A stretch of 64,000 bases of DNA from Peptococcaceae bacterium (GTDB taxonomy: Bacteria; Bacillota; Dehalobacteriia; UBA4068; JAAVYR01). The notes below the pieces were generated by a model that was not told where the DNA came from, made no database searches, and saw nothing but the letters and a program-made list of their open reading frames with translations. A program made the position numbers and the translations under genes. The stretch is from the NCBI GenBank assembly GCA_022791255.1, contig JAAVYR010000018.1:62001-126000 (forward strand), read 5' to 3'. This document shows, piece after piece, positions 1 to 64,000 of this stretch; positions within the stretch are counted from its first letter, which is position 1, and each line of letters begins with the position of its first letter.

Positions 1-2
1 AA

Positions 3-389
3 ACAACCATTACTGGGGCTAAAAGAATTCTCTTAAGTGTAACGGCAAGCCCTGATATTGGTCTCTTAGAAGTAAATGAAGCGGCAAACTTCATCTATGA
101 AGCTGCTGACCCCGATGCAAATGTTATCTTTGGGGCTGATGTAGATGAGTCCTTAGACGATACCATTCGTGTAACAGTGATTGCCACAGGTTTTGACCAG
201 AGAGTGCAGCAGCAGGCTGCTGCTAGTCAGACTGTTTTTGCAGCAAAACCGACTGTTGGTGCTACGGCAAATGCTGGTACTGGTAATGTGGCAGCTGCAA
301 ATAATGGTGGCGAATATGTGCCAAAAATTGATGTAAAGCCTTTCTCTTTAGGGGATATTGATGTACCTGCTTTCATGAGAAATAAATAA
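3..389 (+). CDS. ftsZ: Cell division protein FtsZ, C-terminal part (5' end outside window)
   Basis: This is the last 128 residues of the tubulin-like GTPase that forms the division ring. The reading frame is open from base 3. It shows the FtsZ C-terminal domain (GADVDESLDDTIRVTVIATGF), then a low-complexity Ala/Thr/Asn-rich linker and a short conserved tail (DIDVPAFMRNK) that normally binds FtsA, SepF or similar membrane tethers. The GTP-binding domain lies upstream of the window. A Rho-independent terminator follows at 471-497, so ftsZ ends its own transcription unit before rel. Confidence 0.96.
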   Translation, partial: TTITGAKRILLSVTASPDIGLLEVNEAANFIYEAADPDANVIFGADVDESLDDTIRVTVIATGFDQRVQQQAAASQTVFAAKPTVGATANAGTGNVAAANNGGEYVPKIDVKPFSLGDIDVPAFMRNK

Positions 390-395
390 AAGACA

Positions 396-423
396 AGATT
401 CTTCGCTAGCGCTCAGAATGACA
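396..423 (+). repeat. Dispersed repeat, copy 1
   Basis: The stretch begins AGATTCTTCGC and ends CAGAATGACA. Its reverse complement (TGTCATTCTG...GAAGAATCT) matches both ends of the element at 8489-8521. The inner bases differ between the two copies. Each copy lies directly after a stop codon and before a terminator. It looks like a short intergenic repeat family. Confidence 0.5.
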
Positions 424-470
424 AGTGGGCTAGTATCTAGAAAGAAAAATCAGCGAAAGCTGTGAATAAA

Positions 471-497
471 AAGGACTGTGTTTGCAGTCCTTTTTTT
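471..497 (+). terminator. Rho-independent terminator after ftsZ
   Basis: GGACTG (473-478) pairs with CAGTCC (485-490) and is followed by seven T residues. Confidence 0.85.
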
Positions 498-517
498 GTG
501 GCTTTTAGGGGACCCTA

Positions 518-546
518 TTGGCAGAGAGAAAAAATAATGATATGAT
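518..546 (+). promoter_or_regulatory. Sigma-A-type promoter for rel
   Basis: TTGGCA (518-523) and TATGAT (541-546) are separated by 17 bases. The start codon of rel is 38 bases downstream of the -10 box. Confidence 0.6.
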
Positions 547-583
547 AAAAGAATAAGAAATAAATTTGTAAGGGAGCGGTTAT

Positions 584-2782
584 ATGGAACAAGACTTGGA
601 TATTAACAAATTGATAGACAGTGTGAAAGCCTATAACCCCTCTTGTGATGAAGACTATATTTGTCGGGCATTTGCGCTTGCTGTGAAAGCTCATGAGGGG
701 CAAAAACGGGACTCTGGTGCGCCCTACATTACCCATCCTTTTGCAGTAGCAGAGATTTTGGTTAGCCTTAATATGGATGACAAGGCTATCGCAGCAGGGC
801 TTCTCCATGATGTGGTGGAAGATACCGAATATACGCTAGAGGACATTACCCAGGCGTTTGATAAAGAGCTGGCAACTTTGGTAGATGGGGTAACCAAATT
901 AACCCGCATTCAGCATCGTAGCCGCCAGGAACGACAAGTGGAAAATTTACGCAAGATGATTTTTGCCATGTCTCAGGATATCCGTATTATCATCATTAAG
1001 CTATCTGACCGCTTGCATAATATGCGCACCTTGAAATATCATCATTCTCCGCAACGGCAAAAGGAAATCTCTCAGGAAACCAAAGAAATCTATGCGCCTC
1101 TTGCTCACCGCTTGGGGATATTTAAAGTAAAAACAGAGTTGGAAGACTTATCTCTGAAATACTTAGACCCTGAACGGTATCAATACTTAAAAGACCAAAT
1201 CACCAATAAAAAACTGGAACGAGGACAATATATCGAAAATATTTGTATTGAACTGAGAGGCAAGTTAGAAGAGTTTGGCATTAAAGGGGAAATTTACGGT
1301 CGTTATAAAAGCTTTTACAGCATTTATAACAAAATGATAAAGCAGCAAAAAGAGCTTAATGAAATCTTTGACCTGAATGCGGTGCGGGTTATTGTAGATG
1401 ATGTGAAAGACTGTTATGGGGCGTTAGGCATTATCCATACGCTGTGGAAGCCTATTCCTGGGCGGTTTAAGGACTATATCGCCATGCCAAAGCAAAATAT
1501 GTACCAGTCTATCCATACCACCCTTATTGGTCCTAAGGGAGAGCCTTTTGAAGTGCAAATCCGTACTTGGGATATGCATCGCATCGCTGAATATGGGATT
1601 GCTGCTCACTGGAAATACAAAGAAGGTAAAAGCGCTGATGGTGATTTTGAACAGAAGCTGTCCTGGTTGCGGCAGATGTTAGAATGGCAGCAGGAGTTAA
1701 AAGACGACCAGGAATTTATGGAGTCTGTAAAAGTAGACTTATTCACGGACTCGGTATATATCTTTACCCCCAAAGGCGATGTGTATGAATTGCCGCGGGA
1801 CGCAACACCTATCGACTTTGCTTACCGGGTCCATACTCAAGTGGGCCATGAATGCGTGGGGGCAAAAGTTAATCGCCGCATTGTGCCATTAGATTATCAT
1901 GTAAAAAATGGTGATATCGTAGAAATCCTGACGGCGAAAGGAAGCGGCCCCAGCCGGGATTGGCTGCAAATCGTCAAAACCTCTCAGGCAAAAAACCGCA
2001 TTCGCCAGTGGTTTAAGAAAGAACAAAGAGAAGAAAATATCGAAATCGGCAAAGATTTACTGGAAAAAGAATGCCGTAAATATACCCAAGATATTAGCAG
2101 TTTCTTGAAAGCAGATGCCTTAAGTGAGGCAGCTAGAAAACTAGGATATACTGCTATTGAAGAGCTTTATGCGGCAATCGGCTTTGGGGATGTGGCGCCA
2201 AACTCTGTCATTACCAGAATAAAAGAGGATATGCCGACTATCCAAGATGTGGAAGCAGATGTCTTACCAGAATTAAAGCCGTTCTCAGGAAATATGGCTT
2301 CAGGCTCTCACGGTATCCTGGTAAAGGATATCGATAATGTGATGGTGCGGCTGTCTCATTGCTGTAACCCTTTGCCTGGTGATGATGTTGTTGGCTACAT
2401 TACCAGAGGCCGGGGGGTATCTATCCACCGAAAAGATTGCCTTAATGTGGCTTATTATCAGGAAAATGAACCAGAACGCTTGATGGAAGTGACTTGGGAT
2501 GAGTCTTGTCATGGCGTTTATCAGGCAGAACTGGAAGCTACTGCTATAGATCGGCCGCGGCTAACGCTGGACATTATGGCGGTGGTGGCAGATACGAAAA
2601 CCAACTTAAATGGGGTAAATGTGCGGGTCAATAAAGACAAGACGGCTACTATCAGCTTGAAATTGGAAATCAAGAGTTTGGACCATTTAGAATTTATCAT
2701 GAATAAAATCCGCCGGGTGCGGGATGTATTGGAAGTGCATCGGCTGACGACCAGCAAGGCAGGCGGCAATGATGAAGAATAA
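584..2782 (+). CDS. rel: Bifunctional (p)ppGpp synthetase/hydrolase Rel
   Basis: The 732-residue protein is the usual length for the long RelA/SpoT homologue that makes and degrades the stringent-response alarmone. The N-terminal HD hydrolase domain carries HDVVEDT (about residues 75-81), so hydrolase activity is expected to be intact. The synthetase domain follows, with GRYKSFYSIYNKM near residue 240. Then come a TGS domain (about 385-450) and a C-terminal ACT domain. The ATG at 584 follows AAGGGAG. Downstream dtd is 21 bases away, the common rel-dtd pairing. Confidence 0.96.
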   Translation: MEQDLDINKLIDSVKAYNPSCDEDYICRAFALAVKAHEGQKRDSGAPYITHPFAVAEILVSLNMDDKAIAAGLLHDVVEDTEYTLEDITQAFDKELATLVDGVTKLTRIQHRSRQERQVENLRKMIFAMSQDIRIIIIKLSDRLHNMRTLKYHHSPQRQKEISQETKEIYAPLAHRLGIFKVKTELEDLSLKYLDPERYQYLKDQITNKKLERGQYIENICIELRGKLEEFGIKGEIYGRYKSFYSIYNKMIKQQKELNEIFDLNAVRVIVDDVKDCYGALGIIHTLWKPIPGRFKDYIAMPKQNMYQSIHTTLIGPKGEPFEVQIRTWDMHRIAEYGIAAHWKYKEGKSADGDFEQKLSWLRQMLEWQQELKDDQEFMESVKVDLFTDSVYIFTPKGDVYELPRDATPIDFAYRVHTQVGHECVGAKVNRRIVPLDYHVKNGDIVEILTAKGSGPSRDWLQIVKTSQAKNRIRQWFKKEQREENIEIGKDLLEKECRKYTQDISSFLKADALSEAARKLGYTAIEELYAAIGFGDVAPNSVITRIKEDMPTIQDVEADVLPELKPFSGNMASGSHGILVKDIDNVMVRLSHCCNPLPGDDVVGYITRGRGVSIHRKDCLNVAYYQENEPERLMEVTWDESCHGVYQAELEATAIDRPRLTLDIMAVVADTKTNLNGVNVRVNKDKTATISLKLEIKSLDHLEFIMNKIRRVRDVLEVHRLTTSKAGGNDEE

Positions 2783-2803
2783 AGCAAAGAATAGAGGTAG
2801 CTT

Positions 2804-3253
2804 ATGCGTGCAGTGGTGCAAAGAGTAAAACAAGCAAGCGTTGCCATAGATGGTACAACGGTGGGAGAAATCCCCCAGGGCTTAATGGTATTATTAGGTG
2901 TGGGAAAAGAGGATACATCGCAAGACGCAACATATCTGGCTGAAAAAATCGTAGGGTTAAGGATTTTCACTGATGCGGAAGATAAAATGAATTTGTCAGT
3001 GTTGGATATTGGCGGAGAGATTTTAGTGGTATCTCAATTTACCCTTTATGCTGATTGCCGCAAAGGAAAACGCCCCGGCTTTAGTGATGCTGCATTACCA
3101 GAGACTGCTATTCCTCTTTATGAACAATTTGTGATAGCACTAAAAGAAATGGGACTGACCGTTGCCACTGGACAGTTCGGTGCAGATATGTTAGTATCTA
3201 TCGAAAATGACGGCCCGGTGACCATTCTCTTGGATAGTAAAAAAGTGTTTTAA
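2804..3253 (+). CDS. dtd: D-aminoacyl-tRNA deacylase
   Basis: The protein has 149 residues. It hydrolyses D-amino acids wrongly attached to tRNA, protecting translation. It starts with the family signature [17 protein letters not shown]. The [17 protein letters not shown] block (about residues 79-95) holds the conserved SQFTL motif, and the C-terminal region reads [18 protein letters not shown], where this family has its GxP-type proofreading loop. It follows rel closely and is probably co-transcribed with it and the hydrolase behind. Confidence 0.95.
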
Positions 3254-3303
3254 AGTATAGGTTTTCGTGAATAAGAAAGAATAGAAGGGAACGAAACGCG
3301 TTC

Positions 3304-3924
3304 ATGGATATTAAAATTATTCCTTGCGGCATCCTAAAGACCAATTGTTATATTTTATCAGATGAAAAGGCACAAGGTATTATGATCGACCCTGGGGCAG
3401 ATAGTGACGCTATTCTTGGCTATGTGCAGGAAATGGGCATTCGTGTCAAATATATTGTCAATACTCATGGCCACTGGGACCATATTGGGGCCAATATACC
3501 AGTAGCTGAAGCTACAGGTGCGCCTATCCTTATCCATGCTTTCGATAAAGATTTTTTAGAGGATGAAAAGTTGAATTTATCCGGGGCTTTTGGCGTTGTG
3601 GGCAGAGGCGGAACACCGGGGGAATTGCTTACAGATGGGGATATGGTGGCAGCTGGGAGTATCCATTTGCAAGTATTGCATACACCGGGACACACCCAGG
3701 GCAGCATTTCTCTTTTAGGTGAGGGCATGATTTTTGCTGGAGACGCACTGTTTCGTGGCTCCATTGGCCGGACGGATTTGCCTACTGGCAATATGGAGGC
3801 CATGAACCAGTCTCTGCTGGAGAAACTTTTGGTATTACCAGATGATACCGTTGTTTATCCTGGCCATGGGAAACCTACTACCATCGGTGCGGAAAAAGAA
3901 AATAATCCTTATATTCGATTGTAA
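3304..3924 (+). CDS. Metallo-beta-lactamase-fold hydrolase (glyoxalase II-like)
   Basis: This 206-residue cytosolic protein has the MBL fold. The metal ligands are visible in THGHWDH (about residues 56-62), HTPGHTQGS, AGDALF and the final GHGKPT. The pattern fits the small single-domain hydroxyacylglutathione-hydrolase-like group commonly found between dtd and hisS in Firmicutes. The physiological thiolester substrate cannot be read from the sequence. The start at 3304 has a weak upstream AGAAGGGAACG. Confidence 0.88.
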   Translation: MDIKIIPCGILKTNCYILSDEKAQGIMIDPGADSDAILGYVQEMGIRVKYIVNTHGHWDHIGANIPVAEATGAPILIHAFDKDFLEDEKLNLSGAFGVVGRGGTPGELLTDGDMVAAGSIHLQVLHTPGHTQGSISLLGEGMIFAGDALFRGSIGRTDLPTGNMEAMNQSLLEKLLVLPDDTVVYPGHGKPTTIGAEKENNPYIRL

Positions 3925-3941
3925 AGATGCGGAAGATTTAT

Positions 3942-3971
3942 TTGACAGATGAAAGAAAAACGGGATATAAT
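3942..3971 (+). promoter_or_regulatory. Sigma-A-type promoter of the hisS-aspS T-box leader
   Basis: TTGACA (3942-3947) and TATAAT (3966-3971) are both perfect matches, separated by 18 bases. The T-box leader begins just downstream. Confidence 0.85.
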
Positions 3972-3977
3972 ATAAGG

Positions 3978-4235
3978 CGAACTTATAAAACTTTATATGG
4001 TTATAGCAATGAAGAAACCGTTTTTCCTGGGTGTGTAGCTTACAGGGAAAGGCACCATGACTGAGAGTGCTTTGCTATGGGGGGAAACTGACAGTTCTGA
4101 GCTTGGTATTTGCAAAGAATACCCGGGGATATCTCCCGTTATCAAAGAGAGTGGGGCTTTTCTGTAATAGATAAGTCCAATTAGGGTGGCAACACGGGTA
4201 AATACTCGTCCCTTACTGGGGATAGAGTATTTTAT
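3978..4235 (+). promoter_or_regulatory. T-box leader controlling hisS-aspS
   Basis: This uncharged-tRNA-sensing transcription attenuator fills the gap before hisS. The AGGGTGGCAACACGGG block near 4182-4198 is the T-box that pairs with the tRNA acceptor end. AATACTC/GAGTATT followed by a T run at about 4200-4235 is the terminator. In the specifier loop, GAC at 4090-4092 precedes AGTTCTGAGC. By alignment with the thrS leader of this window (ACC then ACTTCTGAGC), it is the specifier and reads as Asp. Both hisS and aspS would then respond to tRNA-Asp charging. Confidence 0.9.
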
Positions 4236-4258
4236 TTTTTTAAATAAGGAGGGCTGAT

Positions 4259-5521
4259 ATGGATATCGTAAGACCTCGTGGTACCAATGATTTCTTGCCG
4301 AAAGACACTGTAAAATGGCATTATTTGGAGACTGTTTTACGCAAGTTGTGTGAAGAGTTTGGCTATGGGGAAATCAGAACGCCATTGTTTGAAGATACCA
4401 ATTTATTCCAGCGGGGTGTAGGGGATACCACGGATATTGTCCAAAAAGAAATGTATACCTTTACAGACCAAGGAGATAGAAGCTTGACTCTGCGGCCAGA
4501 AGGTACGGCCTCAGTGGTGCGGGCTTATGTAGAGGATAAACTTTATGGCGAAGCGCAACCTGTAAAAGTCTATTACATGGGACCTATGTTCCGCTATGAG
4601 CGGCCGCAAGCAGGGCGATATCGTCAATTTCATCAGTTTGGGGTAGAGTGCTTTGGTAGCAATCATCCTGCAGCAGATGGGGAAATTATTGCTCTTGCCT
4701 GGGAGTTTTATCGCAGGCTAGGCTTAAAAGGGTTGGAGGTTAGCATTAATAGTGTGGGTTGTCCAAAGTGTCGACCCAAATACCGGCAGCTTCTGCAGGA
4801 TTATTTCCGCCCACATCTGGATAAAATGTGTAAGAGCTGTCAGGAGCGGTTTGAGAAAAATCCTTTGCGCATTTTAGACTGCAAAAATCCCGAATGTAAG
4901 GAATTGGCAAAAGATGCGCCCAATAGCACTGATTGTCTGTGTGAAGAGTGTCAGGAGCATTTCCAGTCTGTGTGTGCATACCTTACGGCAGCAGATATTC
5001 CATATAAAATCGACCATCGCTTAGTGCGGGGGCTGGATTATTATACCAAAACAGCCTTTGAAATCTTAGTGGATACTATTGGTGCCCAAAGCGCTATCTG
5101 CGGCGGTGGCCGTTATGATGGCTTAGTGGCGCAACTTGGTGGGCCGGAAACGCCTGGAGTGGGCTTTGCGGCAGGCCTGGAACGGGTATTGGTAGCACTG
5201 GACCAACAAGGTGTTGAAATCCCGGCTAGTAGTCATACTCAGGTTTATCTTGCTTCTCTGGGCAGTTCTGCAGATTTGAAAGCTTTTCAGCTTTTGCAAG
5301 AACTGCGAAAGACTGGTATCATTGCAGAAAAAGATTTGCTGGGCAGAAGTCTAAAAGCCCAAATGAAATATGCAGATAAATTGCAGGCTGATTATGTATT
5401 ACTTCTAGGAGAAGAGGAACTGGCTCAAAATATCTGCATGGTGCGGCAAATGGGAAAATCAGAACAAGCGCCTGTTGACTTGGATAACATTGTTTTGTTC
5501 TTGAAAGAACAGTTGAAATAA
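4259..5521 (+). CDS. hisS: Histidyl-tRNA synthetase
   Basis: The 420-residue class II synthetase charges tRNA-His. It opens with RPRGTNDFLP. Motif 2 is MFRYERPQAGRYRQFHQFGVE (about residues 107-127), and the histidine-binding signatures are LVRGLDYYTKTAFE and GGGRYDGL. An anticodon-binding domain ends the protein. A Cys-rich stretch at about residues 163-221 (CPKC, CKSC, CLCEEC) is the small insertion domain and could bind zinc. GGAGGG precedes the ATG. aspS follows 40 bases on under the same T-box. Confidence 0.97.
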   Translation: MDIVRPRGTNDFLPKDTVKWHYLETVLRKLCEEFGYGEIRTPLFEDTNLFQRGVGDTTDIVQKEMYTFTDQGDRSLTLRPEGTASVVRAYVEDKLYGEAQPVKVYYMGPMFRYERPQAGRYRQFHQFGVECFGSNHPAADGEIIALAWEFYRRLGLKGLEVSINSVGCPKCRPKYRQLLQDYFRPHLDKMCKSCQERFEKNPLRILDCKNPECKELAKDAPNSTDCLCEECQEHFQSVCAYLTAADIPYKIDHRLVRGLDYYTKTAFEILVDTIGAQSAICGGGRYDGLVAQLGGPETPGVGFAAGLERVLVALDQQGVEIPASSHTQVYLASLGSSADLKAFQLLQELRKTGIIAEKDLLGRSLKAQMKYADKLQADYVLLLGEEELAQNICMVRQMGKSEQAPVDLDNIVLFLKEQLK

Positions 5522-5561
5522 GAAAATAAATAAGAAAATAAAATAGAGGAGAGATAAAAAC

Positions 5562-7373
5562 ATGGACATGATGGAAAACACCAAAAGAACCCATAAATGT
5601 GGCGAGCTTACCATGGCAAACTGTGGTGAAACCGTAACATTAATGGGGTGGGTACAAAGAAGACGGGACCATGGCGGCCTAATTTTCGTGGATTTACGGG
5701 ACCGTTATGGTTTGGCGCAGGTGGTTTTTGACCCGGAAGTTGGCGCAGATATTTTCACCAAAGCTGAGTCTTTACGCAATGAATATGTGATTGCAGTGAC
5801 TGGTTTAGTGCGTCAACGGCCAGAAGGTACTACTAATGAAAACTTAGCTACCGGGGAAGTAGAAGTAAAAGCTTCCGACTTGAAAATCTTGAACAAAGCA
5901 AAGACGCCACCATTCTATATTGAAGACGGTGTAGATGTAGATGAAATGATCCGCTTGAAATACCGTTATCTGGACTTGCGCCGCCCAGAAATGCAAAAAG
6001 CGCTGCTGATGCGGCATAAAGTAACCATGGCGGCAAGAGAATTCCTCAATACCAAGGACTTCATGGAAATCGAAACACCAATGCTAACGAAAAGCACACC
6101 GGAAGGGGCTAGAGATTATCTGGTGCCGGCACGTCTCCATCCAGGTGAATTTTATGCACTGCCCCAATCTCCGCAGCTCTTTAAGCAGCTCTTGATGGTA
6201 TCCGGTATGGAACGCTATTTCCAATTGGCTAGATGCTTCCGCGATGAAGACTTGCGGGCAGACCGTCAACCGGAATTTACCCAGCTGGATATGGAGCTCT
6301 CCTTCGTGGAACAAGATGACATTTTGGATTTGACCGAAGAACTCATCTGCTATGTGTTTAAGAAAACTATGGACAGAGATATCCCTCGTCCTTTCCCTAG
6401 AATGACATGGGCAGACGCTATGGATAAATATGGCTCTGACAAACCGGATTTGCGCTTTGGCATGCAGTTAATCAATGTGACTGATATTGTCAAAGACAGC
6501 GATTTCAAAGTATTCGCAAGCGTAGCTCAAAGCGGTGGGGAAGTAAAAGGGATTTGCGTGAAAGGCGGTAGCAGTTTCTCTCGTCGGGAAATTGATAAGC
6601 TTACCGAATTTGTTGGCATTTATGGAGCAAAAGGCCTGGCTTATATCTATGTAGAAGAAGACGGCTTAAAATCCCCTGTGGCAAAATTCTTTAACGAAGA
6701 ACAACTGGCAGCTCTTAGAGAAAGAATGGGCGGCGAAACCGGCGACCTCTTGATGTTTGTTGCTTCCACGCCAAATATTGTAGCAGACGCGTTAGGCCAT
6801 TTGCGTATTGAAATCGCCAAACTTCAGGGCTTAATCGACGAAAATGAACTAAACTTTAGCTGGGTGGTAGACTTCCCACTTTTAGAATATGATGATGAAG
6901 AAAAACGCTGGGTAGCTATTCACCATCCTTTTACCTCTCCAAAAGACGAGGATTTAGATATCTTGCTGACTGACCCCGGCAAAGTACGGGCAAAAGCTTA
7001 TGATATGGTCTTGAATGGTGTAGAAATCGGCGGCGGCAGTATCCGTATTCACCGTCGTGATGTACAGAACAAAATCTTCCAATTATTAGGCTTTAGTCAG
7101 GAAGAGGCATATGCAAAATTTGGCTTTTTATTAGATGCCTTTGAATACGGTGCACCTCCTCATGGAGGTCTTGCATTTGGTATTGACCGGGTCGTAATGC
7201 TCATGGCTGGCAGAGAAACCATCCGTGATGTCATTGCTTTCCCGAAAACACAAAGTGCAGCCTGCGCTATGACCCAAGCGCCAAGTGCAGTAGAAAATAA
7301 ACAATTGAGAGAACTGTATATCAAAACAGATGTGCCGCCAAACAAACAAAAGGGCGCAAAAGAACAGCAATAG
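5562..7373 (+). CDS. aspS: Aspartyl-tRNA synthetase (aspartate/asparagine type possible)
   Basis: The 603-residue protein is a bacterial-type class II AspRS. It has an N-terminal OB-fold anticodon domain ([20 protein letters not shown]), the catalytic core ([20 protein letters not shown] motif 2), a GAD insertion domain, and motif 3 ([20 protein letters not shown]). Whether it is discriminating or also charges tRNA-Asn cannot be judged without a search for asnS and gatCAB elsewhere. GGAGAG lies eight bases before the ATG. 6S RNA follows it, the same neighbourhood as in Bacillus subtilis. Confidence 0.96.
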
Positions 7374-7437
7374 CTAGCAACAAAAAGCTATGCGCACTTC
7401 CTGCTGGAATTTTCTGAAAAAATGCTGAAAGAAATAT

Positions 7438-7467
7438 TTGCAGTAGGTTTGTCCTATGTGATATGAT
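7438..7467 (+). promoter_or_regulatory. Promoter of 6S RNA
   Basis: TTGCAG (7438-7443) and TATGAT (7462-7467) have an 18-base spacer. They place the transcript start near 7474, at the base of the predicted 6S closing stem. Confidence 0.6.
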
Positions 7468-7473
7468 AAAAGT

Positions 7474-7664
7474 ACAGAAAAGCTCTGCGATGTGCGTGAG
7501 AAAAATCGGATAGTTTTGTTCCAACACACTTACAAAGGGAACCTTACTCGTTTTGTGGCCTATATGCCTCCTTTTTGCGTGGACATAGAAAGCAGGATGG
7601 AGGGTACCCACCTGTCTTAGACAGGTTCAAAACACCGATACACGGCATAGGCGGAGCTTTTTTA
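7474..7664 (+). ncRNA. ssrS: 6S RNA
   Basis: This is a non-coding transcript of about 190 nt. The closing stem is AGCTCTGC (7481-7488) with GCGGAGCT (7651-7658), followed by a T run. The 3' half holds CACCTGTC...GACAGGTTC and then AAAACACCG, typical of Firmicute 6S RNAs. 6S RNA binds the vegetative RNA polymerase holoenzyme as an open-promoter mimic. Its place just after aspS matches the bsrA copy of B. subtilis. A covariance-model search (RF00013) would settle the call. Confidence 0.82.
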
Positions 7665-7746
7665 TTGTGAAGTAAAAAGCTTGCGTATGGATAGATAGAA
7701 TGTCAGTAAAGCAATCCGTTAAAATATGGATAATAGGAGTAGTAAG

Positions 7747-8469
7747 ATGAAAGAAAAGTTAATCGTAGCATTAGATGTGCCCAATCGTGACCAGGCCCTG
7801 AAACTGGTGGACATGCTTAGAGACGAGGTAGGTGCCTTTAAAATCGGTATGCAGCTCTATAATAGTGAAGGCCCGGATATTGTGAAAGATATCCAGACTT
7901 TGGGTGGAAAAGTATTTGTGGATTTGAAATTTCATGATATTCCTAATACAGTGGCCCAAACTTCTAAGATTATTACCCAGCGGGGTGCCTTCATGTTTAC
8001 TGTTCATGCCGGCGGCGGTTTTAAGATGATGCAGACTTCTGCAGAAGCAGCGCGAGAACGGGCAGCAGAATTTGGTATTGCCAAACCAATGGTTATCGCC
8101 GTTACGGTGCTCACCAGCATTAGCCAACAGGTATTTGAAGAAGAAATGGGTATCAAAAAGAAAATCGTAGACCAGGTAGTAGAGTGGAGTAAATTGGCGC
8201 AAAAAGCAGGTTTGGATGGGGTAGTGGCCTCTCCTCAGGAGTTGCCATACATTCGGGAGGCTTGCGGCAAAGATTTTGCTATCGTTACGCCTGGCGTTCG
8301 TCCTGTATGGGCAGCCGTCAATGACCAGGAGCGTATCATGACGCCGAAACAAGCGGTAGAAAACGGTGCTTCTTATCTGGTAGTGGGGCGCCCTATTACC
8401 ACTCATGCAAAGCCTGCTGAGGCTGCTAGAATGATAGTAGAAGAAATCGCTGCAGCAGAGTGCAAATAA
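7747..8469 (+). CDS. pyrF: Orotidine 5'-phosphate decarboxylase
   Basis: The 240-residue TIM-barrel enzyme catalyses the last step of UMP synthesis. It starts MKEKLIVALDVPN. The catalytic signature is DLKFHDIPNTV (near residue 61), and VTPGVRP and VVGRPIT form the phosphate-binding part. I chose the ATG at 7747 because AGGAG lies just upstream. An in-frame ATG at 7726 has no ribosome site. No other pyrimidine gene is adjacent, so it stands alone here. Confidence 0.95.
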   Translation: MKEKLIVALDVPNRDQALKLVDMLRDEVGAFKIGMQLYNSEGPDIVKDIQTLGGKVFVDLKFHDIPNTVAQTSKIITQRGAFMFTVHAGGGFKMMQTSAEAARERAAEFGIAKPMVIAVTVLTSISQQVFEEEMGIKKKIVDQVVEWSKLAQKAGLDGVVASPQELPYIREACGKDFAIVTPGVRPVWAAVNDQERIMTPKQAVENGASYLVVGRPITTHAKPAEAARMIVEEIAAAECK

Positions 8470-8488
8470 AGCAAAGTTTATGCATTAC

Positions 8489-8521
8489 TGTCATTCTGGG
8501 GAATGAAATGACGAAGAATCT
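8489..8521 (-). repeat. Dispersed repeat, copy 2
   Basis: TGTCATTCTG at the left end and ACGAAGAATCT at the right end match the reverse complement of the element at 396-423. It sits between the pyrF stop codon and a terminator. Confidence 0.45.
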
Positions 8522-8528
8522 AAAAAAG

Positions 8529-8564
8529 AAAAAGCTGACCGAGAAATTATTCTTGGTCAGCTTT
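8529..8564. terminator. Bidirectional terminator between pyrF and rqcH
   Basis: AAAAGCTGACC pairs with GGTCAGCTTTT, with A and T runs on either side. The hairpin serves both converging genes. The right arm contains the last codons of rqcH. Confidence 0.85.
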
Positions 8565-10328
8565 TGGTGTTTCTGGCGTAATATAAAGGGTTTTCTGATT
8601 AGTGAAGATGACTTTGCCGGGTTTTGCACCACTAGGTTTCTTTACATATTGGACGAGCGTGTAATCCACGGGTACTTGGCTGGAGCTGCGTGCTTTGCTG
8701 TAATAAGCGGCAAGACCAGCGGCAAAGAGTAGAGTATCTTCGGGGATTTCCTGCCTATGGTCAGGGTTGCGGATGATGACATGGCTGCCGGGAATATCTT
8801 TTGTATGGAGCCAAATATCGTCTTTTCGCGCGATTTTCAAGGTTAGCTGGTCATTTTGCTTATTATTGCGGCCGACCAGTATTTCAAAACCCGCAGAGGA
8901 GAGAAAGCGGCGTGGGGGTAAGCTGTCATCTTGTTTTTTATTTGCTTGCTTAAGCTTACTATTTTTTGTTTTTAAATAGTTTTCTTGTTGTAATTCTTCT
9001 TTGACGGCGGCGATTTCCGTTAGAGTTTCGCATTGCTCTAACATGGCATAGACGCTGTTTAAATAATCCAGCTCTCCTTGATTTTGGCTTACTTGTTGTT
9101 CCAGTTGTTGCTGGGAGATTTTTGCTTTATTATATTTTTTGAAATAATAACGGCTATTTTCTGCTGGTGTTAAATCTGGTTGCAAGGCAATGGTTACCTG
9201 TTCGTTTTCTCGATAAAAGCTGGGCAGGATAATTTCCGTCATGCCTTTTTCTATTTGATAGATATAGGCAGTAATCAGCTCGCCTTTTTCCTTGTATAAT
9301 TCACCAGCATAAGCGTCTGTTAAATCTGCTTGTTGGATTTGCAGCTTTTTTTCTACCCGTGCGATGTGGCTGCTAATGATTTTTAATAGTTCTCGTTTAC
9401 GACCAGAAAGGACATCTGTCTGTTCTTTTTCAGAAAAAAAATCATCTAATAATTTGTTGATATCAGTTGTTTTTTCTATGGTGTAGTTATGACTATCCGA
9501 TGAAATATTCAAATGGTAAACAGTATAGTCCCGGCTGCCTTTTGCATTGTCATGAACGAAAATGGGAACAAGGGTATTCTGGCTTTTTGCGGTAGATAGC
9601 TGGACAAGCTCTTGCCAAATTTTTCCATACTCATAAGTGCCCATTTCATCAATGGAGAGGTCCTCAGAAAGATTACATTGGTCTAGGATGAGCTTTGCTG
9701 AGAGGGGGGAGATGCCGGCAATAGATTGATAAAGAATTTTATAAATAGGCATTTCCATGTCTTGTGCTAGGCAAAGCTGTTGGAAGTCCTCTTCTCTGAG
9801 GGTAGATATGGGGATCTTATTTTGTTGGGGCGGTAAGGTATAGGCTAACCCAGGTAAAATCTCTCTTAGTCGTGAGGTTTGATGAGAAACCCGTTTTAAA
9901 CTATCAATAATTAGTTTGGTGGAAAGATTTACCAAGATGAGATTACTGTGTTTACCCATGATTTCCAGATAAAGAGCCAACTGCAGCGGGTCGCCTATCT
10001 CACTGGTGGCGGCAAAGGTGATTTCCACCAACCGGTCTGTTCCTATTTGCCGGAAGCTTTTAATGCGGCTGCCTTCTAGATATTTCCGCAGCAGCATGCA
10101 AAACATTGCCGGGTGAGGTGGGTTTTCGTAGGTTGTGCTGGTAAGGTGAAGCCGACAGCTTTGCGGGTGGCAAGATAACAAAAGTTGTTGTTTGCCGCCT
10201 GTTGGATGATGTAGCTTTAAGAGGATGGTATGCCTATCTGGTTGAAATACCTTCATCACTCTTGCTTCTGTCAATGTTTGATTTAAGTTTGCAGCTATCT
10301 TTGCCGTTACCAGACTGTCAAAAGCCAT
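8547..10328 (-). CDS. rqcH: Rqc2/RqcH-type NFACT protein, ribosome quality control
   Basis: The 593-residue protein has the NFACT-N fold at its start (MAFDSLVTAKI), helix-hairpin-helix and coiled-coil regions in the middle (about 330-480), and the NFACT-R/DUF814 domain at the C-terminus with DDIWLHTKDIPGSHVIIR. In B. subtilis RqcH binds stalled 50S-peptidyl-tRNA complexes and adds alanine tails. Older annotations call it fibronectin-binding protein. GGAGGTGG sits before the ATG at 10328. The more upstream TTG at 10346 would be translated through the ribosome site and is unlikely. Confidence 0.93.
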   Translation of the reverse strand: MAFDSLVTAKIAANLNQTLTEARVMKVFQPDRHTILLKLHHPTGGKQQLLLSCHPQSCRLHLTSTTYENPPHPAMFCMLLRKYLEGSRIKSFRQIGTDRLVEITFAATSEIGDPLQLALYLEIMGKHSNLILVNLSTKLIIDSLKRVSHQTSRLREILPGLAYTLPPQQNKIPISTLREEDFQQLCLAQDMEMPIYKILYQSIAGISPLSAKLILDQCNLSEDLSIDEMGTYEYGKIWQELVQLSTAKSQNTLVPIFVHDNAKGSRDYTVYHLNISSDSHNYTIEKTTDINKLLDDFFSEKEQTDVLSGRKRELLKIISSHIARVEKKLQIQQADLTDAYAGELYKEKGELITAYIYQIEKGMTEIILPSFYRENEQVTIALQPDLTPAENSRYYFKKYNKAKISQQQLEQQVSQNQGELDYLNSVYAMLEQCETLTEIAAVKEELQQENYLKTKNSKLKQANKKQDDSLPPRRFLSSAGFEILVGRNNKQNDQLTLKIARKDDIWLHTKDIPGSHVIIRNPDHRQEIPEDTLLFAAGLAAYYSKARSSSQVPVDYTLVQYVKKPSGAKPGKVIFTNQKTLYITPETPKADQE

Positions 10329-10556
10329 GTGTTTTGCCACCTCCAAGAATATTGGTTGTTATTTCGTATTGTTTTTAAGTATAGCATATTTTAAGGATAA
10401 AATAAAACTTTTCATACCATATCATTGGTTTTAATGGATTAGCAAAAAAGATTATTTCTTTGGTGTAAGCAGGATTTTTGGGGGAATAAGCGAATTTTTG
10501 AGTACAAATATAAATCACAAGACTTTTCCAGGAAATTCGGAAAGGAGGTTTTATGG

Positions 10557-11462
10557 TTGGTTTGTAGTATGACGGGTTTCGGCAGCGGGGAGTGCAGCTT
10601 TGATTGTGGGAAAATCACCGTAGAAATCAAAGGGGTAAACCATCGTTTTTTGGAAATAACTTCTCATATGCCTCGTGTGTTGCAGTCTTTGGAAGAACCT
10701 TTAAAAAGTATGCTTCGGGAAAAAATAAAACGGGGGAAAATTGATGTTTTTATCACATTTGCAGAAAAATGTGCTGGTAACCCCATAATTAAGGTTGACA
10801 AAGACCTTGGTTTGTCGTATTATAATTCACTGGTAGCACTTGCTGAAGTTTGCGGTCTGACGCCGCCTGAGGATATTCAGCAGGTGGCTTCTTTTCCTGG
10901 TGTGATTTGTGAGGAAAAATCGCAATGGGATTTTGATGTTCTTTGGCAGGCCGGGTTGCTTCCTGCTCTAACAGACGCTGTTTCTGCTATGATGCAAATG
11001 CGCAGCGCAGAGGGCGCCCATTTAGCAGCAGATATTAGACAAAAATTGGTAGAAATTTCTAACGCGGTGGAAAGAATTGAAGCAGAAGCACCAGGTGTTG
11101 TAAGCGATTATCAGGCACGACTCAAAGAGCGTATCACCACTATGTTGGAACAAGCAGGGGCGGGTCTCGTAGGATTAGATGATGCACGGCTTGCTGCAGA
11201 AGTGGCTATTTTTGCAGATAAATGTGCTATTGATGAGGAGCTAACGAGACTGCATAGTCATATTAAGCAGTTTGACCAGACCCTTGCCGCCGGAAAGAAT
11301 GGCGAAGCCATTGGGCGTAAGCTGGACTTTATCCTACAGGAAATGAATAGGGAAACAAATACTATCGGTTCCAAAACGAATTCTCTTGTCATTAGCGAAT
11401 TGGTTATTGAAATAAAAAGTGAATTAGAAAAAGTAAGGGAACAAATACAAAATATTGAATGA
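10557..11462 (+). CDS. yicC: YicC-family endoribonuclease
   Basis: The protein has 301 residues and begins MVCSMTGFGSGE, the family signature. DUF1732 is at the C-terminus (GRKLDFILQEMNRETNTIGSK). YicC homologues are RNases linked to small-RNA decay and stationary-phase survival. The start is a TTG at 10557, eight bases after AGGAGG. The first ATG downstream (10569) is 20 bases from that site. It heads the yicC-IHF-remA-gmk-rpoZ-coaBC run. Confidence 0.92.
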   Translation: MVCSMTGFGSGECSFDCGKITVEIKGVNHRFLEITSHMPRVLQSLEEPLKSMLREKIKRGKIDVFITFAEKCAGNPIIKVDKDLGLSYYNSLVALAEVCGLTPPEDIQQVASFPGVICEEKSQWDFDVLWQAGLLPALTDAVSAMMQMRSAEGAHLAADIRQKLVEISNAVERIEAEAPGVVSDYQARLKERITTMLEQAGAGLVGLDDARLAAEVAIFADKCAIDEELTRLHSHIKQFDQTLAAGKNGEAIGRKLDFILQEMNRETNTIGSKTNSLVISELVIEIKSELEKVREQIQNIE

Positions 11463-11483
11463 TTGATTAGGGGGACTAACAAA

Positions 11484-11792
11484 ATGGCAATTCCAAAATT
11501 AACAGCAGACGAAAGAGCAAAAGCATTACAGAAAGCACAACAAATTCGCAGCCAAAGAATGGAAGCAAGAAAAGCTTTGAAGGCTGGGAAATTAACTTTA
11601 AAAGAAGTATTAGACAGCACTGATAACGAAGTATATGCAAAAATGAGAGTGAAATACTTATTAGAGTCTTTACCACAAGTAGGGAAAATCACCACACAAA
11701 AAATCATGGAAGAAATTGGCATTGATGAAGCTCGCCGGGTACAAGGCTTAGGTAAACGCCAAGTTGCACAATTATTAGAAAAATTATCTTAA
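11484..11792 (+). CDS. Integration host factor of the mycobacterial (mIHF) type
   Basis: The 102-residue basic protein matches the mIHF family. It has an N-terminal helix rich in Ala/Arg/Lys (LTADERAKALQKAQ) and a C-terminal helix-two-turn-helix DNA-binding part (LPQVGKITTQKIMEEIGI, then RRVQGLGKRQVAQLLEKL). This family is unrelated to the HU/IHF fold and was first known from actinobacteria. It is also seen in some Clostridia beside gmk. The ATG at 11484 follows AGGGGG. It is probably a nucleoid-associated protein co-transcribed with yicC and remA. Confidence 0.85.
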   Translation: MAIPKLTADERAKALQKAQQIRSQRMEARKALKAGKLTLKEVLDSTDNEVYAKMRVKYLLESLPQVGKITTQKIMEEIGIDEARRVQGLGKRQVAQLLEKLS

Positions 11793-11831
11793 TCGTTTAA
11801 TCAGAAAAAGACATAGGAGTGTAGCGTGCTT

Positions 11832-12131
11832 ATGATGAATAAATTGATAAATATTGGGTTTGGGAATATTGTTTCTGCCAACAGAGTGATTGCCATCATA
11901 AGTCCGGAATCCTCTCCTATCAAAAGAATGATACAGGAAGCCAGGGAAAAGGGGTTCTTAATTGACGCTACCTATGGCAGAAGAACGCGTGCTGTGCTTG
12001 TGACAGATAGCGGTCATGTAGTGCTTTCTCCTGTACAGCCTGAGACCATTGCTCATCGGTTTATTGATGTAAATAAATCAGATACTTGTATGTGTGAGGA
12101 AGGACGGCCTAATGGCGATATAGGAGAATAA
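11832..12131 (+). CDS. remA: RemA/YlzA (DUF370) DNA-binding regulator
   Basis: The protein is about 99 residues long. It carries the strongly conserved [19 protein letters not shown] and [20 protein letters not shown] blocks. In B. subtilis RemA forms rings that bind DNA and activates biofilm matrix and osmoprotection genes. The start is uncertain: ATG at 11832, ATG at 11835 or GTG at 11826 all follow AGGAG (11815-11819). It lies directly before gmk, the usual arrangement. Confidence 0.92.
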
Positions 12132-12132
12132 T

Positions 12133-12708
12133 ATGGATAAAGGATTATTAGTAGTCGTCTCCGGTCCTTCTGGTGTGGGCAAAGGTACCATCTGCAATGC
12201 TTTAAGAGAAAAATATCCAGAGCTGGTCTATTCTGTATCTGCTACAACTCGTCCCATGCGGGAAGGGGAAGTAGAAGGTGTTAACTATTTCTTTCTTAGC
12301 AAAGAGGATTTTCTGGCTAAGATTGAGGCAGGCGCTTTCTTAGAATGGGCGGAAGTCTATGGCAATTTTTATGGTACACCGAAGTGGATTATAGATGCAC
12401 AATTGGCTGCTGGCAATCATGTGCTGTTAGAAATTGATATGCAAGGAGCTGTTCAGGTAAAAAAGGCTTATCCTGAAAGCGTGTTGGTATTTATCCTGCC
12501 GCCTTCTGAAGAGGAATTAGCAAAGCGGCTATCTGGACGGGGCACCGACTCTGCAGATGTAATCGCAAAAAGACTTGCCTGCTGGCAGCAGGAAAAGGAA
12601 ATGCTGAAACATTATGATTATGCTGTGGTAAACGATACCGTATCGCAAGCGGTGGAAAGGGTATCCCATATTATCACTGCAGAAGAATGTAGTGTAGAAC
12701 GAATGTAA
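12133..12708 (+). CDS. gmk: Guanylate kinase
   Basis: The 191-residue enzyme phosphorylates GMP to GDP. The P-loop is SGPSGVGKGT (residues 9-18). The GMP-binding part is SATTRPMREGEVEGVNYFF, and the lid region contains RLSGRGTD. Its length is typical. It starts one base after the remA stop codon, so the two are translationally close. Confidence 0.96.
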   Translation: MDKGLLVVVSGPSGVGKGTICNALREKYPELVYSVSATTRPMREGEVEGVNYFFLSKEDFLAKIEAGAFLEWAEVYGNFYGTPKWIIDAQLAAGNHVLLEIDMQGAVQVKKAYPESVLVFILPPSEEELAKRLSGRGTDSADVIAKRLACWQQEKEMLKHYDYAVVNDTVSQAVERVSHIITAEECSVERM

Positions 12709-12728
12709 GGCTAAAAGGAGTGATTATC

Positions 12729-12935
12729 TTGAATAAACCTTTGCTGGATACATTATTACCAAAAGTGGATGCAAAGTACACCTTAATTACCATTGCGGCA
12801 AAAAGAGCAAGACAGATTACAGATGAACAATCTGAAGATTTAAAGTCCGGGAAAATTAATCCGGTATCTCTTGCCCTCCATGAAATTGCTGATGGAGAAA
12901 TTACCTGGGAAAGAAAAGGGTCCGGTATCAAATAA
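12729..12935 (+). CDS. rpoZ: RNA polymerase omega subunit
   Basis: The 68-residue protein has the omega signature AKYTLITIAAKRARQI and helps assemble RNA polymerase. The best start is TTG at 12729, nine bases after AGGAG. The GTG at 12720 immediately follows the ribosome site and is too close. It is followed by coaBC after 13 bases. Confidence 0.92.
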   Translation: MNKPLLDTLLPKVDAKYTLITIAAKRARQITDEQSEDLKSGKINPVSLALHEIADGEITWERKGSGIK

Positions 12936-12948
12936 GGAGTCCTGTTCC

Positions 12949-14193
12949 ATGAAAGAAAAAACAGATAATGTAACAACAGAAGTAAAGATGCCATTGGCAG
13001 ATAAAAAGATTACCGTCGGTATTGCCGGCGGTATTGCTGCATATAAAGCGGCAGATTTTGTAAGCTTTCTGCACCAGCAGGGGGCAGAAGTGCAGGTGAT
13101 AATGACAGCAGGCGCTCAAGAGTTTGTGAGTCCATTGCTGCTTCATGCGCTATCCGGCCAGGTTGTGATTACAGATATGTTTGCCAATGATGCAAGTCTC
13201 CATATTCCGCATATTTCTGGGGTAGATGGAGCAGACCTCTTTATCATCGCACCGGCTACTGCTAATATGATGGCGAAAGCTGCCCACGGTATTGCAGATG
13301 ATGTGTTATCGGCTGCAATCCTTGCAGCTACTTGTCCTATCCTCTTTGTGCCGGCTATGAATATGCATATGTATGAAAATATAGCTACCCAAGAGAATAT
13401 GGCTATCTTGCGGCAGCGAGGATATCATGTGTTAGAAGCGGCAGAAGGGCGAATGGCCTGCGGCACGGTGGGCAAAGGACGCTTTCCGGAAAGTAGTATC
13501 CTAAGAGAGGCTGTTTCTGCAATCCTTTTTCCTCGGCAGGATTTAGCGGGGAAAAAGGTGCTGATTACGGCAGGCCCTACTAGAGAACATATCGACCCGG
13601 TGCGATATATTTCTAACCACTCCAGTGGTAAAATGGGCTATGCATTGGCTGCTGCTGCAAGAAGCAGGGGGGCGGAAGTAACATTAGTCAGCGGGCCGGT
13701 GACTTTGCCGGCGCCGCAAGGTGTTGCGGTGGTGCCGGTTATCACGGCAGAGGAAATGTATCAGGCAGTGCTGTCTCGATATGAGGAAATGGATATTGTC
13801 ATTGGAGCTGCGGCCGTAGCGGACTATCGGGCCCAGTCTATGGCTGAGCAAAAAATAAAAAAACAAGATGCTGCAAAAAATAGCCTCCAGCTAAATCTGG
13901 TGGCAAATCCAGATATTTTGCAGACGTTGGGGGAAGCAAAAACACGACAATATTTAGTGGGCTTTGCTGCGGAAACTGAAAATCTTTTAGCCAATGCCAG
14001 AAGAAAGTTAGTGGATAAAAAGGCTGATATGATTGTAGCCAATGATGTATCTCAGCCGGGGATTGGTTTTTATAGTGATGCGAATGCTGTTACCTTGGTA
14101 ACACAGACAGAGGAAATAGGTTTGCCTGCTATGGAAAAACAAGTGCTGGCAGAGAAAATCTGGGATGCAATTCTTGCGAAACTAGATAAATAA
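12949..14193 (+). CDS. coaBC: Bifunctional phosphopantothenoylcysteine decarboxylase/synthetase
   Basis: The 414-residue protein makes 4'-phosphopantetheine for coenzyme A. The N-terminal flavoprotein domain (VGIAGGIAAYKAADF) carries the decarboxylase PAMNMHMYEN motif and the substrate lid ACGTVGKGR. The C-terminal CoaB part begins at VLITAGPTREHIDPVRYISN and contains the K-rich loop AEQKIKKQD. AAGGAG precedes the ATG at 12949. An A-plus-T-rich terminator hairpin follows. Confidence 0.95.
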   Translation: MKEKTDNVTTEVKMPLADKKITVGIAGGIAAYKAADFVSFLHQQGAEVQVIMTAGAQEFVSPLLLHALSGQVVITDMFANDASLHIPHISGVDGADLFIIAPATANMMAKAAHGIADDVLSAAILAATCPILFVPAMNMHMYENIATQENMAILRQRGYHVLEAAEGRMACGTVGKGRFPESSILREAVSAILFPRQDLAGKKVLITAGPTREHIDPVRYISNHSSGKMGYALAAAARSRGAEVTLVSGPVTLPAPQGVAVVPVITAEEMYQAVLSRYEEMDIVIGAAAVADYRAQSMAEQKIKKQDAAKNSLQLNLVANPDILQTLGEAKTRQYLVGFAAETENLLANARRKLVDKKADMIVANDVSQPGIGFYSDANAVTLVTQTEEIGLPAMEKQVLAEKIWDAILAKLDK

Positions 14194-14199
14194 CCAGAA

Positions 14200-14236
14200 A
14201 AAGAGCAAATAAAATTATTTGCTCTTTTTCTTTTTT
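14200..14236 (+). terminator. Terminator after coaBC
   Basis: AAAGAGCAAAT pairs with ATTTGCTCTTT, followed by a T-rich tract. Confidence 0.85.
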
Positions 14237-14314
14237 CTGCTTACAGAAGGGCAAAAGTGTGGTAAAATAACGGTAATCTGAGAGGCTAGTGGCCGGAAAA
14301 GAGAGGATGAAGAA

Positions 14315-15409
14315 ATGATGCAGGATGTATGTGTTGTAGATACGACTTATCATAAGGTCATGCGCGAGTTGAGGCAGGCGGGGTTAGATGGTATTCTTCT
14401 TTCAGACTTAGCAAATATAGGCTTTGTTTCGGGCTTTTTTACAGAGGACTCGTTTATTCTTATTTCTGGGCAGGGGAAGGTTTTTATTACGGATAGCCGC
14501 TATTATGAAGTAATCGAAAAAAAATGTCCTGGTTGGCAGGTTGTATGTGTTTCCACGCAAAAGCATTTAAAGGATTATGTAGCAGAATATTGTAAGACAT
14601 GGAATATTAAAACATTAGGCTTTGAGGAGGATAAGATTACCCAAGGTCTCTTTGCTGAGTTGGCTGACCATTTGTCAGGTGTGGATATGAAGCCGGTGGG
14701 AACCATCGTAAAACATCTGCGGATGGTAAAACGGCCTTATGAGTTAGACTGTATTCGTCGGGCAGCGAGGGCTGCAGATGATGCGTTTCTGCATGTATTA
14801 AAGCTGATGAAACCAGGTGTGCGAGAATATGAAATCGCAGCGGAAATCCAGTATCAGCTAAAGAAAGCAGGGATGGATGGGGAAAGCTTTCCTTCCATAG
14901 TAGCAGCAGGTGCTCATTCTTCTCGGCCTCATGCGGTGCCTGGTGAGTATAAAATGCAGGCAGGGGATTTTGTTACCATTGATATGGGGGCCAAATATCG
15001 TGGTTATTGCTCTGATATGACCCGAACGGTGGTCATCGGCACGGCAGACGCTAAACAAAAAGAAGTTTATGATGTGGTATTAACAGCGCAGAAGAAGGCT
15101 GTAGCTGCTGTAAAACCCGGCTTGCGTTGTTGTGATTTAGACCAGATAGCCAGAGATAGTATTGGGGCCCGTGGTTATGGAGAAAATTTCTTGCATAGCC
15201 TAGGTCATGGCGTGGGTCTGGATATCCACGAGCTGCCGACAGTCAGCAAAAATTGTGATATTGCCTTAGAGCCGGGAATGGTCATAACCATCGAGCCTGG
15301 CGTTTATCTGCCTGGTTGGGGTGGGGTGCGTATCGAGGATACGGTCATCGTGACAGAAGACGGCTGCGAAATCATTACAAAAATCCCCAAATATTTAGTA
15401 GAATTATAG
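14315..15409 (+). CDS. Xaa-Pro peptidase (M24 family)
   Basis: The 364-residue protein has a creatinase-type N-domain and a C-terminal pita-bread metallopeptidase domain. The two-metal ligands are visible in DMGAKYRGYCSDMTRT (two Asp), HSLGHGVGLDIHE (His), EPGVYLP (Glu) and GGVRIEDT (Glu). It is expected to remove N-terminal residues before proline from peptides in the cytosol. The family often stands beside efp, but efp is not next to it here. The small DUF6440-like gene follows 18 bases on. Confidence 0.92.
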   Translation: MMQDVCVVDTTYHKVMRELRQAGLDGILLSDLANIGFVSGFFTEDSFILISGQGKVFITDSRYYEVIEKKCPGWQVVCVSTQKHLKDYVAEYCKTWNIKTLGFEEDKITQGLFAELADHLSGVDMKPVGTIVKHLRMVKRPYELDCIRRAARAADDAFLHVLKLMKPGVREYEIAAEIQYQLKKAGMDGESFPSIVAAGAHSSRPHAVPGEYKMQAGDFVTIDMGAKYRGYCSDMTRTVVIGTADAKQKEVYDVVLTAQKKAVAAVKPGLRCCDLDQIARDSIGARGYGENFLHSLGHGVGLDIHELPTVSKNCDIALEPGMVITIEPGVYLPGWGGVRIEDTVIVTEDGCEIITKIPKYLVEL

Positions 15410-15427
15410 ATAGAGGTGTTAGCGGTT

Positions 15428-15598
15428 ATGAGTGAAAAAAGATTTATCGTCAAGGAAAAGCAAAGTCTTGACGGCGGTAAAATGATGGTTTTGGTGGATA
15501 AAGAGACCGGCGTTCATTATCTTTCCTTTATAAATGGGTTTGGTCCTAGCCTTACACCGTTATTGAATGAAAACGGACAGGTGATGATAGAAAAATAA
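15428..15598 (+). CDS. Small DUF6440-like protein
   Basis: The 56-residue protein resembles DUF6440 in its core: DKETGVHYLSFINGFG followed by SLTPLLNENGQ. No signal peptide or membrane segment is seen. The ATG at 15428 follows GAGGTG. Its function is unknown. A strong terminator closes the unit with the peptidase. Confidence 0.7.
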   Translation: MSEKRFIVKEKQSLDGGKMMVLVDKETGVHYLSFINGFGPSLTPLLNENGQVMIEK

Positions 15599-15620
15599 AT
15601 TGCCAAAAATAGCAAATAAA

Positions 15621-15656
15621 AAGAGGAAGTATCGTTTTAGATACTTCCTCTTTTCT
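15621..15656 (+). terminator. Terminator after the DUF6440-like gene
   Basis: AAGAGGAAGTATC (15621-15633) pairs with GATACTTCCTCTT (15640-15652). Confidence 0.9.
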
Positions 15657-15723
15657 TGGTTTCTCGGTATATTTTCTCCCTTCTTTATCCAAAATAAAAT
15701 GAGAAGAGGAAAGGGTGAGAAAG

Positions 15724-17406
15724 ATGAAAGAAAAACGGATTTTTAACTGTTCTTTGCTGTTTACCGCAGCGTTACTTACCATCATGGGGCAGTTGGCTTA
15801 TTTGCAATTAGTGCAGGGAGAGACGCTTGCCTCCCGTGCCCAAGCCCAACATATGAAGTGGATTTCTCTGTATCAAGAGGAACGAGGCGATATTTTAGAT
15901 TGTTTTGGTCGGTCGCTTACCGGAGAGCAGCAGCCTTCTTTGGTTATCTTTCCGTCTTTATGGGAAAAGGAAAGCGAAACTTTGGCTTTATCCTTTCTGG
16001 CGCAGTTAACGGGAGTAGATAAAGAAACCTTAACAAAGAAAATCTGGTATCCAAACGGAGCTGCCAGAGAGCCTTTTGTCCTAAAAACTGCACTGTCTTC
16101 TGCCGAGGCAGAGGCGGTGGTAAAGCATAACTTCCCAGGAGTTTATTCCTTGTCGCTAGTGAGCCGTTACCGGCAAACGGCAATCGCAAATCATGTGATT
16201 GGTTTTGTAGGAAAACCAGATGAGACAGAGTCAAATCTCTTTCTCAAGCAAGGTGAACCCGTCCCGAAATCAGTGGGAAAAGCTGGTATAGAGAAAATCT
16301 ATGACGCCGTGTTACAAGGGCGTCCCTCTCCTCGTTTGGCTATTACCATTGATGATAAAGGCAGACGGCTAACAGGCATTAATTGGCAAATCATTCCTAC
16401 GAAAGAACGAGATGAAAGCGCTAATGTTCGCTTAACCATCAATGGCGATTATCAGCAAATCGCCGAAGAAGCTTTGGGTAGTCAAGAGGGGGCGGTGGTC
16501 ATCTTAAATGTGCAGAATGGCGATATTCTTGCTGCGGCAAGCAGCCCCAAATATGACCCTCACATGGAAGACCCGCCTCTTTCGTCCAATGCCTATGTGA
16601 ATAAAGCCTTTAGCTATTATCCGCCAGCGTCTATTTTTAAGCTGGTATTAGCGACAGCTGCCCTAGAAGAGGGCATTGATTTACCAACGGATTTTGATTG
16701 CCCGGGGTACTATGATATGGCAGATGGTCGTCGAGTGAAGTGTTGGTATGAAGAAGGACATGGGAAAGAGGACTTGCAGGCGGCTATTATGAATTCCTGT
16801 AATCCATATTTTGTACACTTAGGTGGGATGATTGGCGGTGATAAGATAAAGGAATATGCTGAAAAGTTTGGTCTAAGCAAGCAGGAAATTATCGGCTATC
16901 CTTTGTCTCCAGAGCAAACCATAGATTTTAACTCTTATGTGGCAGGAGATGTGGCAAATGTATCTATTGGGGAAAATGGTGTGCGGCTTTCCCCGGTGAT
17001 GATGGCCCAGATGATGGCTGCCATTGCTAATGGCGGTACCCAGGTTGTACCTCGTATCGTACAATCTGTCGAGAGGTTGGACGGTACCGTGCAGGAGAAT
17101 TTTCCTAGTCAGACGGGAATGCGGGTAATGTCTAGCGCCACTGCTGAAAAATTACAAGCGTATTTGGTGGCTACGGTGGATCAGGGTACAGCAAAGCGTA
17201 TTAATCAGGTAGCCGGCGGTGCCGGCGGTAAGACTGGTACTAGCCAATATCAGGGCGTTTGGTTTGCGGGCTTTAGCCCTGCTGCTGCACCTCAATGGGC
17301 CATTGCTGTTTATATCTCTCATGGTGATGCCGGTGGTAAAGAGCCGGCTTTGGTCTACGAGCAAATCGTTAATCGCCTTTATCAGTTAGAAGGCTTAGAC
17401 CTATAA
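15724..17406 (+). CDS. Penicillin-binding protein, class B transpeptidase
   Basis: The 560-residue protein has a single N-terminal membrane anchor (residues about 8-27), a PBP dimerization domain, and a transpeptidase domain with SIFK (SxxK nucleophile), SCN (SxN) and KTGT motifs. The active-site context is PPASIFK instead of the usual PPGSTFK. It cross-links peptidoglycan outside the membrane. It lies directly before the sigK N-terminal half, so a role in spore cortex or germ-cell wall (as SpoVD) is possible but unproven. The ATG at 15724 follows GGAAAGGG. Confidence 0.9.
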   Translation: MKEKRIFNCSLLFTAALLTIMGQLAYLQLVQGETLASRAQAQHMKWISLYQEERGDILDCFGRSLTGEQQPSLVIFPSLWEKESETLALSFLAQLTGVDKETLTKKIWYPNGAAREPFVLKTALSSAEAEAVVKHNFPGVYSLSLVSRYRQTAIANHVIGFVGKPDETESNLFLKQGEPVPKSVGKAGIEKIYDAVLQGRPSPRLAITIDDKGRRLTGINWQIIPTKERDESANVRLTINGDYQQIAEEALGSQEGAVVILNVQNGDILAAASSPKYDPHMEDPPLSSNAYVNKAFSYYPPASIFKLVLATAALEEGIDLPTDFDCPGYYDMADGRRVKCWYEEGHGKEDLQAAIMNSCNPYFVHLGGMIGGDKIKEYAEKFGLSKQEIIGYPLSPEQTIDFNSYVAGDVANVSIGENGVRLSPVMMAQMMAAIANGGTQVVPRIVQSVERLDGTVQENFPSQTGMRVMSSATAEKLQAYLVATVDQGTAKRINQVAGGAGGKTGTSQYQGVWFAGFSPAAAPQWAIAVYISHGDAGGKEPALVYEQIVNRLYQLEGLDL

Positions 17407-17912
17407 ATTTTTTGAAAAAATCATAAGTTGTCAGCGGTACCTTGCCGAGCTGTGCTGCATAGGATAAAACATCTAGCCAGATGAAAGTCTATCATGACGA
17501 TATCTGGGTAAAAGAAAACCGGAGGTGTACCATGGTAGGATGCAGGGTAATGGCAAGGATTGGTGTGGGAAATTGGTTGTTTGCTGCCTTAGGAAAGGGT
17601 TGGCAGGAGCGGCATAGATTGACTGGTTTTCATCGTTTTGTCGGCTATATCAGCAACCATATTTTCCCGAAACCGCTGACAGAGGCAGAAGAGAAGGATT
17701 GTTTGCAAAAATTTGCTGCCGGCGATGAAGAAGCGCGGAATATTCTCATCGAACATAATTTGCGGCTGGTGGCTCACATCTGCAAGAAGTTTGAAAGTAC
17801 AGGACTAGATAAGGATGACTTGATTTCTATTGGTACCATTGGCCTCATCAAAGGTATCAATACCTTCCAGGCTGATAAAGGCACGCGTCTTGCTACCTAT
17901 GCGGCAAGATGT

Positions 17913-17944
17913 ATTGAAAAACCAATCCTACGCTCATGGAAACA
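17913..17944 (+). mobile_element. attL-like site at the sigK break
   Basis: The sigK sequence runs ATTGA, then the shared core AAA (17918-17920), then an arm CAATCCTACG...CTCATGGAAACA ending at 17944. The core ATTG-N-AAA is shared with the second sigK half (24142-24135, minus strand). The arm is an imperfect match to the arm at 24139-24160. I infer that this is a B-arm/P-arm hybrid site for the neighbouring serine recombinase. Confidence 0.8.
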
Positions 17945-17967
17945 AATAGAACCAATTAGAAACAAAT
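17939..17967 (+). repeat. Direct repeat pair next to attL
   Basis: GAAACAAAT occurs at 17939-17947 and again at 17959-17967, a 20-base period. The first copy overlaps the outer end of the attachment arm. The spacing is about two helical turns, so an accessory recombinase site is possible. Confidence 0.35.
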
Positions 17968-18011
17968 GGAGATGAATAGATAGCGAAAGAAAATGCTGTT
18001 TGATTTGTTAC

Positions 18012-19754
18012 TTAATCAGCGGTGTTTTCTTTTTGCATAAATACAGAGATTGTCTTTGTTTCCTGGTCTAGGGAAATATGATGGACAAATGCTTGCGGCA
18101 GCTGACAAAAAACATCTGTCTGTTGTGGGTATTTTCTTTGCCAGAGAAATTCTGGTTGGAATAGGTAGGAGAGCAGTTCTTTTTTTCTTTGGGGCAGAAG
18201 GGATATTTCCTTCGTTTTGCAATGTGTGGTGCAGAGATTTGCTTTGCGATTTTGGGTTTCCAGTTTTTCTTTTTCCTGCTGCATTTGGCTAATGTCTGCA
18301 AGCAATAGCGGTCTGATATTTTCTGCGGCGGTGCGGGCATTAGTGATTTGGTTTTCTATGGCTTGGGATAGTTTCTTGATTTCTTTTTCCAACTGCACTT
18401 TTCTATTATCTTGGGCAGGCTGGGTTAGGCTTTTTTCTGCCTGTTGCAGGAAATGATTAATTTCTTTTTTGTAGTTTGCTATTGGTGTGCAGCAAGCCTT
18501 TGCCAGTGCCAGCCAAATCATTTTATCCAGTTGATTGCCGGGGAGGTTTGGGCTATGAGGACAGGTTGTGTGATTTTGATATTTTTCTTTGCAGACATAA
18601 GCGTATTTTAGGTGGCCTTCTGGTGTGTAGCGGTTGCTATAGGCCCGTACATAGGTGAGTCCTTGGCAAATGGGGCAGCGGACTTTTTCGCTAAGTAAGC
18701 TGTTACTCGTTTGTTTGGGTCTGCGATATTTGTTTTTGTTATCTTGTAAGATAGTTTGGGTGCGTACCCATTCACTTCCCGGGATAATGCCTATATGTTT
18801 GCCGGTGGCGACAATCCAGTTGGCGTTTTCTTGTTTCTGATGGGTTCTTTTATACACGCCTTGTTTTTTACAGTCAGGTTTCTTGGTTTGGTGAGTTTTA
18901 TTATAAGCCAGGAAGCCATTTTTTTCATTGCACTGGCTGCACTGGGATTGGTTGACATAGAGCGAGATGTTTTGTTGTTGTAGGTAAGTAACGCTTGCTG
19001 TATCAGCGATGGCATAGACCGGATTACTTAAAATGCTTTTAATGGCTTTGGTGGTGAAGGGCTGTTTTTTTCGAGTGTAGAACTGGTTTTCTTGCAGATA
19101 GGTTGCAGTTTTAGCAAGGGAGCGGGTTTTGCAGAATGTTTCATAGATTTTATGTACGATGGCGGCTTCCTCTGGGATAATCTTTAAATTATGGGATACG
19201 GATTTTTTCCCATTTGTATAGGTGTAGCAGGGTTCGCTTTTATATCCTAGTGGGGTGTTTCCGCCTAGCCAACGGCCTTCCTTGGCTAGTTCGTAGAGAT
19301 TATCGGTGATGCGTTCGGTGATAATGTCTCGTTCAAACTCTGCAATAGAGGCGAGGAGAGAAAGCATGATTTTTCCTGTTTTTGACTGGGTATCAATATC
19401 ATCTGTGCAGGAGATAAAGGCAATATTTTTTTGTTTTAGGAGCTCGATGAAGTTTAATAAATCAATGGTTTTACGGCTGATACGGTCGATTTTGTAGCAA
19501 AGCACGGCAGATATAGTTCCTGCTGTAATGGCCTCCATCATGCTTTGGTAGGCAGGCCTATCTGCATAGAAGCCGGACAAACCATAATCCTGAAAAACTA
19601 GTAAATCTGCTTCTGTTGCATTTAGTTTGACAAATGCATATTGGCTGCATTTACTGATTTGGTTTTCGATACTTTTTCCTGTCTCTGTTGCTTTGCTTTT
19701 TCTGGCATAGATAGCAATTTTCTTTGAAAGAGGCAGTGTTTGCTTATCACTCAT
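18012..19754 (-). CDS. Large serine recombinase (SpoIVCA-like) of the sigK element
   Basis: The 580-residue site-specific recombinase has an N-terminal resolvase domain with the catalytic serine in IYARKS, then GLSGFYADRP and CYKIDRISRKTIDLL. A recombinase domain (GGNTPLGYKSE) follows, with a zinc ribbon (CPICQG...CKEK) and a coiled coil near residues 440-520. It resembles SpoIVCA, which rearranges sigK. Its 3' end lies 67 bases from attL. A second Cys pair (CSQC) lies in the linker. ATG 19754 follows AAGGAA. It has no integrase or phage neighbours, so the element is minimal. Confidence 0.93.
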   Translation of the reverse strand: MSDKQTLPLSKKIAIYARKSKATETGKSIENQISKCSQYAFVKLNATEADLLVFQDYGLSGFYADRPAYQSMMEAITAGTISAVLCYKIDRISRKTIDLLNFIELLKQKNIAFISCTDDIDTQSKTGKIMLSLLASIAEFERDIITERITDNLYELAKEGRWLGGNTPLGYKSEPCYTYTNGKKSVSHNLKIIPEEAAIVHKIYETFCKTRSLAKTATYLQENQFYTRKKQPFTTKAIKSILSNPVYAIADTASVTYLQQQNISLYVNQSQCSQCNEKNGFLAYNKTHQTKKPDCKKQGVYKRTHQKQENANWIVATGKHIGIIPGSEWVRTQTILQDNKNKYRRPKQTSNSLLSEKVRCPICQGLTYVRAYSNRYTPEGHLKYAYVCKEKYQNHTTCPHSPNLPGNQLDKMIWLALAKACCTPIANYKKEINHFLQQAEKSLTQPAQDNRKVQLEKEIKKLSQAIENQITNARTAAENIRPLLLADISQMQQEKEKLETQNRKANLCTTHCKTKEISLLPQRKKELLSYLFQPEFLWQRKYPQQTDVFCQLPQAFVHHISLDQETKTISVFMQKENTAD

Positions 19755-20059
19755 ACGCTTAATGGTTCCTTTTTGTGCAGTTGTATTTTTGCACATTTAA
19801 CGCTATAGTTCATGGTATGTTTATTTTTATAGTTTATTCTTGCTTGGTTGCTGAGGAAGAATTGCATAAATATGCAGTCTTCCTGAGAGAAAACACAATA
19901 AGAAGTGATATGTAAACTATTTCTTAGCTGAGAAAACAGGGGAAAATGTATATATATGAAAATCATCTAGCCAAATGGACAAAACCATGGTAAAATATAG
20001 AAAGCTGAGTTATGCAAATGTATAACTATAAGAATGTAAGAGAAGAGGAGGATTTTTTA

Positions 20060-21061
20060 ATGAAAAAGAAATTAGCGATTATGACCGCTGCTTTGATGGT
20101 TTGTGCCTGTGCTTTTGTTGGCTGTGGTAACAAAGATGATGGTGGACAAGGTGCTGCCGATAACAATCAAGGGGGCAATACTCAAAACTTGGTAATGGCC
20201 ACTGGTGGGACTACCGGTGCATATTATCCTTATGGCGGTGCAGTTGCGACTGCGCTTTCCGGTGCTGTTGACGGTTTAAATATTAATGTACAAAGTACTG
20301 GTGCTTCTGCTGCTAACATCCGGTTGGTAGCACAAAATGAAGCAGATATTGCCATGGTTCAAAACGATGTAATGGACTATGCTTATAATGGTATTGAACT
20401 ATTCAATGGTGAAAAAATCGAAAATATTGCTGCTATGGGGACTCTCTACACAGAAGTTTGCCAAATCGTTGTAGACCCAGCTTCTGGCATTAATAGTATA
20501 GCAGACTTAAAAGGCAAACGGGTGTCTGTAGGGGACGCTGGTTCTGGTGTAGAGGCAAACTCTCGTCAAATCTTAGGTGCATATGGTATTACTTTTGACG
20601 ATATTACCGTACAAAACTTAGGTTTTGGAGACTCTGCCAATGCAATGAAAGATAAGAAAATCGACGCTTTTTTTGTAACTGCTGGCACACCTACTACTGC
20701 TGTTATGGAACTTGCTAGCACTAATCCGATTAAAATTCTTTCCATTGATGACGAACATATGAAGGCTTTATGTGAACAATATCCATACTACAGCGAATAT
20801 ACCATTGCTTCTGATGTATACAGCGGTATGGATGGAGATGTAAAAACCTTGGCTGTAAAAGCTGCCTTCATCGTAAATCCTGATTTAGATGAAGAATTGG
20901 TTTATAACATGACCAAAGCGTTGTTTGAACAAAAAGACGCTATTACCCAAGGGAACAGCAAAGGTGCAGAATTAGATGTGAATACTGCTGTACAGAATGT
21001 TTCTATTCCATTCCACCCTGGTGCTGTTAAATATTACAAAGAAGTTGGTGTAATGGAATAA
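20060..21061 (+). CDS. TAXI-family TRAP transporter solute-binding lipoprotein
   Basis: The 333-residue protein has a lipoprotein signal peptide with FVGC as lipobox (Cys about residue 20), then an acidic Gly/Asn spacer. The mature part has the TAXI signature GTTGAYYPYGGA. It would be anchored outside the membrane and deliver ligand, often a dicarboxylate or amino acid such as glutamate, to the permease downstream. GAGGAGG precedes ATG 20060. It is the first gene of a three-gene operon enclosed between the two sigK halves. Confidence 0.93.
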   Translation: MKKKLAIMTAALMVCACAFVGCGNKDDGGQGAADNNQGGNTQNLVMATGGTTGAYYPYGGAVATALSGAVDGLNINVQSTGASAANIRLVAQNEADIAMVQNDVMDYAYNGIELFNGEKIENIAAMGTLYTEVCQIVVDPASGINSIADLKGKRVSVGDAGSGVEANSRQILGAYGITFDDITVQNLGFGDSANAMKDKKIDAFFVTAGTPTTAVMELASTNPIKILSIDDEHMKALCEQYPYYSEYTIASDVYSGMDGDVKTLAVKAAFIVNPDLDEELVYNMTKALFEQKDAITQGNSKGAELDVNTAVQNVSIPFHPGAVKYYKEVGVME

Positions 21062-21102
21062 TCTCCGAACAGAAACCTAAGGGAAAGTAGTGGAGACTAT
21101 TG

Positions 21103-21717
21103 ATGATTTGCCAAAGGCAAAAACAAAAAGAACAAAAAAAAGAACAAAAAAAAGAACAAAAACAAACTGCAAGAAAATGTCAAACTGCAATCATACTTAG
21201 TATGATTGCAGTCTGCATTTTACTGTTTTTTGTATTTTTTATACATCAGGACCAATATCTGATTTTAGAAAACGGAGAGACTGATGAAGTAATCTATGCT
21301 ACTCTTGCAGCAGATGGCTTTGAGTTTGCCGTGTCCTTTATCCATTCTGTTAATAAAAGCGATGTCATCGAGGGCTATCGGATAGAAGAAGGAAATATTT
21401 TTGCTGAGTGGTGCAAGTATAGTTCCTTTGGCGCTGGTATGCCGACAGAACTGGGTGATGGTGAAATTCTTACCTATGAAGATGGGAAAATGATGATTTC
21501 CCATATGCACCGAGGGGTGCCCAATCTTTCGTATATTGTCGGTACGGTTTACGACCATTATTTGTATATCGGGGATGAAAAAATCAATCTTTGTGACTTA
21601 ACCCCCCGCAATACGAAAGTGAGATTTTTAGTAGAAAAGAAGTATCATATTGGCTTTCCTTGTAAGGAAGAGACAGTAGGGATATCAATAATAAAGACAG
21701 AAACATCTGAAAAATAG
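21103..21717 (+). CDS. DUF1850 membrane protein of a TAXI-TRAP operon
   Basis: The 204-residue protein has one membrane segment (about residues 30-50) and an extracytoplasmic DUF1850 domain (FAVSFIHSVNKSDVIEGY, then FGAGMPTE). Such proteins stand between receptor and permease in TAXI-TRAP operons; their role is not established. The N-terminus before the membrane segment contains a KEQK repeat coded by an A-rich 12-base tandem repeat (about 21117-21165). The ATG is at 21103 with GTGGAG upstream. Confidence 0.85.
   Translation: MICQRQKQKEQKKEQKKEQKQTARKCQTAIILSMIAVCILLFFVFFIHQDQYLILENGETDEVIYATLAADGFEFAVSFIHSVNKSDVIEGYRIEEGNIFAEWCKYSSFGAGMPTELGDGEILTYEDGKMMISHMHRGVPNLSYIVGTVYDHYLYIGDEKINLCDLTPRNTKVRFLVEKKYHIGFPCKEETVGISIIKTETSEK
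21117..21165 (+). repeat. A-rich 12-base tandem repeat inside the DUF1850 gene
   Basis: The unit AGAACAAAAAAA recurs about three times with slightly varied ends. It codes for KEQK. The eight-base A tracts could slip during replication. Confidence 0.7.
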
Positions 21718-21745
21718 AGAAATGTGAGGTGGTCGATGGGTGGTA

Positions 21746-23743
21746 ATGAAAGATAAATTTTTGAAGAAAAAAAATACAGCAGTTCTTGCTGAACACCCTA
21801 GCGATGTAAGCCTGAACCAGGAAGATGTAGTAGATGCCGATAAAATCTTAGCAGAGGTGGACAGGGAGTCGAATACCCGTCAATTTACCGGTGTGAGACG
21901 GAAAATGATCCGGTATTCTTTAATTGGTTTTTCTCTCTATGCTTTGTGGATGAATACTTTTTCCACTTTGCCGGAGCAAATTCGACGGGCGTCTTTTGTG
22001 GGCATTATTATATTTATTGCTTTTATGCTCTACCCTGCAAAGAAGAACGGCACAGAAAAAATCAACCATGTCCCTTGGTATGACTGGATACTTGCCATTG
22101 TTGGTGCTGGTTCCTTCTTTTATATGGTTTTTAATTTTTCCAGTATTGCTTCTCGTGCAGGGGCCTTTACCCAGTTGGATATTATCATTGGCGGCATTGC
22201 CATTTTGGTATTAATGGAAATTTGTCGGCGTGTATTAGGACTCCCTATTTTGGTGTTGGTATGCGGGTTTATCCTGTATGCGTACTTTGGTAATTATATT
22301 TCTGGCAGTTTTGGCCATAGAGGGTTTTCCTTACAGCGCATTATTACCCATTTATTTTACACCACAGAAGGGGTTATCGGTACGCCGCTGGGGGTTTGTT
22401 CTACCTTTATCGTGCTGTTTATTTTGTTTGGTTCTTTCTTAGAAAAAACCGGTGTGGGACAGTTCTTCATTGATATTGCCAATTCTATTGCCGGTTCTGC
22501 TGTAGGGGGCCCGGCAAAAGTTGCAGTTATTGCCAGCGCTTTGCAGGGGACTATCTCAGGCAGCTCTGTTGCAAATACGGTTGGTTCTGGTAGCTTTACT
22601 ATCCCTATGATGAAGAAAGCCGGTTATCGTCCGGAATTTGCAGCGGCGGTAGAAGCGGTAGCCTCTACCGGGGGACAGATTATGCCGCCCATTATGGGGG
22701 CCGCTGCTTTCCTCATGGCAGAGATTACCAATATTTCCTATGCAACGATTATTACGGCAGCTATCGTTCCAGCGTTATTGTATTTTGCCGGTGTGTGGCT
22801 GATGATCCACTACGAAGCAAAAAAACTGGGCTTAAAAGGGATGGATAAAAAAGATATTCCTAATTTCTTTGCATTGGTAAAGCGGAATGGGTATTTGATT
22901 TTACCTTTGATTGTGCTGGTATATCTCCTGACTTCCGGGGCGACGCCATCTCGGTCGGCTACCTTTGCTATTTTGACTGCCATCATTGTCAGCTTTTTCC
23001 GTAAAGAAACAAGACTAACTTGGACAACCTTAGGCGACGCCTTAGAAAATGGGGCTAGAAGCACCTTAGGCGTGGGGCTTGCTTGTTCCATTGCTGGGAT
23101 TATTGTAGGCATTGTGACGCTGACGGGGATTGGCCTGAAACTGGCGGCAAATTTACTGGCTATGTCTGGTGGCATTCCGCTCCTTGCTCTATTCTTTACC
23201 ATGCTTGCTTCTATTGTGCTAGGCATGGGTATGCCGACTACAGCAAACTATGTTATCATGGCGACTATCACGGCACCTATCGTGGTGCAGTTAGGTGTGC
23301 CGGTGTTGGCTGCACATATGTTTGTATTCTATTTTGGTATTGTAGCGGATATTACGCCGCCGGTAGCACTGGCCGCCTATGCGGGGTCTGCCATTGCGAA
23401 ATCTAATCCGTTCCGTACGGGATGTACGGCGTTGAAGCTGGCTATCACAGCCTTCATCGTGCCTTATATTTTTGCCATGAACCCATCTCTCTTAATGATT
23501 GATACCCAGTGGTATGAAGTGATTTGGATTATGTGTACGGCTTTAATCGGTATGGTGGGGATTTCTAGTGGTATGGAAGGCTATATGCAGATATTGATGC
23601 GTTGGTGGGAACGGGTGATTTGTGTTGGTGCCGGACTCATGTTGATTATCCCAGAAGGCTTCACCGATATCATTGGGGTTGCGCTCATCCTGGGCATTGT
23701 CATTCTGCAGAAATATAGATTAAAGCATTTAGAGTTGGATTAG
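21746..23743 (+). CDS. TRAP transporter fused permease (4TM/12TM, TAXI type)
   Basis: The 665-residue membrane protein fuses the small DctQ-like and the large DctM-like subunits. The large part has the family motifs GSASAAN-like SGSSVANTVGSGSFTIPMM, STGGQIMPPIMGAAAF and GMGMPTTANYVI. About 16 hydrophobic segments are seen. It would use a sodium or proton gradient to import the solute bound by the TAXI lipoprotein. It ends 36 bases from the oppositely oriented sigK C-terminal part. Confidence 0.93.
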   Translation: MKDKFLKKKNTAVLAEHPSDVSLNQEDVVDADKILAEVDRESNTRQFTGVRRKMIRYSLIGFSLYALWMNTFSTLPEQIRRASFVGIIIFIAFMLYPAKKNGTEKINHVPWYDWILAIVGAGSFFYMVFNFSSIASRAGAFTQLDIIIGGIAILVLMEICRRVLGLPILVLVCGFILYAYFGNYISGSFGHRGFSLQRIITHLFYTTEGVIGTPLGVCSTFIVLFILFGSFLEKTGVGQFFIDIANSIAGSAVGGPAKVAVIASALQGTISGSSVANTVGSGSFTIPMMKKAGYRPEFAAAVEAVASTGGQIMPPIMGAAAFLMAEITNISYATIITAAIVPALLYFAGVWLMIHYEAKKLGLKGMDKKDIPNFFALVKRNGYLILPLIVLVYLLTSGATPSRSATFAILTAIIVSFFRKETRLTWTTLGDALENGARSTLGVGLACSIAGIIVGIVTLTGIGLKLAANLLAMSGGIPLLALFFTMLASIVLGMGMPTTANYVIMATITAPIVVQLGVPVLAAHMFVFYFGIVADITPPVALAAYAGSAIAKSNPFRTGCTALKLAITAFIVPYIFAMNPSLLMIDTQWYEVIWIMCTALIGMVGISSGMEGYMQILMRWWERVICVGAGLMLIIPEGFTDIIGVALILGIVILQKYRLKHLELD

Positions 23744-23779
23744 ATTTTGATGTTTGTTTTGATGTTTGTATAGAAGGGA

Positions 23780-24169
23780 TTAGCGTTCCATTACTTTTAA
23801 TAGTTTTTGTACAGCTCTTTTTTCAATACGAGAGACATAAGACCGGGAGATGCCTAACTCTTTGGCAATTTCCCGCTGGGTGCGTTTTTCTTGGTTTTTT
23901 AAACCATAACGGTAAAGCAGTACAAATTGTTCTTCCTGGCTAAGTAAGGTCATTTTACTTAAAAGGTATGCTTGTTCCTCGCTGGCTTCTAAGGACTCGA
24001 TGATTTCATTGCCGTCAGAACCCAGTAAATCTAAAAGGGTGACCTCGTTTCCTTCTTTATCCACACCTACTGGGTCTTGCAGATAGACATCGTTGCGGTT
24101 GTTTTTCGTTGACCGTAAGTACATGAGTATTTCATTTGCAATCCTGCTCTCATGGAAACATAAGCGCAA
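23780..24169 (-). pseudogene. sigK: sigK, C-terminal part, inverted relative to the N-terminal part
   Basis: On the minus strand an open frame encodes sigma-K from NEILMYLRS through region 4, with TQREIAKELGISRSYVSRI ending in a normal stop. The real coding part begins at 24136; bases 24137-24169 are element arm and core. Joining codon GAA (17916-17918) to AAT (24136-24134) restores RCIENEILMYLRS in frame and gives a 247-residue protein, close to the usual size. The part lacks its own start and should be silent until recombination. Its strand is opposite to the first half. Confidence 0.93.
24133..24160 (-). mobile_element. attR-like site at the second sigK part
   Basis: Read on the minus strand: arm TGTTTCCATGAGAGCAGGATTG (24160-24139), then C, then the core AAA (24137-24135), then sigK coding sequence. 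The arm is the near reverse complement of the arm at attL (19 of the 22 bases pair). The site is therefore oriented opposite to attL. Confidence 0.8.
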
Positions 24170-24189
24170 TCGAAAACAAAAAGCAGAAG

Positions 24190-24399
24190 CTAATTGTTTT
24201 GGCTGATTTCCTGTCGTGTAGTATGAAAAATCTCATGGGCAAGTGCTGTGATACCCTCCTCTTCCCACTGGATCCAGAGGAGTCTTAAGACCTCTTGGAT
24301 GTAATAGCGTTGCATTTGATAGAGGATTTCTGACTGTTCCTGTTCTGGGTAGATTAGCGCTATGGTGTAATCTGTTAAATCAATTTTTGCTTTCATCAT
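24190..24399 (-). CDS. Small acidic protein beside attR (function unknown)
   Basis: The 69-residue protein (begins MMKAKIDLTDYTIALIYPEQ) has no membrane segment or motif that I recognise. AAAGAGGTC precedes the ATG pair. It lies just outside the predicted invertible segment, on the P-arm side, pointing toward attR. In Clostridioides difficile a small element-encoded protein is the directionality factor for sigK recombination. Position and size make this a candidate for the same job; the sequence itself does not show it. Confidence 0.6.
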   Translation of the reverse strand: MMKAKIDLTDYTIALIYPEQEQSEILYQMQRYYIQEVLRLLWIQWEEEGITALAHEIFHTTRQEISQNN

Positions 24400-24518
24400 T
24401 GACCTCTTTGTTAAAAACTTTTTTATTAAGAACTTTCTTTTTCTTATATCAAAACAAGTGCTTACTTATGACAAAATATTTTTAGGTGTAAATATCATAA
24501 AAAATTAGGGGCTATCAT

Positions 24519-25013
24519 ATGGGATTATTAGATATTGTCAGACCGAATTTACAAGTAAATAATTTGAGAGAAATCCCTTTGTCCATCCTAAAGGAACAGG
24601 GGATTGTATATCTGTTGTTTGATTTAGATAATACCATCGTGCCCTATAACGACCCGAATATCCCAGCTGATATTATTGCTTGGTTTCAAGAAATCAAGGC
24701 GGCAGGCTTTTTTCCTTGTCTTGTTTCTAATAATCATGGGCCTCGGGTAGAGGATGCTGCCGGAAAGCTAGGCATTCCCTTTATTTGTGACGCAAAAAAA
24801 CCTTGGGGAGACGGTTTCCGCCGGGCTATCGCTATGCTGGGCGCAGAAAAGGAACAGACTGCAATCGTAGGAGACCAGCTGCTGACAGATATGGCTGGGG
24901 GTAATAAAGATCGTTTTTTTACAATCTTGGTAGAACCAATGAAAAGTAAGGAATATTGGTTTACAACGCATTTTTCTCGGCGTGTAGAAAAAATCTTAAA
25001 GAAATTTCTCTAG
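24519..25013 (+). CDS. yqeG: YqeG-family HAD phosphatase (subfamily IIIA)
   Basis: The 164-residue protein has the HAD nucleophile motif FDLDNTIVPYN (about residues 35-45), VSNN (motif II) and GDQLLTDMAGGNKD (motif IV). YqeG relatives dephosphorylate phosphatidylglycerophosphate in some organisms, and in Firmicutes they stand near aro and efp genes. Here shikimate kinase follows. The substrate is not certain. There is no strong ribosome site; GGGGC precedes the ATG. Confidence 0.85.
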   Translation: MGLLDIVRPNLQVNNLREIPLSILKEQGIVYLLFDLDNTIVPYNDPNIPADIIAWFQEIKAAGFFPCLVSNNHGPRVEDAAGKLGIPFICDAKKPWGDGFRRAIAMLGAEKEQTAIVGDQLLTDMAGGNKDRFFTILVEPMKSKEYWFTTHFSRRVEKILKKFL

Positions 25014-25076
25014 TTTTGAAAGGGATATTTTAGGTATATTTTAAGTGGTGGATAAGTATATATAAGCTAGGCAAGA

Positions 25077-25108
25077 AAAGTGGCGGTGCTGTTGCCGTCA
25101 CTTTTTTC
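25077..25108 (+). terminator. Terminator after yqeG
   Basis: AAAAGTGGCGG pairs imperfectly with CCGTCACTTTT, followed by a T run. The rest of the 270-base gap to aroK shows no gene. Confidence 0.75.
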
Positions 25109-25283
25109 TTGTCGAAAGATGATGGAATTTATTGGCAGAAAACCAGGCAAAAATAGAGTATAATAAAGATAAGAAGTTTTGCGAGGCAGAACTTTTTTAT
25201 TTCGGTGCAAGTTTTGCTATGCATGAAAAGAAAAGAGAACATCCTAAGAGGAATGGGAAATAATAAAGTAGGTGGAGAGAGAT

Positions 25284-25796
25284 ATGAAAAATATCGTGTT
25301 AATTGGTTTTATGGGAACAGGAAAAACAGCGGTGGCAAGAATGCTTGCGAAGTCTTTGGGGTATCATCTGGTGGATACAGATGAGCGGATAGAGTATGCA
25401 ACAGGTATGAAGCTTGTTGATGTATGGAAAAAGTATGGAGAGCGTCGGTTTCGTTCGGAAGAAGAATTAGTCTTCAAAAAGCTGCAGAACGGTGAGGGGC
25501 AGGTGATTGCAGTCGGCGGCGGTGTGGACTTAAACCCCAATTTATTTACTTATTTAGGGAAAGATAGCTTTGTGGTGCTTTTAGAGTCTACACCGGATAT
25601 TATCTATCAGCGGCTTTCTCGGAAAAACACCCGCTCTATGCTGGGGAAAAAGGTAACAGTAGAAACAGTGGCAAATATCTTAGCAGAGAAAATGCCAGTG
25701 TATGCGGCGGCTGCCCATATGCGGGTAAATACGGCAGAACATAGCTTAGAGGAGATTACCGAGCAAATCATTGGGGAATACAGGAAGACAAAATAA
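25284..25796 (+). CDS. aroK: Shikimate kinase
   Basis: The 170-residue P-loop kinase phosphorylates shikimate in the aromatic pathway. It has GFMGTGKTAVARML (residues 7-20), DTDERIE with the shikimate-binding Asp, FRSEE, and AVGGGVDL (Walker B-like). The lid reads RLSRKNTRSML. Start ATG 25284 follows GGTGGAGAG. No other aro gene is present, so it is a lone unit closed by a terminator. Confidence 0.94.
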   Translation: MKNIVLIGFMGTGKTAVARMLAKSLGYHLVDTDERIEYATGMKLVDVWKKYGERRFRSEEELVFKKLQNGEGQVIAVGGGVDLNPNLFTYLGKDSFVVLLESTPDIIYQRLSRKNTRSMLGKKVTVETVANILAEKMPVYAAAAHMRVNTAEHSLEEITEQIIGEYRKTK

Positions 25797-25815
25797 AGAA
25801 AGCAAAATAAAGAAA

Positions 25816-25852
25816 GCAAAAAGACTGTGTTTTAGCACAGTCTTTTTGCTTT
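25816..25852 (+). terminator. Terminator after aroK
   Basis: AAAAAGACTGTG pairs with CACAGTCTTTTT around a six-base loop. Confidence 0.9.
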
Positions 25853-25988
25853 TGTAGATTATGTCTAGTTGGATAATTTTATCATTACCGAAAAATCACT
25901 TCCTGGGCTTGACCTATCCAGGGTAAATATGTTGTAATTATAATGTAATTAATAAAATATCAATAAACATCTGGAAAGGAAGAAATAT

Positions 25989-28676
25989 ATGGAAAGAGGA
26001 AAGAGAGGTTTACCACTGTTTGTTGTATTAACGATGGTGATGACGCTAATGCTGGCGTTTTCACTTGCGGCAAATGCAGCGGATGACGAAATTATTATTT
26101 CGGATAGCGATGTCTTCGTGTTGGACCAGTCTGAAATATTGTTAGGCGAAGATGCTGACAAAGAAGCAGAAGAAGAAAATAATGAAGTAATGCTCATAAG
26201 TCCACAGACAGAGGACGAGCATATTCACTCTGTCTGCAATGGGGCAGATTGTACTGACCCAAATCATGCCAGTCATGGAGATATTACCTGGACGGCTTGG
26301 GAAAGCGATACCACTTTGCCGAAGGAGTCCGGTAATTATTATTTGACCAAAGATGTACATGGTACATGGAATACCACGATTGCAAGTGGTGTTAATATAA
26401 AACTTTGTTTGAATGGACACAGCATTGATTTATCCGGAAAAACAGATGCTCGGGGTGCAAATGTGTATATTATTAATCCTGTCGCTGATTTTACATTGTG
26501 TGACTGTGGGGAAACAAGCGGCAAAATCACTGGCGCCGGGAATAGTATCATTATGAACTACGGTACATTTCATATGTATGGCGGCAATCTTGCTGATACT
26601 GCAGCGGTAGGAAATGATGGTGCGGGCGTACAGACCTATGATGGTACATTTAATATGTATGGCGGTAAAATTACAAACAATAAGTCGGATCGTAATGGTG
26701 GCGGTGTGACTGTTACTGGTGCCTATAACGGTGTAAACGGCGTATTTAATATGTACGGTGGTGAAATTTCCGGAAATACTGCAAAATTTGGCGGCGGCGT
26801 AAATGTTACCTCAAATCACACATTCAATATGTATGGCGGTATCATTTGTGATAATGCTACGCTTACCGATCAAGTTAGCAATACCGGCGGGGGTATTTAC
26901 AATAATCACGGTACCATAAATATATACGATGGTGAAATCAGCAGCAATACCGCGAAGGATGGCGGCGGTATCTCTACCAATGGGGACGCTAAGATACTCG
27001 GTGGCAGCATTGTCAAGAATGTGGCATCTGGGAACGGCGGCGGCGTTTTTCTCGCCTCTAATAAAAAAATTACTCTAGGCGGTACGGTTCTGGTAAGCAG
27101 TAATACAGTAAACAATGCCGCAAATAATATTTATATCCAAACGGGTATTCCTTTTGAGATAGTTTCTGATACACCTTTTGCCAAAGGCGCAGAAATTGGC
27201 ATTACCTATTACTATCCAGCTCAGATTACAGAAAAAGCTCCTATCAATGTAACAGCCGCAAACGAAGCTGATTACAGTGCTTATTTCAAAAGTGATGATG
27301 CGAAATTTGTTGTAATAAATACAGATGGTAATATTATCCAGCTTGCCAAAAAGGCGGAAAACCGTACGGAAGACAGCGAAGTAGTAGTGAAAGACGGTAC
27401 GCCTGCTGTCAGTGTAGAGGGACTTGATGTCCTGGCTGCAGAAACTAACCCAACAGCCAAAGATATTAAGATTACTATGACTGTGGAAAGCAAGGCAGCC
27501 GACAGCGCTAATAGCGAACAAACGGAAATAAAAAATATTAGCAGCAGTGAAAAACTGGAGTATCTGGATATTGGACTGATAAAAACTGTTGATACGGTAG
27601 AAAGCTCGATAACCGAAACCACGAAACCGCTGAAAATTATTATTTCCTTTGATGAGAAAGGGAAGAAGAATATCAAAGTCTATCGTTTCCATAATGGTGC
27701 GGCAGAGGTTTTAAGCGATAATGCGGTAGATGATGAATATTACACTGTAGGAGACGGGGCTATTACTGTCTATGCGAAAAAATTCTCTATCTATGCGATC
27801 GGCTATGATGCAGAAACATCTACATCAGGAACAGGCTCTCATCGTGTTGGCGGCGGGAGCACTGACTCTAGTTACAAAGTGACCTTTAAAACAGGGGAAA
27901 ACGGCAGGCTGACTGAAGGCAGTGCAAGTATTTATGTTGACCGTAATGCAAAGATAAAGGATAGCCAAATCCCATCTGTTACAGCTAATGAAGGCTATGC
28001 ATTTATCGGTTGGAGTATAGATGGAAAAACTGTGGCGGAGCCCACAAAGGAAAATATTACGGCAACGACGATCTTTACTGCACTTTATGAAGCCGTAACT
28101 AATCAGGCTACACATGATGCTTATATCATTGGTTATGATGGCGCATTCCGTCCGGATGGCAAGATAACCAGAGCAGAAATGGCCGCAATGCTGGCTCGTG
28201 TAACAGATGGTTTCTCGGAAAAGCAAAGTTATCCATCCTCTTTTGCTGATGTGCCGCAGGGGCTGTGGTATGGGGATTATATTGGTTTTGCGGAACAGAA
28301 AAATATCATAATGGGTTATGAAGATGGTACCTTTCAGCCAGAGGGGTTGATTACCCGTGCAGAATTTGCAACGATGATTGCCCGTTTTGCTGAAATAGCG
28401 AAAAAGGAAGCTGACACCTCGTTTACGGATATTCGTGAACATTGGGCGGCAGAGCAAATCCAAGGCTGCTATGAGGCGGGGTATATGAACGGTTATCCAG
28501 ACCATTCATTCCAGCCGAACCAGCATATGACTCGCGGAGAGGCAGTGGTAGTTATCAACCGTGTCCTTGACCGGGATGATATAAAAGAATTTGATAATCC
28601 TTTTTATGATGTAAACCAAAGTCATTGGGCTTATCAGGCTATTATGGAAGCAGCTGTTAGTCATAGCAGCAAATAA
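25989..28676 (+). CDS. Secreted SLH-domain surface protein with beta-helix repeats
   Basis: The 895-residue protein has a signal peptide (to about residue 31, SLAANA). A right-handed beta-helix-like region of repeated FNMYGG, ISGNTA and GGGV units spans about 180-370. A middle region ends near 620, followed by a Gly-rich spacer. A Listeria-Bacteroides-type repeat (VTFKTGENGR, AFIGWSIDGKTV) comes next, then SLH domains (FRPDGKITRAEMAAML, FQPEGLITRAEFATMI, SFTDIREHWAAEQI) and a final half-SLH. SLH domains anchor proteins to cell-wall polymers. Its own start follows GGAAAGGAAG. Confidence 0.9.
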   Translation: MERGKRGLPLFVVLTMVMTLMLAFSLAANAADDEIIISDSDVFVLDQSEILLGEDADKEAEEENNEVMLISPQTEDEHIHSVCNGADCTDPNHASHGDITWTAWESDTTLPKESGNYYLTKDVHGTWNTTIASGVNIKLCLNGHSIDLSGKTDARGANVYIINPVADFTLCDCGETSGKITGAGNSIIMNYGTFHMYGGNLADTAAVGNDGAGVQTYDGTFNMYGGKITNNKSDRNGGGVTVTGAYNGVNGVFNMYGGEISGNTAKFGGGVNVTSNHTFNMYGGIICDNATLTDQVSNTGGGIYNNHGTINIYDGEISSNTAKDGGGISTNGDAKILGGSIVKNVASGNGGGVFLASNKKITLGGTVLVSSNTVNNAANNIYIQTGIPFEIVSDTPFAKGAEIGITYYYPAQITEKAPINVTAANEADYSAYFKSDDAKFVVINTDGNIIQLAKKAENRTEDSEVVVKDGTPAVSVEGLDVLAAETNPTAKDIKITMTVESKAADSANSEQTEIKNISSSEKLEYLDIGLIKTVDTVESSITETTKPLKIIISFDEKGKKNIKVYRFHNGAAEVLSDNAVDDEYYTVGDGAITVYAKKFSIYAIGYDAETSTSGTGSHRVGGGSTDSSYKVTFKTGENGRLTEGSASIYVDRNAKIKDSQIPSVTANEGYAFIGWSIDGKTVAEPTKENITATTIFTALYEAVTNQATHDAYIIGYDGAFRPDGKITRAEMAAMLARVTDGFSEKQSYPSSFADVPQGLWYGDYIGFAEQKNIIMGYEDGTFQPEGLITRAEFATMIARFAEIAKKEADTSFTDIREHWAAEQIQGCYEAGYMNGYPDHSFQPNQHMTRGEAVVVINRVLDRDDIKEFDNPFYDVNQSHWAYQAIMEAAVSHSSK

Positions 28677-28686
28677 TTAAAAACAA

Positions 28687-28717
28687 AAAGGACTGCAATA
28701 TTTATTGCAGTCCTTTA
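28687..28717 (+). terminator. Terminator after the SLH protein gene
   Basis: AAAGGACTGCAATA pairs with TATTGCAGTCCTTT around a short loop. Confidence 0.9.
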
Positions 28718-28799
28718 TTAATATGCTTTTCGACTATCTAATTTTCTGATTTTGTGCTATACTATCAAATAAAGTATGAAGTTTGATTGGAGTAAGTCT

Positions 28800-29681
28800 A
28801 TGACAATACAATGGTACCCTGGACATATGGCCAAAGCCAAACGCAATATGATAGCAGACCTAAATCTGGTGGATATGATTATCGAAGTGGTGGACGCAAG
28901 AATACCATTGAGCAGCAGAAATCCTGATGTGGATGTTATCGTGGCGAAAAAGCCGCGTCTTTTGGTATTAAATAAAAAAGACTTAGCAGAGGATAAAATT
29001 ACCCAGTATTGGTTGGACTATTACCAGAAACAAGGCTTTGGCGCAGTAGCTGTTAATGGTGCTCAGAAGCAAGGTATCCGTGACTTACTGGCTGCCGCTC
29101 AAAAGTGTGCAGAACCTCTCTGGCTGGAAATGGAACGAAAAGGTAGATTACGTCGTCCTATTCGCTCTATGGTGGTGGGTTCCCCAAATACGGGGAAGTC
29201 TACCATTATCAATGCTTTAGCACCAAGGGCTGTGGCAAAAACAGGCAATAAGCCAGGGGTGACCAAAGGTACTCAATGGATTAAAACGAAAAATAACATC
29301 GAATTACTGGATACACCAGGCGTTTTGTGGCCAAAATTTACTGATGAACGAGTAGGCTTTCGTCTGGCGGTGACAGGGGCTATCAGTGATTTAGTGTTTA
29401 ACCAAGAAGATGTTGCTTGGGAATTATTAAAATGGCTGTTAGATGAAAATCCTGAAGCATTAGCAGCGCGGTATAAGATAGCGGATTTGGCGGCAACGCC
29501 TGAAGAAATATTAGAACAAATCGCGACCAAACGGGGTCTCTTGGGTGCTGGAGGTGTAGTGCGGACAGAACCTGCGGCAGTGCTCCTAATTAATGAGTTT
29601 CGTAATGGAAAAATCGGATGTTTTTCTCTGGACAAGCCAGGAGATGAAGATATCTTAAATCATTTAGAGAAGAAGGAATAA
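28800..29681 (+). CDS. rbgA: Ribosome biogenesis GTPase RbgA (YlqF)
   Basis: The 293-residue protein is a circularly permuted GTPase needed for late 50S assembly. The motif order is permuted as expected: NKKDLA (G4) precedes GSPNTGKSTIINAL (G1) and DTPG (G3). It begins MTIQWYPGHMAKAKRNM. ATG 28800 follows TTGGAG. rnhB follows two bases after the stop, the same neighbour as in B. subtilis. Confidence 0.95.
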   Translation: MTIQWYPGHMAKAKRNMIADLNLVDMIIEVVDARIPLSSRNPDVDVIVAKKPRLLVLNKKDLAEDKITQYWLDYYQKQGFGAVAVNGAQKQGIRDLLAAAQKCAEPLWLEMERKGRLRRPIRSMVVGSPNTGKSTIINALAPRAVAKTGNKPGVTKGTQWIKTKNNIELLDTPGVLWPKFTDERVGFRLAVTGAISDLVFNQEDVAWELLKWLLDENPEALAARYKIADLAATPEEILEQIATKRGLLGAGGVVRTEPAAVLLINEFRNGKIGCFSLDKPGDEDILNHLEKKE

Positions 29682-29683
29682 CC

Positions 29684-30439
29684 ATGCAAGAAGTAAATTG
29701 GTCAGAGATGACCGTGGCAGAAATCAAAAGTAGTGTTAGTGCTCGGACATCTGCAGAAACATTGTGTCTTCTCATGGAGGATAAACGGACAGCGGTAAAA
29801 AATTTAGCGGCGAAATTGCTTCTTGCTCAAGAAAAGGAAATGGCGCGGTTAGAAAGCTTGCTGGTTTTTGAACAAGAATTATGGGAACAAAATATTTTTA
29901 CGGTTGCTGGTATTGATGAAGCAGGCAGAGGGCCGCTAGCAGGCCCTGTAGTAGCCGCTGCTGTCATCCTGAAGCCGGGAGAACCTATCTGGGGCGTGAA
30001 CGACTCCAAAAAGCTTTCTGCTGCCAAACGGGAAGAAGTAGAGGTCGAAATCAAAGAAAAGTCTTTATTTTGGGCGGTAGGCGTAGTAGGTGCTCACGAC
30101 ATTGATAAATATAATATTCTGCAAGCCACCAAGCTGGCAATGAAACGGGCTATTCACAAGCTGCCTATCCGGCCTGACTATTTGTTATTAGACGCGGTAT
30201 CTTTGCCGGATACTGGCATTGCGCAACGGCCTATTATTAAAGGGGATGCCCTCAGTCTCTCCATTGGGGCGGCAAGCATTTTAGCAAAATGCCATCGGGA
30301 TAGGATGATGCTTTTGTATCATGAGAAATATCCTGTCTACGGCTTTGACCGTCACAAAGGGTATCCTACTGCAGAACATAAGGAAATGGTGCGGAAATAC
30401 GGTTATTCGCCTATTCATCGCAAAACATTTCAGATTTAA
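29684..30439 (+). CDS. rnhB: Ribonuclease HII
   Basis: The 251-residue enzyme cuts RNA within RNA-DNA hybrids. The active-site motif GIDEAGRGPLAGPV is near residues 76-89; further acidic residues are at NDSKKL and DALSLSIGAASILAK. About 70 residues precede the catalytic domain, as in other Firmicutes. It overlaps no gene and sits in an rbgA-rnhB-yraN run. Confidence 0.95.
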   Translation: MQEVNWSEMTVAEIKSSVSARTSAETLCLLMEDKRTAVKNLAAKLLLAQEKEMARLESLLVFEQELWEQNIFTVAGIDEAGRGPLAGPVVAAAVILKPGEPIWGVNDSKKLSAAKREEVEVEIKEKSLFWAVGVVGAHDIDKYNILQATKLAMKRAIHKLPIRPDYLLLDAVSLPDTGIAQRPIIKGDALSLSIGAASILAKCHRDRMMLLYHEKYPVYGFDRHKGYPTAEHKEMVRKYGYSPIHRKTFQI

Positions 30440-30451
30440 CGAGGCTAGGCT

Positions 30452-30829
30452 ATGACGACATCCGGAAAACATAACAACAAAAAAACAGGGAACCATGGCG
30501 AGGATATAGCTGCTGCTGCTTTAGAAGAGCAAGGATATACTATTGTTGCGAGGAATTATCGTAAGCGCTATGGAGAAATCGACATTATTGCGCAAAAGGG
30601 AAAGACCCTTTACTTTGTAGAAGTGAAAACACGGAAAGACGCGGCATATGGCAATCCTTTGGAAAGCGTCACGCCTGGAAAACAACGAAAAATTTATCGA
30701 GTAGCAGAAGCCTATTTACAGGAAAATCCTGCTTATAGAGAGCAGAATATTGGCTTTTTGGCGGTGGGTATTCTTTTGCAGGGAGCAGGTGCATATAATA
30801 TAGAAATCGTGGAAGATTATTTTATATAA
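30452..30829 (+). CDS. UPF0102/YraN-family nuclease-like protein
   Basis: The 125-residue protein has the YraN pattern: GNHGEDIAAAALEEQGYTIVARNYR, GEIDIIAQKG and VEVKTRKDAAYG. The fold is a restriction-endonuclease-like core, with Asp and the ExK pair visible. Its substrate is not established. Start ATG 30452 follows GAGGC. OLE RNA begins about 160 bases downstream. Confidence 0.9.
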   Translation: MTTSGKHNNKKTGNHGEDIAAAALEEQGYTIVARNYRKRYGEIDIIAQKGKTLYFVEVKTRKDAAYGNPLESVTPGKQRKIYRVAEAYLQENPAYREQNIGFLAVGILLQGAGAYNIEIVEDYFI

Positions 30830-30952
30830 TAACAATAGCGGTAATTTAATTGCTTTTGCTCCTTATTGACGTTTATTGGCGCTTGGATATCGTTTAGTTG
30901 TTTTTTTCTGCGTTTTGTCAAAGATGGGGTGCAATGATAACAAGTTGCGAAT

Positions 30953-30981
30953 TTGAAAAAAAATGAAAAATATAGTATAAT
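30953..30981 (+). promoter_or_regulatory. Sigma-A promoter of OLE RNA
   Basis: TTGAAA (30953-30958) and TATAAT (30976-30981) are separated by 17 bases, which predicts a start near 30988. Confidence 0.8.
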
Positions 30982-30987
30982 GATTTT

Positions 30988-31580
30988 GCTGGTATGTGGC
31001 GCAGTATTCTAGTCGTCAAACCTTGCTTTGAAGACGGGGCTAAAAATCCGTTAAGGGCATATCGATGAAGTTCCTGGTGCTGGCTTCTGACGCCCAGTCG
31101 GGGGTTGGTAGTGGGAGTTAAGGAGGATAGGGCCATCTCCAATGGCATGGAAGAAAAGGACCCTCCCTCCGTGGAGACCCAAGTGCGTGGGGAATACCTT
31201 TGGTCGGGTAGGAACTATGGCTTGGGGTGAACCTGCATTCGGGTAACACTGGGTGTAGTGTAGCCTGCCTTGAGTGGCAATGGTGGACTGGTGAATTTTT
31301 GCAAATAGGTGCGTCCGGCGACCAAGGACACTATTTTGTATAATGAAACCATTGTTGCAAAAGAGGCTAAAAGCTTGTGTGCGATGTTGAGGAAAACTCC
31401 TAGACTGTTTCCATCTATTGGGGATTAAAGTATGGACTAAGTGGTATTCTGGCCTTGTGTTAGGTAACTGCACAAATCGACCCGTAAAAGGAAACTGCCA
31501 CTCTGGTAACGGAGCGGTGTGGTCGATGGGAAATCCTGCCAGACCTAAGCTATAAAGTTTACTCAATAGGAGTCCATATG
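30988..31580 (+). ncRNA. ole: OLE RNA (ornate, large, extremophilic RNA)
   Basis: This 780-base gap holds no plausible gene on either strand but a GC-richer, structured stretch of about 590 nt behind a good promoter. Size, a downstream gene for a four-helix membrane protein, and the surroundings (dxs, tlyA, argR, recN) match OLE RNA, one of the largest structured bacterial RNAs. In Bacillus (Alkalihalobacillus) halodurans it forms a membrane ribonucleoprotein with OapA. Local helices are easy to find, for example around the GGAAACTGCC segment near 31490. I could not run the covariance model (RF01071). Confidence 0.82.
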
Positions 31581-31611
31581 CCAGCTAATTTTTATATAAA
31601 GAGGTTTTTTT

Positions 31612-32187
31612 GTGGGACATTCCGGTAAAGGGAAAAAAATGAGCAATCTGCAGTTTGCATTGATTGTTTCTATCGGTACATTTTTTGCTGCGGCGTTTAT
31701 TAACTTAACTTCGCAGTCTATTTTAAATAAAATCACCCAACTTTATATAGCCATCGGTCTTTTGCTTGCTGTTATCTTTTTAGGGATTATCTTTGATATT
31801 ATTGGGGTAGCGGTAGCCGTGGCGGATGAAGCACCCTTTCACGCTCGGGCTGCACGCCGTATGCCAGGTGCAAAAGAAGCGTTGAAGCTAATTCGTAATG
31901 CAGATAGAGTTTCTAACTTTTGTAACGATGTGATTGGGGATATTTGCGGGACATTGAGCGGGGGCATCGGCGCTGTCATTGTGTTTAACTTTTTTACCAT
32001 GGGAGCAGAAAATGCTTCTCGTATGCCGGATGTAATTATTGCCGGTATCGTGGCGGCGCTCACTGTTGGTGGTAAAGCCTTTGGTAAAAGTTTTGCCAAC
32101 CGTTGTTCTGATGGTATTATGTGGAAGGTCGGCAAAATTGTCGCCTTTCGGCAGAAGCTATCTCGGAAAAACGCAAAAGCGAAATAA
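31612..32187 (+). CDS. oapA: OLE-associated membrane protein OapA
   Basis: The 191-residue protein has four predicted membrane segments (about residues 12-35, 42-68, 108-128 and 137-155) and a basic tail (RQKLSRKNAKAK). A conserved loop reads ADEAPFHARAARRMPGAKEAL. OapA binds OLE RNA and places it at the membrane. The GTG at 31612 has AGAGG seven bases upstream. A later ATG at 31639 is possible. It follows the RNA by about 30 bases and precedes dxs, so all may share a transcript. Confidence 0.85.
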   Translation: MGHSGKGKKMSNLQFALIVSIGTFFAAAFINLTSQSILNKITQLYIAIGLLLAVIFLGIIFDIIGVAVAVADEAPFHARAARRMPGAKEALKLIRNADRVSNFCNDVIGDICGTLSGGIGAVIVFNFFTMGAENASRMPDVIIAGIVAALTVGGKAFGKSFANRCSDGIMWKVGKIVAFRQKLSRKNAKAK

Positions 32188-32234
32188 CCCCCAATTTTGC
32201 ATGTTTGGAAAAGAAGAAAAAGGAGAGACTGTGT

Positions 32235-34109
32235 ATGCTGGAATATATTCATAGCCCAGAGGATATTCGCTCCTTAGATGAAAATGAACTAAACCAATTG
32301 GCTGCAGAGATACGCAAATATTTATTAGATGTTGTCGCTGTCAATGGTGGGCATTTGGCGTCTAACTTGGGTGTGGTAGAGCTGACTTTAGCATTACACA
32401 GTGTTTTTGATTTTTCTCGTGATAAATTGGTCTTAGATGTGGGCCATCAATGTTACACTCATAAAATCTTGACAGGACGGAAGGAAGCCATGACGACGCT
32501 CCGTCAGCAGGATGGCATTAGCGGTTTTCCGAAACATTCAGAAAGCGATTATGACCATTTTAATACCGGGCATAGCAGCACTTCTATTTCTGCTGCTGTT
32601 GGTATGGCTAAAGCTCGGGATATCAAGAAGGAGACTTATTCGGTGGTGGCTGTCATTGGTGATGGCGCTCTTACTGGGGGGATGGCCTTTGAGGCGTTAA
32701 ATCATTCCGGTTACTTAAATACACCGCTGATTATCATATTAAATGACAATAAGATGTCCATTGCCAAAAATGTAGGGGCTATGTCTAGACATTTAAATAA
32801 GCTTCGTACTAGTCCTTATTATGGCAAAAGCAAGGCGACGATTAACTCTTGGCTTAGAAAAATCCCCAAAGTGGGCAATCATATCGCAAATGGTGTGGAA
32901 CGGCTGAAAGATAGTGTTAAGTATCTTTTAGTGCCTGGCATTTTGTTTGAAGAGATGAATTTTACATATATTGGTCCTATCGATGGTCATGATATTCATA
33001 GTATGCAGGAGATTTTTCGCAATGCGAGAAACTTAGACCATCCTGTTATCATTCATGTGTTGACGCAAAAGGGTAAAGGGTATTTGCCTGCAGAAAAGCA
33101 GCCAGATAAATTTCATGGTACACCGCCTTTTGATGTGCTAACAGGAAAGGTTGTGAAAGCGGACCCAAGTGGGCTTACCTATACCCAGGCTTTTGGGGAG
33201 GCGCTGATTGAAATGGCTGCACAATATGAAGATATTGTGGCGATTACTGCTGCTATGCCGGATGGTACAGGACTTGCCAAGTTTGGAGAGGTGTATCCAG
33301 ACCGTTTCTTTGATGTGGGCATTGCAGAGCAGCATGCTGTTACCTTTGGGGCGGGGCTTGCGGCTAGTGGGCTTCGTCCGGTGGTGGCGATTTATTCTAC
33401 CTTTTTGCAGCGGGCATATGACCAGGTATGGCATGATGTGTGTCTGCAAGATTTGCCAGTCATCTTTGCTATGGATAGGGGCGGTTTGGTTCCTGGAGAT
33501 GGAGAAACACATCAAGGTATCTATGATCTTTCTTATTTGCGTACGATGCCAAACCTAGCCATGATGGCACCCAAAGATGAGAACGAGCTTCGACAAATGC
33601 TTTATACAGCTTATCAGCAGCAGCATCCGGTAGCTATCCGTTACCCTAGAGGCTATGGCATGAATGTACCACTAGAACCGTTTCAGGTATTGCCTTGGGG
33701 AAAATGGGAGATTTTAACTGGTGGCGAGGATTTGATTATCTTTGCTGTGGGGCCTCTTTGTGAGGTTGCCATGGAGGTACGGCGAATATTGTATTATCAG
33801 GATATTGCTGTGTCAGTGGTAAATGCACGGTTCCTAAAGCCGTTGGATGAAGAGATGTTGCAGCAAGTTGCAAGAGAAAAAAAGCCTGTGGTTATCTTAG
33901 AGGAAAATGTTGTTGCTGGTGGCTTTGCTGGGGCTTGTGCAGAGTATTGGGCGTTGCAAGATTTGCATGTATCCGTGTTAAGTTTTGGTCTGCCTCTTGT
34001 GGTTCAGGGGCAGGGTTCTGTAGATGTTTTGCGAGAAGAATATGGGCTTACCTCAGAGGCCATTGCAGAAAAGATTTTAGCGAAATGGTTTCCTGAAAAG
34101 GAGAAGTAA
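32235..34109 (+). CDS. dxs: 1-deoxy-D-xylulose-5-phosphate synthase
   Basis: The 624-residue thiamine-diphosphate enzyme joins pyruvate and glyceraldehyde-3-phosphate at the head of the non-mevalonate isoprenoid pathway. Key motifs: GHQCYTHKILTGR, the ThDP motif beginning GDGALTGGMAFEALNH, DNKMSIAKNVG, and the transketolase-like FDVGIAEQHAVTFGAG. The ATG at 32235 follows AGGAGAG. Longer frames upstream overlap oapA and are not expected. tlyA follows three bases on. Confidence 0.96.
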   Translation: MLEYIHSPEDIRSLDENELNQLAAEIRKYLLDVVAVNGGHLASNLGVVELTLALHSVFDFSRDKLVLDVGHQCYTHKILTGRKEAMTTLRQQDGISGFPKHSESDYDHFNTGHSSTSISAAVGMAKARDIKKETYSVVAVIGDGALTGGMAFEALNHSGYLNTPLIIILNDNKMSIAKNVGAMSRHLNKLRTSPYYGKSKATINSWLRKIPKVGNHIANGVERLKDSVKYLLVPGILFEEMNFTYIGPIDGHDIHSMQEIFRNARNLDHPVIIHVLTQKGKGYLPAEKQPDKFHGTPPFDVLTGKVVKADPSGLTYTQAFGEALIEMAAQYEDIVAITAAMPDGTGLAKFGEVYPDRFFDVGIAEQHAVTFGAGLAASGLRPVVAIYSTFLQRAYDQVWHDVCLQDLPVIFAMDRGGLVPGDGETHQGIYDLSYLRTMPNLAMMAPKDENELRQMLYTAYQQQHPVAIRYPRGYGMNVPLEPFQVLPWGKWEILTGGEDLIIFAVGPLCEVAMEVRRILYYQDIAVSVVNARFLKPLDEEMLQQVAREKKPVVILEENVVAGGFAGACAEYWALQDLHVSVLSFGLPLVVQGQGSVDVLREEYGLTSEAIAEKILAKWFPEKEK

Positions 34110-34111
34110 TT

Positions 34112-34930
34112 GTGGCAAAAGTAAGATTAGATGTGTTTCTTTGTGAAGAGAATTATTTTCCTAGCCGAGAAAAAGCTCGGGCAGCCATTATGGCGGGAGA
34201 AGTTATCGTCAATGGGGAAAAGGTAGATAAGGCCGGTTTTCAGGTAAAAGAAGACGCTCAAATTACCCTTGTAGGGGAAAAACTTCCTTTTGTCAGCCGC
34301 GGGGGATTAAAGCTGGATAAGGCCATAAAGACTTTTCCCATTGACCTTACGGGGAAAATCATGGCGGATATCGGAGCTTCTACTGGCGGCTTTACAGACT
34401 GTGCTTTGCAAAATGGTGCAGCGAAAGTCTATGCAGTAGATGTAGGCTATGGACAGCTTGCCTGGTCATTACGGCAAGACCCTAGAGTGGTGGTAAAAGA
34501 AAAAACCAATGCTCGTTATTTAAGTGAAGAAATCATACCTGATTTATTAGATACGGCCAGCATTGATGTTTCTTTCATTTCTCTTACGAAAATACTGCCC
34601 GCCTTAAGTCAAAGAATGCAGGCAACAGGAGAGATTGTTGCTCTGATTAAACCACAGTTTGAAGCTGGAAAGGAAAAAATTGGTAAAAATGGTGTGGTAA
34701 GAGATAGCAAAACCCATCTAGAGGTTATTCAAACTATTCTTGCGTTTCTTCCTGAAGTGGGGCTTTATCCATGGGGTCTGACTTATTCGCCCATTAAAGG
34801 GCCAAAGGGCAACATCGAGTATTTACTTTGGATGAAAAAATATCCACCAGAAGAAGACGCTTTTGATATAACGAACCTGGTGTCTGACATTGTGGGACAA
34901 GCTTTTGGTTCATTAAACCCAAAAGAATAA
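34112..34930 (+). CDS. tlyA: TlyA-family rRNA (2'-O) methyltransferase (YqxC)
   Basis: The 272-residue protein starts with an S4 RNA-binding domain (RLDVFLCEENYFPSREKARAAIMAG) and continues with an FtsJ-like methyltransferase domain (ADIGASTGGFTDCALQNGA, DVSFISLTKILP, LIKPQFEAGKEKIGKNGVV). It is expected to methylate ribosomal RNA. GTG 34112 follows AAAGGAGAAG. It stands between dxs and nadK as in many spore formers. Confidence 0.93.
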   Translation: MAKVRLDVFLCEENYFPSREKARAAIMAGEVIVNGEKVDKAGFQVKEDAQITLVGEKLPFVSRGGLKLDKAIKTFPIDLTGKIMADIGASTGGFTDCALQNGAAKVYAVDVGYGQLAWSLRQDPRVVVKEKTNARYLSEEIIPDLLDTASIDVSFISLTKILPALSQRMQATGEIVALIKPQFEAGKEKIGKNGVVRDSKTHLEVIQTILAFLPEVGLYPWGLTYSPIKGPKGNIEYLLWMKKYPPEEDAFDITNLVSDIVGQAFGSLNPKE

Positions 34931-35049
34931 GAAAATATTTGCAGGAGTGTGTATGAAAGAGTTTCTTTTTTATGCATGCTCCTGTATAATATAGAGAAGA
35001 AGAATATTGCAGTACTCCTAATAGATGAGAAGAGGCAAGGAATAGCTTG

Positions 35050-35916
35050 ATGAATAAAATTGCTATATTTATGAATGACCAAAAGTCCCATGCCTATGAT
35101 TTGGCAGAGCGGATTACCGTTTTTTTTGAAGATCATGGTATACAGGTTTACCATCCTCATGATAAACCAGGGTTTTCTTGTGTAGGGGATTTAGACGAAA
35201 AATATTTTAATGAATTTTCCTCCGTAGATATGATATTGGTGTTAGGGGGAGATGGCACTATCCTTGCGGTGACCCATCTTCTGATTGATTGGAACCTGCC
35301 TATTTTAGGGATTAATATGGGGAAAATGGGATTTTTGGCAGAAGTAGAACTAGAAGACTTGTTTTCTAGCTTAGAGGAAGTCATTGCCGGGCGTTACTCT
35401 ATTGATGAACGCATGATGATCAAAGCTGAGGTGGTTCGCAAGGGGGCACCTATCGCTCCGCTTTACGGTTTGAATGATATTATTGTCAATAAAGGGATAT
35501 TGGCTCGTACGGTAGTCATTGATATTTATGTAGATGGGGAATTTGTTATCGAATATCCATCTGATGGAGTGATTGTCTCTACACCTACTGGTTCTACGGC
35601 ATATTCATTGTCGGCTGGTGGGCCTATTGTAGACCCTAATCTAGCTCTGATGGTGATTAGTGGGGTTTGTCCCCACTTGCTCCATGCCCGTCCTTTGGTG
35701 GTAAGCGGTGATGCGAAAGTGGATATTGTCTTTCACAGCAATGCTGCAAAAGGCGTGGTAACTGCTGATGGTCAACACCCTTTTTTCTTGGAAGATGGAG
35801 ACCATATCCAGATATCTTCTTTTCATAAAAAAGCAAAACTGGTGCGTTTAGGGGAAAAGCATTTCTATGATACTTTAAACCATAAATTAAGTGAAAGGTT
35901 TAGCCGTCGTGTATAA
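35050..35916 (+). CDS. nadK: NAD kinase
   Basis: The 288-residue enzyme makes NADP. The signature GGDGTIL is near residue 65, with GINMGKMGFLAEVE, YPSDGVIVSTPTGSTAYSLSAGGPI and VTADGQ. ATG 35050 follows AGGCAAGG. Its stop overlaps the start of the next methyltransferase gene, which suggests coupled translation. Confidence 0.95.
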   Translation: MNKIAIFMNDQKSHAYDLAERITVFFEDHGIQVYHPHDKPGFSCVGDLDEKYFNEFSSVDMILVLGGDGTILAVTHLLIDWNLPILGINMGKMGFLAEVELEDLFSSLEEVIAGRYSIDERMMIKAEVVRKGAPIAPLYGLNDIIVNKGILARTVVIDIYVDGEFVIEYPSDGVIVSTPTGSTAYSLSAGGPIVDPNLALMVISGVCPHLLHARPLVVSGDAKVDIVFHSNAAKGVVTADGQHPFFLEDGDHIQISSFHKKAKLVRLGEKHFYDTLNHKLSERFSRRV

Positions 35917-36487
35917 AGATGAATTTTCTATTGTAGGTCGGGTACATACTATCTTAGCAGCGGCAATATGCCCAGGGGACACAGTCGTGGACGCTACTGC
36001 CGGGCGGGGTAACGATACGCTCTTTCTGGGCCAGTTAGTAGGGCCTAGGGGGAAAGTATGGGCCTTTGATAGGCAAGCAGAAGCTTGCGATGTCACGAAA
36101 GAAAAATTAGCCCAGCAGCAGATGGGCTGGGTAGAGGTTGTTTGTGACGACCATAGCAAACTGGCCTCTTATATCCAGACGCCAATCAAAGCAGGCGTGT
36201 TTAATCTGGGATATTTGCCAGGGGCGAACCATCAAATCATAACTAAGGGAGAGACGACTCTTGCTGCGTTACAAGCAATGATGGAGCTGCTACTGCCAGA
36301 AGGGGTTATTATCCTTGTGTGTTATTTGGGACATGCTGGGGGCAAAAGTGAATATGATATGATTTATGCGTCGCTGGGCACATTACCAGCTACAGATTGG
36401 TGCGTGGAAGAATACCATTTTATTAATAAACAATTAGCACCTAGAATTATAAAGCTGAAAAGGCTTGCTAAGGGGGATGTAAGATGA
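35909..36487 (+). CDS. YtqB-family SAM-dependent methyltransferase
   Basis: The protein is about 192 residues. The Rossmann SAM-binding motif is VVDATAGRGNDTLFLGQLVG, followed by VWAFDRQ and NLGYLPGANHQIITK. The family (PF06962) is called rRNA methylase, but its target is not firmly known. The start is uncertain: GTG 35909, preceded by AAAGG, overlaps the nadK stop; GTG 35891 is also in frame. The end overlaps argR by four bases. Confidence 0.85.
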   Translation: MYKDEFSIVGRVHTILAAAICPGDTVVDATAGRGNDTLFLGQLVGPRGKVWAFDRQAEACDVTKEKLAQQQMGWVEVVCDDHSKLASYIQTPIKAGVFNLGYLPGANHQIITKGETTLAALQAMMELLLPEGVIILVCYLGHAGGKSEYDMIYASLGTLPATDWCVEEYHFINKQLAPRIIKLKRLAKGDVR

Positions 36488-36936
36488 AAAGCCGCAGACA
36501 TAAAGCAATCCGAGAAATTATTGAAAATAAAAGTATCGAAACCCAATTCCAGTTAACCGAAGAGCTGATGAAACATGGTTTTCATGTGACCCAGGCGACT
36601 ATATCTCGGGATATTAAAGAATTAGGATTGATTAAGGTGGCGGCGGGAGATAATGTGTTTGAGTACAGCTTTCCGTCTAATGTGATGGCAGGTAATGCTC
36701 ATGAACGGGCAAAACGAATGCTAAGAGACAATGTTCTCAAATATAATAGCAGCGGTAATATGGTGGTTATTCGTACTTTGCCGGGCATTGCCCAAGGGAT
36801 GGCTTCTTGCATTGATAATCTAGGCTGGAAGGAATTAGTGGGGACTGTTGCCGGAGATGATACTATTTTTCTTTTAGTCAAAGAAGATGTTAGCTGTGCC
36901 CAGGTGATTGAACGACTGCAGGCTTTAGGACAATAA
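36484..36936 (+). CDS. argR: Arginine repressor ArgR/AhrC
   Basis: The 150-residue protein has the N-terminal winged helix (HKAIREIIENKSIETQFQ, then HVTQATISRDIKELGLIK) and the C-terminal arginine-binding hexamerization domain (IRTLPGIAQGMASCIDNLG, GTVAGDDTIFLLVKE). It controls arginine synthesis and breakdown genes. It overlaps the preceding gene and is 30 bases from recN. Confidence 0.95.
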   Translation: MKSRRHKAIREIIENKSIETQFQLTEELMKHGFHVTQATISRDIKELGLIKVAAGDNVFEYSFPSNVMAGNAHERAKRMLRDNVLKYNSSGNMVVIRTLPGIAQGMASCIDNLGWKELVGTVAGDDTIFLLVKEDVSCAQVIERLQALGQ

Positions 36937-36966
36937 ATCTAGATGGGACCAAAGGGGTGGCAAAGA

Positions 36967-38655
36967 ATGTTAAAAGAATTATATGTAGAAAATTTTGCCC
37001 TCATTGAAAAGCTGCAACTGCCATTTAGCGAAGGGTTAAATGTGCTTTCAGGGGAAACAGGGGCCGGGAAATCTTTGATCATTGACGCCATGAGCCTGAT
37101 TATGGGTGCTAGGAGTCAGCAAGAGTTTATTCGTACCGGTGTGGATAAATGCTTGGTACAAGCGGTCTTTGACGGGCCTTTTTCTGCTGAGGTGATAGCT
37201 GTTTTAAACGATGTGTGTCATATCTCTTGTGATTTTTTAGAGGATGATTATTTGATTTTAGCCAGAGAATTGCAGCAAAATGGGAAAGGTATTTGCCGTA
37301 TTAATAATGTTACGGTGCCTTTAAGCAGTTTTCGCATATTGGGCAGGGCTTTGGTGAATATTCATGGGCAAATGGAGCATATTTCTTTGTTAGATGGGGA
37401 TAAGCAAATTGAGATATTAGACAGCTTTGCTGGGGAGAAAGCTATCGCTCAAAAGGTGCTGGTACAAGAGGCTTTTGCAGTTTGGCAACAATTGGAGAAG
37501 GAAAAAAGAGAGTATGAGGCCGCCCAACAGGATTGGGCGCGGAACATTGATTTTCTATCTTTTCAGTTAGATGAAATTGCGCAAGCTGGTTTGGTTCCAG
37601 GGGAGCAGGCAGAATTGGAGCAAGAAAAAACTTTATTAGAAAACAGTGTGAAAATCAGTCAAGGTATGGAGGAAGCAATAGGGTTTTTACGGGGTGGTGA
37701 ATATGGCGGCGGTGCTTTAGACGGTCTGCTTTCTGCCAAACAGGCTCTTTCCGGACTTGCTCATTTGGATGACCGTTTGCAAGACTTAGAAGAACGGTTA
37801 GGAGATATTTATTATAATGCGGAAGACTGCATGCAGGAGATTTCTCATTATCAACAGGAAATCCCAGAGGATATGGGCCGACTAGATGAGATTAATGAGA
37901 GATTAGACCAAATCAAGAAGATTTTGCGGAAATATGGTAATACGGTAGAAGAGGTACTTTGCTGGCAAGAAGAGCATAGTGCGGAATTAGAAGGACTTCT
38001 CAACAAGCAGGAAAATAGTGCTCATCTAGATGATTTGATAGCGGAAAAACAAGCTGATTATCAAAAGAAAGCCGCTGTTCTTACCCAGCTGCGGGAGGCG
38101 GCAGGGGAGGCGTTGCGTGGGGCTATTAATGGACAGTTGCAGGATTTACAAATGAAGCAAGCCGATATTTTGGTTCAGCTGATACCAGGCAAACCTTCTA
38201 GCCATGGTAATGAGTCTGTGGAATTAATGATACGCTCTAATGTAGGGGAAGATTATCATCCTGTAGCGAAAATTGCTTCTGGCGGGGAAATGTCTAGGGT
38301 GATGTTGGCGGTGAAAGTTGTGATTGCCCAGTTGGACCATGTTGGTACCATTATCTTTGATGAAGTCGATACGGGCATGGGCGGGGAGGCGCTCAATGCA
38401 GTAGCGGTGAAGCTAAAGGCTGTTGCGCGTTATGGACAAGCTTTGTGTGTTACTCATAATCCAGTGGTGGCAGGCTTTGGTGATAGTCAGATTTATATTT
38501 ATAAAGAGACCAACGAGGGTAGGACTGCTACTCAGGCGGTGGTTTTGGATGAAGAGGGCCGCCTGCAGGAAATCTGCCGTATGTTGGCTGGGGAAAATAT
38601 TACCGAGGCTGCTATTGCAAGAGGAAAAGAAATCCTTGCCCAAGGCAGAAGCTAA
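36967..38655 (+). CDS. recN: DNA repair protein RecN
   Basis: The 562-residue SMC-like ATPase acts in double-strand break repair. Walker A is SGETGAGKSLIIDAM (about residues 28-42). A long coiled coil spans about 160-370. The C-terminal ABC signature is SGGEMSRVMLAVK, with Walker B TIIFDEVDTGMGGEA. ATG 36967 follows AAAGGGGTGG; the in-frame ATG at 36943 has no site. The unit ends in a bidirectional terminator. Confidence 0.96.
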   Translation: MLKELYVENFALIEKLQLPFSEGLNVLSGETGAGKSLIIDAMSLIMGARSQQEFIRTGVDKCLVQAVFDGPFSAEVIAVLNDVCHISCDFLEDDYLILARELQQNGKGICRINNVTVPLSSFRILGRALVNIHGQMEHISLLDGDKQIEILDSFAGEKAIAQKVLVQEAFAVWQQLEKEKREYEAAQQDWARNIDFLSFQLDEIAQAGLVPGEQAELEQEKTLLENSVKISQGMEEAIGFLRGGEYGGGALDGLLSAKQALSGLAHLDDRLQDLEERLGDIYYNAEDCMQEISHYQQEIPEDMGRLDEINERLDQIKKILRKYGNTVEEVLCWQEEHSAELEGLLNKQENSAHLDDLIAEKQADYQKKAAVLTQLREAAGEALRGAINGQLQDLQMKQADILVQLIPGKPSSHGNESVELMIRSNVGEDYHPVAKIASGGEMSRVMLAVKVVIAQLDHVGTIIFDEVDTGMGGEALNAVAVKLKAVARYGQALCVTHNPVVAGFGDSQIYIYKETNEGRTATQAVVLDEEGRLQEICRMLAGENITEAAIARGKEILAQGRS

Positions 38656-38703
38656 ATAGTAGAACGGAACTAATTTAAAAAGTCTTAAAATCTTAAAGAA
38701 CAA

Positions 38704-38743
38704 AAAGAGGATAGATGATTATATCTATCCTCTTTTTTATAAA
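38704..38743. terminator. Bidirectional terminator after recN
   Basis: AAAGAGGATAGAT pairs with ATCTATCCTCTTT, with A and T runs on the two sides. The minus-strand small gene ends inside its edge. Confidence 0.9.
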
Positions 38744-38979
38744 GAAAACAACAGCGTAGCATCACAAAATAAGTAATTGTTTTGGTTTTCTTCTAGCTGA
38801 TTATATAAATTTTGATGAAAGTCTTCCAGAAAGGCAGGTGAGGACTCTTTATTGTCATACTGTTCCAGCAAGGCATCAATCACTCCGTTGCCAATATATA
38901 GAAAAAGGCCAGCAATGAGAAGCAGCAATAAAAGCCAAAACCAGCTGGCGTCTGTATGATATTGATTGTTGTGGATCAT
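38737..38979 (-). CDS. Small single-span membrane protein (unknown)
   Basis: The 80-residue protein has one strong membrane segment (FWLLLLLLIAGLFLYIG, about residues 14-30), a short polar N-terminus and a Gln/Asn-rich tail. GAGAGAAG precedes ATG 38979. I recognise no family. It is transcribed toward recN, away from the XRE regulator, and it ends exactly at a terminator, which supports a real gene. Confidence 0.6.
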   Translation of the reverse strand: MIHNNQYHTDASWFWLLLLLLIAGLFLYIGNGVIDALLEQYDNKESSPAFLEDFHQNLYNQLEENQNNYLFCDATLLFSL

Positions 38980-39156
38980 GTATAATTCTTCTCTCTTTTT
39001 CCATGCTAAATAGATGGGATGGTGTTTCTCTGTGGGGAGAGTATATCATAAATTCCTAATTTTTACAATAAATTCTATAAAATTACTACTAAATCACTTT
39101 TTACTGATGATTTATTTTAGAATGAAAGAGAGAATAATAGTTGGAGATTGATGTTC

Positions 39157-39486
39157 ATGAGTAATCCACTAGGGAAGCGGCTAAAGGAAATCAGAGAGCA
39201 GTTTGAATTAACCCAGATGGAGTTGGGACGGTTGCTGAACTTAAACTATCGCACCCTTTCTAATTATGAGTTGGGACGAGCGGAACCAGATATTGAAACC
39301 CTAAAAAAATTGTCAGAGACTTACCATATGTCTATTGATGCGTTGGTGGGAAATACGCATTTTGATGGGCTTAGTCAGAAAATAAATGGTCTTTCACCTC
39401 AGGACCGAAAAATAGCAGAAAGTTTTATTGATTTTTTGCTGGAAAAAAGCGAGCGAATAAGTGTCAACAAAAATAAAGAAAAATAG
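39157..39486 (+). CDS. XRE-family transcriptional regulator
   Basis: The 109-residue protein has an N-terminal helix-turn-helix: LGKRLKEIREQFELTQMEL, then LNYRTLSNYELGRAEPDIE (about residues 5-60). The C-terminal half may be a dimer helix. It could be a SinR- or CopY-like local regulator; the target is unknown. ATG 39157 is preceded by GGAG. Its place beside spo0A may be meaningful but is not proof of function. Confidence 0.8.
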   Translation: MSNPLGKRLKEIREQFELTQMELGRLLNLNYRTLSNYELGRAEPDIETLKKLSETYHMSIDALVGNTHFDGLSQKINGLSPQDRKIAESFIDFLLEKSERISVNKNKEK

Positions 39487-39516
39487 ATATCCTTTGCAAA
39501 GGATATCTATTTTTTG
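39485..39516. terminator. Terminator after the XRE gene
   Basis: AGATATCCTTTGC with its mirror AAAGGATATCT, followed by TATTTTTT. It also lies just after the spo0A stop on the other strand. Confidence 0.85.
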
Positions 39517-39551
39517 TAGTTTTTTATAATATTCTGTAATAGGCTTTTGGT

Positions 39552-40319
39552 TTATGCTAATTTTTCTCCCATTCTGATTTTATCTGCAACCATGGCGATA
39601 AATTCGGAATTGGTGGGTTTGCCTCTTTCCACATTGATGGTATAGCCGAAATATTTATTCATTAAATCTACATTACCTCTATCCCAGGCAAGTTCTATCG
39701 CATGACGGATGGCTCTTTCTACACGGCTGGCTGTGGTATCATATTTTTCTGCTACAGCAGGATAAAGCTCTTTTGTAACAGCACCGATAAGATTTACTTC
39801 ATCTGCTACCAAAAGAATAGCGTCTCTTAAGTATTGATACCCTTTGACATGGGCGGGGACACCCATTTGATGAATGATTTTGGTTACTTCAACACTCAAA
39901 TCTTTTGTTTTGGTAGAAACTTTGTTATCTTCGGGGATACCTTCATAGAGCTGTTTGATGCGTGAAGCGAGAATAGGCAAGTCAAAGGGTTTTAAGATGT
40001 AATAATTGGCACCTAATTCTACGGCTTTTTGGGTCATGGTTTCTTGTCCTAATGCGGTCAAAATGATGATTTGAGGGCGTTCTGGAAGGTTCATTGCGTT
40101 GATTTTTTCTAGAACTCCAATACCATCTAAATAAGGCATAATCAAGTCCAGAATAATGACATCGGGTACTTCCTTATCAATGGCTTCTAGCGCTTCCAGA
40201 CCATTGTTGGCGATGCTTGTAATACGGAATTCTTCTTGTTCTGTGAAAAATTCCTCTAAAACATCACAAAATTTCTTGCTGTCATCAACAATTAGCAAAT
40301 TAATAACATTTTCGTGCAT
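39552..40319 (-). CDS. spo0A: Stage 0 sporulation master regulator Spo0A
   Basis: The 255-residue response regulator starts sporulation. The receiver domain carries VDDS (Asp 12 and 13), the phosphoryl acceptor Asp58 in [11 protein letters not shown], and Lys108-like KPFDLP. The C-terminal Spo0A DNA-binding domain includes [20 protein letters not shown] and [27 protein letters not shown] precedes ATG 40319. Its gene is downstream of spoIVB, as in B. subtilis, and has its own sigma-H-like promoter and 0A boxes. Confidence 0.97.
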
Positions 40320-40367
40320 TTCTTTCCCACCTTTTGTAAAAAATAAAATCTTTCTTTCGCACGAATT

Positions 40368-40396
40368 TATTTCGACGGTTCAAAACCATATCCTTC
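40368..40396 (-). promoter_or_regulatory. Sigma-H-like promoter of spo0A
   Basis: On the minus strand GAAGGATAT (40396-40388) is a full match to the sigma-H -35 pattern. After 11 bases comes GTCGAAATA (40376-40368), one mismatch to the -10 pattern. The -10 box overlaps a possible 0A box (CGTCGAA). Confidence 0.65.
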
Positions 40397-40472
40397 AAAA
40401 GAGGCTGCATAAATATCCACAAATTTACGACAGATATCGACATGTTCCTTGGGTTTAACAGCATTTTTTTCA

Positions 40473-40481
40473 TTCGACAAA
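40473..40481 (-). promoter_or_regulatory. 0A box upstream of spo0A
   Basis: TTTGTCGAA on the minus strand is a perfect match to the Spo0A operator. Weaker matches lie at 40436-40442 (TGTCGAT) and 40371-40377 (CGTCGAA). Confidence 0.7.
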
Positions 40482-40499
40482 ATTACAAAGCTTCAAAAA

Positions 40500-41789
40500 T
40501 TAACTAATTTTTTCATCAATTTCTGCTTCTTCAATCATCCATTGTGCGAGACAACCGTAACCTTTTGTCGGGTCATTAATAAAAACATGCGTAACGGCAC
40601 CGATAAGATACCCGTCTTGGATGATCGGACTGCCGCTCATGCCTTGGACGATGCCGCCTGTCTTTTCTAAAAGGGTGGGGTCCGTTACTTTGACGATAAG
40701 CCCCTTGCCGCTAGGTTTTTGCTGTAGCATGACTTTTTCGATTTCTACAGAAAAAGTCTCCATTTCGCTGCCTTCTAGTACAGTGATGATTTCCGCTGGG
40801 CCCTCATGGACTGTTTCTGGCAGCGCGACTGGTAATAGCTCTGGATAAATATCATTGCGAAGGGGCTCGTCTATAACGCCAAAAACGCCTAGTTCGCAGT
40901 TTTTTTCGATGGTGCCTTGCCAGCCACCGCCAACAAAAACACCAATTTTTTCCCCAGGAACACCTTTTTGTCCTGGTTTTACACCTTGGATTTCCGACTC
41001 TATGATAATACCTTTATTTTCACCTTGTTCACTTTTGCCATCTAAATCTGCAATCATGTGTCCTAATGCACCATATTTGCCTGTTTGCGGCTCATAAAAA
41101 GTCATTGTGCCGACACCGGCGGCGTTATCCCGCACATAAAGACCAATGCGGTAGCTGCCTGTATCATAGCAATATCCTGGCTGGACTGTAATATCTACTA
41201 GGCCATTTTCTCGTTTTACTGTGAAGGTAATAGCGTTGCCATTGGCACCATATTCATTAATTAAGTCAGCGACTTGATAATCATCAATTACCTCAATGCC
41301 ATTGATTTTCGTGATAAAGTCTCCCAAATTAAGGCCAGCTTCTTTTGCTGGGTAATAAACACCGCCTTGGGCATCTACTACCGGAGAGTAGCCCACCACT
41401 GTGACGCCTCTGGTTTGCAATAGGACGCCTACAGACTGTCCGCCAGAAAGTACCCGCAGTGGTGTGACGACTTCTACTTCTACTGTTTTTAAGGGAACCG
41501 TGTCAAAAAGGGCATAGTTTACTTGATAGGTGCCAGGTTGCAGGCGGTCTTCTTCTGGTTGGAAATCTGCTACCATTTCACCGATGGCGGTACTTTCCTT
41601 TTGCCAGGTAACGGTGGCATATTTATTTGAAAAAGAGTTCATGTTGGTTAATGTCGAAATTTCCTCACCGGCTAATACACGGATTTTATCTGGTAACAAT
41701 AAATATTGACTATTTAAAATGTTAAAAGAACAACATAAGACAAGGGCTGACATCCAGAATTTTAAAATGTTTTTTTTCCTGCTAAACAT
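40500..41789 (-). CDS. spoIVB: SpoIVB serine peptidase
   Basis: The 429-residue protein is made in the forespore, secreted into the intermembrane space, and triggers sigma-K activation by cleaving SpoIVFA. An N-terminal membrane segment (residues about 10-27) is followed by a PDZ domain (DFITKINGIEVIDDYQVADL) and the S55 peptidase domain with the catalytic Ser in GMSGSPIIQDG. CAGGAGG precedes the ATG. In a species that must rebuild sigK, this gene keeps the activation arm complete. Confidence 0.94.
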   Translation of the reverse strand: MFSRKKNILKFWMSALVLCCSFNILNSQYLLLPDKIRVLAGEEISTLTNMNSFSNKYATVTWQKESTAIGEMVADFQPEEDRLQPGTYQVNYALFDTVPLKTVEVEVVTPLRVLSGGQSVGVLLQTRGVTVVGYSPVVDAQGGVYYPAKEAGLNLGDFITKINGIEVIDDYQVADLINEYGANGNAITFTVKRENGLVDITVQPGYCYDTGSYRIGLYVRDNAAGVGTMTFYEPQTGKYGALGHMIADLDGKSEQGENKGIIIESEIQGVKPGQKGVPGEKIGVFVGGGWQGTIEKNCELGVFGVIDEPLRNDIYPELLPVALPETVHEGPAEIITVLEGSEMETFSVEIEKVMLQQKPSGKGLIVKVTDPTLLEKTGGIVQGMSGSPIIQDGYLIGAVTHVFINDPTKGYGCLAQWMIEEAEIDEKIS

Positions 41790-42013
41790 GTGGTTTCCTC
41801 CTGTTTTTTGTCCTTCTTAATATAACCGGGCATAACAAAAATATCCTGGTAAAAAACAGGCAGTGCTGCCAATTATTAAATTAAAATACAAAGTATTTTC
41901 TTTTTTTATATTACTTAGGTGGTTAGAAAGGCGGCTGGAAAAAGAAAATCATAATCCTAATTTTCCTTGCATAAAGATAGATAAACCGATGGAAAAGAGA
42001 GGAGGAAAAGCAT

Positions 42014-42628
42014 ATTTTTTCAAGAGATTTTTTTCGGAAACATCTTCGTGCTCATTTGGCGTTTTATTTGCTGGTGACTGTTTTATTTTTTGCAGCGTTA
42101 ATCTTCGGTGCAGTAGGCGGCGGCAGCTATTTGCCAGAAAAGATTTTTTCAGATTTGAAGGCGACTGTTGAACGGTTTATGACGGGTCTTTCTACCCTGG
42201 AGCTAGATAGCAAGGTAGAGACGATCCAAGCTTTTTCCTCTAATCTTCGTTTTTTGTTGTTGACTTTTCTTTGCGGCATTGCCATTCTTGGTTTTCCAGG
42301 TGCTTTGTTTTTGGCAGCTTACAGAGGTTATCTATTAGGTGTTACTATGGCGATGATGATTGGAGGCTATGGTTGGTCGGGATTTGCCTGGTTCTTCTTG
42401 GCTATCTTTCCTCAAAACTTATTATTAGTACCTATGGTGCTGCTGGCAGCGTCTTGGAGCACGGATTTTTCTTTATCGGTGCTTTTGGGTAGATGGGAAG
42501 GTTCAATGATTTTCCGTAAGGCGCTGCAATTTATGGCAGGTTATGGATTGCTGCTTTTGATTGCCTTAGGTGCTGCTGTGGTCCAGGGTTATGCAGTGCC
42601 TTATTTGGTGATGTTATTTGGGAGTTAA
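42014..42628 (+). CDS. spoIIM: Stage II sporulation protein M, probable AUU start
   Basis: The 204-residue protein has five or so membrane helices (DUF95) and takes part in septal peptidoglycan removal in engulfment with SpoIID and SpoIIP. No ATG, GTG or TTG in frame occurs before 42056, and that TTG lacks a ribosome site and would drop the charged N-terminus. ATT at 42014 lies eight bases after GGAGG (42001-42005) and gives a basic start (FSRDFFRKHLRAH) like known SpoIIM. A stop codon in frame lies at 41978. A homopolymer frameshift from ATG 41989 is the rival reading. Confidence 0.85.
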   Translation: MFSRDFFRKHLRAHLAFYLLVTVLFFAALIFGAVGGGSYLPEKIFSDLKATVERFMTGLSTLELDSKVETIQAFSSNLRFLLLTFLCGIAILGFPGALFLAAYRGYLLGVTMAMMIGGYGWSGFAWFFLAIFPQNLLLVPMVLLAASWSTDFSLSVLLGRWEGSMIFRKALQFMAGYGLLLLIALGAAVVQGYAVPYLVMLFGS

Positions 42629-42649
42629 TCGGCGGAAGGAGAGAGGGAA

Positions 42650-42934
42650 ATGATTTTTATTACTTTGACAAAGCCAGAACGAAAATTACGGATGGTGGCT
42701 CGTGTTGCCTTGGTTGCGTTGTTATTAGGAGTGATTGTGCCGATGCTTTATTTGCTATTGACCCATGCTGGGTCTATGGCTCAATTTGTTTCTAAAGAAG
42801 ATGGTATTCCCGGGGAACCTATTCGGGTAACGGCACCGCCGCAAGAGGGGTTTGTTGGGAACCTTTGGCTAGATGATTTGCTGGAGACTATGAGTGCGCC
42901 CAGCAGTCAAGAGGAAATGGGAAAACAGAAATAA
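42650..42934 (+). CDS. Small membrane protein in the spoIIM-xerD interval
   Basis: The 94-residue protein has one membrane helix (about residues 17-39), followed by an extracytoplasmic part with GEPIRVTAPPQEG. Its place between spoIIM and xerD is where B. subtilis has yqzK (DUF4227), and the G-x-I-R-V part is vaguely like it; I cannot confirm the match. GGAGAG precedes the ATG. Confidence 0.65.
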   Translation: MIFITLTKPERKLRMVARVALVALLLGVIVPMLYLLLTHAGSMAQFVSKEDGIPGEPIRVTAPPQEGFVGNLWLDDLLETMSAPSSQEEMGKQK

Positions 42935-43006
42935 ACGCGTATCCCAGCAAGGAATTTTCAGAAAAAAGGCGAATTTCTCTAACATCTAAAAATAGATGGT
43001 GAGAAT

Positions 43007-43939
43007 ATGAAATTGCAGCAAACAGAAGATAAAGAGCAGCTCCTGGCCAATTACTTGGATTATCTGCGGGTAGAGAAGGGCCTTGCGGAGAATACGGTAA
43101 TCAATTATGAATATGATTTGACTGATTTTCTCGCTTACACAGAGGAGCAACATAAGCCATTAAATAAAGTAGATAGAGATGTAATTATTGCCTATTTGCT
43201 GCACATTCAAGAAGGGAAGCAGGTTTCTACTGTTGCACGGAAGATTACGGCTATTAAAAGTTTTTTTCGTTTTTTAGCCTTAGAAGAAATCTTGGCCCAG
43301 GATGTGGGACAAAACTTAGAGACGCCTAAACTCGGCAAACGCTATCCACATATTCTGACGGTGGAGCAAATGGAAAAGTTATTAGCTCTGCCGGACTCGC
43401 AAACGGCTATTGGCAGTAGGGACAAGGCTATGTTTGAGGTGCTGTATGCTACTGGTATGCGTATCTCTGAAATGTTAAATCTCACGCTCAATGATGTAAA
43501 TCTAGAAATGCACTTTATCCGCTGCTTTGGGAAAGGTAGCAAGGAGCGGATTGTTCCCATTGGCAAGTATGCCCTGGATGCCTTATCCCAATATTTAAAT
43601 GGGGCCCGTTGGGAGCTTTTAAGCCATAAAAAGTCTGGTAGTCGCACGGCCAGGGATTTAGGCATCGTTTTTGTCAATGCCCATGGCAACCCTTTATCCC
43701 GGCAAGGCTTTTGGAAGATATTAAAGCAATATGCGGCTTCCATTGGTTTAGAACAGGATGTAACGCCTCATACATTTCGCCATTCGGTAGCGACTCATCT
43801 TTTAGAAAATGGAGCGGATTTAAGGGTGGTACAGGAGTTATTAGGTCATGCCAATATTGCTACGACTCAGCTTTACACCCATCTGACCCAGGGGCGATTG
43901 AGAACTGTTTATGAAGAAGCTCACCCTAGAGCAAAATAA
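43007..43939 (+). CDS. xerD: Tyrosine recombinase XerD
   Basis: The 310-residue recombinase resolves chromosome dimers. The core-binding domain is at the N-terminus (NYLDYLRVEKGLAENTVINY). The catalytic residues are visible: Arg in ATGMRISEML, Lys in GKGSKER, HTFRH, LLGHANIATTQ and the nucleophile Tyr in LYTHL. Typical length. It stands before dacF, as in the spoIIM-xerD-(drm, pnp)-dacF region of B. subtilis. Confidence 0.94.
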   Translation: MKLQQTEDKEQLLANYLDYLRVEKGLAENTVINYEYDLTDFLAYTEEQHKPLNKVDRDVIIAYLLHIQEGKQVSTVARKITAIKSFFRFLALEEILAQDVGQNLETPKLGKRYPHILTVEQMEKLLALPDSQTAIGSRDKAMFEVLYATGMRISEMLNLTLNDVNLEMHFIRCFGKGSKERIVPIGKYALDALSQYLNGARWELLSHKKSGSRTARDLGIVFVNAHGNPLSRQGFWKILKQYAASIGLEQDVTPHTFRHSVATHLLENGADLRVVQELLGHANIATTQLYTHLTQGRLRTVYEEAHPRAK

Positions 43940-43942
43940 AAA

Positions 43943-43970
43943 TACCTTACCATTTGGTGAGGCTTTTTTA
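43943..43970 (+). terminator. Terminator after xerD
   Basis: CCTTACC pairs with GGTGAGG around a short loop and is followed by six T residues. Confidence 0.8.
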
Positions 43971-44033
43971 TTTTCTGTTCTAAAGTTTTTGTTTGGTACA
44001 TACAATGCTACCAATGGAAGGGAGGCACTGTAT

Positions 44034-45230
44034 GTGAAAAAGTTTGTTTCTATCAAGTTTGTATCTATTGTTTTAATGATTGGTTTGTTGTTATCCGGGC
44101 CTTGTGCTTTTGCAGAAGAAGCGGCAAATGCCAATGCTGCTGGTAATAGTCCTGTATTGGATATGAAAAGTAAAGCTTGTATTTTATTAGAAGGAACGAC
44201 CGGTACTGTTTTATATGAAGAGAATGCGGATGAAAAGCGGTATCCTGCCAGTGTGACGAAAATTATGACATTGGTATTGGCGCTGGAAGCAGTGGAAAAT
44301 GGTACTGTATCCCTGGAAGATACTATAACAACCAGTGAATATGCAGCCAGCATGGGTGGTTCTCAGGTTTTCTTATATCCAGGAGAGACCAGAACCCTCC
44401 ATGAGATGCTCATTGCCATTGCGGTTGGCTCTGGTAATGACGCAAGCGTAGCAGTTGCGGAATACATCGGCGGTTCTGTAGATAATTTTGTTGCTATGAT
44501 GAACCAACGCGCCAAAGAGCTGGGCATGAACAATACCCATTTTGCTAATCCTCATGGTCTCCATGATGAAAACCACTATACCACGGCAAGAGATTTATCG
44601 CTGCTTGCTCGTCATGCTCTTACGGTACCAAAATTATTAGATTATACCTCTATCTATGAATATGATTTTCGTCCGGAACCAAACCCTTTGAAGCTATGGA
44701 GCACCAATCGTCTCCTAAAATGGTATGATGGGGTAGACGGTATGAAAACAGGTTATACGCCAGAAGCAGGGCGAAACTTAGTGGCAACTGCCCAACGGGA
44801 TGATTTGCGGCTTATTGCCATTGTATTAGGGGTGAAAGAAGCCCAGGGCCATTTTACGGAAGCGATGAAATTATTGAATTATGGCTTTAATCAATTTGCC
44901 TTTACACCCATTATCGAAAAAGGTGCAGTTGTTGGTGAATGTAAAGTGCTAAAGGGGGTTACCGACAAGGTAAACCTAGTGGCTGGTGAAAAGCTAGGCA
45001 GCGTCCATAAGAAAACGGATAAAGGTGAAATCACCACGGAAATGCAGGCAGAAACGGAATTGATAGCGCCATTAAAGGCAGGCGATAAGGCGGGCATTGC
45101 CATTATCTATCAGAATGGGAAGGAAGTCGGGCGCATCGACCTTCTGGTGGCGGAAGATGTAGCGAAAGGTTCTTGGTTCCGGGAGTGGAAGCTGATGCTG
45201 CGCTATACGCTATTTCATTGTAATTCTTAA
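44034..45230 (+). CDS. dacF: D-alanyl-D-alanine carboxypeptidase (DacF/PBP5 type)
   Basis: The 398-residue S11 peptidase trims pentapeptide in peptidoglycan. After the signal peptide (to about residue 26, CAFA) come SVTK (SxxK), SGND (SxN) and MKTGYTPEAG (KTG). A C-terminal PBP5-C domain and amphipathic tail (WFREWKLMLRY) attach it to the membrane. GTG 44034 follows GGAGG by eight bases. CATACAAT (43999-44006) resembles sporulation -10 boxes, but I find no matching -35. The stop codon lies within a tandem repeat. Confidence 0.94.
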   Translation: MKKFVSIKFVSIVLMIGLLLSGPCAFAEEAANANAAGNSPVLDMKSKACILLEGTTGTVLYEENADEKRYPASVTKIMTLVLALEAVENGTVSLEDTITTSEYAASMGGSQVFLYPGETRTLHEMLIAIAVGSGNDASVAVAEYIGGSVDNFVAMMNQRAKELGMNNTHFANPHGLHDENHYTTARDLSLLARHALTVPKLLDYTSIYEYDFRPEPNPLKLWSTNRLLKWYDGVDGMKTGYTPEAGRNLVATAQRDDLRLIAIVLGVKEAQGHFTEAMKLLNYGFNQFAFTPIIEKGAVVGECKVLKGVTDKVNLVAGEKLGSVHKKTDKGEITTEMQAETELIAPLKAGDKAGIAIIYQNGKEVGRIDLLVAEDVAKGSWFREWKLMLRYTLFHCNS

Positions 45231-45278
45231 TTCGTAATTCTTAATTCTTAATTCGTAATTCGTAATTCGTAATTCGTA
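45223..45278 (+). repeat. Heptamer tandem repeat, eight copies
   Basis: ATTC(G/T)TA repeats eight times without interruption (copies 1, 3 and 4 have T, the others G). The first copy contributes the last Asn-Ser codons and the TAA stop of dacF. A partial ninth copy follows. Confidence 0.95.
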
Positions 45279-45301
45279 ATTAAAAATATATGATTATTTT
45301 G

Positions 45302-45342
45302 AAGAGGTTCTGTGGGGAAAATCGACAGAACCTCTCTTTTTT
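45302..45342 (+). terminator. Terminator between dacF and spoIIAA
   Basis: AGAGGTTCTGT pairs with ACAGAACCTCT around 11 bases and is followed by a T run. A 0A-like TGTCGAT (minus strand, 45321-45327) lies in the loop and stem. Confidence 0.85.
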
Positions 45343-45346
45343 CTAT

Positions 45347-45376
45347 GCAGGAAATTATCAAAGTGGCGAAGAATTT
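45347..45376 (+). promoter_or_regulatory. Sigma-H promoter of the spoIIA operon
   Basis: GCAGGAAAT (45347-45355) and GAAGAATTT (45368-45376) are both full matches to the sigma-H pattern, separated by 12 bases. The spoIIAA start is 33 bases further on. Confidence 0.8.
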
Positions 45377-45409
45377 TTGCAGCAAATGCTCTATAAGACG
45401 GAGGCTGAC

Positions 45410-45739
45410 ATGGCTGTAAAATTTGAAAAAAAGGGCAGCGCCCTCAGGGTGATGATACAAGGTGATTTTGATATGAAAATTTGTGCCCAACTAAAAAAAG
45501 AAATAGATGCGATATTGGATAGGGAGATGATCCATCAAGTTATTTTTGATTTAACATTTGTTCCCTTTATAGATAGTTCTGGTTTAGGGGTTATCCTGGG
45601 CCGGTACCGGAAGTTAGCGCCTACTGGCGGTAAGGTAACTCTAGTGGGAGCCAATAGACAGGTATATCGGATTTTAGAACTTTCTGGCTTCACGAAAGTG
45701 ATGTCTGTGGAAAAAGAAACAATGCGGGAGGCTAGATAA
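45410..45739 (+). CDS. spoIIAA: Anti-sigma-F factor antagonist SpoIIAA
   Basis: The 109-residue STAS protein releases sigma-F by binding SpoIIAB. The phosphorylatable serine is in PFIDSSGLGVILGRY (about residues 53-67). ACGGAGG precedes ATG 45410. The stop overlaps the spoIIAB start (TAATG), so synthesis of antagonist and kinase is probably coupled. Confidence 0.95.
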   Translation: MAVKFEKKGSALRVMIQGDFDMKICAQLKKEIDAILDREMIHQVIFDLTFVPFIDSSGLGVILGRYRKLAPTGGKVTLVGANRQVYRILELSGFTKVMSVEKETMREAR

Positions 45740-46182
45740 TGATGACAAAAACCATACAAAACAGAGTGAATACCATATTTTTAAGCCGCCCGGAAAATGT
45801 AGCTCTGGCACGGGTGATTACGGCGTCTCTTGCTGCGAACTGGGATATTACGCTCACGCAGCTAGAGGATATTAAGGTAGCAGTGTCTGAAGGAGTATCT
45901 AATGCCATTATTCACGGTTATGAAAACAACCCGGAAAAGGAAGTTTATTTTTCCATTATCTGTTATGACGATGAGCTTTTCATTGAAATTAAAGATAATG
46001 GGGTAGGCATTGCTGATATTAATCAGGCAATGCAGCCTAGTTTTTCGACCCAAGAAGAACGAATGGGTTTAGGTTTTTCCTTTATGCAAAGCTTCATGGA
46101 TGAAGTAATCGTTGTCTCTGCACCAGGCGAGGGGACGACGCTGACATTAAAAAAGAAAATGCCAGTAACAGAAAGCAGGTAG
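45739..46182 (+). CDS. spoIIAB: Anti-sigma-F factor and serine kinase SpoIIAB
   Basis: The 147-residue GHKL-fold protein binds sigma-F and phosphorylates SpoIIAA. The ATP-binding N box is EGVSNAIIHGYENN, G1 is DNGVGI, and the ATP-lid region reads EERMGLGFSFMQSFMD. It begins within the stop of spoIIAA and is three bases from sigF. Confidence 0.95.
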   Translation: MMTKTIQNRVNTIFLSRPENVALARVITASLAANWDITLTQLEDIKVAVSEGVSNAIIHGYENNPEKEVYFSIICYDDELFIEIKDNGVGIADINQAMQPSFSTQEERMGLGFSFMQSFMDEVIVVSAPGEGTTLTLKKKMPVTESR

Positions 46183-46185
46183 CCT

Positions 46186-46974
46186 GTGGGCGTTTCAAAC
46201 TTAGCCGGAGCCGAGCGATATGGCCATGAGATACTCTCAGATGCCGCATGCAAACAGCTCATCAAACAAGCGCAGCAGGGAGATAAATCGGCTAGAGACC
46301 AATTGGTAGCTTCTAATCAACGGTTGGTTATCGGTTTCGTTCGTCGTTTTGCAGGAAGAGGCGCTGAAGAAGAAGATTTATTTCAAATGGGAATGATTGG
46401 GTTACTGAAAGCCATCGACCATTTTGATTTATCCTTTGAGGTGTGTTTTTCTACCTATGCAGTGCCTGTTATCATGGGGGAGATGCGTCGCTACCTTCGA
46501 GATAATAGCAGTATCCGGGTAAGTCGTTCTGTTAAGGAATTGGCTTACCGTGCTTTGCAATTAAAGGAAACCTTACAGAAAGAGGAAGAAAAAGAACCTA
46601 CCATTGAGCAATTAGCGGTACTTTTAGGCAGGAAAAAAGAAGATGTGATTTTGGCATTGGAGGCTGTTCGGCCGGCCAAATCCCTATATGAGACAGTGGG
46701 GGAAAATAAAGATGGCACATCTATGGAGCTCTGGGAACGTATCGGTGATACGGGCGATGCTACTGGGGACTGGTTAGAAAAGCTGAATTTAGAACAGTGT
46801 TTGGCACTTTTAACCCCAAAAGAACAGTGGGTATTCCGGAAACGGCATTTGATGGGCCTTACCCAACAGGAGATTGCTGCAGAATTACATTTGTCACAAG
46901 CACAAATCTCTCGGTTAGAGAAAAAAGCATTGGCAAAAATCAAAGAATTTTATACAGAGGACAATGAGGAATAG
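46186..46974 (+). CDS. sigF: Forespore sigma factor sigma-F
   Basis: The 262-residue sigma-70-family protein directs early forespore transcription. Region 2 reads DLFQMGMIGLLKAIDHFDL and FSTYAVPVIMGEMRRYLRD. Region 4 reads LTQQEIAAELHLSQAQISRLEKKALAKIKE. GTG 46186 is preceded by AGGTAG. It is the last gene of the spoIIA operon. Confidence 0.95.
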   Translation: MGVSNLAGAERYGHEILSDAACKQLIKQAQQGDKSARDQLVASNQRLVIGFVRRFAGRGAEEEDLFQMGMIGLLKAIDHFDLSFEVCFSTYAVPVIMGEMRRYLRDNSSIRVSRSVKELAYRALQLKETLQKEEEKEPTIEQLAVLLGRKKEDVILALEAVRPAKSLYETVGENKDGTSMELWERIGDTGDATGDWLEKLNLEQCLALLTPKEQWVFRKRHLMGLTQQEIAAELHLSQAQISRLEKKALAKIKEFYTEDNEE

Positions 46975-47024
46975 TCGTCATAAAAAGCGTAGCAATGAAA
47001 TAAAAAGTTGAATTTCGCGGTTGT

Positions 47025-47054
47025 GTATAGTCCTAAAAAATCCAGCATATACTA
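47025..47054 (+). promoter_or_regulatory. Forespore (sigma-G or sigma-F) type promoter of ytxC
   Basis: GTATA (47025-47029) and TATACTA (47048-47054, one mismatch to CATACTA) are 18 bases apart, the usual sigma-G layout. The start of ytxC is 20 bases downstream. Confidence 0.5.
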
Positions 47055-47073
47055 ACGCCAGGGAGGTTGAGAT

Positions 47074-47967
47074 ATGGCGTTTACATTGACTGCTGGAAAT
47101 GATAGCTTAACAACTGCTCTTTATGAAAAGTTAGAAAACCTGTTTTATCAGGAACCCTTTGCAGGGGAAATTACTGCTGTTTGTAAATTAAAAATAGAGT
47201 TGCTATCGGTAGATGGGCAAAAGATGCTTGCTCTTTGGACGAAAAGAACCATGACGGAGATGGAATTTCAGTCTTTACGAAATGCTTTAGCCGGTGGGCT
47301 TTATGGGTTTGTTCGTGAAACGGCAGCGATGGCCTATTTAAAAGAACGATTGTTTTCCGGATATGGGGAACTATTGCCTGCAGAAAAGGAGCAGGTATAT
47401 AAAATCCTTAGTAAAGAAATAAATCAGTATTGGGAATATGGACGGGCAAATCATGTCTTGGCAAGGCTTCCCGAATTATTATCTGATTATTTAGCAGAAG
47501 CTTCTCATTTACACTTGCAGGGTTTTTTGCGTTTCCGATTGCCTGAATATTTACCGCTGTTAGCAAAAACCATTGACCGTGCCATTGAGCGCTATACAAT
47601 AGAAAAAGAATATGATGCCTTTATTGATTTAATTCAAGCTTTTATTCAAACGCAAAAAAGTAAAATCAGTCTAGTTCATGTGGTATGGGGCAAAAATCAT
47701 TGTTATCGTTTATTAGATGAAAAATATTTGCCGCTGGAACAAGATTTTTGGCAGCAGGCGGAAGGTATCGCTGTGGAGGGCGCTTACGACGATGTGCTCA
47801 TTAGTTCCTTATTATATCTCTTACCGGAAAAAATTATTTTGCATACGGGCTGCGAGCGGCAGGCTCCTAAAATTGCTCTGACCATCCAAAAAATCTTCAG
47901 TGGCAGGGCTATGCTTTGCGCAGGGTGTAAGGTATGTAAGGAAACGATGCAGCAATCCCAAAAATAA
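47074..47967 (+). CDS. ytxC: Sporulation protein YtxC
   Basis: The 297-residue protein resembles YtxC: a family core AIERYTIEKEYDAFIDLIQAFIQTQ (split by me into its first and second halves around IDLIQ) followed by KISLVHVVW. A Cys-rich end reads CAGCKVC. It has no membrane segment. The function is unknown. B. subtilis also has ytxC beside thrS. GGGAGG precedes the ATG, and a forespore-type promoter lies before it. Confidence 0.8.
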   Translation: MAFTLTAGNDSLTTALYEKLENLFYQEPFAGEITAVCKLKIELLSVDGQKMLALWTKRTMTEMEFQSLRNALAGGLYGFVRETAAMAYLKERLFSGYGELLPAEKEQVYKILSKEINQYWEYGRANHVLARLPELLSDYLAEASHLHLQGFLRFRLPEYLPLLAKTIDRAIERYTIEKEYDAFIDLIQAFIQTQKSKISLVHVVWGKNHCYRLLDEKYLPLEQDFWQQAEGIAVEGAYDDVLISSLLYLLPEKIILHTGCERQAPKIALTIQKIFSGRAMLCAGCKVCKETMQQSQK

Positions 47968-47982
47968 AGTTTCATTAAAAAA

Positions 47983-48011
47983 TTGACAATGACTAAAAAA
48001 AGGTTTAGTAT
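47983..48011 (+). promoter_or_regulatory. Promoter of the thrS T-box leader
   Basis: TTGACA (47983-47988) and TAGTAT (48006-48011) are separated by 17 bases. Confidence 0.65.
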
Positions 48012-48019
48012 GAGTATAT

Positions 48020-48285
48020 ATTAAATAAGCAAAAGCAATGAGGAAGATGCATTTTACAGTGTTTTCGGTCAGAGAGAAGTGCTAGTAGCTGAAAGGCGCT
48101 TTCCGGAATAGGAAAATGTTACCACTTCTGAGCTTTATCAGGGTAGCAACTGATAACGCGCCCAGCGTTAACGGGTAACGAGTGAAAGGCTTTTTCTTCT
48201 GATGAAGCAAAAGAAGCAAAAAGTTTTTTATAAGGGTGGAACCGCGGATATAACCTTCGTCCCTTGACGGTAGGTTATTTTTTAT
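48020..48285 (+). promoter_or_regulatory. T-box leader of thrS
   Basis: The specifier is ACC (Thr) at 48121-48123, followed by ACTTCTGAGC. The T-box sequence AGGGTGGAACCGCGG begins near 48233. A terminator follows (TAACC paired with GGTTA, then a T run). Uncharged tRNA-Thr should allow read-through into thrS. Confidence 0.92.
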
Positions 48286-48336
48286 GCGGTTCTTTTTTTG
48301 TAATGATTGAAATGGGATATTAAAGGAGTGTGTTTT

Positions 48337-50247
48337 ATGGAAATCAATTTGACTTTACCAGATGGGAATGTACGGGCATTTGAGGGGCCAATCTCTGCCA
48401 TGGATGTAGTAAAATCCATCAGCAATAGCTTAGCAAAAAATGCCATTGTGGCGAAATATAATGATGACATGATTGACCTATCTACCATGTTGGACAAGGA
48501 TGGTTCTTTTGCTGTATTTACGGCTGATAGTGAAGAAGGGATGCATACTTTCTGGCACAGCTCTGCTCACATCATGGCTCAGGCTGTAAAACGGCTCTAT
48601 CCAGATACCAAGTTTGGTATTGGGCCTGCTATCCGAGATGGGTTTTATTATGATTTTGACTCCTCTCATACCTTTTCTCAAGATGACTTGGAAAAAATCG
48701 AAGCAGAAATGGAAAAAATCGTCAAAGAAGATTATACCTTTGAACGGAAAGTTCTAACTAGAGAAGAAGCTCTTGCGCTCTTTACCGAAAAAGGAGAAAC
48801 TTACAAAGTAGAGTTAATTCGTGATTTACCGGAAGACGCTGTGATTACTACTTATCAGCAAGGGGATTTCCTGGACTTATGCGCTGGTCCCCATGTGCCT
48901 TCTACGGGGAAAATCAAAACCTTTAAGCTCATGAACATCGCTGGGGCTTATTGGCGGGGCAATGAAAAAAATAAAATGTTGCAACGGCTCTATGCTACTT
49001 CCTTCCCGAAAAAGCAGCTTTTAGAGGATTATCTTTTCCGCTTGGAAGAAGCAAAAAAACGAGACCATAAGAAAATCGGCAAAGAATTAGAATTATTCAT
49101 GATTGCACCAGAAGGGCCTGGCTTTCCTTTCTTCTTACCCAAAGGCATGGTGCTGAGAAATATCTTGGAAGACTATTGGCGGAAAATCCATGTGGAAGCT
49201 GGTTATGTAGAAATTAAAACGCCAGTTATCTTAAATGAAGAATTATGGCATCGCTCTGGTCACTGGGACCACTACAAAGATAACATGTATACGACCAAAA
49301 TTGATGATGTGGACTATGGCATTAAACCCATGAACTGTCCTGGCGGGATGATTGTCTATAAGAGTAAAATGCACTCTTATAAAGATTTGCCGCTACGTGC
49401 TGGAGAACTAGGCCTGGTACACCGTCATGAAAAATCCGGTCAGCTCAATGGTCTCTTTCGGGTGCGCTGCTTTACCCAGGACGACGCGCATATTTTCTGC
49501 CTACCTACTCAGATAGAAGATGAAATCAAAGGGGTAATGCGGCTGGTAGATGAAGTTTACAGCAAATTTGGTTTTGACTATACGATTGAGCTTTCTACTC
49601 GTCCGGAGGACTCTATGGGTTCTGATGAGTTGTGGGAAATGGCAGAAGGGGCTCTTGCTAAAGTATTAACGGATATGGGTAAAGAATACGAGCTCAATGA
49701 AGGAGACGGTGCCTTCTATGGACCGAAAATCGACTTTCATATTAAAGACTGCTTAGGCCGGGATTGGCAGTGTGGTACCATTCAGTTGGATTTCCAAATG
49801 CCGGAACGGTTTGACCTTACCTATATTGGTGAAGACGGTGAAAAGCATCGGCCTGTTATGCTGCACCGGGTAATCTTTGGTAGTATTGAACGGTTCATCG
49901 GTATCATTACCGAGCACTTTGCCGGTGCATTTCCTGCTTGGCTTGCGCCTGTCCAAGTAAAAGTATTAAACATCACGGACAACCAAGCGGCTTATGCTGA
50001 AAAAGTAGTGGCAGATTTGCAGGCGGCAGGCTTTAGAGCGGAAATCGATTTGCGTAATGAAAAAATCGGCTATAAAATCCGTGAAGCACAGACCCAAAAA
50101 GTGCCTTATGTGCTGATCGTAGGCGACAAAGAAATGGCAGACGGCAAAGTTGCCGTAAGAAAACGGGGACAAGGGGATATTGGTGCTATTGGCTATGACG
50201 AATTTGCTGCAATGCTCGCGAGAGAAGTAGCAGAAAAATCCTTATAA
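48337..50247 (+). CDS. thrS: Threonyl-tRNA synthetase
   Basis: The 636-residue class II synthetase has an N-terminal TGS domain (INLTLPDGNVRAFEGP), an editing domain (HTFWHSSAHIMAQAV), a zinc-binding catalytic core (MNCPGGMIVYKSKMHSY, RVRCFTQDDAHIFC) and motif 3 (RPVMLHRVIFGSIERF). The anticodon domain ends it. ATG 48337 follows AAAGGAG. Confidence 0.97.
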   Translation: MEINLTLPDGNVRAFEGPISAMDVVKSISNSLAKNAIVAKYNDDMIDLSTMLDKDGSFAVFTADSEEGMHTFWHSSAHIMAQAVKRLYPDTKFGIGPAIRDGFYYDFDSSHTFSQDDLEKIEAEMEKIVKEDYTFERKVLTREEALALFTEKGETYKVELIRDLPEDAVITTYQQGDFLDLCAGPHVPSTGKIKTFKLMNIAGAYWRGNEKNKMLQRLYATSFPKKQLLEDYLFRLEEAKKRDHKKIGKELELFMIAPEGPGFPFFLPKGMVLRNILEDYWRKIHVEAGYVEIKTPVILNEELWHRSGHWDHYKDNMYTTKIDDVDYGIKPMNCPGGMIVYKSKMHSYKDLPLRAGELGLVHRHEKSGQLNGLFRVRCFTQDDAHIFCLPTQIEDEIKGVMRLVDEVYSKFGFDYTIELSTRPEDSMGSDELWEMAEGALAKVLTDMGKEYELNEGDGAFYGPKIDFHIKDCLGRDWQCGTIQLDFQMPERFDLTYIGEDGEKHRPVMLHRVIFGSIERFIGIITEHFAGAFPAWLAPVQVKVLNITDNQAAYAEKVVADLQAAGFRAEIDLRNEKIGYKIREAQTQKVPYVLIVGDKEMADGKVAVRKRGQGDIGAIGYDEFAAMLAREVAEKSL

Positions 50248-50264
50248 AAATCATAAAAATTGTG

Positions 50265-50293
50265 TTGACTTCAATGGGATTGTCTGGTAAAAT
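50265..50293 (+). promoter_or_regulatory. Promoter of infC-rpmI-rplT
   Basis: TTGACT (50265-50270) and TAAAAT (50288-50293) with a 17-base spacer. Confidence 0.75.
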
Positions 50294-50299
50294 AGCAAA

Positions 50300-50446
50300 G
50301 TATTAAAACATCAAGTAGAAGTATCCGCTTCTCACCTTATGGCAGTCAGGCACATAAGGTTTATAACAAGTTTGTCAGTTCGGTGTTTATCACCATAATG
50401 GCGTCTTTTTATAAGCGGGTATTTTTTACCCGCTTATTTATTTTTT
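50300..50446 (+). promoter_or_regulatory. L20-type ribosomal protein leader with attenuator
   Basis: The leader has GTATCCGCTTCTCACC near 50320, as in Firmicute infC (L20) leaders. AAGCGGGT (50413-50420) pairs with ACCCGCTT (50428-50435), followed by a T-rich run, forming the terminator. L20 is thought to bind the leader and reduce read-through. Confidence 0.78.
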
Positions 50447-50460
50447 GGAGGTGAAACCGC

Positions 50461-50985
50461 ATCAAAGAATTACGCATTAACGAAGAAATCCGTGTGCCGG
50501 AAGTCCGGGTTACATTGGAAGAAGGTAATGAGCAAGTAGGCATTATGCCGATTAAAGAAGCAATGCAATTGGCTATTGAAAAAGGGCTGGATTTGGTAGA
50601 GATTTCTCCTACCGCCAAACCTCCTGTTTGCAAAATTATGGATTATGGTAAATATCGTTTTGAACAAAGCAAACGGGAAAAAGAAGTCAAAAAAAATCAA
50701 AAAACATTTAACATCAAAGAGGTAAAGCTTCGTCCTAATATCGAAGAACATGATTTTGAAACCAAAGCTAAAAATGGTGAGAAATTCTTAAAAGGCGGGG
50801 ATAAGGTCAAAGTGACCATTATGTTCCGCGGCAGAGAAATCACTCACCCAGAAGGTGGCCTTGCCCTTTGTGAAAAGATGGCAGAGCGGCTGGCTGACGC
50901 TGGCGTCGTAGAAAAACCAGCTAAGGTAGAAGGTCGGAATATGACAATGATTTTAGCGCCGAAGCAGATAAAAAAGGAGGATTAA
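50461..50985 (+). CDS. infC: Translation initiation factor IF-3, probable AUC start
   Basis: The 174-residue protein binds the 30S subunit and checks start codons. It reads [17 protein letters not shown] and has the IF3-C end ([18 protein letters not shown]). An in-frame stop (TGA, 50452-50454) lies just upstream, and the only codon well placed behind GGAGG (50447-50451) is ATC at 50461. Non-standard start codons are known for infC and let IF-3 limit its own synthesis. GTG 50494 would remove the conserved N-terminus. Confidence 0.92.
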
Positions 50986-50989
50986 CCAC

Positions 50990-51187
50990 ATGCCTAAAAT
51001 GAAAACACACCGCGGTGCCGCAAAACGCTTCAAAGTAACCGGCAGCGGGAAAATTAAAAGAGCGTCCGCTTATAGAAGTCATATGTTGGAGTGCAAATCT
51101 CCGAAAAGAAAACGGAATTTACGGAAGTCTTCTGTTTTGACTTCTGCTGATTTCAAAAAGACAAAGAAATTATTGCCTTATCTATAG
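50990..51187 (+). CDS. rpmI: Ribosomal protein bL35
   Basis: The 65-residue basic protein begins [19 protein letters not shown], the bL35 signature. It follows infC by four bases, in the usual infC-rpmI-rplT order. Confidence 0.97.
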
Positions 51188-51206
51188 AAAGTGAGGAACT
51201 TCAGAT

Positions 51207-51563
51207 ATGACCAGAGTAAAAAGAGGATATACCAAACATCGTCGTCAAAAGAAAGTTTTAAAATTAGCTAGAGGCTATCGTGCTTCTAACTCTAAATTAT
51301 ATCGTGTTGCAAAACAACAATTGATGAAATCCTGGAACTATGCCTTTGCTCATCGTCGCAAAAAGAAAGGTGATTTCCGCAAATTATGGATTACCCGCAT
51401 CAACGCTGCTGCTAGAATGAACGACATCTCTTACAGCAGAATGATGGACGGCTTGAAAAAAGCTGGCGTAGAAGTAAACCGCAAAGTACTTGCTGACCTT
51501 GCAGTGAACGACCCACAAGCTTTTGCTGGCTTTGTAAAAATCGCTAAAGAAAACTTGAAATAA
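51207..51563 (+). CDS. rplT: Ribosomal protein bL20
   Basis: The 118-residue protein begins [20 protein letters not shown] and has the RNA-binding C-terminus ([19 protein letters not shown]). It is a 50S assembly protein and the likely regulator of the leader. A terminator closes the operon. Confidence 0.97.
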
Positions 51564-51602
51564 GTAACTTGAAATAATCAGATAAATATTCTGATACTTC
51601 AG

Positions 51603-51640
51603 AAAAGACTCTTGAACATCCTTCAAGAGTCTTTTATAAT
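51603..51640 (+). terminator. Terminator after rplT
   Basis: AAAAGACTCTTGAA pairs with TTCAAGAGTCTTTT. Confidence 0.9.
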
Positions 51641-51690
51641 TGGTAAAATAAGAATACTGATTGGGATGAGAGAGGATAGAGGTAAGAAAA

Positions 51691-52599
51691 TTGGAACAGC
51701 GACAGGGGATAGGTCATATATTGGCATTTCTAACCATTGTGATTTGGGGGACTACTTTTATTTCCACGAAGATTTTATTAGCAGATATGCAGCCAGTGGA
51801 GATTTTATTTTATCGCTTTGTGATGGGATATGGGGCATTGTTTCTTATCTATCCCCATTTATTAAAAGCCACTGATAGAAGGCAGGAGTTGCTTTTTGCG
51901 GCAGCTGGGCTTTGCGGTATTTGTCTGTATTATTTATTGGAGAATATTGCTCTTACCTATACCATGGCCTCTAATGTGGGAGTATTGGTTTCGGTATCAC
52001 CTTTTTTCACGGCATTGTTATCTCATTGGTTTGGCAAAGAAGAAGAGAAGTTTAACCGTGATTTTTTGATAGGATTTCTTGTGGCGATGGTAGGCATTGT
52101 GTTAATTAGTTTTAATGGTGCAAAGCTGCAGTTAAATCCTTTGGGGGATATTCTAGCTGTACTGGCGGCCTTTGTCTGGGCTTGCTATGCGGTGCTAACG
52201 AAGAAAATCAGTCAGTTGGGATATCCGGTGGTATTGGCGACGCGCCATACCTTCTTCTATGGTATTTTGTTTATGATACCGGCATTGTTTATCTTTGGTT
52301 TTCGCTGGGATTTTACTTGGGCTACGAGTCTTGTCGGCGTTGGTAACTTGCTGTATCTAGGCTTGGGTGCGTCGGCTCTTTGTTTTGTTACTTGGAATAT
52401 GGCGGTAAATTCATTGGGTGCCGTGAAAACCAGTGTTTATATTTATTTAATCCCTGTGATTACGGTTATCACCTCTGTGATTGTCTTACGGGAAACGATT
52501 ACGCCTCTTGCTGTTATCGGGATGGTTTTGATTTTGCTGGGATTATTTTTATCGGAGCGGAGTGCCTTGTTGCCAAGGAAAAATACTGATTGCCAGTAA
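51691..52599 (+). CDS. EamA/DMT-family membrane transporter
   Basis: The 302-residue protein has ten hydrophobic segments in two EamA repeats (first half with VIWGTTFISTKILL, second with LAAFVWACYAVLTKKI). It is probably an exporter of small metabolites. No substrate can be given. TTG 51691 is preceded by AGAGGTA; the frame has no nearer ATG. It is monocistronic before the FMN riboswitch. Confidence 0.85.
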   Translation: MEQRQGIGHILAFLTIVIWGTTFISTKILLADMQPVEILFYRFVMGYGALFLIYPHLLKATDRRQELLFAAAGLCGICLYYLLENIALTYTMASNVGVLVSVSPFFTALLSHWFGKEEEKFNRDFLIGFLVAMVGIVLISFNGAKLQLNPLGDILAVLAAFVWACYAVLTKKISQLGYPVVLATRHTFFYGILFMIPALFIFGFRWDFTWATSLVGVGNLLYLGLGASALCFVTWNMAVNSLGAVKTSVYIYLIPVITVITSVIVLRETITPLAVIGMVLILLGLFLSERSALLPRKNTDCQ

Positions 52600-52606
52600 A
52601 AGGGGA

Positions 52607-52636
52607 TTGACAAAAAGATATCTTCTTTCATATAAT
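52607..52636 (+). promoter_or_regulatory. Promoter of the riboflavin operon
   Basis: TTGACA (52607-52612) and TATAAT (52631-52636) with an 18-base spacer. Confidence 0.85.
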
Positions 52637-52658
52637 AAAAATAATTTTATAAGTAGTT

Positions 52659-52768
52659 ATCTTCAGGGCAGGGTGAAATTCCCTACCGGTGGTATAGCCC
52701 ACGAGCCATAACCTGGCATGATTTGGTGAAATTCCAAAGCCGACAGTATAGTCTGGATGAAAGAAGAT
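52659..52768 (+). promoter_or_regulatory. FMN riboswitch (RFN element)
   Basis: The closing stem is ATCTTC (52659-52664) with GAAGAT (52763-52768). Inside are the conserved FMN pieces AGGGCAGGGTGAAATTCCC, CCGGTGGTATAGCCC and GATTTGGTGAAATTCC. FMN binding should end transcription at the hairpin that follows. Confidence 0.95.
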
Positions 52769-52792
52769 GTTGCATTTGCTGTAGTTTATAGT

Positions 52793-52837
52793 GAGCTCTG
52801 AAATGATATGAGGACATATTGTTTCAGAGCTTTTTGT
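52793..52837 (+). terminator. Riboswitch terminator before ribD
   Basis: GAGCTCTGAAA pairs with TTTCAGAGCTT, followed by a T run. Confidence 0.85.
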
Positions 52838-52909
52838 ATTTTTCCAGCAAATTATCTGCCTTGGAGTGTTTCTCTGGGGCAGATTTTTTTATAGCGGGGA
52901 GGATTGGTT

Positions 52910-54022
52910 ATGTGTGATGAGCAGGATGCTATTTATATGCGGCATTGTTTAGGGCTAGCGCAAAAAGGCTGGGGCTGGGTGAACCCTAATCCGATGGTAG
53001 GTGCGGTTATTGTTAAAGAAGGCCAGGTCATAGGGGAAGGCTATCATCAGCAATATGGCGGCCTCCATGCAGAACGCAATGCTTTGGCAAATTGTAAAGC
53101 TTCTCCCCAAGGGGCAACTTTGTATGTAACGCTAGAACCTTGTTGTCATTATGGAAAAACGCCGCCTTGTACTGAGGCAATCCTAGAAAGCGGTATTGCT
53201 CGGGTGGTGATCGGCACCTTGGACCCAAATCCTATTATGGCTGGAAAAAGTGTAGCGTTGTTAAAGAGTCATGGCATTGCAGTAACAGTAGGCGTACTAG
53301 AGTCAGAGTGTAACAATCTGATTAAAATCTTTCGTAAATACATCACTACGGGGAAGCCTTTTGTCCTGATGAAATATGCCATGACTCTGGATGGGAAAAT
53401 CGCTACGCATACTGGAGCGTCAAAATGGATTAGCGGGGAAGAGGCGCGCAGGCAGGTGCAGACCTTGCGGCATGGTTTTGCCGGGATTATGGTAGGGGTA
53501 AATACCATTCTTGCTGACGACCCGAAGCTTACTTGCCGATTAAGCGAGGGCAAAAGCCCAACGAGAATTATCTGTGACAGTCATTTGCGAATGCCTCTTA
53601 CAGCGCAGGTGGTGCAGACGGCGGGCCAAGTAACCACAATGATTGCTACTTGCTCTCAGGATGAAGAGAGAAAAGCATTATATAGAAAGAACCATTGTGT
53701 GGTCTTAGAGGTGCAGGAGCGAGCAGGACAAGTAGATTTAGCTGATTTGGTGCGGCATTTGGGGGAAATGGGCATAGACAGTGTGTTATTGGAAGGTGGC
53801 GGCACCCTAAACTGGAGCGCTCTTACGGCGCAAATCGTTGACGAAATGCAGGTATATGTTGCGCCGAAAATTTTTGGCGGAGCTGCTGCAAAAGGCCCTG
53901 TAGCAGGTGTTGGCGTTGCCTTTCCCCAGGAAGGCTTTCAGTTAGAAAATTCTTCCATCTCTCTTGTGGGTGAAGATTATTTGATAGAAGGGCGGGTGGC
54001 ATACTCATGTTTACCGGAATAA
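52910..54022 (+). CDS. ribD: Bifunctional riboflavin deaminase/reductase RibD
   Basis: The 370-residue protein has an N-terminal deaminase domain with the zinc motifs HAERNAL and PCCHYGKTPPC, and a C-terminal reductase domain (MTLDGKIATHTGASKWISGEEA, LLEGGGTLNWS). It carries out the second and third steps from GTP to riboflavin. ATG 52910 follows GGGGAGG. It overlaps ribE by 16 bases. Confidence 0.96.
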   Translation: MCDEQDAIYMRHCLGLAQKGWGWVNPNPMVGAVIVKEGQVIGEGYHQQYGGLHAERNALANCKASPQGATLYVTLEPCCHYGKTPPCTEAILESGIARVVIGTLDPNPIMAGKSVALLKSHGIAVTVGVLESECNNLIKIFRKYITTGKPFVLMKYAMTLDGKIATHTGASKWISGEEARRQVQTLRHGFAGIMVGVNTILADDPKLTCRLSEGKSPTRIICDSHLRMPLTAQVVQTAGQVTTMIATCSQDEERKALYRKNHCVVLEVQERAGQVDLADLVRHLGEMGIDSVLLEGGGTLNWSALTAQIVDEMQVYVAPKIFGGAAAKGPVAGVGVAFPQEGFQLENSSISLVGEDYLIEGRVAYSCLPE

Positions 54023-54639
54023 TCGAAGAAGTAGGAACTGTATCAGGCATTTGCCGCGTGTCCCATGGTATCCGCCTTAACATCCAGGGGCAAACTGTAT
54101 TAGAGGATATCCATATAGGGGATAGCATTGCTGTAAACGGTATCTGTCTAACGGTGACGGACTTTTCGCCCACTTCCTTTACGGCTGATGTGATGGCGGA
54201 GACGCTGGCGCGGACATCTCTTGCTTTCTTGCGGCAGGGGAGTCTGGTGAACCTAGAACGAGCCATGTCTCTGGGGAGCAGATTTGGCGGGCATATTGTT
54301 ACCGGCCACATTGATGGCGTTGGTACCATAAAGCGGCTACAGCGAGATGGTATCGCGGTGCTGATTACCATTGAGACAGACCCGAAAATCACACGATATA
54401 TCGTAGAAAAAGGCTCCATTGCCATTGACGGCATTAGCCTTACGATAGTCAGCGTAGCAGAAAAACAGTTTACCGTATCTGTTATTCCTCATACGCTGGA
54501 CCAAACTACACTGGGCAAGAAGAAAGTAAACGACGTGGTTAACCTGGAAAATGATTGTATCGGCAAGTATGTAGAAAAGTTGTTGCAGCCCTCGGCTTCT
54601 CGGATAACAGCAGACTTCTTACAGCGATATGGTTATTAG
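54007..54639 (+). CDS. ribE: Riboflavin synthase alpha subunit
   Basis: The 210-residue protein has two lumazine-binding repeats, each starting in the family way (MFTGIIEEVGTV; GHIDGVGTIKRL). It makes riboflavin by dismutating two 6,7-dimethyl-8-ribityllumazine molecules. It overlaps ribD, so translation is coupled. Confidence 0.96.
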   Translation: MFTGIIEEVGTVSGICRVSHGIRLNIQGQTVLEDIHIGDSIAVNGICLTVTDFSPTSFTADVMAETLARTSLAFLRQGSLVNLERAMSLGSRFGGHIVTGHIDGVGTIKRLQRDGIAVLITIETDPKITRYIVEKGSIAIDGISLTIVSVAEKQFTVSVIPHTLDQTTLGKKKVNDVVNLENDCIGKYVEKLLQPSASRITADFLQRYGY

Positions 54640-54658
54640 GTATTAGGAGGTGCTACTT

Positions 54659-55885
54659 ATGAAATATGAAGCAGTGAAAGAAGCTATTGCTGCTTTGCAG
54701 GCAGGGAAATTAATCCTGGTTATGGATGATAAAGAACGGGAAAATGAAGGGGATTTGATTTGTGCGGCGGCTTTTGCCACTACAGAAAATGTAAACTTTA
54801 TGGCGACCCATGCCAAGGGATTGATTTGCATGCCCATGAGCAAAGCCATTGCAGAACGGTTAATGCTCTCGCCTATGGTGGCTCACAACACGGATAATCA
54901 TGAAACGGCCTTTACCGTATCGATTGACTATAAAACAACGACTACTGGTATTTCTGCTGAGGAGCGGGGGGTGACTGCCCGCATGTGCGTCTCAGACCAG
55001 GCAACTGCAACAGACTTTCGCCGACCTGGGCATATGTTCCCACTGGTGGCAAAAGCCGGCGGTGTGTTGGAACGAAACGGCCATACGGAAGCTACCGTGG
55101 ACCTGATGCGGCTGGCTGGCCTTGCTGAATGCGGGCTTTGTTGTGAGATTATGGGAGACGACGGACAGATGCTCCGGGAGGGCGCTTTAAGAGCATTTGC
55201 AGCCAAATACGATATGCCTTGTATTACTATTCAAGAGTTGCAGGCTTATCGCAAGGTTCATGAGGTGTTGGTAGATTGTGTAGCCGTAACAAAAATGCCA
55301 ACCAAATATGGAGACTTTACTGCTCATTGTTATTTGGATAAGCTGACAGGAGAACATCATATCGCTTTGGTCATGGGAGACATTGACCAGGGGCAAGATG
55401 TGTTATGCCGGGTTCATTCCGAGTGTTTGACGGGGGATGTTTTCGGTTCTTTGCGGTGTGATTGCGGCAGTCAGTTGGCAAAAGCTATGGCAGCTATTGC
55501 CCAAGAGGGACGGGGCATCCTTCTCTATATGCGGCAAGAGGGCAGAGGCATTGGCCTTGTCAATAAATTAAAAGCCTATCAATTGCAGGATGGCGGAATG
55601 GATACACTAGAAGCCAATCTTGCCTTAGGTTTTCCTGGAGATTTAAGGGAATATTATATTGGTGCGCAGATTTTACGGGACTTAGGTGTGCGGTCTTTGC
55701 GGCTATTGACCAATAACCCGGATAAAATCTACCAGCTAGAAGACTATGGTATGACCATTGCGGAGCGGGTGCCTATCCAGGTGCCGCCTACTGCCCACGA
55801 CGCTTTTTATCTGCAAACCAAGCAGGACCGTATGGGACATTTATTAAATTTAAATAAAGAAGACGAAGGAGGATGTATCAAATGA
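54659..55885 (+). CDS. ribBA: Bifunctional DHBP synthase/GTP cyclohydrolase II RibBA
   Basis: The 408-residue protein has the DHBP synthase domain ([42 protein letters not shown]) and the GTP cyclohydrolase II domain with the zinc ligands [16 protein letters not shown], then [13 protein letters not shown]. It supplies both starting compounds of the pathway. ATG 54659 follows TAGGAGGTG. It overlaps ribH by four bases. Confidence 0.96.
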
Positions 55886-56346
55886 AAACTTATGAAGGTG
55901 CATTAGTAGGGGAAAGTATTAAGATTGGTATTGTTATTGCCCGGTTTAATGAATTTATTACCGGCAAGCTCTTAGCTGGGGCTATGGACGCCTTAAAACG
56001 GGAAAATGTACCGGAAGAAGATATTGAGGTGGCTTGGGTACCTGGTGCTTTTGAAATCCCGCTTATTGCGGCAAAAATGGCGAAAAGCAAGCGGTATGAC
56101 GCTGTTATTTGCTTAGGTGCAGTCATTCGTGGTGCTACCAGTCATTATGACTATGTCTGCAGTGAGGTATCCAAAGGTATCGCCCAGGTAAGCCTTGCCA
56201 GTGAAATCCCTGTTATGTTTGGCGTGCTGACTACGGATAACATCGAACAGGCCATTGAACGAGCTGGTAGTAAAAGTGGGAATAAAGGCTTTGAGTGTGC
56301 CCAAGGTGCTATCGAAATGGTAAATCTAATTCGTGCGATGGCATGA
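55882..56346 (+). CDS. ribH: 6,7-dimethyl-8-ribityllumazine synthase
   Basis: The 154-residue protein has the lumazine synthase motifs [36 protein letters not shown] and [19 protein letters not shown]. The ATG at 55882 lies nine bases after GGAGG; the earlier ATG at 55873 lies directly on it and is unlikely. Last gene of the operon. Confidence 0.96.
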
Positions 56347-56488
56347 TGTATAGTTGCTTTGCTCCTTCACTTTTCTCTAGCGATCTGTTTGGCAGTCTAT
56401 GGTTTTTGTGTTAAAATATAAAACGACATTTGGTATTTCATTTTTAACGTAGATATAGATAGAGAAGTAAAAATAGAAGGAAGGCCCA

Positions 56489-57283
56489 ATGATGGCACCA
56501 ACACAAGAAATGATTATGTCAAAAGATAATGGGCAAATCAAACTAATCAAGTCTTTGCAGCAGAAGAAATATCGCAAGCAGCATGGCCTGTATATGATAG
56601 AGGGCGTCCGTAATAGTGAGGCGGCCCTTTCTGGTCATGCAGAAATCGCTAGAGCCTTTTACAGTGAGGCACTGCTCCATACAGAGCGGGGGAAGGATTT
56701 GCTTGCTGCTATCCAGGGGGCCGCAATCCCTAGCTTTCTCTGTGAAGAAAACATCTTAGCGCTTTGCAGTGATGCTGCTACCTCCCAAGGCATTATCCTT
56801 CTAGCGGAAATCCCTACAGCAAATGGGGGGCAAGCTTTGGCTGTGCCACAAATATTGGTAATCGATGGGATACAAGACCCGGGGAACCTGGGAACCATAT
56901 TGCGGACGGCCTGGGCAGCGGGTATCAGGACGGTAGCACTTCTTCCTGACACGGTAGACCCTTACAGCCCCAAGGTGGTACGGTCTGCTATGGGTGCGCT
57001 TTATTATTTAAACATTTTGACTGTTGCGGATAGTAGGGCATTTTATCAGGAATTGCGAGCGAACGATTATGAGATATGGACCACCAGTGTGAGCCAGGGC
57101 ATTGATTATCGTAAGGGGAAGAAAGGCGAGAAATGGGCTTTGGTCATTGGCGGAGAAGCAAATGGCGTCAGAGATATTTCTTTGCAGTATGCAACCCATC
57201 TGGTGACCATCCCCATGGCAGAAGGGGCCGAGTCTTTGAATGCAGCGGTAGCAGCGGGCATTCTTATGTTTTATTTAAAATAG
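56489..57283 (+). CDS. TrmH/SpoU-family rRNA methyltransferase
   Basis: The 264-residue protein has an N-terminal substrate-binding domain (KLIKSLQQKKYRKQHGLYMIEG) and a SPOUT catalytic domain with the knot motifs GIQDPGNLGTILRTA, ALVIGGEANGV and IPMAEGAESLNAAVAAGI. It is probably a 2'-O-ribose methyltransferase for rRNA. It is next to pheS-pheT, as in other Firmicutes (ysgA). AAGGAAGG precedes the ATG. Confidence 0.93.
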   Translation: MMAPTQEMIMSKDNGQIKLIKSLQQKKYRKQHGLYMIEGVRNSEAALSGHAEIARAFYSEALLHTERGKDLLAAIQGAAIPSFLCEENILALCSDAATSQGIILLAEIPTANGGQALAVPQILVIDGIQDPGNLGTILRTAWAAGIRTVALLPDTVDPYSPKVVRSAMGALYYLNILTVADSRAFYQELRANDYEIWTTSVSQGIDYRKGKKGEKWALVIGGEANGVRDISLQYATHLVTIPMAEGAESLNAAVAAGILMFYLK

Positions 57284-57342
57284 TTGCGATGCTCTAAATT
57301 TAAATTGGAAAAATTTTCGCAAGAAAAAAGCCGCCATAAACC

Positions 57343-57371
57343 TTGAAACAAAAAAGACCTTATGATATAAT
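57343..57371 (+). promoter_or_regulatory. Promoter of the pheS-pheT leader
   Basis: TTGAAA (57343-57348) and TATAAT (57366-57371) with a 17-base spacer. Confidence 0.8.
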
Positions 57372-57374
57372 CTC

Positions 57375-57817
57375 TGGTAAAGATTTAACTTCGCCTTTTG
57401 TTTCAGAAAGGTTGTGGTTTGATGTTTCCGAGAGATAACTATTGGCATCTTTTTGAAGAAACAGGTTCTATTGCCGCCTATATGGAGTATCGTAAATACA
57501 CTATAGGATAATATGGCAGCAAGAGAACAATATTTTTTTATAAGAGAAAAGCGATAATCGGGATAAGATATTAGATAAACTTTTGTTTCAGGGAGCAAAG
57601 GCCATAGACTGTAAGCCTTGCCAAAAGTATCATATCCATTCACCCGGGAGTTGGGTTTCTGAACAAAATTTATGAGTTGATTTTTATTAGGAAATCCCGG
57701 TGGCATACCGTTATCATGCAAAAAGTGAGTCTTTTTATTTACTGAAAAAGACTAATTTGGGTGGTACCGCGGAGCCTTTCGTCCCTAAAATAGTTGGGGA
57801 GGAAAGGCTCTTTTTTA
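57375..57817 (+). promoter_or_regulatory. T-box leader of pheS-pheT, unusually long
   Basis: The T-box sequence TGGGTGGTACCGCGG begins near 57758. The terminator is GAGCCTTTCGTCCC with GGAAAGGCTC and a T run (57772-57817). The leader is about 440 bases, nearly twice the other two here. A TTC that could be the Phe specifier lies at 57657-57659, in GGGTTTCTGAAC, but it does not align as cleanly as the Thr and Asp specifiers. The upstream 200 bases hold no gene. Confidence 0.8.
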
Positions 57818-57854
57818 TTTGATTTTTATATTGGAAAATTTTAGGAGGACGCAT

Positions 57855-58877
57855 ATGATAAACAAGCTAAAAGAATTAGAAAAAGAAGCTTTAGCTCGCA
57901 TTGCAGCAGCACAGAACACCAGCGAAATCAATGATATCCGTGTTTATTACCTGGGGAAAAAGGGGGAGATTACCAATATCTCCAAAGGCATGGCAACCCT
58001 ATCTCCTGAGGAAAAGCCTCTCTTCGGACAGGCCTTGAACCAGGCAAAGGTTGCGGTAGAGGAAGCAATTAGTACTGCTGTCACCGCTATGGAAGCCAAG
58101 GCCTTGGCTGCGAAACTTACCGCTGACAGCATTGATGTGACGCTGCCGGGAAAACCCTTTTCTTATGGCAGCAAGCACCCTATTACCAGGGTGATAGATG
58201 AGATTAAAGAAATCTTTATGAGTATGGGTTATGAAGTGGTAGAAGGGCCGCAAATCGAAACAGATTATTATAACTTTGAAGCCCTGAACCTACCTAAAGA
58301 ACACCCTGCCCGGGATATGCAGGACTCTTTCTACATTACCCCGGAAACGCTCTTGCGCACCCATACTTCTCCGGTGCAGGCAAGAACAATGGAAGCCAAA
58401 AAAGGCGCGGTTCCTGTAAAGGTAATCTGCCCCGGTACTGTATATCGCCGTGATGATGACGCTACCCACTCTCCAGAGTTTCACCAAGCAGAGGGTTTAG
58501 TTATTGATGAGAATATCACTATGGCAGATTTGAAGGGGATGCTTCTCACCTTTGCTCGGCAAATGTTTGGTGCTGATAGAGAAATCCGGCTTCGTCCCAG
58601 CTATTTCCCATTTACGGAGCCTAGCGCAGAGGTAGATATTTCTTGTTTTGTTTGTGGCGGGAAGGGATGCAAGCTCTGCAAGGACACTGGGTGGATTGAA
58701 ATCTTAGGCTCTGGTATGGTGCACCCCAGAGTATTGGAAATGTCCGGCTATGACCCAGAAAAGGTACGGGGCTTTGCCTTTGGTATCGGCATTGAGCGTA
58801 TCGCTATGTTGAAATATGGCATTAACGATATTCGTGCCTTGTTTGAAAATGACGAACGGTTCTTAAAACAATTTTAA
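57855..58877 (+). CDS. pheS: Phenylalanyl-tRNA synthetase alpha subunit
   Basis: The 340-residue catalytic subunit has an N-terminal coiled-coil arm, motif 2 ([22 protein letters not shown]) and motif 3 ([14 protein letters not shown]). The conserved FTEPSAEVD segment is present, followed by a [12 protein letters not shown] stretch that could be a metal site. ATG 57855 follows GGAGG. Confidence 0.96.
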
Positions 58878-58892
58878 GGAGGTAAGAGAAAT

Positions 58893-61298
58893 ATGCTGAT
58901 TTCATATAAATGGTTAAAAGATTATGTAGATATTGATTTATCTCCTGCAGAATTTGCTGAAAAAATGACCATGGCAGGGATTATCATCGAACATATCGAG
59001 TATCCTTCTGATGGCATTGAACAGGTAGTGGTAGGGGAAATCTTATCTGTAGAAGCCCATCCGCAAGCAGATAAATTAAAGGTGCTGCAAGTCAATGTGG
59101 GGGATAAAGTATTACAAATCGCTACCGGTGCGCCTAATGTGGCTGTGGGGCAAAAAGTGCCAGTGGCTTTACCAGGGGCGAAACTCCCTAGCGGCAAAGA
59201 AATCCAAGCGGCAGACTTCCGTGGGGTAGCGTCCTGTGGCATGCTGTGTTCTGCAGATGAACTAAATATCGACCACTCGGAAGAGGGAAAAGCGGGCATT
59301 ATGATATTGCCTAGCGATGTGGCAGTAGGTAAAGATATTATTGAGGTGTTAGGTTTGGACGACGCCATTATGGATATGGAGCTGACGCCTAACCGTTCTG
59401 ACTGCATGAGTGTGTGGAATACGGCCAAGGAAGCTGCAGCTGTTCTTGGTGTAAAAGCTCGCGACATTGATATTTCTTTTACCGAAAACAAAGAAGATAT
59501 CAAAGACTATGTAACGATTTCGGTAGAAGACCCTGATTTGTGTAAGCGTTATACGGCAAAGCTGGTAAAGAATGTGAAAATCGGGCCTTCCCCTCTCTGG
59601 ATGCAAGAGTATTTGCGCTGCTGCGGTATGCGCCCCATTAATAACATTGTAGATATTGCTAACTTTGTTATGTTAGAGCTGGGGCAACCCCTGCACACCT
59701 TTGACTATCAGACTTTGGCTGGGAAACAAATCATCGTGCGCCGGGCGAAACAAGGAGAAAAGATTATTACCTTAGACGACCAGGAACGGACATGTCACCG
59801 TGATAACCTTTTAATCTGTGATGGGGAACGACCTGTTTGTATTGCCGGCGTCATGGGGGGACAAAATACAGAGGTAACGGAGCGTACCACTGATATCTTA
59901 ATCGAAGCGGCTCACTTTGACCCTGTTAGCGTGCGGAAAACTTCCCGGGAAGTTGGCGTGCGCTCTGAGTCTTCTGCTCGTTTTGAAAAAGGTGTTGATT
60001 TACAAAGATTGCCGGCTGCAGCCAATCGCTGTGCTCAATTATTAGCGAAATATTGCGGCGGGGAGATTGTTGGCGGTTTTTATGACTCTAATCCGGCAGA
60101 ACTCTTGCAGACGAAAGTGTTGCTGCGGCCTGCCCGTATCAATCAGATTTTAGGGACAGATTTTTCTGTAGATGATATTTTATCTACCATGGAGCGGTTG
60201 GATTTCCCTTATGTGGAAGTAGCTGATGGCTATGAAGTGACGGTGCCTTTTTATCGTCAGGATGTAACCAGGGAGGAAGACTTGGCAGAGGAAGTGGCTC
60301 GTCTGTTAGGCTATGATAAAATCCCTGTTACTTTGCCGCAAGGGAAAACCACCGAAGGGAAGCTGACCCCATGGCAAAAATTTGTTGACGATGTGCTGGA
60401 TACCAGTGTGGCGTTGGGGCTGCGGGAGATTAAAACTTACGATTTTATCAGTCCCAAAGAATGGGATAGATTATTACTGCCGGAAGATAGCTTTTATCGG
60501 AATGTGGTAAAAATCCAAAATCCTTTGAATGAAGAGCAAAGCATTATGCGGACCACGCTGGTGCCGGGGGTATTAAATATTGCCGCTTTGAACCATAGTC
60601 GTAGCAATAGCAATGTGAATTTATTTGAATGTGGTGCGACCTTTATCCCTACAGGCGAACAGTTGCCCCGAGAACCGATGATGTTTACCGGTCTTGTCAT
60701 GGGAAAAACTGCTGAAGGCTGGCAGGAAAAAGCTGTTGTAAAAGACTATTTCTACTTAAAAGGGATGGTAGAACAATTCTTTGCCTATTGGGGCATTACA
60801 GATTGGCAGGTAGCTGCTAGTGATAAATATGCTTTTATGCATCCTGGTCAATGTGCGGAAATATTTATTGCCGGGGAATTGGTAGGCTTCATGGGGCAGG
60901 TACATCCTTTGGTTGCAAAAAATTATCAGTTACCCCAAGCATTCTTGTTTGAGTTAGATTTAACAATAATTTTCCGTCATTTGCCGATTGCATTTGCATA
61001 TCATCCTTTTTCCAAGCACCCGGCTATGGTCCGTGACTTGGCCTTGATTGTAGATAACAAGATTACTGCCAGCCAAGTAGAAGCAGTGATTTGGGCTCAT
61101 GGCGGGGAATATTTACGGCAGGTGGCCCTCTTTGATGTGTATGCCGGCAGTCAGTTGGCAGAGGGCACCCATAGCTTAGCCTATACCCTTTCTTTCCAGG
61201 CAATTGATAAGACATTAGTTGACCAACAGGTAAATGATAGCGTTGCATCCATCCTTAGTGCCCTAGAGGCAGAATTAGGCGTAAAACTGAGATATTAA
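58893..61298 (+). CDS. pheT: Phenylalanyl-tRNA synthetase beta subunit
   Basis: The 801-residue subunit has the tRNA-binding EMAP-like domain (about 39-150), the B3/B4 editing domain (about 210-390), B5, the core, and a ferredoxin-fold anticodon domain (PFSKHPAMVRDLALIVD near the end). The order matches the family. It starts 16 bases after pheS with AAGGAGG. Confidence 0.96.
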   Translation: MLISYKWLKDYVDIDLSPAEFAEKMTMAGIIIEHIEYPSDGIEQVVVGEILSVEAHPQADKLKVLQVNVGDKVLQIATGAPNVAVGQKVPVALPGAKLPSGKEIQAADFRGVASCGMLCSADELNIDHSEEGKAGIMILPSDVAVGKDIIEVLGLDDAIMDMELTPNRSDCMSVWNTAKEAAAVLGVKARDIDISFTENKEDIKDYVTISVEDPDLCKRYTAKLVKNVKIGPSPLWMQEYLRCCGMRPINNIVDIANFVMLELGQPLHTFDYQTLAGKQIIVRRAKQGEKIITLDDQERTCHRDNLLICDGERPVCIAGVMGGQNTEVTERTTDILIEAAHFDPVSVRKTSREVGVRSESSARFEKGVDLQRLPAAANRCAQLLAKYCGGEIVGGFYDSNPAELLQTKVLLRPARINQILGTDFSVDDILSTMERLDFPYVEVADGYEVTVPFYRQDVTREEDLAEEVARLLGYDKIPVTLPQGKTTEGKLTPWQKFVDDVLDTSVALGLREIKTYDFISPKEWDRLLLPEDSFYRNVVKIQNPLNEEQSIMRTTLVPGVLNIAALNHSRSNSNVNLFECGATFIPTGEQLPREPMMFTGLVMGKTAEGWQEKAVVKDYFYLKGMVEQFFAYWGITDWQVAASDKYAFMHPGQCAEIFIAGELVGFMGQVHPLVAKNYQLPQAFLFELDLTIIFRHLPIAFAYHPFSKHPAMVRDLALIVDNKITASQVEAVIWAHGGEYLRQVALFDVYAGSQLAEGTHSLAYTLSFQAIDKTLVDQQVNDSVASILSALEAELGVKLRY

Positions 61299-61376
61299 TT
61301 TCCTTTCAGGTGCAATCTGTTTCTTTCTGTGGTAAAATAAAAGAAAAGGGATGCGTTCAAGGATAGGGGTGATGTG

Positions 61377-61634
61377 ATGAGCCAGGAATATTTGAATAAA
61401 ACGGTCGTAACCATTAATAACCAGCAATATGCGCTCAAAGGTGAGGAAAGTGTGGCTCGCATGGAGGATATGGCAAAGCTGGTGGATGATAAAATTAACT
61501 TGCTGAAAAAAGCATTTCCCAACTGCAATCCTGTTCGCTTGTCCATCCTTGCTGCATTGGAGATTGCCGGGGAATATTTAAAGCTGCAGGATGATTATGA
61601 TGAGCTGGTAACGGCTATTGAGGACCATGAATAA
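61377..61634 (+). CDS. zapA: Cell division protein ZapA
   Basis: The 85-residue protein has the ZapA pattern: an N-terminal beta part (NKTVVTINNQQYALKGEES) and a C-terminal coiled coil (LSILAALEIAGEYLKLQDDYDEL). It bundles FtsZ filaments at the division site. ATG 61377 is in the ATGTGATG string after GATAGGGG. It often precedes mutS2 or U32 genes; here other genes lie between. Confidence 0.9.
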   Translation: MSQEYLNKTVVTINNQQYALKGEESVARMEDMAKLVDDKINLLKKAFPNCNPVRLSILAALEIAGEYLKLQDDYDELVTAIEDHE

Positions 61635-61672
61635 AACATCATGTTCTGAAGATTTTAGGTTATGAAGATTTG

Positions 61673-61707
61673 AAAAGGGAGCGGAGCTATCTGCTTCCTT
61701 TTTCTTA
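61673..61707 (+). terminator. Possible terminator after zapA
   Basis: AAAAGGGAGC and GCTTCCTTTTTC can pair with a short loop. The stem has one mismatch. Confidence 0.55.
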
Positions 61708-61784
61708 ACATCAATCAAACAGACTAATTTAACTGGGGAGACTGATATGGCATGCAGAAAGAATTGGCAATCGAAGGTGAAAAT

Positions 61785-62372
61785 ATGACCTGGCTAGGTC
61801 TAGATTTTTTCGCACGGAGAACGGATGTAGTGGCGAAAGAATTGTTGGGCAAGTATTTGGTCTATCATCACGCTCAGGGGGATATTGTGGCGCTGATTGC
61901 GGAGACAGAGGCTTACATGGGGGAAGATGACGCTGCCTGCCACAGTGCAGTGGGAAAGACAAAACGAAATAGCGTCATGTTTGGTGAGGCCGGCAGAAGC
62001 TATCTTTATCGCATTTATGGGGTCCATACCTGCTATAATATTACGACAAATGAAGACGATGTGGCGGCGGCAGTACTAATCCGCGGTATGTTGCCGGTAA
62101 CAGGTATTTCTCTGCTTAGTGATAATCGCCCAGGAGTGGTACCAGAAAGACTCTTGCAGGGGCCTGGCAATATCTGTAAAGCCATGGGTTGGGATTTATC
62201 TTTCAATGGTTTGTCGGTCTATGCAAAGGATAGTCGAATTCGTCTCTTTGCAGCAGGAAATGGCCCTACTGATGCAGAAATTGTGCAGACAACCAGAGTA
62301 GGTATTTCTAAGGAAAAAGAGGCATTGTTAAGATTTTATTTGCAGGATAATCCTGGCGTTTCTAAAAAATAA
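61785..62372 (+). CDS. mpg: DNA-3-methyladenine glycosylase (AAG/Mpg family)
   Basis: The 195-residue enzyme removes alkylated purines. It begins MTWLGLDFFARRTDVVAKELLGK and has AETEAYMGEDDAACHS (catalytic Glu region), FGEAGRSYLYRIYGVHTCYNI and QGPGNICKAMG. ATG 61785 follows AAGGTGA; an in-frame ATG at 61752 has weaker support. Confidence 0.93.
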   Translation: MTWLGLDFFARRTDVVAKELLGKYLVYHHAQGDIVALIAETEAYMGEDDAACHSAVGKTKRNSVMFGEAGRSYLYRIYGVHTCYNITTNEDDVAAAVLIRGMLPVTGISLLSDNRPGVVPERLLQGPGNICKAMGWDLSFNGLSVYAKDSRIRLFAAGNGPTDAEIVQTTRVGISKEKEALLRFYLQDNPGVSKK

Positions 62373-62387
62373 AGGGGGAGGATTTTT

Positions 62388-63341
62388 ATGTTATTCGAAG
62401 ATATTTATCGCTTAGCTGTGGATATGGGGATGCATGCTGACCCTAGAGGTATTGAGGCGGTGGAGAAAGATTTGGCAGCTGCAGCCAAAGCCTGGCAGAA
62501 GACAGAAGAAGAGGAAAAAGAATTTTTTGATGTAGAGCGGCTGAAAAATCCCTATGCGGATACTCGTATTTTAGTAGGGGAAAAGAATAGTGAAATCAAA
62601 AGTATTTTAGTGGGCATTGATATGGAAGTAGGGGAAGTGCTCTTAGCTGACCAGCTTCAGGGGCGGGGGACCAATGTTGATTTAATCTTATCTCATCACC
62701 CAGAGGGGCGGGCCCTTGCTCGTCTTGCTGATGTGATGCACCTGCAAAAGGGACATATGTCCTCTTATGGGGTACCGGCAAACATTGCTTATCCTATTAT
62801 GGAGGAACGGATTTGTGAGATAGACCGGGCCTTTGCTCCTTCTAATCATTATCGGGCGGTAGACGCGGCAGCACTGCTTGGCTTTAACTTTATGTGTGTG
62901 CATACGCCTGCTGATAACCTAGCTACTGAATATATGCGTAACTTCTTGCAAGTACGGGAAGAGGAGTCTCTGGCTGATGTGGTAAAAGCGATGCGGACCA
63001 TTCCTGAATACAATGTTGCTGCAAAACGGGGCGCTGGTCCTAAAATATTAAACGGTGCGCCTAATTGTCCATTAGGGCAGGCCTATATCGACTTTACCGG
63101 CGGTACCTCTGGACCGGATGAAAATATCAAAGCACTGGTACGGGCAGGGGTAAATACAGTAGTTTGTATGCATATCCCGGAAAAGAACCTAAAAACAGCT
63201 AAAGAATATCATTTGAATGTGATTTTAGCAGGTCATATGTCTAGTGATAGCTTAGGGATGAATTTGCTATTAGATAAAATAGAAAGTAAGGGAGTGGAAA
63301 TCATTCCTACTTCTGGGCTTATTCGTGTGAAACGAAAATAA
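62388..63341 (+). CDS. NIF3-family protein
   Basis: The 317-residue protein matches the NGG1p-interacting factor 3 family. Metal-ligand type motifs are visible: GIDMEVGEVLLAD and LSHHPEGRAL, then a C-terminal VVCMHIPEKNLKTAKEYH and GHMSSDSLG. The cellular role is not established. GGGGGAGG precedes the ATG, 15 bases after mpg. Confidence 0.85.
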   Translation: MLFEDIYRLAVDMGMHADPRGIEAVEKDLAAAAKAWQKTEEEEKEFFDVERLKNPYADTRILVGEKNSEIKSILVGIDMEVGEVLLADQLQGRGTNVDLILSHHPEGRALARLADVMHLQKGHMSSYGVPANIAYPIMEERICEIDRAFAPSNHYRAVDAAALLGFNFMCVHTPADNLATEYMRNFLQVREEESLADVVKAMRTIPEYNVAAKRGAGPKILNGAPNCPLGQAYIDFTGGTSGPDENIKALVRAGVNTVVCMHIPEKNLKTAKEYHLNVILAGHMSSDSLGMNLLLDKIESKGVEIIPTSGLIRVKRK

Positions 63342-63362
63342 GAAATCATGGCTAATATAATC

Positions 63363-63390
63363 AAAAAAGAGGCGATTGCCTCTTTTTTTG
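63363..63390 (+). terminator. Terminator after the NIF3-family gene
   Basis: AAAAAAGAGGCGATTGCCTC and the T run form a perfect hairpin. Confidence 0.95.
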
Positions 63391-63548
63391 ATGGAACTGC
63401 CTGTTTTGGGAATGAGATTTATCCACCTTTTGTGTTGTTATCTGCAAGGAACCCTTGAGAAAAATTTGTATTTATCTATGGAGAAAAGGCCTTGGTCATG
63501 ATAAAATATTTCTTAGAATAAAAAGAACCATGCTTAGGGGGGAAGAAA

Positions 63549-64000
63549 ATGGTGAAGAAACCGGAAATCCTAGCGCCGGCGGGAAGTTTTGATGCCTTTT
63601 TGGCGGCGGTTGCCGGGGGAGCAGACGCTGTTTATCTAGGGGGAAAACAGTTTAGTGCCCGAGCTTCCGCTGCAAATTTTACAGATGAAGAATTGACAAA
63701 GGCTGTAGAATATGCCCATCTCCATGGGGTAAAAGTATTTGTCACCATGAACACCCTCTTAACAGATAGAGAGTTAGCAGCAGCACTGGATTACTTGTCC
63801 TTTCTTTATGAAATCGGTATTGACGCGGTGATTTTACAAGATATTGGTTTGCTAAAAGCGATGCAGACTGATTTACCGGACATGCCGGTCTTTGCCAGCA
63901 CACAAATGTCTATTTATAATCTAGATGGGGTACAGTTTCTTTCTCAGCTGGGGATGCAGCGGATTATTTTAGCCAGAGAATTATCTTTGGCAGAAATCAC
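63549..64000 (+). CDS. U32-family peptidase, N-terminal part (runs off the window)
   Basis: The visible 150 residues begin VKKPEILAPAGSFDAFLAA and continue with GGADAVYLGGKQFSARA and KVFVTMNTLL. This is the N-terminal part of a U32 (collagenase-like) protein. Members of this family are now also linked to RNA modification (TrhP/RlhA-type hydroxylation). The C-terminal part needed to decide between these lies outside. GGGGGG and AAGA precede ATG 63549. Confidence 0.9.
   Translation, partial: MVKKPEILAPAGSFDAFLAAVAGGADAVYLGGKQFSARASAANFTDEELTKAVEYAHLHGVKVFVTMNTLLTDRELAAALDYLSFLYEIGIDAVILQDIGLLKAMQTDLPDMPVFASTQMSIYNLDGVQFLSQLGMQRIILARELSLAEI

Follow-up and report, generated by a model that had tools for sequence, protein, structure and literature searches.

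The excision of skin elements from sigK is a textbook irreversible developmental DNA rearrangement in bacteria, usually explained by the fact that the mother cell is terminal. The described skins (SpoIVCA/Skr in B. subtilis, CD1231/CD1234 in C. difficile, and the sigK prophages of C. tetani and C. perfringens) use a large serine recombinase of the same kind as the one encoded at the locus analysed here. In those skins, as here, sigK is broken at the region 2 codons RCIEN and bordered by hybrid attL and attR sites. A need for a small directionality factor, as in the B. subtilis and C. difficile skins, is expected for our locus. In C. difficile, CD1231 is sufficient for attB x attP recombination, inverting plasmid DNA with an inverted attP in E. 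coli, and requires CD1234 (72 aa) for attL x attR recombination (PMC5025042). Skr, of 64 aa, is required for the B. subtilis skin (PMC6957869). In phage-type serine recombinase systems, attP has symmetric arms around a central dinucleotide, and the predicted cut in the gin element falls on an AA dinucleotide (PMC5595907).

The window, a stretch of 64,000 nucleotides from an uncultured spore-forming bacterium, carries sigK, the gene for the final switch protein of sporulation, in two halves that are opposite in direction, the C half lying within a predicted invertible segment (Table 1). Together, the halves cover the SigK model TIGR02846 with neither gap nor overlap, and the split is therefore exact: sigK is interrupted inside its coding sequence at one codon, and both parts are otherwise intact. 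The N half was also matched by tblastn to the intact sigK of a congener (G001). Joining the codons GAA and AAT at the junction restores RCIENEIL in frame within a 247-aa protein. These results reproduce the preliminary description of two halves making a complete sigma-K, with one correction, as the span it had assigned to sigK ran to 24169, while the coding sequence ends at 24136 and positions 24137-24169 are the element-side attachment arm. A search for a second or intact sigK elsewhere in the genome (1.56 Mb, 24 contigs, 97% complete) found none. The best remaining match, a full-length sigma factor, has 44% identity, the same level as a second, SigE-like paralogue in relatives, and was rejected as an intact sigK. 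SpoIIID is present in the genome, scoring above the cut-off. Upstream of the N half is a promoter-like site, which we take to be of the sigma-K/sigma-E type from its match to the consensus known from B. subtilis; the same pattern is found at the same place in G001 and is one base off in a second congener (G002). A stretch of about 30 bp 5' of sigK (17476-17508, CATCTAGCCAGATGAAAGTCTATCATG) is missing from both congeners and is similar to a conserved sequence, ATCTAGCCAAATGGACAAAACCATGG, before the TAXI gene near 19968.

Table 1. Coordinates of features at the split sigK locus, given as positions within the window
Feature	Position	Strand	Description
Promoter-like site, AC-N17-CATAGGATA	17439-17466	+	Predicted; sigma-K/sigma-E type; upstream of sigK N half
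sigK N half	17532-17918	+	Codons 1-129; N-terminal extension and sigma region 2; TIGR02846 positions 15-110
Left hybrid attachment site	17895-17944	+	sigK-side arm, central AA 17919-17920, element-side arm ending CTCATGGAAACA
Predicted invertible segment	17919-24136		6,216 bp between equivalent cut positions
Large serine recombinase	18012-19796	-	594 aa; convergent with N half; Pfam Resolvase, Recombinase, Zn_ribbon_recom
Cargo: TAXI-family TRAP transporter solute-binding protein	20012-21061	+	TIGR02122
Cargo: DUF1850 protein	21100-21717	+	PF08905
Cargo: TRAP transporter fused permease	21740-23743	+	TIGR02123
sigK C half	23780-24136	-	Codons 130-247 and stop; sigma region 4; TIGR02846 positions 111-225
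Right hybrid attachment site	24111-24160	-	sigK-side arm, central TT (plus strand) 24135-24136, element-side arm 24137-24160
Orphan 69-aa ORF	24190-24399	-	Candidate directionality factor by place and size; AAAGAGG before ATG

At the left break, the DNA 3' of the N half reads AAAAACCAATCC-TACG-CTCATGGAAACA, and at the right break the plus strand past the C half reads AATCC-TGCT-CTCATGGAAACA. Within the window, the 12-bp arm is present at these two breaks only, in the same direction on the plus strand. The ATTG-N-AAA core noted earlier at both breaks, in inverted orientation, was confirmed, and since the plus strand has a central AA in the left site and a central TT in the right one, the two sites are inverted. 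When the element-side arms, which lie 6.2 kb apart, are joined, they form a 50-bp attP, TGTTTCCATGAGAGCAGGATTGCAAAACCAATCCTACGCTCATGGAAACA, in which 20 of 25 positions are paired around the central AA, a symmetry reached by none of 200,000 shuffles; the joined sigK-side arms form an attB inside intact sigK. As the arms give both an attB and a palindromic attP, the window has two complementary hybrid sites, attL and attR. These sites share one arm only and are not the near-identical inverted repeats of DNA invertons. The element-side arm had no match in viral contigs. It is conserved in G002 while the DNA beyond it diverges, a sign of a site in use.

In-script inversion of the 6,216 bp restored the 247-codon sigK exactly and left attP near 24.1 kb. 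In contrast, deletion of the segment, with the sites treated as direct repeats, gave a 152-aa dead-end product with unrelated residues at its end. Both outcomes bear out the earlier proposal that a 6.2-kb flip would rebuild the gene, and they support a site polarity that would permit rebuilding solely by inversion. Excision-type repair would be unable to restore sigK because the halves point in opposite directions.

The preliminary description had also placed a SpoIVCA-like serine recombinase between the halves, and the encoded protein indeed has resolvase, recombinase and zinc-ribbon domains and falls in a sigK-skin clade. Searching 84,980 species genomes with a three-sequence alignment returned nine relatives. 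All six with at least 38% identity (G002, an AS24 MAG, UBA5757, Ruminiclostridium sufflavum and two Oscillospiraceae MAGs) are in sigK loci, with the recombinase adjoining at least the N half; for the three at 27% identity, no sigK was present in the fetched stretch. In a maximum-likelihood tree, the recombinases of the window and G002 pair with support of 100/100, and next join that of the co-oriented UBA5757 skin (99/98). A group of eight rows follows (97/96), all sigK skins except G181, whose fetched 16 kb showed no sigK. The recombinase gene adjoins the N half and converges with it, as in three co-oriented skins (L064-L066), and the left end of the element is therefore an ordinary skin end, and the right end is the one that has been turned. 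The recombinase has a dN/dS of 0.18. Its catalytic domain has no lineage-unique change, while its DNA-binding and coiled-coil parts do have such changes. Upstream of the gene, we found no sigma-K pattern and no clear match to a mother-cell promoter.

The orientation of split sigK genes was surveyed in 230 genomes of the phylum that were at least 95% complete, 180 of which had a match to the SigK C half; listed matches with short open frames were searched again for both halves. Besides the window, and counting loci from the searches among relatives and recombinases, at least 17 split sigK genes had both halves on one contig, and all were co-oriented among the matches listed (G003, G048, G063, G079, G093, G110, G131, G186, G190, G225, G259, G267, G349, G369 and loci L064, L065 and L066). 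Among these matches, the window is the sole inverted split sigK, and the layout is known from one genome; because 17 of 17 others listed are co-oriented, we consider the inverted layout derived and so far unique. The earlier remark that known skins are co-oriented extends to the split sigK genes in this set. Its companion claim, that no inversion-type sigK switch had been described, agrees with the open papers found, which describe excision systems and an artificial C. difficile plasmid test only; the subscription literature may contain an earlier report. Judged from its sequence, the layout is a skin by ancestry and parts and an inverton by geometry. A skin-group large serine recombinase lies in the intervening DNA and the hybrid sites yield an attB in sigK and a symmetric attP, but the halves are not co-oriented for rebuilding by circle excision, and inverted recombination sites (AA and TT on the plus strand) flank the segment.

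Other arrangements at sigK also came to light. Two genomes of one genus, 6.4-6.8 Mb in size (G064, loci L101, L102 and L105, C1:1541001-1630000; G256, locus L103, C3:317001-332000), have one intact sigK plus several additional sigK 3' copies that start near codon 80 and lie on a single strand over ~60-90 kb; G045 has one such copy. Such copies perhaps belong to elements that carry a sigK 3' end with them and accumulate at sigK. An IMG/VR sequence (L094) has sigK interrupted at a different point, near codon 160, and a recombinase of another type. In G190, an extra sigK N fragment lies next to yqeG (L104; C36:117001-132000).

Two congeners illuminate the history of the locus. G001 has an intact sigK, 87% identical, with yqeG close behind, and between the two there is no recombinase, TRAP gene or 69-aa ORF. 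G001 is therefore an empty site. G002 (CAMNVD010000080.1) shares with the window the N half and left site as well as the recombinase and the TAXI/DUF1850/TRAP cargo, all in unchanged order. Its contig ends within the TRAP gene, and its C half was not in the assembly by protein or DNA searches. An apparent stop in the G002 recombinase was rejected, as it lies upstream of the start codon and the gene is intact. A single event would suffice for the derived layout, namely, the reversal of a stretch that has the 69-aa ORF at one end and the sigK stop at the other, with the attachment site in between. A 10-bp inverted repeat is found at the two borders of this stretch (46 of 5,000 shuffles had one as long). 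Alternatively, an excised circle may have been reinserted backwards just 3' of the sigK stop, with identical breakpoints.

Both halves of sigK have been well kept. For residues 37-129 of the N half, dN against G001 is 0.031 and dS 1.18; the C half has 97% protein identity to G001 sigK, with synonymous sites saturated; and over residues 59-129 the window and G002 have the same protein sequence at a dS of about 1. These comparisons indicate strong purifying selection on both halves. As the element is common to the window genome and G002, the interrupted sigK has apparently been kept functional for as long as the two have been apart. Apparently, then, a sigK interrupted for that long, which speaks to the interruption and not to the age of the inverted layout, implies regular rebuilding.

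Adjoining the right attachment site but outside the invertible segment is the orphan 69-aa ORF, which is absent from G001. We infer from its place and size that it is the best candidate for the directionality factor. It had no homologues in viral contigs or in the order, and no sigma-K-pattern promoter matched upstream of it. Small ORFs starting MAFKAV[IL]H occur in co-oriented sigK skins (L064:9760-10065, L065:7967-8140, L066:5328-5501), and that in L064 overlaps the recombinase start, as Skr does in B. subtilis; these ORFs are likely a directionality-factor family. Resemblance of the 69-aa ORF to them did not reach significance, with 7-12% of shuffles scoring as well (L065/L066). A 71-aa ORF overlapping the recombinase start in the window (19751-19966) was also rejected as an Skr counterpart, as it is not conserved in G002. 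Between congeners, the TAXI-type TRAP operon (20012-23743) is 93-94% identical, compared to 66% for the recombinase.

We propose that the locus is probably a skin-type sigK element whose 3' part and attachment site have been turned, such that sigma-K would be rebuilt by inversion and not by excision. We also lean toward the fuller reading that it forms a reversible, loss-proof sigma factor switch, turned ON by attL x attR recombination with a mother-cell factor and OFF by the recombinase alone. In the mother cell, the recombinase and a small directionality factor, putatively the 69-aa protein, would recombine the hybrid sites. The flip would turn the recombinase gene and the TRAP cargo, leaving intact sigK upstream, behind its own promoter-like site, and attP downstream. 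Where the factor is absent, the recombinase by itself would recombine attB with attP and flip the segment back; the switch would therefore be self-resetting, correcting itself in dividing cells. No circle would arise through which the element might be lost, and the forespore would retain the OFF form.

The layout could also be a genuine but recent accident, in which a short inversion, with the 69-aa ORF and the sigK stop at its two ends, arose within an ordinary excisable skin, leaving sigma-K lost or poorly made. Its uniqueness among 18 oriented cases, within the matches listed, and the 10-bp inverted repeat at the borders are consistent with such an event, as is a recombinase that is perhaps changing faster than that of G002 outside the catalytic domain, a difference sensitive to the choice of outgroup (chi-square 7.2 or 0.75). 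However, the two sigK halves and the recombinase gene have open, conserved reading frames, each attachment site is complete, and the recombination chemistry is indifferent to site orientation, so that inversion is as available to the enzyme as excision. We therefore regard loss of function through such an accident as unlikely. That the layout is otherwise unknown and comes from one draft genome of 24 contigs raises the concern that an ordinary co-oriented skin was joined backwards in assembly between 23.75 and 24.5 kb. A false inversion of this kind needs long inverted repeats at its borders, yet the longest found is 10 bp, the 12-bp arms run in the same direction on the plus strand, and the stretch lies inside a 250-kb contig, making an assembly error quite improbable.

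If the inversion is real and active, it could still serve a different purpose, namely, a stochastic phase switch in growing cells that divides a population into sporulation-able and sporulation-unable subpopulations with no mother-cell event. Inversion, unlike excision, is heritable and reversible, the recombinase gene has no clear mother-cell promoter match before it, and the C. difficile recombinase is constitutive (PMC5025042). Nevertheless, large serine recombinases are directional and, in the absence of their factor, drive recombination of attB with attP, which would keep dividing cells in the OFF state, and every tested gene rearrangement of this type is linked to the mother cell (PMC5595907, PMC6957869). 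A phase switch of this type is thus very improbable, and we retain inversion in the mother cell as the preferred reading.

If this reading is true, DNA loss is unnecessary for a sigK switch, and site polarity can turn in evolution. A cell that switched prematurely would be repaired and would keep its element. Whether skins are kept for sigma-K timing or merely tolerated would also become testable, because the reaction that the element carries out could not remove it here.

Compared with the skins of B. subtilis, C. difficile, C. tetani and C. perfringens, the locus differs in that its halves are opposite, sigK would return by inversion without DNA loss, and the cargo is a TRAP transporter operon. 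The closest skins with both halves are those of UBA5757 (L063/G003) and Ruminiclostridium sufflavum (L064), whose recombinases are 41-43% identical to that of the window. Like the window, L064 has its recombinase convergent with the N half, but in both skins the sigK halves point the same way. The published inversion by a skin recombinase, that of C. difficile, is attB x attP, whereas the one proposed here would use hybrid sites and a factor. As proposed here, gin in gerE and SP-beta in spsM rebuild a sporulation gene through a serine recombinase and a factor, but they do so by excision, and their target genes differ. DNA invertons (Hin/Gin-type and intragenic) alter gene expression by a flip between inverted sites, as we propose for the window. 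Unlike invertons, the window pairs two dissimilar hybrid sites, attL and attR, that belong to a phage-type integrase, and direction control is therefore expected; the gene concerned encodes a sporulation sigma factor used in a terminal cell.

Follow-up and report, generated by a model that had tools for sequence, protein, structure and literature searches.

The window, the whole 64,000-nucleotide stretch analysed here, very probably carries an intact OLE ribonucleoprotein locus whose RNA belongs to a class-wide group with predicted pairing between the apical loops of P9.3 and P7. The two hairpin loops, L7 and L9.3, display covarying complementarity. Few conserved bacterial RNAs that lack a known biochemical function are as large as OLE, which is known as an abundant RNA of about 600 nt at the membrane; the structure of its dimer is recent and was obtained with clostridial sequences. 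The locus adds a new member to a known class of loci, a genuine OLE RNA beside oapA. Its features are listed in Table 1.

Table 1. Features of the OLE locus in the window
Feature	Position	Strand	Description
Sigma-A-type OLE promoter	30953–30981	+	TTGAAA 30953–30958, 17-nt spacer, TATAAT 30976–30981
OLE RNA (RF01071), full length	30980–31593	+	covariance-model match
A-rich P4 loop CUAAAAAU	31040–31047	+	sequence and model alignment
J4a/5 UAUCGAUGAAG	31060–31070	+	matches RF01071 consensus
P7 apical loop UUGGUCG	31200–31206	+	perfect complement of P9.3 loop
P9.3 apical loop CGACCAA	31319–31325	+	differs from published self-complementary GGCC
oapA, 191 aa, GTG start at 31612	31612–32187	+	homology, DxxxD, predicted fold
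dxs, 1-deoxy-D-xylulose-5-phosphate synthase	32235–34109	+	
tlyA-type methyltransferase, nadK, putative rRNA methylase, argR, recN	34112–38655	+	
putative rRNA methylase	35891–36487		between nadK and argR

An earlier note, made from the letters of this DNA alone, had proposed that an untranslated structured RNA in this region is OLE and had named the lack of a covariance-model hit as an outcome that would speak against it. The identification is decisively borne out: the RF01071 covariance model matches from position 1 to 616 of 616 with 451.5 bits (E = 2.6e-129; gathering score 50). The score also exceeds the 390-bit cut-off for 'full-length' OLE RNAs of PMC11332333, which was set with a different model. 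By covariance-model search the source genome has a single copy of OLE, while none of 14 control genomes contains one. The RNA has a promoter of its own, as that note had also claimed, which matches the consensus at 11 of 12 positions and whose −10 box sits at the same place in relatives (correct-strand loci only). The first few bases of the OLE match overlap this box, and transcription would be expected to start near 30988. The + strand shows no terminator-like site in the gap from OLE to oapA, so read-through followed by 3′ trimming is likely. By analogy with Halalkalibacterium halodurans, in which the 3′ end of OLE is processed (PMC11332333), the RNA would be made from its own promoter, probably in part on a transcript that runs into oapA and is then trimmed.

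With this covariance-model match the stretch is explained as an RNA, and the match refutes its identity as coding sequence or as a long, non-OLE leader of oapA, to which we assign a negligible probability. The stretch does lie 5′ of oapA with no terminator-like site in between, and a 171-codon antisense frame (31051–31566, − strand) is found inside it, but the model match runs end to end and OLE is found in 43 of the 61 genomes searched around the source genome. Furthermore, two genomes (G003 and G032) have OLE and oapA separated by a further ORF, and OLE is therefore not simply a leader. Of these intervening ORFs (L121, 2637–2900, − strand; L122, 1493–2209, − strand), one encodes an 87-aa cysteine-rich product and the other a hydrophobic one.

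Alignment to the RF01071 consensus places the conserved A-rich P4 loop and the kink-turn region in the window OLE. In the published structures dimer bridge B1 forms at the P4 loop (PMC12286853), and J4a/5 belongs to the kink turn that OapC binds in H. halodurans (PMC9723947, PMC12286853). The 5′ side of P6 (31120–31126) reads AAGGAGG, a perfect Shine-Dalgarno-like sequence, in keeping with the SD/anti-SD mimic that bS21 has been reported to bind (PMC12054373).

The published OLE dimers are held by contacts of the P4 loops (B1), of L5/L6/L7 (B2) and of a symmetrical L9.3 kissing loop (B3), in which the palindrome GGCC kisses its own copy and covaries to GAUC or AGCU (PMC12286853). The structure providers count L7 as part of B2 (PMC12412911), and according to a review neither P7 nor P8 takes part in the dimer contacts (PMC12265935). 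Similar to the Clostridium acetobutylicum dimer (cryo-EM, PDB 9MCW, PMC12286853), the window OLE has the A-rich P4 loop, the kink-turn region and the L5/L6 loop sequences GCCCA and UGGC. Unlike that dimer, in which L9.3 self-kisses via GGCC, the window RNA has an L9.3 that is perfectly complementary to L7 over 7 nt. A self-complementary L9.3, a feature of the solved dimers that does not define the family, is absent from the window OLE. The earlier note, right about the identity of the RNA, had missed these altered P7 and P9.3 loops.

Across the window's class, L9.3 is mostly a non-palindromic GACC and L7 in the same RNAs is UUGGUC[G/A]. Loops were taken from hairpins folded between conserved anchors, as a whole-OLE MAFFT alignment misaligned P9.3. 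A P7 loop with GGNC is found in 25 of 26 class members versus 6 of 177 distinct OLE RNAs outside the class, a comparison that favours the class in that mis-extracted loops (L110, L107, L136, L100) were re-read by motif for its members only. In the 177 outside RNAs the extracted L9.3 contains GGCC in 139 and some palindrome in 159, and complementarity of the class type occurs in four. A chance match of the 4-mers GGUC (L7) and GACC (L9.3) was considered and rejected: the window match extends over 7 nt, is class-specific and covaries. The class is not uniform: the L9.3 of genome G002 contains the palindrome GUCGAC, and in both members from families f4 and f5 the loops pair over four bases only.

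Three of the four core pairs (3–6) are constant over the 26 class members: pairs 3 and 4 are G-C and pair 6 is C-G throughout. Pair 7 is looser (unpaired in 10). Pair 5 is U-A in 22 members, U-G in two (L138, L144), C-G in one (L096, genome G028) and A-U in one (L102, genome G033), with no mismatches. A tree built without the two loops places two changes at L7 position 5 and three at L9.3 position 3. Each L7 change falls on the same terminal branch as a complementary change in L9.3 (GGAC with GUCC, GGCC with GGCC), and the remaining L9.3 change results in a U-G pair. Support from covariation consists of two double changes plus the U-G intermediates. The 7-bp register is 87.3% paired versus 6.7–42.9% in slid registers (18 distinct rows), and a second count of the intended register gives 100% of 72 cells paired. 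The covariation score of this register was reached in 6 of 500 shuffles and a permutation of pair 5 gave p = 0.004, values that retain the relatedness among the sequences and come from an exploratory analysis in which rules were adjusted after looking and the statistics were run on the same sequences that suggested the idea.

Predicted duplex energies follow the same division. The class medians are −7.9 for the L7:L9.3 duplex and −0.5 for an L9.3 self-duplex, versus −0.9 and −9.1 outside the class; the window values are −8.8 and −0.5. By this measure L7:L9.3 is the preferred duplex for 22 of the 26 class members, whereas the self-kiss is preferred for 160 of the 177 RNAs outside the class; the input was motif-picked heptamers for the class and extracted loops for the rest, so the two sets were handled differently.

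We infer from these sequences a lineage-specific P7–P9.3 kissing loop that would stand in for the B3 self-kiss. The P9.3 loop would pair with the P7 loop, either of its own RNA or of the partner, and this contact would replace the published self-kiss or exist alongside it; the sequences fit both an intramolecular contact and one between RNAs. A rewired dimer, in which two L7–L9.3 kisses between partner RNAs replace the symmetric L9.3–L9.3 contact throughout the class, is a tentative reading to which we give somewhat less than even weight. Such a class-wide swap, if true, would be a natural test of whether it is important to close the P9 arch and whether OLE works as a dimer. The pairing of L7 with L9.3 is new to us, and an earlier mention in the OLE literature is possible.

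It is unlikely that the dimer is an ordinary one, in which G-C pairs on either side of A-C mismatches let L9.3 kiss its own copy while the match to L7 is inherited and makes no contact. Common descent could explain loops shared among the related class members, three members (L096, L138, L144) keep a GGCC in L9.3 and could still self-kiss, and P7 is given no dimer contact in the review cited above (PMC12265935). However, L7 and L9.3 changed together twice, predicted self-pairing is near zero in most class members by the medians above, and the GGNC loop of P7 is specific to the class. More doubtful still is that each loop is conserved by a separate protein or RNA binder, with no mutual pairing. 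OLE binds many proteins (PMC12054373) and L7 is UUGGUC in nearly all class members, but separate binders fail to predict the matched GGAC/GUCC and GGCC/GGCC changes on the same branches.

Outside the class, genome G044 (L083) has L7 UGGCUCC and L9.3 GGAGCCA, a 7-nt match with a non-palindromic L9.3; its order is otherwise unrepresented in the genome collection. In family f20, several genomes carry CGGC opposite GCCG, without covariation, which makes this family a suggestive second case of L7:L9.3 complementarity. A similar loop switch may have arisen separately in G044 and in family f20. Overall, a non-palindromic L9.3 with a complementary P7 loop is seen outside the class in L083, L084, L187, L199 and L219.

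The oapA gene begins 18 nt past the OLE match, with AAGAGG just 5′ of its GTG. Its product had been taken for OapA, the protein known to bind OLE RNA 2:1, and this assignment holds. The protein is 38–97% identical to 39 OapA-family proteins, contains hydrophobic stretches as expected of a membrane protein, and carries the DxxxD motif as D106-VIG-D110, with D106 and D110 invariant across 40 sequences. This motif separates OapA from CNNM proteins (PMC11332333). The AlphaFold model (mean pLDDT of 80.7) has a predicted fold that resembles CNNM: its four best PDB matches are all the archaeal CNNM protein MtCorB, with TM-scores of 0.48–0.56 but weak E-values of 0.012–0.24. Searches of Pfam and NCBIfam with the sequence gave no match at the usual thresholds (a weak CNNM match has E = 0.015), and a PDB sequence search returned nothing useful. 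OapA resembles MpfA/CorC Mg2+ transporters in predicted fold and in this weak match, but unlike them it carries DxxxD and lacks both CBS and CorC domains. All ten tested loci brought in through OapA homology have OLE, cut by the contig end in two of them.

The remaining partners are encoded elsewhere in the source genome (1.56 Mb, estimated 96.8% complete). OapB (112 aa) was located through its position between map and infA; it matches PDB 7k9b (E = 2.6e-10) and was not picked up by the PF00467 profile. The OapC/YbxF-type protein is an 82-aa L7Ae-type protein (L119:3328–3576) that matches YbxF structures and is encoded between rpoC and rpsL, an interval that we take to mark YbxF. A bS21 gene is present. 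OLE, OapA, OapB and OapC are all retained in this small genome. By analogy with H. halodurans, OapA would hold the RNA at the membrane, while OapC would bind the kink turn, OapB P13 and bS21 P6, and the particle would support growth in the cold, in the presence of alcohol or Mg2+, and on poor carbon.

The source is a small-genomed relative of Peptococcaceae with an intact OLE ribonucleoprotein locus. Its nearest named relatives are one Clostridia MAG and one Peptococcaceae MAG. The earlier attribution to the OLE loci of extremophilic and anaerobic Firmicutes stands as far as the OLE locus is concerned; nothing in these relatives or in the small genome shows an extremophile. OLE had also been expected to narrow the taxonomy: it argues against Negativicutes (PMC11332333) and otherwise narrows it only to Bacillota. 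As in H. halodurans, the RNA is full length, oapA lies directly downstream, and OapB, OapC, bS21 and ArgR are encoded. Unlike in H. halodurans, where OLE is part of a polycistronic RNA (PMC12265935), the window OLE has its own promoter, different upstream neighbours and mutually complementary L7 and L9.3. The TANB77/RF39 gut clades with variant OLEs share the small genome and, as far as the named relatives show, the status of an uncultured lineage of host or sludge type, but their P7/P8 are short or missing and they largely lack OapB and OapC (PMC11332333), whereas here the RNA is full length and both proteins are kept.

OLE and MpfA anticorrelate across Bacillota (PMC11332333), and in the window's order they likewise exclude each other. 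The source genome has no match to a full CNNM-domain (PF01595) protein and no MpfA. At a cut-off of E below 1e-15, full CNNM matches are present in 1 of the 19 genomes of the order that carry OLE and in 13 of the 16 that lack it (Fisher p = 4.6e-6), and within family f2 alone in 0 of 4 versus 13 of 16 (p = 0.007), p-values that overstate the case because the genomes, being related, are not independent. Three genomes have neither OLE nor MpfA; they are 61, 73 and 89% complete. By analogy, the OLE particle perhaps does the work of the MpfA-type Mg2+ exporters found in OLE-less relatives. With related genera that have either OLE or MpfA, the order holds a natural experiment on the role of OLE in Mg2+ handling. 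One locus, L123 (G056:C15:389500–394500), has a weak full-span OLE match (1843–2499, 169.9 bits), and the oapA-like stretch after it is interrupted by five in-frame stops; a full CNNM-domain protein is encoded in the same genome. It looks like an OLE–oapA pair decaying after MpfA took over.

Upstream of OLE lie a ribosome-assembly-type GTPase gene (28776–29681), rnhB and a UPF0102 gene. Downstream, the dxs-tlyA-nadK-argR-recN order given in the earlier note is confirmed, except that it had omitted the rRNA methylase gene. In the 1.56-Mb genome, Spo0A, SpoIVB and a SigF/SigG-type sigma factor are retained (39552–41789, − strand; 46186–46974, + strand), with spoIVB-spo0A oriented against recN. 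A protein of 895 aa with three S-layer homology domains is encoded at 25989–28676 (+ strand). Further Rfam matches above gathering scores, all on the + strand, are a 6S RNA (7479–7661), an L20 leader (50307–50447), an FMN riboswitch (52655–52772) and a T-box leader (57545–57789).
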